This document shows, piece after piece, positions 1 through 30,696 of a stretch of 30,696 nucleotides of DNA. The stretch is from a virus. The notes beneath the pieces were generated by a model, which saw nothing but the letters and a program-made list of their open reading frames with translations, was not told where the DNA came from and ran no database searches. The number at the start of each line of letters is the position of its first letter. The first letter of the stretch is position 1. The stretch lies in the IMG/VR virus record IMGVR_UViG_3300036801_000020, positions 1 to 30,696 of that record; one strand, given 5' to 3'. A program made the position numbers and the translations under genes.

Positions 1-127
1 ACGCCACCAAACGCCTTCATCCGAACCACGATGCGGTTCAGGAAGCCATCCGGGACGCTGTAGCCGCCCTGCGTGCCGTCGCCGGCGATCGCCTGGGCGA
101 ACTGCGCCATGTTTTCCCTGTCGCCGG
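1..127. repeat. Direct terminal repeat, left copy (contig overlap)
   Basis: These 127 bases are identical to 30570-30696. The repeat lies inside one continuous reading frame (the protease-capsid fusion), so joining the ends at this repeat gives an uninterrupted gene. An overlap of exactly 127 is what a de Bruijn assembler with k=127 leaves on a circular or circularly permuted molecule. A true packaged terminal repeat would more often lie outside a capsid gene. Confidence 0.95.
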
Positions 128-983
128 TGCGCAGGTACTTGTTGAACGCTGCGGCGTAGTCGTCAGAGGCGTACAGACCGGCCTCGGGAGCCTTGGGCGT
201 GCGGCCCATCCGCGCGTTGTGCGCGAACTCCATGCGCTCGATCCGCGCCTTGTCGACTGTTTCCTTGTGCTTGCGCTCGGACAGAACCTGCGCGAAGCCC
301 TCGTAGCGATCGAGGATGTCGCCCGACATGTTGCCCTTCGATGAGTCGAAGATGCCGTCCATCTGGGCGACGATCTGCTCGGTCGGAAGGTCTGCGGCGA
401 ACGAGGCCCACTCGTCCTTGCCCGATTTGGGCTGTTCCTGGAATGAAGCTGGGGCCGGTGGAGCAACAGGCTCCACAACCGGCTCGGTAACAGGATCCAC
501 GTTGCTCTCCTTGCTGAACGCTGCTGCGGTGGAATTGCTGAACGCCGGGTCCATGACGATGGCAACGTCGACCAGACGCTTGATGTTGGTGAGGGTCCGG
601 ACGCGAGTGCCATCCCGCTCCGTGCTGAACTTGGGCTTGAAGCCTTCGACGGTGAAGCTGGCACCGCCGAAGTAGCCGCCCCGAGCGAGCTCCAGGGCGT
701 CGTTGGCTGCCGTGGTATTCGGAAGATCGGCCGTCGAGAACTCGATGCCCTGATCGGTGCGCGTCAGGGTCAAGCTGCCGTTCGTGGTCCGGCCCATGAC
801 CTTGGTCATGTCGTGATCGACCGTCGCAAACACGTTGTCGGCGTTGGCCTTCATCAGTGACACGGGGTCGACCTGGAGCCATTCCCCGTCGCGGAACGTC
901 CGCGAGCCAGCGACCTGGACAGTGCCCTTCAGGCGTCGGCCTTCCGACTCGATCTTGCCTGAGAAGCTGATGCGTTCACTCAT
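1..983 (-). CDS. Prohead protease fused to major capsid protein, N-terminal part (continues at 30569)
   Basis: The ATG at 981-983 overlaps the portal stop in an ATGA. The frame is open to base 1 and, across the circular junction, continues to 29765, giving 595 residues. Residues 1-150 resemble an HK97-type (S78) prohead protease: a His in VDHD (H57) followed by MGR, the nucleophile-type Ser in GGASF (S109), and a DVAIVMDPAF strand near residue 143. A Pro/Ala/Val-rich linker (about 165-180) is followed by a helical, charged stretch (about 185-250) like the delta/scaffold domain of HK97 gp5. The capsid fold starts near residue 290. In HK97 the protease and capsid are separate genes. Here one polypeptide would supply protease, scaffold and capsid, presumably released by self-cleavage. 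I translated the frame codon by codon from 983 to 108 and found no stop. Confidence 0.88.
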   Translation of the reverse strand, partial: MSERISFSGKIESEGRRLKGTVQVAGSRTFRDGEWLQVDPVSLMKANADNVFATVDHDMTKVMGRTTNGSLTLTRTDQGIEFSTADLPNTTAANDALELARGGYFGGASFTVEGFKPKFSTERDGTRVRTLTNIKRLVDVAIVMDPAFSNSTAAAFSKESNVDPVTEPVVEPVAPPAPASFQEQPKSGKDEWASFAADLPTEQIVAQMDGIFDSSKGNMSGDILDRYEGFAQVLSERKHKETVDKARIERMEFAHNARMGRTPKAPEAGLYASDDYAAAFNKYLRTGDRENMAQFAQAIAGDGTQGGYSVPDGFLNRIVVRMKAFGG

Positions 984-2209
984 GCGGCTTTCTCCAGTGG
1001 GAGCTTGGGTTTGACGATGAGCGGCGGCGCCATCGGCGGCGGCACCTGCTCGGCCTTCTGTTCGGGTGTCAGCGGTGGTCGGTTGATGAGCGCGCGGGCC
1101 TCGTCAACGGTCAGGAGACCCGCTTCAACTTGCGCGATGAGTAGCGTGATTTCCTCGGACGGCGTGCCCTGGAGCAGGCCCTTGTAGTCGAACTCCGTGA
1201 ACTGCTCAGACGGCAGTCGAAGGGCTAACACCTGCTCGATACGGTCTGACCACCCTCTGAGCGTGTAGCGCGCGAAGCCGAGGTTCTGTTCCTGGACGCC
1301 AGAGCCCCACGACGTCTGCTTCTCTGTGTCGGCCAGAAGATGCGGCGGGACACCGAACAGGCGTTCTATATCGCCCAGAACCGCTTGCTTGGTCTCAATC
1401 CACTGGCTGTCGACGTTGGTGGGCGTCCAGGGCTGGAGCTTTAGCCGCCGGTTGATGACCGCCATGTCGCCGGCGTTCTCACGGCCCATCGCCCGCGCTC
1501 GCAGGCTTTCGAGAATGGCGTTGGCCTCTTCCGGCTCGAAGTCGTCCTCGTTGTCGCCCGGTGTGATGAGCCCGCCGAGCCGGATGCCCCTTCGGAGAGT
1601 GGCCTGCGCGCCCTTGTCGCCGCTGATCGCGGCCGAGAAGATCGCGCGCGCGGCGTAGATCATCGGGTGGCCGTCCGTGCCGTCGATCGACGGGCCGGCG
1701 ATATGGGTGATCTGCTCCGTGCCGACTGTCTTCACGTTGCCCGTGGAGTCGCGGAAATCAAACTTCTTCTGGCCGCTGGCGTCGCGGTAGACCTTGCTGA
1801 TCACGTCCGGGTTCAGCGGCCGATAAGCGATGCCCGCCGAGCCATCCGCTCTTGCCTCGTGCCACAGGAACGCCCTGCGCCATAGCTGGAGATGGATCAG
1901 CAGCGTCTCCGTCCAGGCGAAGGGCGTCATGCCGTCCACACCCGGATACGGGTTGTCGAAGTCGGACGGGATGCGGACTCTCTCGTCGCCGTCGCGCTCG
2001 TAGGTCTTGAGCGGCAGGCTGGCGATAGTCGTGGCAACAACGCTGACCGCTCTGAGGGCTGCGGAGAGCCCGAGTACGGCGTAAGGCGTGACTATCTCGG
2101 ACGACTGGTCCTCGTTGCCGAAGAGCCACGCAGCGAAGGCGGGATCAGACGCGCTCCACTGGTCGCTGAACTTGGCGCGGCCCAATATCCGGTCTATAAA
2201 GCTCGCCAT
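980..2209 (-). CDS. Portal protein
   Basis: A 409-residue protein that fits an HK97-type portal: the dodecameric ring at the capsid vertex through which DNA enters and to which the tail attaches. It starts MASFIDRILGR, has the typical early segment on choosing and padding a peptide (around YAVLGLSAALRAVSVVATTIASLPLKTY, read here only in part), a DNA-path region mid-protein, and a proline-rich hydrophilic C-terminus (PPPMAPPL). Length is normal for the family. It lies between terminase and the protease-capsid gene, the canonical position, and its TGA overlaps the capsid ATG. The ATG at 2209 has no strong Shine-Dalgarno, and 222 bp without a convincing gene lie upstream. Confidence 0.9.
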   Translation of the reverse strand: MASFIDRILGRAKFSDQWSASDPAFAAWLFGNEDQSSEIVTPYAVLGLSAALRAVSVVATTIASLPLKTYERDGDERVRIPSDFDNPYPGVDGMTPFAWTETLLIHLQLWRRAFLWHEARADGSAGIAYRPLNPDVISKVYRDASGQKKFDFRDSTGNVKTVGTEQITHIAGPSIDGTDGHPMIYAARAIFSAAISGDKGAQATLRRGIRLGGLITPGDNEDDFEPEEANAILESLRARAMGRENAGDMAVINRRLKLQPWTPTNVDSQWIETKQAVLGDIERLFGVPPHLLADTEKQTSWGSGVQEQNLGFARYTLRGWSDRIEQVLALRLPSEQFTEFDYKGLLQGTPSEEITLLIAQVEAGLLTVDEARALINRPPLTPEQKAEQVPPPMAPPLIVKPKLPLEKAA

Positions 2210-2431
2210 CTTGACGAGCGTGCGGCTTGCGCGCGCGTTGCGATATTCCGGTTATTTCCCTATGCTCACGTCGCCGCGGTGTGTCGCACAGGCCGAACTG
2301 AGGCGACCAGCGAAGGGGAAGATACGCAGAAATCGCAGAGACGCCGCCTGCGCAGGCTTGCGTTTCGCGACAGACAGGCGAGCCCCGGACCCGAGTGCGT
2401 CGGAGCACGTTTACGGGCGCGGTAGAAACAC
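2210..2431. other. Non-coding stretch upstream of the portal gene
   Basis: This is the largest gap in the packaging/head gene run. The open frame across it on the minus strand (GTG near 2408) runs into the portal gene in another frame and has no recognisable protein character. It holds a perfect 12-bp palindrome, GCCTGCGCAGGC, at 2346-2357. I see no clear promoter hexamers. A regulatory element, an RNA structure or a packaging site (cos) are possible but not shown. Confidence 0.45.
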
Positions 2432-2617
2432 CTATGCCGCGTCCCGGGACTTCTTGTAGGCCGCGATCGTGGTCGTGACGCCGAGCCGTCTGCGCGCCGA
2501 CTCCAGCTGACGCTCGATGGTGTGCGGCGACTTGCCGAGGGCTGCGGCGGCGCCCTTGACGGTCTCATGGAGTGCGATGGCGTCGAGGGCTTGGCGCTCG
2601 GCCGGCGTGACCTTCAT
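2432..2617 (-). CDS. Small HTH protein (LuxR-C-like), unknown role
   Basis: A 61-residue protein whose ATG overlaps the terL stop in ATGA. Nearly all of it is one helix-turn-helix unit: the stretch TVKGAAAALGKSPHTIERQL has the helix, turn and recognition-helix pattern of LuxR/GerE-type DNA-binding domains, followed by a basic LESARRRLGV segment. There is no sensory domain. Its position after TerL and before the portal suggests a packaging accessory or a late-gene regulator, but nothing in the sequence decides. It shares the TVKGAA motif and overall layout with the HTH protein at 9294-9512. Confidence 0.75.
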   Translation of the reverse strand: MKVTPAERQALDAIALHETVKGAAAALGKSPHTIERQLESARRRLGVTTTIAAYKKSRDAA

Positions 2618-4197
2618 GCCATCGCCACGACGAGCTTGGGCTTGGGCTTCTTCTGCGGCGCCATCGTCATCGCGGCCTCGAGCGCCAGAACGTCCGCGAT
2701 ACAGGCGTCAATCCGCCGCCGTTCGGTGCCCTCGCCCTTGGTCAACTTGTACATCGTCCGTCCGTCGCTGTCCGAGGCGTTGACGCGGACCTTTTCCTTG
2801 TGCGTGGCCTTTACGTGGGCGTTGGTGATTGGGTCATCGTCGTGGGTATGCGAGCCCTCGCGGAGCATCGTCATCCAACGGTCGATGGACTGAGAGAACC
2901 TGCGCAGTGAGTTGGTGTCGATCTTGAGCACGCGCGGATCGCCCTGCTTGTCGAGTCCGTACTTCTCTTCCCATTGCTCGATCTCAGTCCACCACTTGGG
3001 CGGGTCGCACATCATCCGCCCGACGTTGTAGTACGAGAATGCCCACTCCAGTTTGGCGTGAACCTCCAGGCGCGGGACGGTCCACTGCTCAACGCCGTCC
3101 GGTCGCTCCCATGCGTCGATCAGGAACGAATAGCCATCCGCAGTGCATCCACGCAGCACCGTCGCGTCACCACTGATTGAGCCGTCGAAGCCGAGCCCGA
3201 TATAGGTGCCCTTGGGCACTTCGACGTCCGCAGTGCGGCTGTCCCACAGCTTTGGGTCGATGGCCTTGGACTGACCCGCAGCGCGGATGTTGAAGAAGAA
3301 GCGCAGGGCGTCGCTCCATTCGGTGGCCGGATCGCGGACATCGGCGAGGATGCGCGGCAGATCCACCCAATATGAGTCGCCGTAGGCTTCAACCAGCGCA
3401 GAAAGCAGCCGCTCATCGCTCCATTCGGGATCAGGCTCAAACTCTGGACGCTTGGCATCCCACAGGATGCCTGAGAAGCCGCGATCGACGGCCTGACCGG
3501 ACTGCTCGGCCACTGAGCCCTCGCCGAGCATCGGCGCGTTGGTCGTCTCCATCGTGCGGCCGCCCATCTTGGCGACGTTGCGCCGGATCGTGGCCGCGAG
3601 CTTCACACCACCATTGCGTCTCAGATACAGGTGCGTCTCGTCCAGGAGTCCGTGGGTGACGGGCTGGCCCTCGCGTGACCCGGCAGAAGCCGTCACGGGT
3701 TCGAGACGTCCCGTGCGGTTCTTGAGATAGAGGCGCGTCTTGCCATCGTCAATCCGCAAGTCGATCGCTGCCTTGTGGTTATTGGCCGTCAGCATCTCGT
3801 AAAGCGCCGAGTAGGTGTTATCGGTCTGATCCTCGGAGACAGCCGCGATCTGCACCCAGGCGTTCGGCGCGCCCTTGGTGCCCCACGGCCGACCAATCGG
3901 TTCCTTGCCGCGCCAGCCGTCGAATAGGACCGGAGCGGAGTCATTGACCGAGCCGGCGCCGAGCTCGGCCAGACAGATCGCGCCATGTATTGGGCTCTTG
4001 CCCCAGCCTTTCGCACGCTCGCAGATACAGCGGCGATATGGGAACTTGCCGGCCTTGTCGACGGTGTACCACGCAAGAACGAGCTCAGCTTGCTCATCGG
4101 TCAGGATCAACGGCTCGAGCGGATTGCGCGGCGACGGAAGATAGGTGGTCATCCAGTCCAGGACGCCCCAGCCGAGAGTCGGGAGAGTCCACGCCAT
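2614..4197 (-). CDS. terL: Terminase large subunit
   Basis: A 527-residue DNA-packaging motor with ATPase and nuclease domains. The ATPase shows a Walker A-like RAKGWGKS (61-68) after a basic patch, and a Walker B LLDE (184-187) in HGLLDETHLY. The C-terminal RNase H-like nuclease has candidate metal ligands D338 in GFDGS, D398 in MMCDPP and D497 in RRIDACIADV. Length is normal. The start ATG shares one base with the TerS stop (TAATG), so the two subunits are translationally coupled. The nearby HNH and endonuclease VII-like genes fit a cos-type packaging module, but no cos site could be located. Confidence 0.93.
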   Translation of the reverse strand: MAWTLPTLGWGVLDWMTTYLPSPRNPLEPLILTDEQAELVLAWYTVDKAGKFPYRRCICERAKGWGKSPIHGAICLAELGAGSVNDSAPVLFDGWRGKEPIGRPWGTKGAPNAWVQIAAVSEDQTDNTYSALYEMLTANNHKAAIDLRIDDGKTRLYLKNRTGRLEPVTASAGSREGQPVTHGLLDETHLYLRRNGGVKLAATIRRNVAKMGGRTMETTNAPMLGEGSVAEQSGQAVDRGFSGILWDAKRPEFEPDPEWSDERLLSALVEAYGDSYWVDLPRILADVRDPATEWSDALRFFFNIRAAGQSKAIDPKLWDSRTADVEVPKGTYIGLGFDGSISGDATVLRGCTADGYSFLIDAWERPDGVEQWTVPRLEVHAKLEWAFSYYNVGRMMCDPPKWWTEIEQWEEKYGLDKQGDPRVLKIDTNSLRRFSQSIDRWMTMLREGSHTHDDDPITNAHVKATHKEKVRVNASDSDGRTMYKLTKGEGTERRRIDACIADVLALEAAMTMAPQKKPKPKLVVAMA

Positions 4198-4610
4198 TAC
4201 TCGTTTACAGCGCGCAGGTGGCCGTATCTCCCAGCTGACGGCGTGAGCCCAGTTGGCTCAACGTCTGACTTCGGCGGCGTCCAGCGTCGGTCCTGCTGAC
4301 CCTTGGGCGTGATGCCATAGGTGTCCATGAGCAGGCGCAATTCGGTCGCTCGCTGGAATTCGCCGCGCTCAACCTGGTCATAGAGGCGGATAACCTGCCG
4401 CAAACCGGGCAGATCGTCGGGCGTCCAGTGCGCCGCGAACCACGCGCGCAGCCACGTCTCCCATGCGGTTCGACTCGGTTCGAGCAGACCGTCAGGCGGC
4501 ATCGGGAAGGGCTCATGCTGCCATCCGATGCCCGCTGTGGGCTGCCATTCGCCTCGAATTGGCTTGTTTCGGCGTCGACGGGTCAGTTTTGGCGCGTTGG
4601 TGGCGGCCAT
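4197..4610 (-). CDS. terS: Terminase small subunit
   Basis: A 137-residue protein immediately upstream of TerL. Its central part (PGLRQVIRLYDQVERG, then ATELRLLMDTYGITPKGQQD) matches the conserved core of small terminase proteins in actinobacterial phages; the N-terminus is basic (LTRRRRNKP) and likely contacts DNA. The ATG at 4610 is preceded by a GGGGA ribosome-binding sequence within the end of the upstream gene. A longer open frame reaches 4889, but that extension only shadows the endonuclease gene in another frame and lacks protein character. Its role would be recognising the genome end and loading the TerL motor. Confidence 0.82.
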   Translation of the reverse strand: MAATNAPKLTRRRRNKPIRGEWQPTAGIGWQHEPFPMPPDGLLEPSRTAWETWLRAWFAAHWTPDDLPGLRQVIRLYDQVERGEFQRATELRLLMDTYGITPKGQQDRRWTPPKSDVEPTGLTPSAGRYGHLRAVNE

Positions 4611-4611
4611 G

Positions 4612-5268
4612 TCAGAAATCCCCAGCCCGTACATTTTGCGAAAAAGGTGGCACGGGGTAGAGCACGTTCCGATTGGTTGAACTTTCTGAGTTGAGATAGC
4701 GCGCAGCAGCAGCAAGTCGATCAGCGTCGTCGCCGAAACTGCCGAGCCCGACGTTGCACATTGAGCACAGCAGACCACGCACACAGTTACCGCATGACGT
4801 ATCACCAGAGCAGCACCGGTGATCGTGGTCAATGTGACCACCGAAGTAACCGCCGCCTTTGACTGTGATCGGTGCACGGCAGATAGCACAGCCGTTGCCC
4901 TGCAAAGCGAGCAGCGCCTCTAATCGCTCATGCGTTAGGCCATACCTGTTGAGTCGATTGGTGTACGCCTTGCGTCCAGGTGCGTTGCACTCAGCGCAGA
5001 GCTTCTTGCCTCGCTGCTTTGAGCCACCACATTCAGCGCAAGCGGTTGGCGTGTAGATGTATCGCGTCAGACCATAGTGTGGACGACACAGACCACGCGC
5101 CCAAGTGGACTCGGTACACCCCTCTGCACTGCATACCCCGGTGCGCTTCATAAAACGAGCTACCGGCCTGCCTCGCTGGACGTCCCCGTACTTGCGCATG
5201 CGCTGGTAATGAGGCTGACACAGATCGCCCGTTACATCATCGCGCTCGCAACCTTGCACGGAGCACAC
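4612..5268 (-). CDS. Endonuclease VII-like HNH nuclease with N-terminal Cys-finger repeats
   Basis: About 218 residues from a GTG at 5268; a TTG at 5280 would give 222. The C-terminal half is a recombination endonuclease VII-type His-Me finger nuclease: a zinc pair C127/C130, the catalytic HIDHDH (145-150), VRGLLCSMCN with C168/C171, and a GSFGDDADRLAAAARYL tail. In front are two copies of a finger with spacing C-x4-C-x9-C-x2-H (VCSVQGC...LCQPHY and VCSAEGC...LCRPHY) and a C-x2-C pair near 77. T4 endonuclease VII resolves branched DNA. Beside terminase it could debranch DNA during packaging. The open frame extends to 5433, but that part is antisense to the plus-strand gene and is not counted. 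Confidence 0.85.
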   Translation of the reverse strand: MCSVQGCERDDVTGDLCQPHYQRMRKYGDVQRGRPVARFMKRTGVCSAEGCTESTWARGLCRPHYGLTRYIYTPTACAECGGSKQRGKKLCAECNAPGRKAYTNRLNRYGLTHERLEALLALQGNGCAICRAPITVKGGGYFGGHIDHDHRCCSGDTSCGNCVRGLLCSMCNVGLGSFGDDADRLAAAARYLNSESSTNRNVLYPVPPFSQNVRAGDF

Positions 5269-5302
5269 TCGACTAGGCAACTTGCATCCCCAGGAGGACC
5301 AA

Positions 5303-5470
5303 ATGGCTGAACAAGAATGGGAGAAGGGCACCGTCGAGCGACGCAGCGCAGACCGGGCTGAGGTTGGCAAGCCAACGACCGAGCGGCCGCCCAAGGTCGA
5401 AGACTCCAAGCAGGTGGACGTCACCAAGGGCATGCACGAGGGAACGCCTGACGAGCAGCCTAAACGCTGA
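5303..5470 (+). CDS. Plus-strand small charged protein, moron-like
   Basis: This is the only convincing plus-strand gene: 55 residues, MAEQEWEKG... to ...EQPKR. It is very hydrophilic, rich in Glu, Lys, Asp and Pro, probably disordered, and has no Cys, signal peptide or membrane segment. The start is fixed by AGGAGG at 5292-5297, five bases before the ATG, the best ribosome-binding site in the window. A hairpin follows the stop. Opposite orientation plus its own expression signals, inserted between lysis and packaging genes, is the classic layout of a moron expressed from the prophage. No function is recognised and no clear promoter was found; it would lie within the start of the endonuclease gene. 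Confidence 0.65.
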   Translation: MAEQEWEKGTVERRSADRAEVGKPTTERPPKVEDSKQVDVTKGMHEGTPDEQPKR

Positions 5471-5472
5471 CA

Positions 5473-5790
5473 TCACAGCCGCTCTGCTGAATTGGTGGAG
5501 CGGCTTCTTGTTGCCCTGAACACGCCGCCTTGCGCTTCACTGCGATGACACGAGCGACAGACGACCAGCTCAGTGGTGTGATCGGTGGTCAGATCCTTGA
5601 CGCTGTAGCAGATCGAGCACCATGGCTGGTTGGCTATGGCCGCCTTGGACTCCCTAGCCCATGTACCCCGATAGATGGCCCGCCGTGGGTCTGCGTTCCT
5701 GCGCTGATTGCGCATAGCCCGGTGCTCGTCGCAACGTGATGCACGGGTAGCCATCCGTGGGCACCCCCTCTCCAGGCATGGAGTAGTCAT
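5473..5790 (-). CDS. HNH endonuclease, terminase-adjacent
   Basis: A 105-residue protein whose ATG overlaps the upstream stop (ATGA). It has the compact zinc-HNH layout: C58-x2-C61, the D70-H71 core in TTDHTTEL, then C78-x2-C81-H82. N-terminal to this is another C-x4-C-x9-C-x2-H finger (CLERGC...RCDEH) like those in the endonuclease VII-like protein. Small HNH proteins beside terminase are required with TerS and TerL for cos cleavage in several HK97-type phages. That role fits here, with only the small endonuclease VII-like gene and the opposite-strand gene between it and TerS. Its 3' end lies inside the hairpin serving the convergent gene. Confidence 0.8.
   Translation of the reverse strand: MTTPCLERGCPRMATRASRCDEHRAMRNQRRNADPRRAIYRGTWARESKAAIANQPWCSICYSVKDLTTDHTTELVVCRSCHRSEAQGGVFRATRSRSTNSAERL
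5477..5505 (+). terminator. Hairpin terminator after the plus-strand gene
   Basis: An 8-bp perfect stem, AGCCGCTC (5477-5484) and GAGCGGCT (5498-5505), with a 13-base loop, is followed by TCTTGTTG, a modest T-rich tail. It begins six bases after the plus-strand stop, as expected for an intrinsic terminator. It also overlaps the 3' end of the convergent HNH gene, where the reverse strand lacks a T-run. Confidence 0.65.
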
Positions 5791-5930
5791 AGGTTCTGCA
5801 ACACCAGCGTTACCGCGATGAGCAGCACAGCCCACGCCAAAAGGCTGCGGCCGTGCGACTCCACCAAGTCGATGCCACTCAGCAGCAGCGCGACTACGTA
5901 GAGCGCGATCAGGATGGCGTGCGGGATCAT
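5787..5930 (-). CDS. Small two-segment membrane protein
   Basis: A 47-residue protein starting at an ATG that overlaps the holin stop (ATGA) and ending in an ATGA overlap with the HNH gene. It has two hydrophobic segments, about residues 5-19 (AILIALYVVALLLSG) and 30-47, separated by a short polar linker, DLVESHGRS. Being directly after the holin candidate, it may be a second holin, an antiholin or another lysis accessory. The sequence gives no family. Confidence 0.7.
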   Translation of the reverse strand: MIPHAILIALYVVALLLSGIDLVESHGRSLLAWAVLLIAVTLVLQNL

Positions 5931-6124
5931 TCGGCGGGCTTGTTCGGGACGAGCCACACCAGGATGCCGTTGACCGCGCCGCCGATGACCACCGTCAGGA
6001 GCAGCGTTGTCGAGTCATCCAGGTTGAAGCCCGCCTTGGCTGCAAGCAGCACTACGCCGCCTACGATCGCTGCGGTGATCGCCTTGGCGTAAGGCTTGAT
6101 GTAGGTGTTCACGAAGTTGCTCAC
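5927..6124 (-). CDS. Holin candidate
   Basis: A 65-residue protein starting at a GTG in a GTGA overlap with the gene before it. The layout is holin-like: a short polar N-terminus with NTYIKPYAKA, a first membrane helix (about 18-32, AAIVGGVVLLAAKAG), a short loop NLDDST, a second helix (about 38-57) and a short polar end NKPAE. Phage holins of this size pore the inner membrane to release the endolysin. It lies two genes after the peptidase candidate. Of the five small membrane proteins in this region it looks most like a standard holin. Confidence 0.72.
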   Translation of the reverse strand: MSNFVNTYIKPYAKAITAAIVGGVVLLAAKAGFNLDDSTTLLLTVVIGGAVNGILVWLVPNKPAE

Positions 6125-6324
6125 GCAGTCTCCTCCAGGTCGACGCTTTCGATAAGTCGGACTGTGCCGTTGACAACGAGGGCGCCTTTGTTGGACTCGC
6201 GCCAACGCTCGAACGCATCCCTAAGCTCCAGAGCTTGATCGTGCGAAATGTCCCCACGGGCGACGATGAGGCACTTGCCGTCTGGCATGACTAGGATGTC
6301 AATCACTTCGGTGAAACCGCCCAT
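6121..6324 (-). CDS. Small protein with the PDGK domain, unknown
   Basis: A 67-residue soluble protein; its ATG lies 22 bases inside the 3' end of the peptidase gene. Its body (DILVMPDGKCLIVARGDIS, then a helix with LRDAFERWRES, then a VNGTVRLIESV strand) aligns with the C-terminal half of the protein at 7011-7337, so the two are paralogues. The predicted pattern is beta-hairpin, helix, strand. No function is known to me. Its place inside the lysis cassette suggests a lysis-timing or accessory role, without proof. Confidence 0.7.
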   Translation of the reverse strand: MGGFTEVIDILVMPDGKCLIVARGDISHDQALELRDAFERWRESNKGALVVNGTVRLIESVDLEETA

Positions 6325-6905
6325 CCCTGGACGAAACCGACCTTGCGCGTGTAGCCGTAGGCGGCATCGCGGATGTGGCTGAACTTCACCGTGACGATGC
6401 CCTGCTGAATTGCGGGCCTGCGTCCGTCGTTGAGCGGGTCGTGCTTGTGCGTCGACAGCCCTACCTTGCCGCGCCAGAAGGCGTGCATCCCGATGGCGTG
6501 GATGGCCGGATCGGTTGGCGTGCCGTTGAAGTGGCGATCACCGCTGGTCAACGGCTCCGAAGCGTTCAGGTTGCCGTAGTCGACATACAGCACCGCATAC
6601 CAGCCCGCCCTGAGTAGATCGCGGACGGTCTGCGTCGGGACGTTCCAGAGCATCTGGTAATCGACCATCGGGACCATGCCGCTGGCCTTGAACACCTTTT
6701 CGGCGAAGACGTTGCCCGTTGGTCCGGTGGTCTGGTGCGCCATCGCTCGCGCAGCAGCGACGTTGAGATGGGCGCCCCGGTTGTAGCCCACTGCCTCGCA
6801 CACCTTCGTGACGTTGCAATCGACAGTCCTGGTGGCGTGGTGATACGTCGGGACGACATTATTGTTGTCGTTGAGCTGCGAGAGGTCAGTCGTCCGGATC
6901 GGCAT
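6303..6905 (-). CDS. C39-like cysteine peptidase, endolysin candidate
   Basis: A 200-residue protein from the ATG at 6905; a start at 6932 is possible but less likely. The arrangement fits a papain-like C39 peptidase: a possible nucleophile C30 in TVDCNVTKVCEAVGY, a central YAVLYVDYGNL strand, H136/H141 in HAIGMHAFWRG, and D156 in HDPLNDGRRP, which resembles the HxxxV...DPL..GR pattern of the family. Such domains cut peptide bonds and serve as cell-wall hydrolases in many actinobacterial phages. It is next to holin candidates and no other endolysin is recognisable, so it is probably the lysin. It lacks a separate cell-wall-binding domain and a signal peptide. The catalytic residue assignment is mine. 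Confidence 0.6.
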   Translation of the reverse strand: MPIRTTDLSQLNDNNNVVPTYHHATRTVDCNVTKVCEAVGYNRGAHLNVAAARAMAHQTTGPTGNVFAEKVFKASGMVPMVDYQMLWNVPTQTVRDLLRAGWYAVLYVDYGNLNASEPLTSGDRHFNGTPTDPAIHAIGMHAFWRGKVGLSTHKHDPLNDGRRPAIQQGIVTVKFSHIRDAAYGYTRKVGFVQGWAVSPK

Positions 6906-7014
6906 CGTCGCCCGCCTCGTCGTCCTCTGCATCGGTGTTCGGCGGCTCTTCGAGCGCGGGAACCCCGGACTCCACGTCGCTGTCGATGTCGTCGTCGTGG
7001 ATGTTGTCAGTCAT
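6886..7014 (-). CDS. Very acidic 42-residue peptide
   Basis: Starts with ATG in an ATGA overlap and ends 20 bases inside the peptidase gene. Of its 42 residues about 19 are Asp or Glu, there is only one basic residue (His), and no hydrophobic core is visible. It is probably disordered. Acidic phage peptides sometimes mimic DNA or bind basic partners, but nothing here shows which. The tight coupling on both sides supports that it is translated. Confidence 0.6.
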   Translation of the reverse strand: MTDNIHDDDIDSDVESGVPALEEPPNTDAEDDEAGDDADPDD

Positions 7015-7337
7015 GCCGTCACCTTTCGCAGAGCCTCTCCTGCCGCCTTGTCCAGAGCATCGAAACTGGCTTCGGGCTCCCGGTATGTCACAGGCCGGAC
7101 TTCGATGTGGTTTGAGACGAATAGCGGCTTGCCCTCCAGAAAGGCCTCCCGCACTGGCTTCAAGGCGGCAGCCATGTCCTGCGTTTCCTGCTTGGACATG
7201 TCCTCGCCAGCCTGAAGCGCCATCTTTCCGTCAGGCCAGATATAGAGAATTGCCCTCACCTCTTTGCCTCCGGTGATGTAGCCGCGCCAATCGCCGTGAT
7301 AGATCGTCACCAGATCGTCTTGGTAGTAAGGCGTCAT
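7011..7337 (-). CDS. Small hybrid protein: methyltransferase-like N-terminus plus PDGK domain
   Basis: A 108-residue protein starting in an ATGA overlap with the beta-helix gene. The first 16 residues, YYQDDLVTIYHGDWR-like, closely resemble the start of phage class-beta DNA methyltransferases (YYxDDxVTIYHGDCR). The catalytic DPPY motif and the rest of that enzyme are absent. From residue 28 on (ILYIWPDGKMALQAGEDMS, then an amphipathic helix, then FVSNHIEVRPV) it aligns with the 67-residue protein at 6121-6324. It therefore looks like a chimera that gained its start from a methyltransferase gene. Function is unknown. Confidence 0.7.
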   Translation of the reverse strand: MTPYYQDDLVTIYHGDWRGYITGGKEVRAILYIWPDGKMALQAGEDMSKQETQDMAAALKPVREAFLEGKPLFVSNHIEVRPVTYREPEASFDALDKAAGEALRKVTA

Positions 7338-8452
7338 GCGATGAGCGCCTTGATTGCCGTGATGCGCTGCTGCTGCGTCTTCTTCTTGTCGTTGAGCACG
7401 GCGAGGATCTGCGCTTTGAGATCGGCGCAGGGGTCAGACGGGGGAGTGACGACTACCGGGCCCCATGTATCGGACACCTGACCCGGCAGCCACGCCTTGA
7501 AAGTGGCGAGGTCGGACGTGTTGCCCTTGATGTCTTCCTTGTAGGCGATGGAGCCGGTGCCGAACTCGGCGTCCTGGATGTCGTTGGCGAGCGTCAGCGC
7601 AGCGGCGTTGAAGCCGGCCTTGACGAGATAGGCCCGGTTGTCGCCCGCCTTGAGCCGGATGCGGTTGCCCGCGATGTTGACGCCCGTGACGTTGCCGTAG
7701 TGGTTGCCCGAGTGGTCGAAGTTGAAGTACCAGCCGTCAAGGTCGTCGAGGTCGCAGTCCTCGATCGTCACGCCCGCCGTAGCCCTGACGATGAAGCCCA
7801 TGAACACGACTGAGCCGATGGCCGCGTTGAACAGGTCCGTGGCCCACCACTGGTCGAGCAGCTTGGCCGGGTTGCCGATGGCCTTCACGCGGCGGAAGGT
7901 GATGTCCTCGTTGACCGGTGTGCCCAGGTCGATGCCGTCTTCCATGACGTTCAGGCAATCAGTGAGCGTCACGTCTTCGATGAGGATGTGCTTCGCAGCT
8001 GCGTAGAAGGCGAAGCCGCCGCCGTCGTAGCCGTAGCGCGGGTTTGCTGCGCGGACGTTGGTCAGCGTGCCCCTGCGGATGATGGCGTTGGTGGCACCGA
8101 AGAAGTTGAAGCCGGTTCCACCCCAGTCGTCGGTGACCATGCGGTCCATCTGGGTGACGGTGAAGTCTTCGACTATCGCGCTGTCACCCCTGAGCTCGAC
8201 GGCACACGCGAGGCGTTGGAAGGTGCAATTCGTGGAGTGCGTTCGGGCACCGAACGACTGGATGCCGTAGGTGGCGTCGGCGAACGTCAGGGAGTCAAGG
8301 GTCACGTCGTCAGCCTTGACGGTGACGCCAGCGATCGTCGCTGGGCCCTTGATCGTCAGCGGCTTGGATACCGTGACTGCGGGATAGACGGCCTGCGGCA
8401 GGGTGATGGTGCTGCCCGGTGCGGCGGCGTCGATCGTTGACTGGAGCGTCAC
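7334..8452 (-). CDS. Right-handed beta-helix protein (pectate-lyase-like fold)
   Basis: A 372-residue protein from a GTG in a GTGA overlap; the open frame upstream is antisense-like and excluded. It opens with STIDAAAPGSTITLP, the usual entry to a pectin-lyase-like solenoid, followed by repeated short strands (KPLTIKGPATIAGVTVKAD, DDVTLDSLTF, NAIIRRGTLTNV, HILIEDVTLTDC, GVTIEDCDLDDLDG, VTGVNIAGNRIRL). Turns are Asn/Asp/Gly rich. The last 35 residues are a separate Pro linker and a charged helix (DLKAQILAVLND). Such proteins are often polysaccharide-degrading tailspikes, but this one lies in the lysis region, well away from the tail genes. It could be a virion spike, a capsule/wall depolymerase or a host-altering factor. 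Confidence 0.8.
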   Translation of the reverse strand: MTLQSTIDAAAPGSTITLPQAVYPAVTVSKPLTIKGPATIAGVTVKADDVTLDSLTFADATYGIQSFGARTHSTNCTFQRLACAVELRGDSAIVEDFTVTQMDRMVTDDWGGTGFNFFGATNAIIRRGTLTNVRAANPRYGYDGGGFAFYAAAKHILIEDVTLTDCLNVMEDGIDLGTPVNEDITFRRVKAIGNPAKLLDQWWATDLFNAAIGSVVFMGFIVRATAGVTIEDCDLDDLDGWYFNFDHSGNHYGNVTGVNIAGNRIRLKAGDNRAYLVKAGFNAAALTLANDIQDAEFGTGSIAYKEDIKGNTSDLATFKAWLPGQVSDTWGPVVVTPPSDPCADLKAQILAVLNDKKKTQQQRITAIKALIA

Positions 8453-8775
8453 GGCGCGCCCTTCCTGCGCCACGGCCACTTCCAGACGATGACGATGCCC
8501 GCGATGGTCAGGACCGTGGGCAGAGCGATACCGACTGCGGCCAGCACGCCGTCCGGGTTCGGCGGCCTGAACGGGTTGTAGAACACCGACAGCGCGAGGA
8601 TGGTGGAGACGACCGTCAGGACGAAGCACACGGCCACGACGAATATCCGCTGGTCGGCGTACTCGGCGCGCCTTGCGAGGGGCACTGACAGGCGCAGCAC
8701 CCACAGCCAGCACACGAGATGCACAAAGCTGATGACGAGCCGTGCCCAGGCGTAGAACAGGTCGCCGCTAATCAT
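8449..8775 (-). CDS. Three-segment membrane protein, holin-like
   Basis: A 108-residue protein starting in an ATGA overlap. Hydrophobic segments are at about residues 12-30 (LVISFVHLVCWLWVLRLSV), 43-64 (RIFVVAVCFVLTVVSTILALSV) and 77-98, with basic residues between (LARRAEYADQR) and a basic C-terminus (WPWRRKGAP). Three segments with positive ends resemble class I holins, though the chain is a little longer than usual. It could also be an unrelated membrane accessory. Confidence 0.65.
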   Translation of the reverse strand: MISGDLFYAWARLVISFVHLVCWLWVLRLSVPLARRAEYADQRIFVVAVCFVLTVVSTILALSVFYNPFRPPNPDGVLAAVGIALPTVLTIAGIVIVWKWPWRRKGAP

Positions 8776-9017
8776 TCGTCATCGCCGCCCTTGCCGATGC
8801 CGGGGATACGGCTGATGCCCTCGACACCCAGGAGAAGGCACAGAGCGCCGATGAGGATGCCCAGGATCGTCGGCTCGACGTGGAACGTCGTCCTGAGAAA
8901 AGGGAGTTCGAATATCTCCCCGGCGATGTAGACGAGGATCGCTCCAAGGATCGCCACGGCAGTGACGATGCGAAAGCGCGAGAGGAGGTTGGCCTCACTG
9001 GGGCCACGTTCAGCCAC
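8772..9017 (-). CDS. Two-segment membrane protein
   Basis: An 81-residue protein from a GTG at 9017, eight bases inside the gene before it. It has a polar N-terminus with an Arg (RGPSEANLLSRFR), a first membrane helix (about 17-35, IVTAVAILGAILVYIAGEI), a second (about 50-66, ILGILIGALCLLLGVEG) and an acidic end GGDDE. This is a lysis-region membrane protein, possibly a holin/antiholin partner of its neighbours. Frame shadows exist in the same region and were rejected for lack of such organisation. Confidence 0.7.
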   Translation of the reverse strand: MAERGPSEANLLSRFRIVTAVAILGAILVYIAGEIFELPFLRTTFHVEPTILGILIGALCLLLGVEGISRIPGIGKGGDDE

Positions 9018-9165
9018 GGCGGCGCGGCCGCCGCGTCCCCGCCGCGAGCTGCGCGCGTAAGAAGGCTTGATGGGCCAACCACGGTAAGAAGGTCCGCTCG
9101 ACGAACGCCATGAAGAGCACGCCGATCAGGACGCCGAACATAAAGCCGAGATCGAAAACACTCAT
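9010..9165 (-). CDS. Short membrane protein with basic tail, first gene of the lysis region
   Basis: A 51-residue protein from an ATG at 9165. One hydrophobic segment spans about residues 4-21 (FDLGFMFGVLIGVLFMAF), followed by a basic C-terminus ending TRRPRRRG. It overlaps the next gene by 8 bases. N-out or N-in single-pass proteins of this type occur among small holins and signal-anchor peptides. It is the first gene downstream of the hairpin and inverted-repeat region, so it marks the start of this transcription unit. Confidence 0.6.
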   Translation of the reverse strand: MSVFDLGFMFGVLIGVLFMAFVERTFLPWLAHQAFLRAQLAAGTRRPRRRG

Positions 9166-9293
9166 CTGTCCGAAGCGGCGGCGGCTGGGCCAGTCACCGA
9201 AGCCCAGCCGCTCCGACCGCTCACAGGGGAGATGTGAGAGAGGGGGCTGCTCACCGCTACATGTTGCGGTCTAGGTGGCCCCGGACGCTAGCG
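9166..9293. promoter_or_regulatory. Non-coding region with inverted repeats upstream of the lysis genes
   Basis: This gap separates the small HTH gene from the lysis genes. It holds a 10-bp GC-rich hairpin (9181-9211) and an inverted repeat CTCACA-N7-TGTGAG (9220-9238). A near-perfect 16-bp palindrome begins at 9285 and overlaps the HTH stop. No clear -35/-10 pair for the minus strand was recognised, so the late promoter may use a phage-encoded activator or a non-consensus sequence. That is inference. Confidence 0.5.
9181..9211 (-). terminator. Strong hairpin, possible terminator of the HTH/integration region
   Basis: A perfect 10-bp stem, GCGGCTGGGC (9181-9190) with GCCCAGCCGC (9202-9211), and an 11-base loop. 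Neither side has a T-run, but GC-rich bacteria often use intrinsic terminators without one. It stands after the HTH gene and 16 bases before the first lysis gene, so it could end upstream transcription or be a 5' leader structure. Confidence 0.5.
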
Positions 9294-9300
9294 CTAGTGT
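9285..9300. promoter_or_regulatory. Candidate operator palindrome
   Basis: Read on the minus strand, ACACTAGCGCTAGCGT is palindromic at all but one base pair, with a perfect CTAGCGCTAG core (9288-9297). It overlaps the TAG stop of the HTH gene. The half-site ACACTAG also occurs in the early promoter at 20008-20014, which makes a shared DNA-binding protein plausible. Confidence 0.35.
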
Positions 9301-9512
9301 TCCGCGTTGCGCTCAGTAGTACCGAAATGGAACGCTGCTTGGACGACGGAGACGTATCCGCGAGCCTCGCAATAGGCCGCGAGGTACTTCCTGATCGCCC
9401 GTTCAGTGACGCCGAGACGGTGAGCTGCGCCCTTGACCGTGCCGGTATCGACGTAGGCACGCAATGCGGCCTCTTGGCGCTTAGCGGCGTCGTATGCCTG
9501 ACGTGGGCTCAT
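9294..9512 (-). CDS. Small HTH protein beside attP, candidate lysogeny regulator
   Basis: About 72 residues from the ATG at 9512; an earlier ATG would add 24 residues that look non-protein. The centre, AYVDTGTVKGAAHRLGVTER followed by AIRKYLAAYCEARGYVS, is a helix-turn-helix of the LuxR-C or sigma-4 type. It shares TVKGAA and the post-HTH layout with the protein at 2432-2617. It lies between attP and the lysis region, where temperate phages often keep a switch gene. No CI-like repressor with a dimerisation or peptidase domain was recognised, so this is a candidate repressor or activator. The function is inference from position. Confidence 0.6.
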   Translation of the reverse strand: MSPRQAYDAAKRQEAALRAYVDTGTVKGAAHRLGVTERAIRKYLAAYCEARGYVSVVQAAFHFGTTERNAEH

Positions 9513-9524
9513 AGGGTCATGTCC

Positions 9525-9693
9525 GTGACACGATGCGTGAGTCATTCGCGGCATCGGGTGGCACGACATGGCAGTCAGTGGCACTGCTTTGTGAGGGAGA
9601 AGTGGGGTGGCCTATGGGGGTCGAACCCATAACCTTCGGATCCACAATCCGATGCTCCTGAGCACGGATAGTGCTGCTTTGTGACACGATGCG
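9525..9693. repeat. Short direct repeats flanking the att core (integrase arm-site candidates)
   Basis: GTGACACGATGCG occurs at 9525-9537 and 9681-9693. CTGCTTTGTGA occurs at 9584-9594 and 9674-9684. In addition GATAGTG (9667-9673) and CACTATC (9697-9703) form an inverted pair at the integrase stop. They lie on both sides of the tRNA-like core, as arm-binding sites for a tyrosine integrase and its excisionase do. Confidence 0.6.
9603..9652 (-). other. attP: attP core: 3' half of a tRNA-His gene
   Basis: On the minus strand this reads as a tRNA from the anticodon arm to the 3' end. The anticodon stem is TCGGA/TCCGA with loop TTGTGGA and anticodon GTG (His). The T arm is ATGGG/CCCAT with loop TTCGACC. 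The acceptor strand AGGCCAC is followed by C73, the discriminator special to tRNA-His, and an encoded CCA. Upstream, the D arm collapses to GCTCAGGAGC and no 5' acceptor strand is found, so it is not a functional tRNA gene. Integration would restore the host tRNA-His gene. The integrase gene ends 47 bases away. Confidence 0.85.
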
Positions 9694-9698
9694 GGACA

Positions 9699-10766
9699 CT
9701 ATCGACTTCCAGGCCGTCGATTTAGAAGCCTGACAGCCTCTTTCTGCGCCTCTGGCAGGACGTGGGCGTAGACCCTTGCTGTGAGTGCTGGGTTCTTGTG
9801 ACCAAGCTGCTCCGCAACGTGGCGCATCGGTACTCCCTTGGCGACCATGAGCGTTGCCGCGCCATGCCGGAGACCATGCGGTGTGAGCCTCGGCAGTCCT
9901 GCCCTGGTCAGCATCTTCGGGAAGGCGTGAGAGACCGTGGCCCCGCTGAGACGACCGCCTGACCGTGGCGCGAAGAACACCGGCTCATCTGGCCCACGCC
10001 TCTTCACCGAAGCTACGTGCTTCCGTAGCGCCTCCGCGGCATCGTCACTGATCGGGATGGCCCGAACTCGCGTCTTAGTCACCCTGACGACGACGAAAGA
10101 CGCGTCCAGGTGCAGATCGCCTTGGTCGAGTCCTAGAGCCTCGCCGAGGCGCATCCCTGAACCTAGCAACAGTTCCGTCAGCGGTCCGAGGAAGGTGCCT
10201 CGCGTGGCTTCGAGGATCTGGTCTGCCGTGGCGTCTGACATCGCTTTGATGGACGCCTGCTCGACGCGAGGGAGACTGACCCCAACGGCGACATTATCCG
10301 GTAGGACGCGATCACGTTGCCCTTGGGCGAGAGCAGATCGAAGCGTTGAATGGATGCGTCTGACGGTGCTCGGCGATAGCCGGGCGGCAGTTCGATCAGC
10401 AACGAGTCGGCGGACGTCGCTTGGTCGGAGTCGGACAACGGGAATACCTCCTAGCAGCGGCGAGATGTGGTTGTTGATGTGGCCGGCGTAGCTCACGCGC
10501 GTCGACTCTCGGACACTCGGACCGTGCGCAGCCAGCCAATCGGCGAGGTATTCATCGACGGTCTGGGTCGATATGTCAACGTCGCCGACGTAGGCGCGCC
10601 GTAGACGCTCCAGCTGATTGCGGGCATCGGCCTCTGAATGGGCGCGCACCTTCTTCCCAACTCGTCGGCCGTCACGAGCACCAAGGCTGATTCGGGCCAT
10701 CCAGGAGCCTGACGACTTGTCGAAGTAGACGGACCCTTCGCCGCGGTGACGCCGCCGCTTTGCCAC
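9699..10766 (-). CDS. int: Tyrosine integrase
   Basis: A 355-residue site-specific recombinase from a GTG at 10766, four bases after the excisionase stop. The N-terminus (RGEGSVYFDKSSGSWMARIS) is the AP2-like arm-binding domain, followed by a SAM-like core-binding domain (about 68-165). The catalytic domain has R206 (GSGMRLGEAL), K231, H297 and R300 (HGLRHGAATL), H323 (LGHKNP) and the nucleophile Y333 (ARVYAHVLPE), so all family residues are present. Integration is predicted at the host tRNA-His, since attP lies just downstream. It is the last gene of the long early chain. Confidence 0.95.
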   Translation of the reverse strand: MAKRRRHRGEGSVYFDKSSGSWMARISLGARDGRRVGKKVRAHSEADARNQLERLRRAYVGDVDISTQTVDEYLADWLAAHGPSVRESTRVSYAGHINNHISPLLGGIPVVRLRPSDVRRLVADRTAARLSPSTVRRIHSTLRSALAQGQRDRVLPDNVAVGVSLPRVEQASIKAMSDATADQILEATRGTFLGPLTELLLGSGMRLGEALGLDQGDLHLDASFVVVRVTKTRVRAIPISDDAAEALRKHVASVKRRGPDEPVFFAPRSGGRLSGATVSHAFPKMLTRAGLPRLTPHGLRHGAATLMVAKGVPMRHVAEQLGHKNPALTARVYAHVLPEAQKEAVRLLNRRPGSR

Positions 10767-10770
10767 GGCT

Positions 10771-10941
10771 TCATGCTACCCGTCGCTCGAGCGAGGCGAG
10801 GTAGGCGTTGACCTCGCGCTCTGTCACCATCGTCCGTCCAGGCGTCGGATGCACCGTCCTGATCCGGCCCGACTCAATGAGCCGGAACAGCGTCCGACGC
10901 GAGACGCGGAGCCGTGACTGGACTTCGGGCAGAGTGAGCAT
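10771..10941 (-). CDS. xis: Excisionase (MerR-type HTH)
   Basis: A 56-residue winged-helix protein of the excisionase/HTH_17 family. LTLPEVQSRLRVSRRTLFRL is the helix-turn-helix, followed by the wing IESGRIRTVHPTPGR and the typical end VTEREVNAYLASLERR. It bends attP/attL/attR DNA and pushes the integrase towards excision. The ATG directly abuts the stop of the small membrane peptide (TAAATG) and the integrase follows, the usual xis-int order. Confidence 0.85.
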   Translation of the reverse strand: MLTLPEVQSRLRVSRRTLFRLIESGRIRTVHPTPGRTMVTEREVNAYLASLERRVA

Positions 10942-11049
10942 TTACCAGCCGCCGTCCCAATCTTCCGGGAAGTTCGGCAAGGGCTTCGGCTTCTTATGGC
11001 GCAACAGGAAAAGTAGTCCTAGAAGAAGAACGAGAGGTAGGAGTTTCAT
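10942..11049 (-). CDS. Short membrane peptide
   Basis: A 35-residue peptide with an ATGA overlap to the methyltransferase. It opens with a leucine-rich membrane helix (MKLLPLVLLLGLLFLL), then RHKKPKPLP and an acidic/aromatic end EDWDGGW. The positive-inside rule suggests the N-terminus outside and a cytoplasmic C-terminus, or a signal anchor. No family is recognised. Tight coupling supports real translation. Confidence 0.55.
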   Translation of the reverse strand: MKLLPLVLLLGLLFLLRHKKPKPLPNFPEDWDGGW

Positions 11050-12209
11050 GCGCTGAGCCCGAGCCCGCGCTGGACGCCCATCAGGCGCGCCTCAGCGATG
11101 GCGACATACTCCGCTTCGCGCTCGATGCCGAGCCAGTCGAAGCCTTCCATCTCAGCTGCGATAGCCGTGGTTCCAGAGCCCAGGAACGGGTCGAGCACGG
11201 TTCCCCCTGATGGTGTGACGAGGCGTACTAAGTGACGCATCAGGTCGATGGGCTTGACCGTTGGATGCGGATTCCGTCTGACCGTCTCACCGCGCAGGAA
11301 TGGCGTGTCCATCGGCCCGGTGCGGCGGTGCGCCGTCTCGCGTCGGGCAGTGACATCGCCGAACACCGGCTCGCGCTGTGACCGCGCCGCTTTCGGTATC
11401 AGGAAGAAGCGCGAGTAGGTGCCGGTGTCGCCTTCAATGGTCGCGCTGACGTCCGGCCAGTCGCCGGAATACCCGCCACCGCCGTAGACGCCATTTCTCG
11501 AGCCGCTGCTTGTCTCTCCCCCGCCCACGACGCCATCTACGTCGCCGTCGAAGATTGGGTCAGTGAGGATGACGTTGCTCGGCCACCTTCCCAGCGCGAT
11601 GATTGGCTCACGGTCAGGCTGCGCAGCACCGCCGTCCATAGTGCGTCCATTGCCGAGCGATGCCGCTGGCTGGTTGGTCCGTTCATCAACCCCGATCCGG
11701 CAAGCGTCGATAGCCAGCGGCCGCAGCGGGCCAGGCTTGCGCGCCATCACGATCGGCTCCCATGCCGGCTTGAGGTTGGCCTTGCCCTTCGGGAAGCCTG
11801 ACGCATACGCCCATACGAGGCAATCGCGGATGATCCACCCTGCATCTTCGACAGCTACGACGAGCCGGTGATAGGTCCGTGTTCCGCCGAAGGCCAAGAG
11901 ATAGGCGCCGGGCTTGGCTACTCTGAGGGCTTCGGTGGCCCAGCGTTGGTGCCATTCCTGCATCCGAGTTCCGGCGACATAGGCGTCGGGCATATTGCGA
12001 GTGGCGAACATTGTGGATGCGCTCCACGCCACGCCGCCCGCGCCCCGTTCGGCATCCGTGGCGGTCGGCTTGCGGAATTTCGCACCGCCGAGCCGATCCC
12101 ATTCCTTCCCCATGAACTCCAGGCCGTAAGGCGGGTCGCAGACGATGGCGTCAACGCTGTTCTCCGGCATTGCGGCCATGACTTCGACGCAATCGCCAGT
12201 GGTTATCAC
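11046..12209 (-). CDS. Class-beta DNA methyltransferase (N6-adenine or N4-cytosine)
   Basis: A 387-residue enzyme from a GTG in a GTGA overlap with the HNH gene. The catalytic motif IV is DPPY (25-28) and the AdoMet-binding motif I comes last, in LDPFLGSGTTA (from 339) followed by WLGIE. This order is the class-beta circular permutation. DPPY allows either N6-adenine or N4-cytosine methylation. The central 100-280 region should hold target recognition. There is no cognate restriction enzyme unless the HNH protein plays that role. Phage orphan methyltransferases usually protect the genome against host restriction. Confidence 0.92.
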   Translation of the reverse strand: MITTGDCVEVMAAMPENSVDAIVCDPPYGLEFMGKEWDRLGGAKFRKPTATDAERGAGGVAWSASTMFATRNMPDAYVAGTRMQEWHQRWATEALRVAKPGAYLLAFGGTRTYHRLVVAVEDAGWIIRDCLVWAYASGFPKGKANLKPAWEPIVMARKPGPLRPLAIDACRIGVDERTNQPAASLGNGRTMDGGAAQPDREPIIALGRWPSNVILTDPIFDGDVDGVVGGGETSSGSRNGVYGGGGYSGDWPDVSATIEGDTGTYSRFFLIPKAARSQREPVFGDVTARRETAHRRTGPMDTPFLRGETVRRNPHPTVKPIDLMRHLVRLVTPSGGTVLDPFLGSGTTAIAAEMEGFDWLGIEREAEYVAIAEARLMGVQRGLGLSA

Positions 12210-12499
12210 GCCACGTTCCCGAGATAGTCGATGAGCACCGGGCGCCACGTCTTCCCATGATCGGTCTTCAATCGGTGATGAACGGAGCAAAGAGTTATCA
12301 GGTTGTCAGGCAGTGAGCTCGACTTCATGCCGATGCCGTGAGATGCCCTGACGTGATCGAGTTCCAGCGCGCCGAAGCACTCCCCGTCCATGCCCACCCG
12401 TGGCCCGACGCAGCCGTTATCCCGGCGCTTGACGATCTCCCGGATGTTGGAGGCTACGACGGTGCCGCGGCTGGGCTTCATGGTGGCGTAGCGCCTCAT
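12206..12499 (-). CDS. HNH endonuclease
   Basis: A 97-residue protein with an ATGA start overlap. The zinc/HNH core is intact: C30 and C41, LELDHV with D48-H49, DNLITLC with N66 and C71, and H74-H75 in SVHHRLKT. It differs from the terminase-linked HNH protein in sequence and location. It is translationally coupled to the DNA methyltransferase after it (GTGA), which raises the possibility of a minimal restriction-modification pair. A recombination or replication nuclease is equally possible. Confidence 0.85.
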   Translation of the reverse strand: MRRYATMKPSRGTVVASNIREIVKRRDNGCVGPRVGMDGECFGALELDHVRASHGIGMKSSSLPDNLITLCSVHHRLKTDHGKTWRPVLIDYLGNVA

Positions 12500-12792
12500 T
12501 TGAGCAGCGCCAACGTGTCGTCCAGGTTGTCAGGCCAGACGCCGTACCAGTCCTCGCCGATCGCCTCTGCCCATGCATGCTGATCTGGCCGCAGTTTCCC
12601 GGTTCGGCTCTTGAGTTCGAGGAACAGGACGCGGTTAGCGCGGGCCAACACCACGTCGGGAAACCCGGAATGACCCTGCATCTGCGCCAAGTCGGAGCGC
12701 CGGTAATGGACCCAGCGCCAACCGAGGTACGTGGCAGCTTCGGTGATGGCCGTCAAAAGCTCGTCCTCGGTCATCGCGCGCGCGAGGCTCAT
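12496..12792 (-). CDS. VRR-NUC nuclease
   Basis: A 98-residue single-domain nuclease of the PD-(D/E)XK fold, VRR-NUC family. The signature is G43-F-P-D46, then the strand FLELKS with E59 and K61, and Q71 in RPDQHAW. Phage members cut branched or Holliday-type DNA and replace RuvC-like resolvases. The ATG at 12792 gives an ATGA overlap; the longer upstream frame to 12939 is antisense-like. It sits in the replication/recombination module near HNH and methyltransferase genes. Confidence 0.9.
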   Translation of the reverse strand: MSLARAMTEDELLTAITEAATYLGWRWVHYRRSDLAQMQGHSGFPDVVLARANRVLFLELKSRTGKLRPDQHAWAEAIGEDWYGVWPDNLDDTLALLK

Positions 12793-13004
12793 TCCCCGTC
12801 CTCTCCGCGCTCTGAATGTGGCCCAGTGAAACCGACTAGATGGATGCCGCCCGTTCGATTGCGAAGAGCCAGAACCGCGATGTTGTAGCGGCGCTTGGCT
12901 CGGGCAACGGTTATCAGCGCGGCTCCAAGATGCTCCCAAACGTCGTCAAACTCATCCTCGGTCATGGCCGGGACAGCCTCTCGAACTTTCGCGAAGTCGA
13001 TCAT
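12789..13004 (-). CDS. Small protein, unknown
   Basis: A 71-residue soluble protein starting at an ATG that shares one base with the stop before it (TGATG). It has an acidic helix (MTEDEFDDVWEHLGAALIT) followed by a basic helix (VARAKRRYNIAVLALRNR) and a disordered acidic tail (HSERGEDGE). No domain is recognised. It is a translationally coupled accessory in the early chain. Confidence 0.65.
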   Translation of the reverse strand: MIDFAKVREAVPAMTEDEFDDVWEHLGAALITVARAKRRYNIAVLALRNRTGGIHLVGFTGPHSERGEDGE

Positions 13005-13540
13005 CAGCCCTCTCCGCGCTCTGTGGGTTGTCCTTGAAGAAGTTGACGCCGGTATTCGTCCGCAAACATCTCGGCCTGCTGATCGTGGTCGCACGTCGAG
13101 TGGAGCGCATTACGCATCTCGGGGTCGCAGTCGTACTCGAACTTCTCAAGGGTGCGTTCCAGCGCATCGAGATCCAACGGCGCTTCGATGCTGGCCCTTG
13201 CTGTGGGTTGGCGTTTGGCCAGAAGTTCGCGGTCGTATTTACAGGTCATGGCAGGACAGTTGTCCCACGCCTTCCCGTAATGGGCGCTCTTGTCGAATAC
13301 GGCTGCGTGATATGCCTGCGACTTGGTTTCCAGCGCCTCGCTCAGCGCCTCTTGCGTTGCTGATTGGTCGGAGTGGGATAGGTGTTCCTCGATTGCTGCG
13401 ACGTGGCGACTGAATGCCGCTGATACCTCGGCACCGTGAACGCCGTCCACTGCGGCCATGACATCAAGGACCAAGGCGTTCCAGAGTCCGGTGGTTACCG
13501 AATCAGGCTGAACAGCGGGGCGGGTCATTGGGTCAGTCAT
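13004..13540 (-). CDS. Unknown early protein with the VQPDSV / LSHSDQ elements
   Basis: About 178 residues from the ATG at 13540, 8 bases inside the preceding gene; an ATG at 13528 is also possible. Largely helical and charged, with Cys residues in NCPAMTCKYD and TCDHDQQAEM that could bind metal. Two short segments, AVQPDSV and LSHSDQSATQE, are nearly identical to segments in the protein at 13907-14191 and in the DNA as well (17 and 18 identical bases). This points to a recombination or duplication between the genes. No function is recognised. Confidence 0.65.
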   Translation of the reverse strand: MTDPMTRPAVQPDSVTTGLWNALVLDVMAAVDGVHGAEVSAAFSRHVAAIEEHLSHSDQSATQEALSEALETKSQAYHAAVFDKSAHYGKAWDNCPAMTCKYDRELLAKRQPTARASIEAPLDLDALERTLEKFEYDCDPEMRNALHSTCDHDQQAEMFADEYRRQLLQGQPTERGEG

Positions 13541-13868
13541 GGGTTTTGACCCCGGACTCACTGATGGCTGTGTTCGCTGCGACGGTCAGGCTCTCTCCCG
13601 GCAGAACGTCACGCCAGCCACAATGCGGCTCGGCCATAACCGGAAGCCCGTCCCACACGCAACACGGAGAGCCAGTCGGTGTGTGGCTCAGGCGCGATGC
13701 GTCAGCGTTCCAGCCCCAGCCACAGGTTCCGCAGCCCGGACCCCAAGGGCCGAAGTAGCCGCCGGGAATGCACCCGTTCGGGCACACCCAATCGCCGGAC
13801 TTCACTTCGGCGTAGAAGGTTTCCAGCGCCTCCGCGCTGGGCGTTGTCAGCATTCCTAGTTTCGACAC
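13533..13868 (-). CDS. Cys/Gly/Trp-rich small protein, unknown
   Basis: A 111-residue protein from a GTG at 13868, preceded by AAGGAGG seven bases upstream, a strong ribosome-binding site. The middle is rich in Cys, Gly and Trp (DWVCPNGCIPGGYFGPWGPG, then CGTCGWGW), which looks like a zinc or disulphide-stabilised fold, and PCCVWD later adds more Cys. No membrane segment is visible. No family is recognised. The strong independent ribosome-binding site contrasts with the coupled neighbours. Confidence 0.65.
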   Translation of the reverse strand: MSKLGMLTTPSAEALETFYAEVKSGDWVCPNGCIPGGYFGPWGPGCGTCGWGWNADASRLSHTPTGSPCCVWDGLPVMAEPHCGWRDVLPGESLTVAANTAISESGVKTHD

Positions 13869-13871
13869 GGG

Positions 13872-13910
13872 TTAGCCTCCTTCCTGTGAAAGCAATTCCT
13901 CGGCGCTCAT
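13872..13910 (-). CDS. Possible 12-residue leader peptide
   Basis: An ATG in ATGA overlap with the stop of the preceding gene opens MSAEELLSQEGG and stops with TAA three bases before the GTG of the Cys-rich gene. Its last codons contain the AAGGAGG ribosome-binding site. It may hand ribosomes over between the two genes. It could also be chance, since it is very short. Confidence 0.3.
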   Translation of the reverse strand: MSAEELLSQEGG

Positions 13911-14191
13911 CGGGGAGTCCTTGCTTCGAGAGCGCGGGACAAGTCGAACGCGAAGTGCTCGATTTGTGCGTCGGTCAGGTCTGGAATGTAGGCGTCGTTA
14001 GCCAGAAGGGCCTTGACCATTCGTTCCGCCTCAACCTCTTGCGTTACTGGTTGGTCGGAGTGGGATAGACCACCATGCTCGGTCAGATATCGCTGCGCCT
14101 CTTTGACGCAGCACGGCGACCGACGCTTATGCCGCGCTACCGGATCAGGCTGAACAGCGGTCACTCGGTGGCTCTTGTCAGGTGTGGTCAT
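13907..14191 (-). CDS. Small early protein, unknown
   Basis: A 94-residue protein whose ATG shares a base with the stop of the replication-like gene (TGATG). It carries AVQPDPV near the start and LSHSDQPVTQE mid-way, shared with the protein at 13004-13540, then a helical acidic C-terminal half (EAERMVKALLANDAYIPDLT and onward). It has a CC pair in RSPCCVKEA. No known domain. Confidence 0.6.
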   Translation of the reverse strand: MTTPDKSHRVTAVQPDPVARHKRRSPCCVKEAQRYLTEHGGLSHSDQPVTQEVEAERMVKALLANDAYIPDLTDAQIEHFAFDLSRALEARTPR

Positions 14192-14940
14192 CAGTTCTCC
14201 AGGTGCTGGCGTAGCGCGGCGGTCTCTTTGCGGGTTCGCTCGACGCGACGGTCGAAGGCGGCCTTGGCTTCGTCCTCACGATCGGCCTCACTTAGAGCCC
14301 TGAGGTTGGGCTTGGGGTTCAGGTTGTCCGTGGCGCCGAATACGAAGCCCTTGATGTCGCCATCGACGACTCCTGCACGGCTGAGCTTGTCGAACATGCG
14401 CTCGACGGCCGGCGCGCCATGGCGCTCGACGGCGGTGATCAGCTGGCGGTGGTAGCCATTGCCGGGAGCGACGTAGCAGCCGTGTTTGGCGAGCCATTGC
14501 AGCAGCGGAAACTCCGGCTCGTCGTCGTCCCCCTTAACAACCCCCGACGAAGAAGAGACATCTACAGGGACAGGGACAGGGACAGCGCTACGCGCCCGCG
14601 AGGTCCTTTTTTTGTCTTCTGTTTGTCCTGTATTTGTCTCACCGTTGTCCTCGCGTTGTCTCTCTTTTGCAGCCTTCCATTGGTACTGTTGCCAATCATG
14701 GACAGCCAGCGAACCGTCCTCGTGACGTTCGAGCAGCCGAGTCGACAGGTAGTGCGCCAGGTACTTCGCGTGCCGGTGAACAACCTCCCGGAAGTGGGCC
14801 TCAGAGGCGAACTGTCCAGGCTTCGATTGCCGCTTGGCGCGGGTCAGGATGACGATCCAGCTGTACCTCGCGGCGTCGGACGGCAGCGCGGCAAACTTGG
14901 GGTGCTCAGGTAGGTCGCAGTCGAGCGCAATCCAGGTCAC
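14191..14940 (-). CDS. Replication-organiser-like protein
   Basis: 249 residues from a GTG at 14940 in a GTGA overlap; the earlier start at 14955 is less consistent with its neighbours. The N-terminal half (WIALDCDLPEHPKFAALP, ARYSWIVILTRAK, FREVVHRHAKYLAHYLSTRL, then LAVHDWQQYQWK) is the winged-helix layout of phage replisome organisers and DnaD/O-type initiators. A low-complexity PVPVPV linker, encoded by three ACAGGG hexamers (14564-14585), joins a C-terminal helical domain. It would mark the origin and recruit the host helicase. This is the best replication-initiation candidate in the window; family assignment rests on overall pattern only. Confidence 0.6.
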   Translation of the reverse strand: MTWIALDCDLPEHPKFAALPSDAARYSWIVILTRAKRQSKPGQFASEAHFREVVHRHAKYLAHYLSTRLLERHEDGSLAVHDWQQYQWKAAKERQREDNGETNTGQTEDKKRTSRARSAVPVPVPVDVSSSSGVVKGDDDEPEFPLLQWLAKHGCYVAPGNGYHRQLITAVERHGAPAVERMFDKLSRAGVVDGDIKGFVFGATDNLNPKPNLRALSEADREDEAKAAFDRRVERTRKETAALRQHLEN

Positions 14941-15233
14941 CGCGGGTCTCCCCAAAGCGTCACAGGACGCTGTTCCATGCGATCCGCAGTGCCATCCAAT
15001 GCCGATGCCGTCTGCAGCTGCGTCATGGCCCGGTTACGTAGTCGCAGGGCGATGGTGCGCACCTTCTGAGGTTGTGACTCGAGCCAGTAGCCGTCCGAGT
15101 TAGACGCGATCGGGACGCCTTCGAGCCTTGCCGCATGGATAAGAAGCTCGACTTCTCGCGGTGAGATGCCCGCGAGCTCGGCGATCTGCTTCTTGGTGCG
15201 CGGCTCGCCGGTCAGGAACTCGCTGATCCTCAT
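14937..15233 (-). CDS. Small winged-helix DNA-binding protein (copy 2)
   Basis: A 98-residue protein starting in an ATGA overlap with the ATPase gene. KKQIAELAGISPREVELLIH is a helix-turn-helix followed by a wing-like strand (GVPIASNSDGYWL) and a basic C-terminal half (LRLRNRAMTQL). It resembles the protein at 16945-17256 in order and motif (TK/NKRQLAE.., S-R-V-E-L, GVPV.A), so the two flank the ATPase as paralogues. It may load or regulate the ATPase on DNA. Confidence 0.75.
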   Translation of the reverse strand: MRISEFLTGEPRTKKQIAELAGISPREVELLIHAARLEGVPIASNSDGYWLESQPQKVRTIALRLRNRAMTQLQTASALDGTADRMEQRPVTLWGDPR

Positions 15234-16948
15234 CGCTCACCACCAATGAACAGCGCCTCACCTGCTCTGATTGAGCCGGACGATTCCTCTAGCAGCCGGT
15301 TCACGCGCAGCCGCGAGAGATAACCGCGGAAGGTGCCCGATGTGGGCTCGATCCCCACTTGCTCGCCAAGATCGGCGCGGCTGATCCATTCGGGATAGAT
15401 ACTCACCAGGACTGCCAGCATCCGGCGTGCTCCCGCGTCCAGTTTGCGATTCCACATCTCGACTAGTTCGGATACGTCCGGCGCCCCTGAGCCGAGATCG
15501 GACCCCATCATCTCGACGCCCTGAGCCGAGAGGGCAACGGTGTTCTTGTCCGGCTCTTCGATCAGTTGCGCGACGCGCAAGCGGGATAGGTATCCGCGAA
15601 ACGTGCCGCTCGTCCATGCAACGTCGGCGAGCGTGCCGAGTTGCGATCTCAACAGTGGCGTGGGGTGCAGGCGTGCGAGCGCAACAAGCATCCGCCGCGC
15701 ACCAGCGTCAAGGCGCAGATCGTCAGTGGGTGGCGCCGCTACGGTCAGGCGAGGTCGGGGCTCAGGATGCACCACGGCGGGCGGAAACGACCCCTGAGGC
15801 ACCGGGATGGCGTGAACGCGGCTGATGGCCTCAGTTATGGACTCGCCGATCCCCTGGAGTACAGAGCCGACGCCGACGAGTTGCCTGACCGTCTCAGCCA
15901 GTTTCTCCACCTGGCCGTTGAGCACGGGGACTTCGACGACCTTTTCGACGACACGTTCCACCTGTTCGGTCGGACGCTGGGCAACCTGTCGCTCCAGTTC
16001 GACGATGCGCTTGCGCAGTTCCCTCGGATCGTTGGCTTTCTGCTGTTGTTTGGCCGCGGCTATGCGCGCGTCGAGCGCGTCGAGATCGACCTTCGCAAAC
16101 GTAGTCGGCGTAATCGCCACTTCACCCGTTCCGGGCGTCCGGCTGCTGTCGAAGGTCCGGCGCGGCCGAACCCGGATGCGCGCGAGTGTGCGAAGGAAGG
16201 ACGGTGACCACAGCCACGCCTCACCCTGTTCGAGCGATGCGAGAGTCGATAGAACGCCGTCCCTCTCTTCTGCGGTGCCATTGCCTTTGATCCACTCGTC
16301 TATGGCTGCGCGGTCCTGTGGACCAGTCGTTTGCATGACGATCAGAATTTCCGTCTGGGTTAGGACATTCTTGTTGAGCACCGCTGCGCGCTGAGTTATC
16401 AGTAGACAGCCGAGACCCTTGATCCGGCCGCGCCGGACAATGCTTTCGAGCGCCCCCAACGACTTGAGTTGGTCGCCCTTCTCGCGCGGCTGCTGCGGCG
16501 CGAACACGTCGGCTTCGTCGACGACGACGAAGAGAGGGCCGCTATCGGGCTTCTTGCCGCGGTACAGGCGATCAAGGAACGTGGCCGCGAACGTGTGTTC
16601 AGCAGCCTTCGAAGTGAACGCTGAGAGGTCGAAGATGTAAGCGCCCGGATGCTCAAGCACGACTTCCGCGAACGTCGTGCCTGCGCTTGGGTCAAGGTCC
16701 ATATCGCCGTGGTCGCCACCGAAGATAACGACGGGCAGGCCCGGCTTCTCACCGTCGACGGATGAGCGCAGTCCCCACCACGCGCCAGTCGGATCGAGGA
16801 CGACGACAGGAACCTGAGCATCGATGGCCTCTTCGACGATCACGGATGCCGCATACGTCTTACCCGCACCACGGCGGGCGAGGATGGCGATTGACTGAGT
16901 AACTGTGTCAATCGGCAGCTCAATGCCGCGGCCGATGCGAAGGGTCAC
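15230..16948 (-). CDS. HerA/DUF87-like ATPase with tandem winged-helix domains
   Basis: A 572-residue protein starting in an ATGA overlap. The N-terminal ATPase has Walker A-like ARRGAGKT (24-31), Walker B VVVDEADVF (141-149), and the family stretch ITQRAAVLNKNVLTQTEILI (184-203), as in HerA/FtsK-clade motors. A coiled-coil-like region (about 285-355) leads to two copies of a winged-helix unit, 413-480 and 503-570, each starting LDAGARRML and containing SGTFRGYLSRLRV. HerA-type motors translocate on double-stranded DNA. In a phage replication block with no DnaB helicase it could remodel forks, process ends or counter host defences. Its partner nuclease, if any, is not obvious; the VRR-NUC gene is a few genes away. 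Confidence 0.85.
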   Translation of the reverse strand: MTLRIGRGIELPIDTVTQSIAILARRGAGKTYAASVIVEEAIDAQVPVVVLDPTGAWWGLRSSVDGEKPGLPVVIFGGDHGDMDLDPSAGTTFAEVVLEHPGAYIFDLSAFTSKAAEHTFAATFLDRLYRGKKPDSGPLFVVVDEADVFAPQQPREKGDQLKSLGALESIVRRGRIKGLGCLLITQRAAVLNKNVLTQTEILIVMQTTGPQDRAAIDEWIKGNGTAEERDGVLSTLASLEQGEAWLWSPSFLRTLARIRVRPRRTFDSSRTPGTGEVAITPTTFAKVDLDALDARIAAAKQQQKANDPRELRKRIVELERQVAQRPTEQVERVVEKVVEVPVLNGQVEKLAETVRQLVGVGSVLQGIGESITEAISRVHAIPVPQGSFPPAVVHPEPRPRLTVAAPPTDDLRLDAGARRMLVALARLHPTPLLRSQLGTLADVAWTSGTFRGYLSRLRVAQLIEEPDKNTVALSAQGVEMMGSDLGSGAPDVSELVEMWNRKLDAGARRMLAVLVSIYPEWISRADLGEQVGIEPTSGTFRGYLSRLRVNRLLEESSGSIRAGEALFIGGER

Positions 16949-17256
16949 GAAGCGCGCCCCTTCCGCCGCGACTCGCGGTCACGCTTCGCCCATTCCTCGA
17001 TCAGCCGCTCGCGCTCGTCCAGCGAGGCGCGTTCATAGCGGCGCTCGAACTCCAAGCGTTCACGACGGACGCTTTCCGATTCGCTCACGCCGTCAGGAAT
17101 TGGTTCGCAGCCCGTCGCTGTAGTCGCAGCGCACACAGGTACGCCTCGTCTGCTGTCTACTTCAAGCTCAACGACTCGCGTCGAGACGCCCATGTCCTCG
17201 GCAAGCTGGCGCTTGTTCTTCGGGGTGGCGGTGAGGGCTTCGAGCAGGGTTTTCAC
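16945..17256 (-). CDS. Small winged-helix DNA-binding protein (copy 1)
   Basis: 103 residues from a GTG in a GTGA overlap. The start, KTLLEALTATPKNKRQLAED followed by MGVSTRVVELEV, is a winged-helix HTH; the C-terminal half is a long basic/acidic helix (VRRERLEFERRYERASLDER and onward). It is a paralogue of 14937-15233, and both flank the HerA-like ATPase. Likely binds DNA; role unknown. Confidence 0.75.
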   Translation of the reverse strand: MKTLLEALTATPKNKRQLAEDMGVSTRVVELEVDSRRGVPVCAATTATGCEPIPDGVSESESVRRERLEFERRYERASLDERERLIEEWAKRDRESRRKGRAS

Positions 17257-17828
17257 GCAGCCTGCTCCAGCGGCAGCGAGCCCCACTGATCGGCCATCGC
17301 GTCGGCGATGCCCTGCAGTGTCCGGCTGCGTTCCTTCCAGCGATCAGGACCGGGCGCCATCCGGTGGACTCGGGCTGTCCGGCCATCAACGATGTTGGTC
17401 GGCGTGAGCTTCGGAAGTCCTTTGAGCCAGAGGCACGTCGCCTTGACTTCACCGTGGCCGAACTGCCAAGGCTGGATGATCTGGTCCGGCTTGCGTATCC
17501 GGCTGCTGATGATCGAGACGGGGTTTTCCAGCGCGATGCGCGGGATACTCGGCACGTCAATCAGGCAGCGCACGAACGCCAGCGCCCATTCCTGTTCGTC
17601 GCGCTTTTCCTTGAACCAGCGCGCGCCGCTCACAGCGAGATGCGTACAGGGCGGATGGACGATCATCAGATCCCATCCACCGCCCCACGCCACGGGCATT
17701 ACGTCACCCTGAATGTGCGGGCCCGGTCGCTCACTTGGCAACAGGTCGCAGCTGATCGCCTCATGCCCGCGCGCAATGAACGCATCGCGGACGATGCCGG
17801 AGAACTCGCAGGCCACTAGGACTCTCAC
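17253..17828 (-). CDS. Short C5-cytosine methyltransferase-like protein
   Basis: 191 residues, starting at an ATG in an ATGA overlap. It has the AdoMet-domain opening MRVLVACEFSGIVRDAF, the catalytic PPC motif (59-61, VHPPCTHL) and an ENP motif (101-103) in place of ENV, and a GHGEVKATCLWLKGL segment. Full C5 methyltransferases are about 300 residues or longer and carry a target-recognition domain; this one lacks most of that. It may act with a partner, methylate weakly or have another role. With the class-beta enzyme, the phage carries two methyltransferase-type genes. Confidence 0.75.
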   Translation of the reverse strand: MRVLVACEFSGIVRDAFIARGHEAISCDLLPSERPGPHIQGDVMPVAWGGGWDLMIVHPPCTHLAVSGARWFKEKRDEQEWALAFVRCLIDVPSIPRIALENPVSIISSRIRKPDQIIQPWQFGHGEVKATCLWLKGLPKLTPTNIVDGRTARVHRMAPGPDRWKERSRTLQGIADAMADQWGSLPLEQAA

Positions 17829-18001
17829 TCCACCCGCCTCAACGCAGGAACAGGGAAGTTCCCGAAAGACGCCAGCATCCGGTCGACGTAGAACTGGTGG
17901 TCAGGCTTGCGCTGATGCTCCTGGACGGCCTTGGCGATGGCCTTGGGCTCGTCCTCTGCTTCGATTACGCCTAAACAGGCGCAGCGGCGGCGCTCTTTCA
18001 T
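17825..18001 (-). CDS. Small protein, unknown
   Basis: A 58-residue protein between two ATGA overlaps. MKERRRCACLG opens with basic residues and two Cys, followed by a helix (EPKAIAKAVQEHQRKP) and a short end NFPVPALRRVE. No domain is recognised. Accepted because of perfect coupling on both sides. Confidence 0.6.
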   Translation of the reverse strand: MKERRRCACLGVIEAEDEPKAIAKAVQEHQRKPDHQFYVDRMLASFGNFPVPALRRVE

Positions 18002-18234
18002 GCTTGCTCCCAAACCGTTAGGCGCTGTGGTGCCTTCTTGGCTCCGAGCGCGAACCAAGCTGTCCAGCCGTCGATGTAGATGCGCTCCACGCGGACGTCC
18101 AGGTAGCGATAGACGGTGCGGATGCTCACGCCGTAGCGGGCTGCCAGTCCTTCGACGGTGAGCCCCTTGCGCTTGTCGTCCTGGAGCGATTGGATCTGCC
18201 ACGGCTCCAATCCGGCCTGCTGCTTCTCCTTCAC
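17998..18234 (-). CDS. HTH protein (Hin/recombinase-type HTH), unknown role
   Basis: About 78 residues from a GTG at 18234 in a GTGA overlap, with GGAAG eight bases upstream; an ATG at 18267 would give 89 residues overlapping the zinc peptide. LTVEGLAARYGVSIRTVYRY is a clear helix-turn-helix, followed by a basic/aromatic segment RIYIDGWTAWFALGAKKAPQ. The layout resembles small phage regulators. Binding sites are unknown. Confidence 0.7.
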   Translation of the reverse strand: MKEKQQAGLEPWQIQSLQDDKRKGLTVEGLAARYGVSIRTVYRYLDVRVERIYIDGWTAWFALGAKKAPQRLTVWEQA

Positions 18235-18335
18235 CGGAGCTGCTTCCGGTGCCAGCCACGTCGGCATAGACGGCAGATGCCGCGCTGGTTCTCGGCCGGT
18301 ATCTTGCACACGCACTCCGGGCACAGACACCTCAC
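18231..18335 (-). CDS. 34-residue zinc-ribbon peptide
   Basis: Starts at a GTG in a GTGA overlap with the RecT-like gene and ends in a GTGA overlap with the HTH gene. Its four main Cys sit as C-x2-C and C-x2-C (LCPECVC... and CRLCRRGWH), a minimal zinc ribbon with a basic end. Larger open frames over it look like antisense. Tight coupling on both sides supports it as real. Confidence 0.55.
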   Translation of the reverse strand: MRCLCPECVCKIPAENQRGICRLCRRGWHRKQLR

Positions 18336-19108
18336 TCGAGCCAGCTTTCGCTCTTGGTCCGGTGAGGTCGTTGGCCCGGTTGTGCCTCGGGGTCGTGTCC
18401 ACTCTCCCGCCGGCACTGATCCCCGGATAACGGAGAGACGCTCTCGCACTGGCTCATACCCACTTTTGGGTCTGTGTGGCTGCGGCCCGCCGTGTCCTCG
18501 TCCTCGTGTACCTCGACGCCGCCCAATGGCACGAACTGGGCTTCTACGACGTTGGAAGGTGCCGACTCGGGTATGGGCGCGTCAGCGACAGGAGCCGCTG
18601 CGTGCTCGTCGGCGTGAGCGCTCGGGGCTTCCACGTCCCAGCGCTCGTCTTGGGTTGGCGCGGAGATGTTGAAGGCGCGGCGAAGCGCCATCGACTCAGC
18701 AACCTTGATCGCCATCTCTGGTGCAAACTTCTGGTTGCCACCCTTCGCCGGATATCTGCCCGGATAGGTGAACGGGTGGCTCATATCGGTGCGGTAGGCC
18801 GATGCCTCGCACTCCCAGTAGTCACCGACGATCACCGGCTTGGTGACGGTCAGACCATCGAAGCGTCCTGAGCGGTGCGCGATCCACAGCAGCGCGTCAC
18901 GAGTGACATACGGCTTGCCGTCGATCAGCACGAGATGCTTGAGCATCAGGTCCAGGTCGTAACGCTTGGCGATGGCTATCGCGAGCTCGCGCTGCTGCGG
19001 GTTGGCCGTGTCCAAGCCGACTGCCTTCAGAATGGCCTGCTTGCGCAGCTTCTCGGCTTCCTTGTTGTCGTCAACGACGGTGAGCGTCGATTCCGTTTGC
19101 GCTGTCAT
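18332..19108 (-). CDS. RecT-like single-strand annealing protein
   Basis: 258 residues, preceded by a GA-rich Shine-Dalgarno (GAGGGAAGAG) close to the ATG. The region MLKHLVLIDGKPYVTRDALL, then HRSGRFDGL and the downstream YWECEASAYRTDMSHPFTYP, then MAIKVAESMALRRAFNIS, resembles RecT/Redbeta-type annealing proteins from actinobacterial phages. The C-terminal third is acidic and disordered and ends with a C-x7-C...H-x10-H tail. Such proteins pair single strands during recombination and concatemer formation. The usual exonuclease partner is not adjacent; the VRR-NUC nuclease is downstream. Family assignment is by pattern. Confidence 0.6.
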   Translation of the reverse strand: MTAQTESTLTVVDDNKEAEKLRKQAILKAVGLDTANPQQRELAIAIAKRYDLDLMLKHLVLIDGKPYVTRDALLWIAHRSGRFDGLTVTKPVIVGDYWECEASAYRTDMSHPFTYPGRYPAKGGNQKFAPEMAIKVAESMALRRAFNISAPTQDERWDVEAPSAHADEHAAAPVADAPIPESAPSNVVEAQFVPLGGVEVHEDEDTAGRSHTDPKVGMSQCESVSPLSGDQCRRESGHDPEAQPGQRPHRTKSESWLE

Positions 19109-19134
19109 TTACTCTTCCCTCTCTCTACGTCTCC

Positions 19135-19168
19135 GCGGGCGGGCCTGACCCAGCGCCGACCCGCCCGC
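19135..19168 (-). terminator. Hairpin between the small early genes and the RecT-like gene
   Basis: A perfect 9-bp stem GCGGGCGGG (19135-19143) with CCCGCCCGC (19160-19168) and a 16-base loop. On the minus strand it is followed by GGAGACG and the GA-rich ribosome-binding sequence, not a T-run. It may attenuate or process the early transcript, adjusting the output of the downstream genes. Confidence 0.45.
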
Positions 19169-19169
19169 T

Positions 19170-19433
19170 TTAGACGCCCGTTTCCCGACGCTCCGGCTTG
19201 CCCGCAATCCGGTGGGTTGACACGCCGCGGTTCGCGGGCGCAGAGGGAGAGGCATCGCGCGCAGGAGTTGCACGGTCTCCCTCTGCGCTCGGGAACCGAG
19301 ACAGCAGTCGTTCGTATTCACAGCGAATGCAGGCAGCGGCTTCGAGCGGTGTCCGGTGAACGAAGCCGCACGGTGCTTCGACTTCGGCGAGGTACTTCTC
19401 AGCGGCGCGGTCAAGCGCCAGTAGGTCTTTCAC
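19170..19433 (-). CDS. Small Cys-containing early protein
   Basis: 87 residues from a GTG in a GTGA overlap. The region CGFVHRTPLEAAACIRCEYE has Cys/His spacing C-x3-H-x9-C-x2-C, consistent with zinc binding. The C-terminal half is a disordered basic tail (PSAEGDRATPARDASPSAPA and onward). No known function. Longer frames reaching 19526 are antisense to the upstream genes. Confidence 0.6.
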   Translation of the reverse strand: MKDLLALDRAAEKYLAEVEAPCGFVHRTPLEAAACIRCEYERLLSRFPSAEGDRATPARDASPSAPANRGVSTHRIAGKPERRETGV

Positions 19434-19630
19434 TGAACCGGCCACCCGAGCAACGCTGAGACCAGCGCCACGACGATGAGCGGCAGCGCCAGAACACCGA
19501 TCAGGACGAGCGACACGAGCGCCCAACCCAGCCAGACGCCCGCGCGCTCCGTCAGTCGGTAATCGAGCTTGCCGTCGTAGGTGGTGCCATCAGGCCATTG
19601 GACGAGCGGCTCATTGATTCGCTCTGCCAT
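19430..19630 (-). CDS. Small membrane protein, early
   Basis: A 66-residue protein, five bases after the preceding gene. The N-terminal part is polar (MAERINEPLVQWPDGTTYDG, then LDYRLTERAG). It is followed by a long hydrophobic stretch of about 30 residues that could be one or two membrane helices (VWLGWALVSLVLIGVLALPL and VVALVSALLGW). It could be a superinfection-exclusion or membrane-remodelling protein, but that is only a thought from location. Confidence 0.65.
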   Translation of the reverse strand: MAERINEPLVQWPDGTTYDGKLDYRLTERAGVWLGWALVSLVLIGVLALPLIVVALVSALLGWPVQ

Positions 19631-19635
19631 GCGCT

Positions 19636-19785
19636 TCACTGGACCGTCGTGTCCTTGCGCGCCAGATAACGTTCCCGGCTCGTCTTGCCTTCGAGCATCC
19701 GGCGGCGCCACTCGGGCATCTCCGGTTTGACTGGCTCGACGCGCGGCTGAGTCTTGGCTTGCGCGATGCGCTCGGTTAGCGTCAT
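19636..19785 (-). CDS. Small basic protein, unknown
   Basis: 49 residues from an ATG in an ATGA overlap with the HTH gene. It is rich in Arg, Lys and Glu (TLTERIAQAKTQ, PEWRRRMLEGKTSRERYLAR), mostly helical, with no Cys or membrane segment. No domain recognised. Accepted for its coupling. Confidence 0.6.
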   Translation of the reverse strand: MTLTERIAQAKTQPRVEPVKPEMPEWRRRMLEGKTSRERYLARKDTTVQ

Positions 19786-20000
19786 GCCGCGTCGTCCGTC
19801 TTGCGCGAGTCCAGCGCGCGCATGACCTTCTGGTACTCGTCGCCAGTCGGGATCAAGCGCCCCTGCTCGGCGAGCGCGAGGGTGACGTGGTTCACGCCGG
19901 AGAGCTTCGCAAGGTCGCGCAAGCTCAGTCCGAGCGCCACGCGCTGCGGTCCCCATGCGCCGCCTGCCGTGCGTACCTGCGTCTTCGCTTGGTCGGTCAT
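19782..20000 (-). CDS. XRE-like HTH regulator, first early gene
   Basis: 72 residues from the ATG at 20000; a GTG at 20009 is excluded as it overlaps the -10 hexamer. RVALGLSLRDLAKLSGVNHV followed by TLALAEQGRLIPTG is a Cro/CI-type helix-turn-helix. It is the first gene after the early promoter, only 7 bases from the -10, so it is probably read from a leaderless mRNA. Cro-like control of its own promoter is plausible, since the promoter holds inverted repeats. The short chain has no dimerisation domain beyond the HTH. Confidence 0.75.
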   Translation of the reverse strand: MTDQAKTQVRTAGGAWGPQRVALGLSLRDLAKLSGVNHVTLALAEQGRLIPTGDEYQKVMRALDSRKTDDAA

Positions 20001-20111
20001 GCCGCGCACACTAGACCAGTGTTATAACCGCTGTCAATAGCCTAATTGCAATGCTTTGCCACGGCTGCGAGTCGTGACGTCAAAGGTGCGCCCTGGAAGG
20101 TCAGACCGTCG
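20001..20111. promoter_or_regulatory. Early control region between the tail-fibre gene and the early operon
   Basis: The only gap between the end of the late tail genes and the first early gene. It holds the promoter, an 8-bp palindrome GTTATAAC (20021-20028) between the -35 and -10, the inverted repeat ACACT-N5-AGTGT (20008-20022) over the -10, and GCAAAGCATTGC upstream. This is where a repressor would act. Confidence 0.6.
20008..20037 (-). promoter_or_regulatory. Early promoter (sigma70-like, likely leaderless)
   Basis: On the minus strand a perfect -35 TTGACA (20037-20032), an 18-bp spacer and a -10 TAGTGT (20013-20008). The first ATG begins 8 bases after the -10, so transcription should start at or within a base or two of the A of the ATG. 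TAGNNT -10 hexamers and leaderless mRNAs are common in actinobacteria. It is the best promoter I can see. Confidence 0.75.
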
Positions 20112-23100
20112 CTAAATGATCTTCTGATAGCGAAGCACGGACCCGGCATAGACGATGGCGCTGGTGCCGATCGTCGCGGTGTTCTCTGACCAATAGAGAC
20201 CACAGGTGCCGCCTGAACCGTCGCTCCACATGAGGAACTTCGCATAGGCTGGCTGCTTAGCGCCGGTGCCACCAGCCGTTACTGTCCCACCGCCCGTAAC
20301 GGTCAGGACGGACGTCCCCGATGTATTGGGCGCTATAGCCCAGCCCGATCCTGCGGCTACTGGCGCTCCACCACCAGCCGCGCCACCGACGCTGAACTTG
20401 AAGTCTGGCGTGGTGCCGACGTTGTACAGCAGAAACAACTCCACGATGTACAGCGAGTTCGCCGACATCGTGAAGAAGAGTTCGTCATCGGCCTGCTGTG
20501 AACCACTGTTCGTGACGGTCTCGTCTGAGCTCTTGGTGACGGTCGTCCAGTCGGAGACCGCACCACCGCCGCCTGCCGTCGCCCACTTGAGTCCGGTCGT
20601 CTGTGACGAGTCCGCGACGAGCACCTGATTGTTTGAGCCAGCGCCGAGGATCGCCGCCGTGTCGTTGGCCGTGCCTGCGATGAGGTCGCCCTTCGCCGCC
20701 CACGTCGTGTCATGCTGGATATGCGCCGCCTCGTGGGCGTGGGCGTGATCGTCGAGCGCGAGGGGATGGCCTGATGTTCCGGTAGCTCCTGACGTGCCTA
20801 CGGCTGCTGGAGTCGCGGCGGTCTCGGCGAGCCACTTCAAGCCTGTCGTTTGCGCCGAGTCAGCGGTGAGCACTGATTTGTTCGCGCCGACAGTCAGCTT
20901 CGCTGCGGTGTTGGCTCCCGTGCCACCCGCAAGGTCGCCCTTCGCATCCCATATCGCGTCCGTGGCGACTGATCCGCCACCGCCGCCAGCTGCGCCGAGC
21001 TCCTGCAGCGCCGCTTCAACGTCAGTGCCGGTGAAGTAGGAGCCGGAGTCCACGATGGACACTGCGCTGGCGTCGTGGGCATCAGTAGGATCGGTGAGGT
21101 GGTCGGTCAGGTCCGTGGCCGATGCGGGGACAACCTCGGAGCCGGGGTCGGTGATGTCATCCTGACCGACGCGCATTAGCCAGCCCTGCGTCCCCGACAG
21201 GGTAAGTCCCTCGAACTCCGTGCCCGCCGCTGCTCCCGCGAGGAAGATGCAGCCATCGGCGTGGTGGTGCAGCGCCTGGGCCTGTGCGTTGTCGTCGGAG
21301 TCGCCGCCGAAACGCTGGATGATCTTCGTCGAGCCGTCGACCTTGGACATCGTGATGAGGCACGCTTCCGATGGGTCCGTTGACCAATCCGCGCCGCCGA
21401 TGTAGCCGCACACCCGTACAAAGTCGTCGGCGATGACCTGGTTGCCGTTGCCCGTCGTGATGAGGCTGGGGAAGAGGTAGGAGTGGCGGGCGTTGAGGTC
21501 GACCGTCCAGAGCACCGTCCCGCCCCGGTCGTACTTGGTCAGGACGTTATCTAGCAACTGATACAGGTTGTAAGCGTCGTCAACGGCCCAATCATCAGTC
21601 GGGAAGAAGTCGGTGATCGTCACCGTGTCATCTAGGTTGGCGTCACGGTCGAAGCGCAGGATCGTGTCGGTGCTCTGCTGAACCATCGCGAACTCGCCCG
21701 ATGCTGAGCGGCGCATGGAGTCGCCCGGGTCGGTCAGGCTGGTCTCGGTGACGAGTGAGCCGTCAAGCGTCTCGCGCACTTGGATGGTGTCAGCACTACC
21801 GCCACCACCGCCGAAGCTCGCGTTGAGACCGATGGTGTAGCAGCGCAGGTGAACGCCGCCGCCCGTATACGAGCCACCGCCATAGTCGCCGGTCAGGTCT
21901 GCGACACCGAAATACTTATGGCCTGAGCCGTCAGTGACGCCTGTCGAGCGGTTGGTCATGCCGCTCGGCGTGAACGTGTCGACGTTGCCCGCCGCGGTAG
22001 ATAAGACGCCAACCACGCTATCGCCACTCGATTCCGCGCCGATCGTCACCGGCTGCGTCGTGGCGCTGTGGAACGTCGTGCCGGCGATGATCGAGGAAGT
22101 GTCGACGTTGCGGTAGACGACGACACAGAGCGTGCTAATTGAGCCGGTCCAGCCTGAGAACGGCAGCACCGTGTCGCCCATCTGGAGAACGCGCGTGACG
22201 AGAGCCATACCCAAGCCCGCTGGCTCGTCATGGCGGACCAGCGTCCAGCCAGACGGCGCCGCCGTGATGCCGCCGAATGTCGCATCCCGCGCGATACCGA
22301 GCGCCACGTCGCCAACGGCCCAGCCTGCTGGCAGCGTGCAGTTTCCGCCGGTGCTCTCGTTGATGCCGACGTACTCGACGGACACGCCGCCCGTCACCCA
22401 GAAGCGGCGCGCGTCCTGCGTCTGCGCCGCCAGCGCGGTGATGCCGGATGTGATGTCCCAGCGTTGGACGCCGGTGTCTCTGCGGTAGGCCTTGTCGCCG
22501 AGACACAGCGGCACATAGGTTCCAGGCTGATGGGTGACGTAGGGCACACCGCCCGACGCGCTGACTTCCCAGACCTTTGTCTGGAGGTCGACCCGGAACT
22601 TCGCGAGCGTCGAGCCGTCGTGGAGATATATCGCATCGTCCGGGCCGGACTCCAGCGATAGCTCGCTATCCAGATCGGTGAGCACCACCGCACGGCCGCA
22701 GCCGCCGCCGTCGCCATTGCCATCGCTGCCGCCAGTGTTCGAGAGGTCGATCTGCGGCCGGCACGTCAGGCGATCGGCGAACTGGACGGTGAACTCCGCA
22801 GTGCCGCCCAGGTCGTTGGGCTGCATGTAGCGGATGCTGATCTGGCTGATTACGAAGTCGTCGTCGATGGAGTGCGTCGAGTTGACGATGTGCACCGTCT
22901 GGCCGGAGATCAGGCCCGCTGTCCAGGTAGTCAGCGTGCCGGAGACCTGCGCGGTGCCGATGCGCTCTAGCTCCGCGTCGGCGATGGCCTGGATCGTGTC
23001 CAGGTCCTTGACGCCGCTCGCGTTGACGGAGCGCTGCCTGCCGCCGGATGGCGTGCTCGTCGGGCGCCATGCCGCCACGCCGTCGCCCTGCGCCCAAACG

Positions 23101-23747
23101 TCGTCGGCGCGCTCCGTGGTGTCGCTGTCCAGCCGGAAGTTGGCGTAGGGAAATGTCGTCGACAGGTCGGGGCTCGTGGACAGGTCGAAGTCAGAGGCGA
23201 AGGTGGTGTCGGCGAGGTAGAACTGGAGAGCCTTGTCAAAGTCGATGTAGAACACCGCCCCGACGATGCCCGCGATGTGCTGGAGCGCCTCGCGCTTCGA
23301 GTTTCCGGTGTAGTCGTAGGCCGGCAGCATCGTGCTGATCGACTCAGCCGCGCCATTGGTCAGGTCGAACGTCGGTGCCACGCCCATGATCCACGCGATG
23401 GCATCGTCGACAGTCTCCGCGTCACGTTTGGCGTCGGTCAGGATCGTGTCGTCGAGCCGTGCCGTGTAGTCCCTGGCCGAGAAGGAGTAGTTGTCGTTCG
23501 CCGCGATGTCGAACTGCGAGCGCGTGTAGACGCTCACATCGCCCGCGAACACCTTGCCTTCCGAGCCGCCTGACGGCGTGTAGTAGACGATTACCTCGTG
23601 CTCATCGTCGAGCACATCGTCGCCACTGATCTGGCCGGTGAACGTCGCCAGCTGGCACGGCTGCGAGTTGGAGACGTTGATCGTGTCGGTGATCGGCCAG
23701 AAGTCCGCCGCCGCGGTTACGTCATTGAAGCGCCACGAGCCGGTCAT
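20112..23747 (-). CDS. Tail-tip/receptor-binding fibre protein
   Basis: 1211 residues, starting at an ATG in ATGA overlap with the tape-measure gene. The N-terminus (MTGSWRFNDVTAAADFWPIT, then early beta-rich segments up to about residue 330) looks like a tail hub/distal tail module. The middle has beta-propeller-like strands with Trp/Asp motifs. Near the C-terminus are two copies of a fibre repeat (WDAKGDLAGGTG...TTGLKW about 20820-20961, and WAAKGDLIAGTAND...TTGLKW about 20575-20712) and a preceding DAHDASAVSIVDSG motif, all typical of receptor-binding fibres. A final Gly-rich jelly-roll-like domain ends in SVLRYQKII. It appears to combine several tail-tip genes found separate in other phages. 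Confidence 0.7.
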   Translation of the reverse strand: MTGSWRFNDVTAAADFWPITDTINVSNSQPCQLATFTGQISGDDVLDDEHEVIVYYTPSGGSEGKVFAGDVSVYTRSQFDIAANDNYSFSARDYTARLDDTILTDAKRDAETVDDAIAWIMGVAPTFDLTNGAAESISTMLPAYDYTGNSKREALQHIAGIVGAVFYIDFDKALQFYLADTTFASDFDLSTSPDLSTTFPYANFRLDSDTTERADDVWAQGDGVAAWRPTSTPSGGRQRSVNASGVKDLDTIQAIADAELERIGTAQVSGTLTTWTAGLISGQTVHIVNSTHSIDDDFVISQISIRYMQPNDLGGTAEFTVQFADRLTCRPQIDLSNTGGSDGNGDGGGCGRAVVLTDLDSELSLESGPDDAIYLHDGSTLAKFRVDLQTKVWEVSASGGVPYVTHQPGTYVPLCLGDKAYRRDTGVQRWDITSGITALAAQTQDARRFWVTGGVSVEYVGINESTGGNCTLPAGWAVGDVALGIARDATFGGITAAPSGWTLVRHDEPAGLGMALVTRVLQMGDTVLPFSGWTGSISTLCVVVYRNVDTSSIIAGTTFHSATTQPVTIGAESSGDSVVGVLSTAAGNVDTFTPSGMTNRSTGVTDGSGHKYFGVADLTGDYGGGSYTGGGVHLRCYTIGLNASFGGGGGSADTIQVRETLDGSLVTETSLTDPGDSMRRSASGEFAMVQQSTDTILRFDRDANLDDTVTITDFFPTDDWAVDDAYNLYQLLDNVLTKYDRGGTVLWTVDLNARHSYLFPSLITTGNGNQVIADDFVRVCGYIGGADWSTDPSEACLITMSKVDGSTKIIQRFGGDSDDNAQAQALHHHADGCIFLAGAAAGTEFEGLTLSGTQGWLMRVGQDDITDPGSEVVPASATDLTDHLTDPTDAHDASAVSIVDSGSYFTGTDVEAALQELGAAGGGGGSVATDAIWDAKGDLAGGTGANTAAKLTVGANKSVLTADSAQTTGLKWLAETAATPAAVGTSGATGTSGHPLALDDHAHAHEAAHIQHDTTWAAKGDLIAGTANDTAAILGAGSNNQVLVADSSQTTGLKWATAGGGGAVSDWTTVTKSSDETVTNSGSQQADDELFFTMSANSLYIVELFLLYNVGTTPDFKFSVGGAAGGGAPVAAGSGWAIAPNTSGTSVLTVTGGGTVTAGGTGAKQPAYAKFLMWSDGSGGTCGLYWSENTATIGTSAIVYAGSVLRYQKII

Positions 23748-25585
23748 CCGGCCACTGCGGCCTGGCGCATCGCTCCCCGTGTCGTCTGGCGCAATCGCAG
23801 ATCAAGCTCGCGCTGGAGCGCGTCGAGACCCGCGGGACCCGCGAACATGCCGTTGATCGTGAAGCTGTTGTAGACGTTGACGACACCGCCGCCAGACCAG
23901 CCATGACTGCCAGTCGCTTTGGGCTTGGGAACGACGGTTCCGGGCGTGTCGGGTATCCACAGTTCCGCACCCGTTTCGCCGACGATGCCCGGCTCGTTGG
24001 CGGCCATGTGACCGCCCATCGCGTGGTGTGGTAGTCCGTGTCCTGGAGGCGGTTCTTTTCCGCCGCCCTGATAGCCGGGGATGTTGACCTTGTTGCCCGA
24101 CCACTGCTGGACGTAGCCATTGGCCCAGTGCTTGGCTGTGTACGCGCCAGCGTCGTAAGCCTTGCCTTCGATCAGTTCCCACTGGTGCTCGAGCGCCGTG
24201 ATCTGCTGATCGAGCACGTTGTTCATCTCGTTGCTATTGCCAGCCAGTCCGCGGCGGTACTGGAGCATCGTGATCGCGCCTTCGAGCATCGCCGTGTCGG
24301 CCTCATCCTCCAGCGGGTTCTGGATGGCGTAGATGACCTTCTTCATCGCCGTGTCGATTACGTCGGTATTGCCTTCGAGGGTCGACGCCAGATCGTGGTC
24401 GATGCTCCGCGCCGAGTCGTCCCAAATCTTCTGATCGGACAGCGCCTTCGCCGCGTCCTCGGCGGACATCTGCGCCGCATGGACGAACTGCGGCAGCTTG
24501 TCACTGAATGCGCCTACGGCAGCCTGCGCGGCACCCGGCCAGATGTCGTCCCACGTTCCCGCGACTTCCTGCGCGGCATGGGCGAACTGCGGCGACGTCT
24601 TGATGAGAGCCTCTGCCGCGGCCGCACCCGCACCCTCGCCCGCCTTTTTCCCGAGATCCTCGAGCGTGTTCTGAAACTGCGTCCCGAGGATACCTTCCAT
24701 GTGATTAGCGGCGAGAGCCTGATACATCGTGGAAAAAATGGTGTTCGAGAACGATCCGCTGTAAGCCTTCGCCTGGGCTTCGCCCATACTTTGTACCGCG
24801 GCGTCGGCCTTTTGCCCTGCCTGATCGAACGCATAGGCAACGGCTGCGCCAACAGCGACCGCGGCAGCGGGTCCGAACGCAGCGCCCAAAGAACCGGCAA
24901 GTCCCTTGCCGCTACTGGCCGCAGCGCCTGCTGCCGCCGTGCCGCCCATTGCCTCGCCTTCGGCCACGCCTTCCGCTTCGCCGGTTGCGGATGCCGCAGC
25001 AATCTTCTCGGCGTCCTTGGCGCCAGCGCCCGCAAGGCTCGCCTCGCCTGCCGCCGTCGCCTGAGCCTCACCTTCGGCTGCGCCCTCGGCTTCGCCCGTA
25101 ACACCAGCGGCGGCGATTTTCTCAGCATCCTTAGCGCCCGTGGCCTCCAGTGATGTCTCGGCCGAGGCCGTCCCCTGCGCCTCGCCTTCCGCTGCGCCCG
25201 CAGCCTCTCCTGCAGTAGCAGCGGCGGGCAGCATCGCCCCCGTGAACTTCGTCCAGTACTCGCCGACCTTGCCTTGGATGTCTTTGCCGATGTCCCTGAT
25301 CGGATCCACGACTTCGGCCACCGTCTTGAGGTCTTGGATAGTGCCCGAGAGGTTGGTTCCCGCGATGGTGTCGATAGCGCCTGCAAACGTGCTGATGCCG
25401 CGCGTCTCACGGTTCAGGAGACGGGAATTGCGGCTCATCTCCTGGAGCTTGCCGCTTACTGAGCCAAGGCCGGAGCTCAGAGCGGATGAGCCGAGTCCCT
25501 TCATGTTCGACTGAACCAAGCCGATATCGCCGGCAGCCTCCTTCGCTCCCGGCGCTGTGACGCGGATGGTGAGGGCGTTGGCCAT
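23744..25585 (-). CDS. Tape-measure protein
   Basis: 613 residues; start ATG shares one base with the stop before it (TGATG). Extended helical pattern, an Ala/Gly-rich hydrophobic stretch near 225-255 (GSLGAAFGPAAAVAVGAAVA), and Gly/Ser and aromatic C-terminal repeats. Residues 125-162 and 163-200 form a 38-residue tandem repeat (with GEAEGAAEGEAQ...AKDAEKIAAA), with a partial third. It sets tail length and is injected with DNA; at about 0.15 nm per residue this corresponds to a short siphovirus tail of roughly 90 nm, an estimate from the family rule. The end near 565-600 (GVVNVYNSFTING) is typical of tape measures. Confidence 0.85.
   Translation of the reverse strand: MANALTIRVTAPGAKEAAGDIGLVQSNMKGLGSSALSSGLGSVSGKLQEMSRNSRLLNRETRGISTFAGAIDTIAGTNLSGTIQDLKTVAEVVDPIRDIGKDIQGKVGEYWTKFTGAMLPAAATAGEAAGAAEGEAQGTASAETSLEATGAKDAEKIAAAGVTGEAEGAAEGEAQATAAGEASLAGAGAKDAEKIAAASATGEAEGVAEGEAMGGTAAAGAAASSGKGLAGSLGAAFGPAAAVAVGAAVAYAFDQAGQKADAAVQSMGEAQAKAYSGSFSNTIFSTMYQALAANHMEGILGTQFQNTLEDLGKKAGEGAGAAAAEALIKTSPQFAHAAQEVAGTWDDIWPGAAQAAVGAFSDKLPQFVHAAQMSAEDAAKALSDQKIWDDSARSIDHDLASTLEGNTDVIDTAMKKVIYAIQNPLEDEADTAMLEGAITMLQYRRGLAGNSNEMNNVLDQQITALEHQWELIEGKAYDAGAYTAKHWANGYVQQWSGNKVNIPGYQGGGKEPPPGHGLPHHAMGGHMAANEPGIVGETGAELWIPDTPGTVVPKPKATGSHGWSGGGVVNVYNSFTINGMFAGPAGLDALQRELDLRLRQTTRGAMRQAAVAG
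24944..25213 (-). repeat. 114-bp tandem repeat inside the tape-measure gene
   Basis: Two full units (25213-25100 and 25099-24986) and a partial third (24985-24944). Each encodes 38 residues with alternating Glu/Ala/Gly and the AKDAEKIAAA block. The unit length is a multiple of three, so copy number changes would alter tail length without breaking the frame. Confidence 0.75.
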
Positions 25586-26028
25586 CAGGCAGCCTTACGG
25601 CGCTTGGCGGCCGCCAGCTGGCGCTTGATCTGGCGATTGGCCGGGCCTGGCGGGATGAGATGGTCGACAACATCGGGCACCACGGTCAGGCCCGCTGGTG
25701 CCTCCACAGGCTCTGCTGCGGCGAGACTGTCCTGCCACTGGCCGATGATCTCGAACAGGAGGTCGTTCGGAATGCGTCGCCAGGCATCGGCAGTGGGCGG
25801 GATCGGCCCGTGATGGTCGCCCAGATCCCAGATCGGCTGCGCCTCGTAGAGGAAGAACTGGAACAGAGTGCGCAGCGCCTTGTATTCGTCCTCTGGCGAC
25901 TTAGCGCCAACGAAACTAGCGCCCAGGTTCGCGGCCTCGACCTGAACGGCCCACGAACGGACGCGCTCAACCTCGACAGATGGTCCGCCGAGGTCAAGCG
26001 CAATCCGCGCGCCGGGAACTTGGTACAC
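25585..26028 (-). CDS. Tail assembly chaperone-position protein
   Basis: 147 residues from a GTG at 26028. It lies between the tail-tube genes and the tape measure, where gpG-type chaperones usually sit. It is mixed helical (DEYKALRTLFQFFLYEAQP) with a proline-rich middle (HHGPIPPTADAW) and a basic C-terminus (RQIKRQLAAAKRRKAA). I did not find a slippery heptamer or a second overlapping frame, so a gpGT-type frameshift product is not supported. The name is positional. Confidence 0.55.
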   Translation of the reverse strand: MYQVPGARIALDLGGPSVEVERVRSWAVQVEAANLGASFVGAKSPEDEYKALRTLFQFFLYEAQPIWDLGDHHGPIPPTADAWRRIPNDLLFEIIGQWQDSLAAAEPVEAPAGLTVVPDVVDHLIPPGPANRQIKRQLAAAKRRKAA

Positions 26029-26034
26029 CCTGAA

Positions 26035-26418
26035 CTATGTCCAGGCGACGGCAGTGCCCGATGACAGCTGCCAAGGCGCTGTGACCGTTATGTTGCCGTC
26101 ATTAGCGATAGCAAGGCCATAGCTGGTCGTGATCGCCGTGAACGTTGCGGTAGCCACTCCACCGAAGTTGATAATGAACGTCTTGCTCCCCGGCGTCTTC
26201 AGCGTCGCGTGTGAGCGCGCCGAGTCGACGTTGAACGCGCACGTCACCGTGCCGGTGCAATCTGCGCGCAGCAGAAGCCGCTCAACGGCGCTCTTATCGA
26301 GTCCCGTGATCTCTGCCGTGCCATAAGGCGTATCGAACTGCAACGACATAACGTCGTTGCTGATGTTGTTGGAGGCGATCGTGACCGTGGTCGTGATCGC
26401 CGAGATCTTGCCTGCCAT
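26035..26418 (-). CDS. Tail tube-like protein, short paralogue
   Basis: 127 residues, preceded by TAGGAG near the ATG. The start, MAGKISAITTTVTIASNNIS, matches that of the 248-residue protein upstream (MSGKISAIGSNCYVGSNDLS), and both share a downstream T-L-D/N-x-x-A/T-x-E-R core. It is beta-rich and lacks the extra C-terminal region of its paralogue. It may be a second tail-tube or tail-cap subunit. Confidence 0.6.
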   Translation of the reverse strand: MAGKISAITTTVTIASNNISNDVMSLQFDTPYGTAEITGLDKSAVERLLLRADCTGTVTCAFNVDSARSHATLKTPGSKTFIINFGGVATATFTAITTSYGLAIANDGNITVTAPWQLSSGTAVAWT

Positions 26419-26427
26419 TTCTTACTC

Positions 26428-27174
26428 CTACGCTGGGCCGGTTTCCGTATACCGGACAAAGTTGACGGCGATCACCGCCGCGCCATGTGTTCCCGTGCCC
26501 GTGATGCGCACGTATTGGCGGATGGTGTCCGCCAGTCCTGTCTGCAATCGCTCCACCGTCGGCCCGGTCGCGCCCGTGAACGTGAGTCCCGAGACATCGG
26601 TGAAGCTCGAGTTGTCGTCGCTGTCCTGGACCTTGAAGACGGCCGTGCCAGAGGCGACCGAGAAAACGTGCAGGTATGCCGCCGCGCCGAAGAGCGTCGA
26701 CGTGTCACCAAGGTCGATGGCCGTGCCATTGACGGTGCCCGTGGCGAAGGATTGCTTACCAGCCGTCAGCATCTCGCCCCATTCGAGGCCTTTGCCGTTG
26801 GCCTGAAGGTTGATCGTCGCGCTCAACCTTGCGGCGTTGTCGATGCCGAGGTCGTAGCTGACTTGCTTGGCGAACATCGAAGCCATCGCGGAGTCCAGCG
26901 CCGGAGTACCGATAACGACTGAGGCGAGGACGTCCGTTGTTGGCGCTGCCGAGAAAGTCAGATGAGATTGACCAGCGTCGTCGTTGAAGAACGCTGCGAA
27001 CTGAATCGCACCGTCCTTACGGCCAGGGATCCTCTCCATGCCAGTCGCATTGAGCGCCGTGACGTCGAACGTATCCAGCAACGACCCCAGGTTGGAGATC
27101 GAGCCTACGTCGCCCGATAGATCATTTGATCCGACATAGCAGTTGGAACCGATTGCACTTATTTTTCCGCTCAT
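26428..27174 (-). CDS. Major tail protein
   Basis: 248 residues. The first 150 have the beta-sandwich pattern of siphovirus tail tubes (SGKISAIGSNCYVGSNDLSG, then FDVTALNATGMERIPGRKDG). The last 100 are a separate Thr/Ser-rich beta domain (GTAVFKVQDSDDNSSFTDVS, RQYVRITGTGTHG). That last part resembles an Ig- or lectin-like decoration domain on the outside of the tube. The gene is in the standard place, after the tail terminator. Confidence 0.75.
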   Translation of the reverse strand: MSGKISAIGSNCYVGSNDLSGDVGSISNLGSLLDTFDVTALNATGMERIPGRKDGAIQFAAFFNDDAGQSHLTFSAAPTTDVLASVVIGTPALDSAMASMFAKQVSYDLGIDNAARLSATINLQANGKGLEWGEMLTAGKQSFATGTVNGTAIDLGDTSTLFGAAAYLHVFSVASGTAVFKVQDSDDNSSFTDVSGLTFTGATGPTVERLQTGLADTIRQYVRITGTGTHGAAVIAVNFVRYTETGPA

Positions 27175-27183
27175 CTATTGACC

Positions 27184-27633
27184 TCACGGCGCATAGGAAG
27201 ACTCGACGTAATCAATGCCGACCTCGAACTGGAGGCGGTCGAACTGCGCACCGCTCACGACGACACGCTCGACTCTCGCGGGTGCGAGCTCTAGCACCTT
27301 GCAGTGCCCGCCGAGCGTGAAGTCGCCGTCGACACGGCTGCGGTAATCGACGGCGAAGGCAGCCATCTCGCCCTCTGCCACGCGGTTCCTCTTGGCCGCG
27401 GTCTCTGGCGCCGGCCAGAAGGCGTCGACAAGAACGGCCTGCGCGATGAGCTCCGCGTCGAGCACGCGCCGGCCGAAGAAGATCGGGTCACGCTCGCCGC
27501 CGTAGTAGATGCGAATGCAGCGGCCGCGAGGCGGGGAAGAGCCGACCACGACATCCTTGAAGTCGGAGCTGATCGCCGTCGCTGCGGCGGCGGCGTGGAC
27601 CTGGAGCGCATCCATGACATCGAGCAGGCTCAA
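27184..27633 (-). CDS. Tail terminator-like protein
   Basis: 149 residues from a TTG in a TTGA overlap with the gp10-like gene; an ATG at 27615 would give 143. It has mixed alpha/beta pattern (LDVMDALQVHAAAAATAIS, then IRIYYGGERDPIFFGRRV, then FEVGIDYVESSYAP) like the proteins that cap siphovirus tails and join them to the head. It is between the head-completion gene and the major tail gene, as expected. The assignment is mostly by position. Confidence 0.6.
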   Translation of the reverse strand: MSLLDVMDALQVHAAAAATAISSDFKDVVVGSSPPRGRCIRIYYGGERDPIFFGRRVLDAELIAQAVLVDAFWPAPETAAKRNRVAEGEMAAFAVDYRSRVDGDFTLGGHCKVLELAPARVERVVVSGAQFDRLQFEVGIDYVESSYAP

Positions 27634-28055
27634 TCGAGACCCTTGGTCAGGTTGGCCGAGGTCACGGCGTTGTAGTCGCGGATGCTCGACTTGATCTTGC
27701 GCACGCCGTGGATGCGCCCTTCGACCACTGAACCCGCAGCCTCAACTGCCATTGCCTGCTTGGCGTCGAGACCCTGCGTCGAGACCTGGACGACCGCCGC
27801 GCTCACCCAGCGCGTACCCGCCAACGATTGAACGCGACCGATGACGTGGTCGGCCACGCGGTCCTTGGTGACGCTCACGAGCTGGCGCTTGTTCGAGTTG
27901 ATGAGCATGTCGGTGCGCAGCGCGCGCTGGCCCTCGACGGCGACGCCGAGAAACATCATGCGCATGTTCTGGAGCATCGTTTCGCCGGGATTGGCCGCTT
28001 GGAAGAATGGCCCGCTGAAGTCGATGCCGACCAGCTGGCTCTTAACGCTGGTCAT
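27630..28055 (-). CDS. HK97 gp10-like head-tail joining protein
   Basis: 141 residues from an ATG in an ATGA overlap. Basic helical protein with GETMLQNMRMMFLGVAVEGQ near the start and RQLVSVTKDRVADHVIGRVQ later. Order between the connector and the terminator and its length fit the HK97 gp10 tail-completion family. No catalytic residues are expected. Confidence 0.6.
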   Translation of the reverse strand: MTSVKSQLVGIDFSGPFFQAANPGETMLQNMRMMFLGVAVEGQRALRTDMLINSNKRQLVSVTKDRVADHVIGRVQSLAGTRWVSAAVVQVSTQGLDAKQAMAVEAAGSVVEGRIHGVRKIKSSIRDYNAVTSANLTKGLD

Positions 28056-28744
28056 GGCAGGCGCAGCCGGTAGTTCCAGATCGTCTCGCGCTCGCTGTTC
28101 ATGATCATCAGCGGCGGGAGAATCGGTGAGCCGCTCTCATCGGTGCCCTGGCCGCCCTGCGCGCGGGCGTTCCAGCTGCGCTGCGCAATCGCGATGGCCA
28201 CCCGGGTCAGGTCATCGGGGATCGCCGTCCAGCCCGCTGTCGCGGTGATGCGCACCGTTCCGCGGCCGGCCGGGAAGCGGTAGTACGTTCCCACTGGCCT
28301 ATCGGAGAGGACGAGCCACTGATAAGGGCCGATGATGCCGCGTCGGTCACGCAGGAAGTAGTCGGCCGAGTCGATCGTCTCGAACGCTGCGCCGCTGTAC
28401 GGCGCGAACTCCAGCAGCGTGATCGCGCGCAGCCCGCCGATGCTCATCGTCGCGGCACCGATCGGCAGTGGCGTGTACAGCCGCGTCAGGCCGAAGGTGC
28501 GCGCGTTGAGCCCGATGCGCAGGATGTTGTAGAGCGGCGCGTTCAGCCCGATCGGGCCGTCGACGTCGTACAGGTACGTCGCGGATGAGATCGGGCAGAT
28601 AGGCTGCTTGGTCTCCGTCTCGATCGCCTGGTTGACGCGATCGCAGATCAGCCCGAGCTCCGTGTCGTCGTCGGAGTCGGTCGTGCCGATGTGCGCCTTG
28701 AGCAGCGCAGTAGTGACGTAGCTGCCCGTGGCCGTGGCTGTCAT
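28052..28744 (-). CDS. Head-tail connector (gp6-like)
   Basis: 230 residues from an ATG with GAGG upstream. The start, YVTTALLKAHIGTTDSDDDT followed by LICDRVNQAIETET, is the helical opening of phage head-tail connectors, and the middle holds a beta-rich insertion (LYTPLPIGAATMSIGGL, SDYFLRDRRG-like pattern). The C-terminal helix WNARAQGGQGTDESG is typical. It forms a ring under the portal. Gene order supports this. Confidence 0.75.
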   Translation of the reverse strand: MTATATGSYVTTALLKAHIGTTDSDDDTELGLICDRVNQAIETETKQPICPISSATYLYDVDGPIGLNAPLYNILRIGLNARTFGLTRLYTPLPIGAATMSIGGLRAITLLEFAPYSGAAFETIDSADYFLRDRRGIIGPYQWLVLSDRPVGTYYRFPAGRGTVRITATAGWTAIPDDLTRVAIAIAQRSWNARAQGGQGTDESGSPILPPLMIMNSERETIWNYRLRLP

Positions 28745-28796
28745 CGGGACAATCCTCTAATCGCGCAGGGTGCAGTAAAAGCGCGGAAACCGGACA

Positions 28797-29075
28797 TCAA
28801 TCCGCCAACTTCTGCCATCTACCCAGCGTTCGCTCCGAGATGCCAAGGTGTTCGGCGATCTGGGCGTTCGTGGCGTCGGCGCCGAGCTCCTTGCGCGCCA
28901 GCCGGAGTCGCGGACGGATCTGCCCTGCGTCGAGTTTGGGCCGTCCACTTTCCTGGTCCTTGGTCGCTAGCGGCGGTTCGTCGCCACGCTGAGTCCACGG
29001 CAGAGCCGGGTCACGCCCGCAATGCGAGCACAGACCCGGCTCAGTGGCACTTGCGCACCAGCCGCAGACGATCAC
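28797..29075 (-). CDS. Zinc/HTH protein inside the head gene cluster
   Basis: 92 residues from a GTG at 29075; longer frames reaching 29276 run antisense to the decoration gene. It opens with a zinc ribbon (CGWC...CSHC, C-x2-C and C-x2-C) and ends with a helix-turn-helix, ATNAQIAEHLGISERTLGRW. A DNA-binding protein is unusual between capsid and connector genes. It may regulate late genes, or be packaged. Confidence 0.65.
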   Translation of the reverse strand: MIVCGWCASATEPGLCSHCGRDPALPWTQRGDEPPLATKDQESGRPKLDAGQIRPRLRLARKELGADATNAQIAEHLGISERTLGRWQKLAD

Positions 29076-29088
29076 GCGAGGCTGGGGC

Positions 29089-29736
29089 CTAGCTCGTCTT
29101 AAGCCAGATATTCGTCCCGTCAGCCGTCGTATCCAGGACTGATCCGCCCGACGTGGCGGCGTGCTGGAAGTAGGTAACGGTCGGAGTCTTGACGTAGGCC
29201 GTCGTATCGACAGATACGCCTGCGACGCCCGACGCGGACTTGTACAGGAGCTTGATGGTGTCACCGTCCTGGACACCGGCTACGCCTGTAGTGGCGCAGA
29301 CGTCGATGTCTTCGGCGGTGCCTCCGGTGTAGTCGTGAGCACCCACGATGATGTTCGGGATGATCGCGAGGTTCACCAAGTCGGCGATGCCGCGACCCTT
29401 GAGGAAGGCGGCGCTGCCGTCTGCCGTGTTGGTGCTGATCGTCGCCAGGGCGGCGTCCGAGTAAAGCTCGAACGTCGATGAGCTCTTGTACTTGACGTAC
29501 CAGCGCGTTCCGACGCCACCGACGACGGCGCCCATTGCCGATTGGTACAGGCAATAAACGATGTCACCACTGACAAGGCCGTGCGCCGTCAGCGTCCATA
29601 GCTGCTCGGATACGCCGCCGGTGTAGTCACCGGAGGCGTACTTGACGTTGGCTGAGGTCGCGTAGTCCGTCGCGCGGTCGAACATTCCGGCCGCGGTCAG
29701 GTTGCTCGCCGGAGCGGGCAGGTTAGGGGTTGGCAT
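29089..29736 (-). CDS. Putative head decoration protein with two similar domains
   Basis: 215 residues, preceded by AGGAG nine bases before the ATG, directly after the capsid gene. Two halves share a pattern: a D/GYTGG start, a G-DIV/TI-L-YKS/YQS strand, then an xYVKxxS/T region and an SAAFLK or TNIWLK end (roughly residues 36-115 and 128-213). Both are beta-rich and Ser/Thr/Gly rich. The position and fold pattern suggest a capsid-binding cement protein or head fibre; no known family is recognised. Confidence 0.55.
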   Translation of the reverse strand: MPTPNLPAPASNLTAAGMFDRATDYATSANVKYASGDYTGGVSEQLWTLTAHGLVSGDIVYCLYQSAMGAVVGGVGTRWYVKYKSSSTFELYSDAALATISTNTADGSAAFLKGRGIADLVNLAIIPNIIVGAHDYTGGTAEDIDVCATTGVAGVQDGDTIKLLYKSASGVAGVSVDTTAYVKTPTVTYFQHAATSGGSVLDTTADGTNIWLKTS

Positions 29737-29764
29737 TTCTGCGGTCTCCTTTCGCTTCTATCGC

Positions 29765-30696
29765 TTAGGAGGCTGCGTCAGCGGTAACGCTGGTGTAGTC
29801 GGAGACGCTGTAAGCGTTGGCGTCCTGGACGTTGGAGTCGGCCCGCGCCCATGCGTGGTAAGCGACCTGTCGCGACTTGATCGCGGTGTACGGATCGACG
29901 TCGATCTGCACGCCACGGACGTAGCGGATGATGAAGCCGCGCTTCATGTCACCGAATGCCACGTTTGTGCCGGCTGCCTGATCGAGGTAGACCGGATACC
30001 CGAGGAGTGAGCCGGAAGGCCCGGCCGCTCCGCTCGAGTTTGCGGCGGGGATGAACAACGGGCGACCGTTGCCGTCGACTGAGCCGAGCACCTTGGCGAG
30101 GTTGGTGTCCGACATCAGCCACGAAACATCGCCGTCGATGTTGTCGTCGCGGTATGCCTGATCGACCTGGAAGAAGTGCTCTTGCACCGCCGCGAAGAAG
30201 GTCGTCGCGGTCATCACGTCAGCGGACTTGGCGAACAAGCCCAGCGGCTCATTCGATCCGGTTCCGTTGGCGAACTCTGCGGCCATCTTGCGACCGAGAC
30301 GTTCAGCGAGACGATCGCTGATGAAGTTCTCTAGCGGGATGGCCGAGTCCTGGAGCAGTTCCTTGGAGACGAGCAGGGGCAGATTGCCCGTGCCTGTCGC
30401 GTCGAAGCTGTACGCACCGAGCGTGACCGACCCGAAGACCAGATCGGCGCCGCCGCCGCTGGCGGCTGAGCCTTCCGTCGCGATGACTGCGCTGTTTGCG
30501 GTGTCATCCACTGACGGCCAGCGGAGTGGCTGCCCGTCTCCGGTGGTGATCGAATCGGCGAGCTTCTGCACGCCACCAAACGCCTTCATCCGAACCACGA
30601 TGCGGTTCAGGAAGCCATCCGGGACGCTGTAGCCGCCCTGCGTGCCGTCGCCGGCGATCGCCTGGGCGAACTGCGCCATGTTTTCCCTGTCGCCGG
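29765..30696 (-). CDS. Prohead protease fused to major capsid protein, C-terminal part
   Basis: In the window this is the end of the same 595-residue gene that begins at 983 and crosses the contig junction. This piece has the HK97-gp5 capsid fold: GGYSVPDGFLNRIVVRMKAF (N-arm and the opening of the fold), then AVIATEGSAASGGGADLVFG, the A/P-domain part with LLVSKELLQDSAIPLENFIS, and the family stretch FANGTGSNEPLGLF. It ends SVSDYTSVTADAAS. Bases 30570-30696 duplicate 1-127. The ATG at 30679 is internal to the fusion, and could at most act as a secondary start that would give a capsid fragment. Confidence 0.9.
   Translation of the reverse strand, partial: GDRENMAQFAQAIAGDGTQGGYSVPDGFLNRIVVRMKAFGGVQKLADSITTGDGQPLRWPSVDDTANSAVIATEGSAASGGGADLVFGSVTLGAYSFDATGTGNLPLLVSKELLQDSAIPLENFISDRLAERLGRKMAAEFANGTGSNEPLGLFAKSADVMTATTFFAAVQEHFFQVDQAYRDDNIDGDVSWLMSDTNLAKVLGSVDGNGRPLFIPAANSSGAAGPSGSLLGYPVYLDQAAGTNVAFGDMKRGFIIRYVRGVQIDVDPYTAIKSRQVAYHAWARADSNVQDANAYSVSDYTSVTADAAS
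30570..30696. repeat. Direct terminal repeat, right copy (contig overlap)
   Basis: Identical to bases 1-127. The non-redundant genome is therefore 30,569 bp and can be closed into a circle within the capsid gene without disturbing its frame. Confidence 0.95.

Follow-up and report, generated by a model that had tools for sequence, protein, structure and literature searches.

The window, the whole 30,696-nt stretch of viral DNA analysed here (IMG/VR record IMGVR_UViG_3300036801_000020), carries an exact 127-bp repeat at both ends, and the 30,569-bp phage genome is therefore complete and circularly permuted. All assignable genes lie on the minus strand, and they include genes for portal, terminase, endonuclease VII, tail, capsid and integrase proteins. 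The early region encodes, in order, a RecT-like protein, a helix-turn-helix (HTH) protein, a phrog_757 protein, a first small winged helix-turn-helix (wHTH) protein, an ATPase, a second small wHTH protein and a replication initiator. The features referred to below are as follows.

18332-19108 (-), RecT-like annealing protein (PF03837, E 1.3e-4; score of 22 bits, slightly below its cut-off of 24)
17998-18402 (-), HTH protein
17253-17828 (-), upstream coupled gene, phrog_757 'DNA methyltransferase' (E 2.1e-67), with a 4-bp overlap with the gene for small wHTH protein 1
16945-17256 (-), small wHTH protein 1, 103 aa from the GTG at 17256 (113 aa if from 17286)
15230-16948 (-), HerA/FtsK-superfamily ATPase with twin C-terminal winged helices, 572 aa
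16139-16948 (-), motor domain of the ATPase, residues 1-270
15812-16084 (-), long helices and probable coiled coil of the ATPase, residues 289-379, from the secondary structure of the AF2 model
15518-15712 (-), wHTH copy 1 of the ATPase, residues 413-477 (repeat HMM i-E 6.7e-22), with alpha 3 at residues 448-459
15251-15442 (-), wHTH copy 2 of the ATPase, residues 503-566 (repeat HMM i-E 4.8e-23), with alpha 3 at residues 538-549
14937-15233 (-), small wHTH protein 2, 98 aa, BirA-type wHTH
14191-14955 (-), replication initiator or replisome organiser (phrog_3926, E 2.5e-11), overlapping the gene for small wHTH protein 2
14612-14660 (-), candidate origin iterons within the initiator gene, five direct repeats of GACAA with a period of exactly 11 bp
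2614-4197 (-), terminase large subunit (phrog_9, E 9.2e-58)

An earlier note, made from the sequence alone, had described a coupled wHTH-ATPase-wHTH block at 14937-17256, and this block is present on the minus strand with its three genes joined by 4-bp overlaps. Each gene from phrog_757 through to the initiator overlaps the next, so the trio is the middle of a longer coupled replication operon and not a unit of its own. The replication-type setting that had been suggested for the block was borne out by the initiator gene adjoining the trio, which also gave a match to Phage_rep_org_N (E 0.006, below its cut-off). No match to DnaB_C or to DNA_pol_A was obtained in the complete 30,569-bp genome, an absence that is meaningful because the terminal repeat shows the genome to be complete. 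The earlier statement that no DnaB helicase, primase or polymerase was found is in line with these two results but incomplete as a picture of replication, since the initiator next door was overlooked. This is the one complete genome that was examined in full, the other loci being stretches of viral contigs.

The motor of the ATPase contains a Walker A motif (GAGKT, residues 27-31), an acidic Walker B motif (VVVDEAD, residues 141-147) and ITQR at residue 184, in which the TQR signature occupies residues 185-187, as expected from the earlier description of a HerA-type ATPase with Walker motifs. Residues G29, K30, E145 and R187 were invariant among 87 aligned sequences. Pfam DUF87, the HerA central domain, was matched above its cut-off (E 7.8e-10), and FtsK_SpoIIIE gave no Pfam match at E <= 0.1. 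With a RecA-type motor, both Walker motifs and TQR, the protein is a member of the HerA/FtsK superfamily of pumping ATPases. An AF2 model of the 572-aa protein, built on the 87-sequence alignment, had a mean pLDDT of 92. In both the sequence and the model the motor begins at residue 1, so the N-terminal HAS barrel is absent. The likeness to HerA of HerA-NurA end resection lies in the motor domain and fold (NF040819, E 1.6e-16; PDB 9x1m, E 1e-13). In contrast to HerA, the phage ATPase has no HAS barrel and no NurA partner, and it carries a C-terminal reader module. NurA (PF09376) was found in 0 of 50 ATPase-bearing viral records, while the control genomes were positive in seven cases, and the best NCBIfam HerA score of the ATPase was 59.9 bits against a cut-off of 970. 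The protein is thus not a canonical HerA, and end-processing together with NurA found no support in these records.

Some profile and fold matches pointed towards DNA packaging. The best PHROG was phrog_2666, labelled terminase large subunit (E 3e-18), and fold similarity was seen to STIV2 B204 and to ATPases of archaeal viruses, with a TMt of up to 0.78 for the packaging ATPase B204. A role as the packaging motor is nevertheless highly improbable, as the genome encodes an ordinary terminase and portal (phrog_12, E 7.6e-54), the ATPase gene lies in the early region and the family also occurs on plasmids. A terminase identity for the ATPase was rejected on the basis of the separate large terminase subunit and portal.

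Relatives of the ATPase were gathered from phages, plasmids, viral contigs and genomes. On the viral side, a relative (tblastn E <= 1e-3) is encoded by at least 510 contigs, and the best 80 of these by similarity were used as viral-contig loci. A further 63 plasmid records encode relatives, with hosts that include Sphingobium, mycobacteria, other Actinomycetota and haloarchaea; the haloarchaeal plasmid matches cover the motor only. One plasmid-borne relative is that of Mycolicibacterium vanbaalenii with NZ_CP126902. Relatives were also present in genomes of Nitrospira, Planctomycetota, Rokuibacteriota, Granulicella, sphingomonads and others. The loci were found by means of motor patterns, so the C-terminal wHTH pair is an independent observation, with the reservation that the 80 viral-contig loci had been chosen by similarity rank. 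Exactly two C-terminal repeat copies were detected in 109 of 113 relatives longer than 480 aa, about 87 residues apart and with the second ending about four residues before the C-terminus. The only protein with a single copy (L016) was truncated by the end of its contig. In the genome set, both repeats were present in 21 of 25 relatives.

In the phage ATPase the doubled winged helix that had been noted from two copies of LDAGARRML was confirmed, with the motif at residues 413 and 503 and a repeat HMM match to each copy. The wHTH alpha-beta pattern was seen in the models of both copies, and the single domains resemble MarR regulators. Downstream of each LDAGARRML, TSGTFRGYLSRLRV occurs at residues 446 and 536, the recognition helix of copy 2 having the same 14 residues as that of copy 1, and in the AF2 model alpha 3 of both winged helices coincides exactly with the repeated SGTFRGYLSRLRV stretch. 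In wHTH domains the recognition helix occupies the alpha 3 position. Across the family, the nine core residues of alpha 3 were 88.7 % identical when copy 1 and copy 2 came from the same protein, compared with 34.8 % when copies were paired randomly between proteins (maximum 40.8 % in 2000 shuffles). Outside the helix, the domains were 33.1 % identical within a protein versus 22.7 % between proteins. Among 106 non-redundant proteins there were 89 different helices, and the two helices agreed at eight or nine of the nine positions in 79 proteins. Where a residue of the copy 1 helix differed between two proteins, the same change was found in copy 2 in 88-100 % of cases, as against 22-38 % outside the helix, although pairs of related proteins do not count as independent events in these percentages.

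Matching helix residues shared the same codon in 50.9 % of cases, close to the 46.9 % expected from codon usage, and in the phage ATPase only two of the nine core positions have the same codon in both copies. This indicates that the match is maintained by selection on the protein and not by recent copying of DNA. Recent gene conversion was ruled out as the source of the twin helices, as codon sharing is near the codon-usage expectation. The sameness of the two recognition helices within a protein, and their difference between proteins, had been missed in the earlier note.

In a search for the cognate DNA site, loci with like helices were compared for clustered 7- and 8-mers and for 6-mers repeated three times within 70 bp. 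The words showed no association with helix type other than that due to base composition, and most were GC-rich and common to all loci. The intergenic gaps of the 30,696-nt record showed no obvious paired site. That no cognate site emerged from these word-cluster searches is compatible with another use of the twin helices, namely protein contact, in which the two wHTHs would bind each other or two copies of a partner, and the motor would be guided by a partner protein instead of by DNA sequence. A symmetric interface can also force matching residues, and the model of the C-terminal 166 residues, which comprise the tandem wHTH, has a fixed arrangement (pTM 0.88). However, it is precisely alpha 3, the helix with which wHTH folds read DNA, that holds the matched residues; the single domains resemble MarR regulators, and no conserved partner gene was detected among the loci. 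Protein contact is consequently regarded as unlikely, and the reading of DNA by the two helices is preferred.

The C-terminal module and the motor do not evolve together. For the 26 pairs with motors at least 80 % identical (mean 84 %), the wHTH outside the helix was 45 % identical, and helix identity was below 50 % in 58 % of these pairs. At lower motor identities, down to 40 %, wHTH identity was flat at 30-34 %. In one pair of proteins (L102 and L086) the motors share about 88 % identity, which drops sharply past residue 330; their helices are unrelated in copy 1 as well as in copy 2 and also differ in length by two residues. Two other relatives (L010 and L042) have a motor related to that of this phage but a different helix. 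The address module thus looks as if it is exchanged, or changes very fast, relative to the motor.

Rapid diversification of this kind would also fit an arms race, in which a HerA-type capture device with fast-changing readers recognizes the DNA of a competitor instead of its own. HerA/FtsK capture systems with fast-evolving wHTH proteins have been described and offer a precedent (PMC12839542), and the nearest defence profiles of the ATPase were all HerA, together with mad8 of MADS. Against such a defence or counter-defence pump, the phage is small and carries the gene within its early replication operon, NurA was absent from all 50 records, and no effector nuclease or other defence partner was conserved next to the ATPase or found among the frequent neighbour families of the loci. 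Because it has no partner, the ATPase is not one of the known HerA anti-phage systems, which have SIR2, DUF4297 or NurA partners. A defence function is distinctly unlikely, and the analysis gave no sign of the anti-defence unit that had been offered as one option for the block. A motor directed to the DNA of its own element remains the preferred reading.

The genes immediately next to the ATPase, called with a simple script in the relatives' loci, were almost all different. The first gene upstream was a singleton in 92 of 109 loci, as was the first gene downstream in 103 of 110; the largest shared family was found in at most four of 109 loci upstream and at most three of 110 downstream. Wider neighbourhoods contained, in small numbers, genes that are common in phages, encoding ParB-like proteins, DUF5131, integrases, methyltransferases, HNH proteins and a phage metallopeptidase. 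The two small wHTH proteins of the phage are paralogous, as had been proposed (39 % identity over 54 aa, E 2e-9 in a single comparison), and their wHTH is of a BirA-like type. Small wHTH protein 1 had no family match in profile searches, while small wHTH protein 2 matched TIGR00122 (E 7.3e-5, below its cut-off) and phrog_2113 (E 1.4e-4). No homologue of either was detected in 117 ATPase-bearing loci, and a scan of viral contigs with the 98-aa small wHTH protein 2 yielded no relative. The earlier note had read the three genes as one system and had given a lack of linkage elsewhere as one half of what would refute it; in these 117 loci they are not linked. The diversity of the neighbours and the lack of small-protein homologues indicate that the ATPase works without a fixed partner gene. 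A relative in an environmental podovirus, annotated 'hera helicase' (MW202482), shares the motor and likewise ends in two matched wHTHs. It differs in having no flanking small wHTH proteins, and a 'chromosome segregation protein' gene, Rad50-like by eye, lies upstream.

For the 98-aa small wHTH protein 2, weak matches were found in two phage records only. One, in a Bacillus phage (43 % over 37 aa, E 3e-3), sits a few genes after a replication initiator and a helicase loader, a location consistent with DNA-binding proteins that belong to a replication module. In this phage, the two small wHTH proteins are likely to be distinct DNA-binding proteins of the replication module.

Given a complete genome with no DnaB or polymerase match and an initiator next door, the ATPase could be a replicative helicase, or a helicase loader, that replaces DnaB in these phages. 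Replisome-organiser initiators, however, normally recruit the host helicase. Members of the family are also found on large plasmids, their neighbours include ParB, integrases and DEAD helicases, and HerA motors pump dsDNA. A helicase role is for these reasons improbable.

The closest functional parallels are with two translocases of a different family. FtsK is a hexameric RecA-type dsDNA pump whose C-terminal winged helix reads the 8-bp KOPS for loading and orientation (PMC5357621), and TraB of Streptomyces conjugative plasmids is a single protein, hexameric at clt, that reads 8-bp TRS repeats (PMC4170104). Like both, the phage ATPase has a winged helix C-terminal to the motor, in fact two. 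FtsK, in contrast, is membrane-anchored and carries a single gamma domain in each subunit, while the phage ATPase has two matched wHTHs, a DUF87 motor and no region before that motor. The membrane-anchoring N-terminus typical of FtsK and TraB is absent, the motor starting at residue 1. TraB is an FtsK homologue that serves conjugation, unlike the phage-borne HerA-type motor with its doubled wHTH; the likeness to TraB is an element-specific DNA address, which for the phage ATPase is a prediction. By family the ATPase is not FtsK or TraB, as it has a DUF87 motor and no membrane region.

On balance, the 572-aa protein is probably a stand-alone, FtsK/TraB-like, sequence-addressed dsDNA translocase that acts on its own element. 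The architecture, the family spread, the paired helices, the divergence of the module and the lack of a fixed partner are established at the level of sequence, and the mechanism proposed is as follows. The HerA-type motor would form a hexameric ring on dsDNA, and the two winged helices of each subunit would read two copies of one short DNA word. Through such paired identical half-sites the ring would load at a site in the genome of its own element and then move along the element DNA, a scheme that resembles the use of KOPS by FtsK and of TRS repeats by TraB. Between elements the word would differ, because the recognition module undergoes exchange or changes far more quickly than the motor. Such divergence would make sense if every phage or plasmid needs to act on its own DNA while leaving that of a co-resident relative alone. 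In this phage the protein may serve the replication of the DNA, or its separation or handling once newly made. This assignment of a process is the least secure part of the proposal and is put forward tentatively. Separation or handling of new element DNA is favoured because the gene lies inside a replication operon and because initiator-like genes, identified by eye, are close downstream of the ATPase in two other loci (L010 and L012); this adjacency was seen in a few phages only and is not family-wide.

It is possible, if still doubtful, that these proteins form a large undescribed class of self-addressing phage and plasmid DNA pumps, with a shared motor and a paired-helix address swapped or diversified as a unit. 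No paper describing such a matched-helix pump was found among the open-access papers searched, most subscription journals lying outside the search. The matched helices are a strong and testable sign of a widespread motor with its own, element-varying DNA address. If this is correct, each element would move only its own DNA, so that an element-identity system of the incompatibility type would reside within the translocase, a new means for mobile elements to distinguish their own DNA from that of others. A code relating helix to DNA word would then be readable from sequence, and a likely function would be provided for hundreds of genes named only 'DUF87' or, wrongly, 'terminase'.

Short direct-repeat arrays were also detected. 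Among the loci, arrays of 6-mers with at least three copies numbered 15 at periods of 10 and 11 bp together, compared with 0-4 for any one of the remaining periods that are not multiples of three. The words in these arrays show no visible relation to helix type, and the initiator is as good a candidate binder as the ATPase; the arrays serve as a lead only. In the phage genome, the GACAA array inside the initiator gene gave two overlapping four-copy matches, against none expected in 100 shuffles. Phage origins can lie inside initiator genes. The initiator may be regarded as the first candidate to bind the array, and the ATPase or a small wHTH protein as a possible binder.

The HerA-like pump of the window is matched by phrog_2666 (E 3e-18), a family labelled 'terminase large subunit', in a genome that carries a terminase of its own. 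The HerA-like pump family will be mislabelled by automatic annotation. An exact 127-bp repeat at the two termini (1-127 and 30570-30696) shows that the genome, 30,569 bp long and circularly permuted, is complete in this record.

Other features of the window
9614-9663 (-), Rfam tRNA match, 34 bits, directly adjoining the integrase gene
9699-10766, integrase gene
12496-12939, protein with a VRR-NUC nuclease domain (PF08774, E 2.6e-5), also part of the early region
14612-14660 (-), five GACAA direct repeats, exact 11-bp period, within the replication-initiator gene

The tRNA match beside the integrase gene may be a tRNA-derived attachment site. A separate tRNA-Gly call (22921-23015), placed within a structural gene, is probably spurious. 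The GACAA repeats are out of phase with the codons of the initiator gene, and the array is a candidate set of origin iterons.

Features near the ATPase genes of other loci encoding relatives
L082:7942-7980, palindromic unit TTACTAGTAA(A), three copies in tandem, 11-bp period
L003:10810-10855, four TGGTGC repeats, 10-bp period
L010:4855-7080, SbcC-like gene (phrog_77, E 1e-66), upstream of the pump
L002:17476-18870, 'chromosome segregation protein' gene, upstream of the pump

The palindromic array of L082 lies 50 bp before the ATPase gene and is a candidate operator or loading site. In L003, a Mycolicibacterium vanbaalenii plasmid, the TGGTGC array begins 22 bp past the ATPase gene. The genes preceding the pump in L010 and L002 are reminiscent of archaeal HerA-Rad50 operons. 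However, they were found in these two phages and not family-wide.
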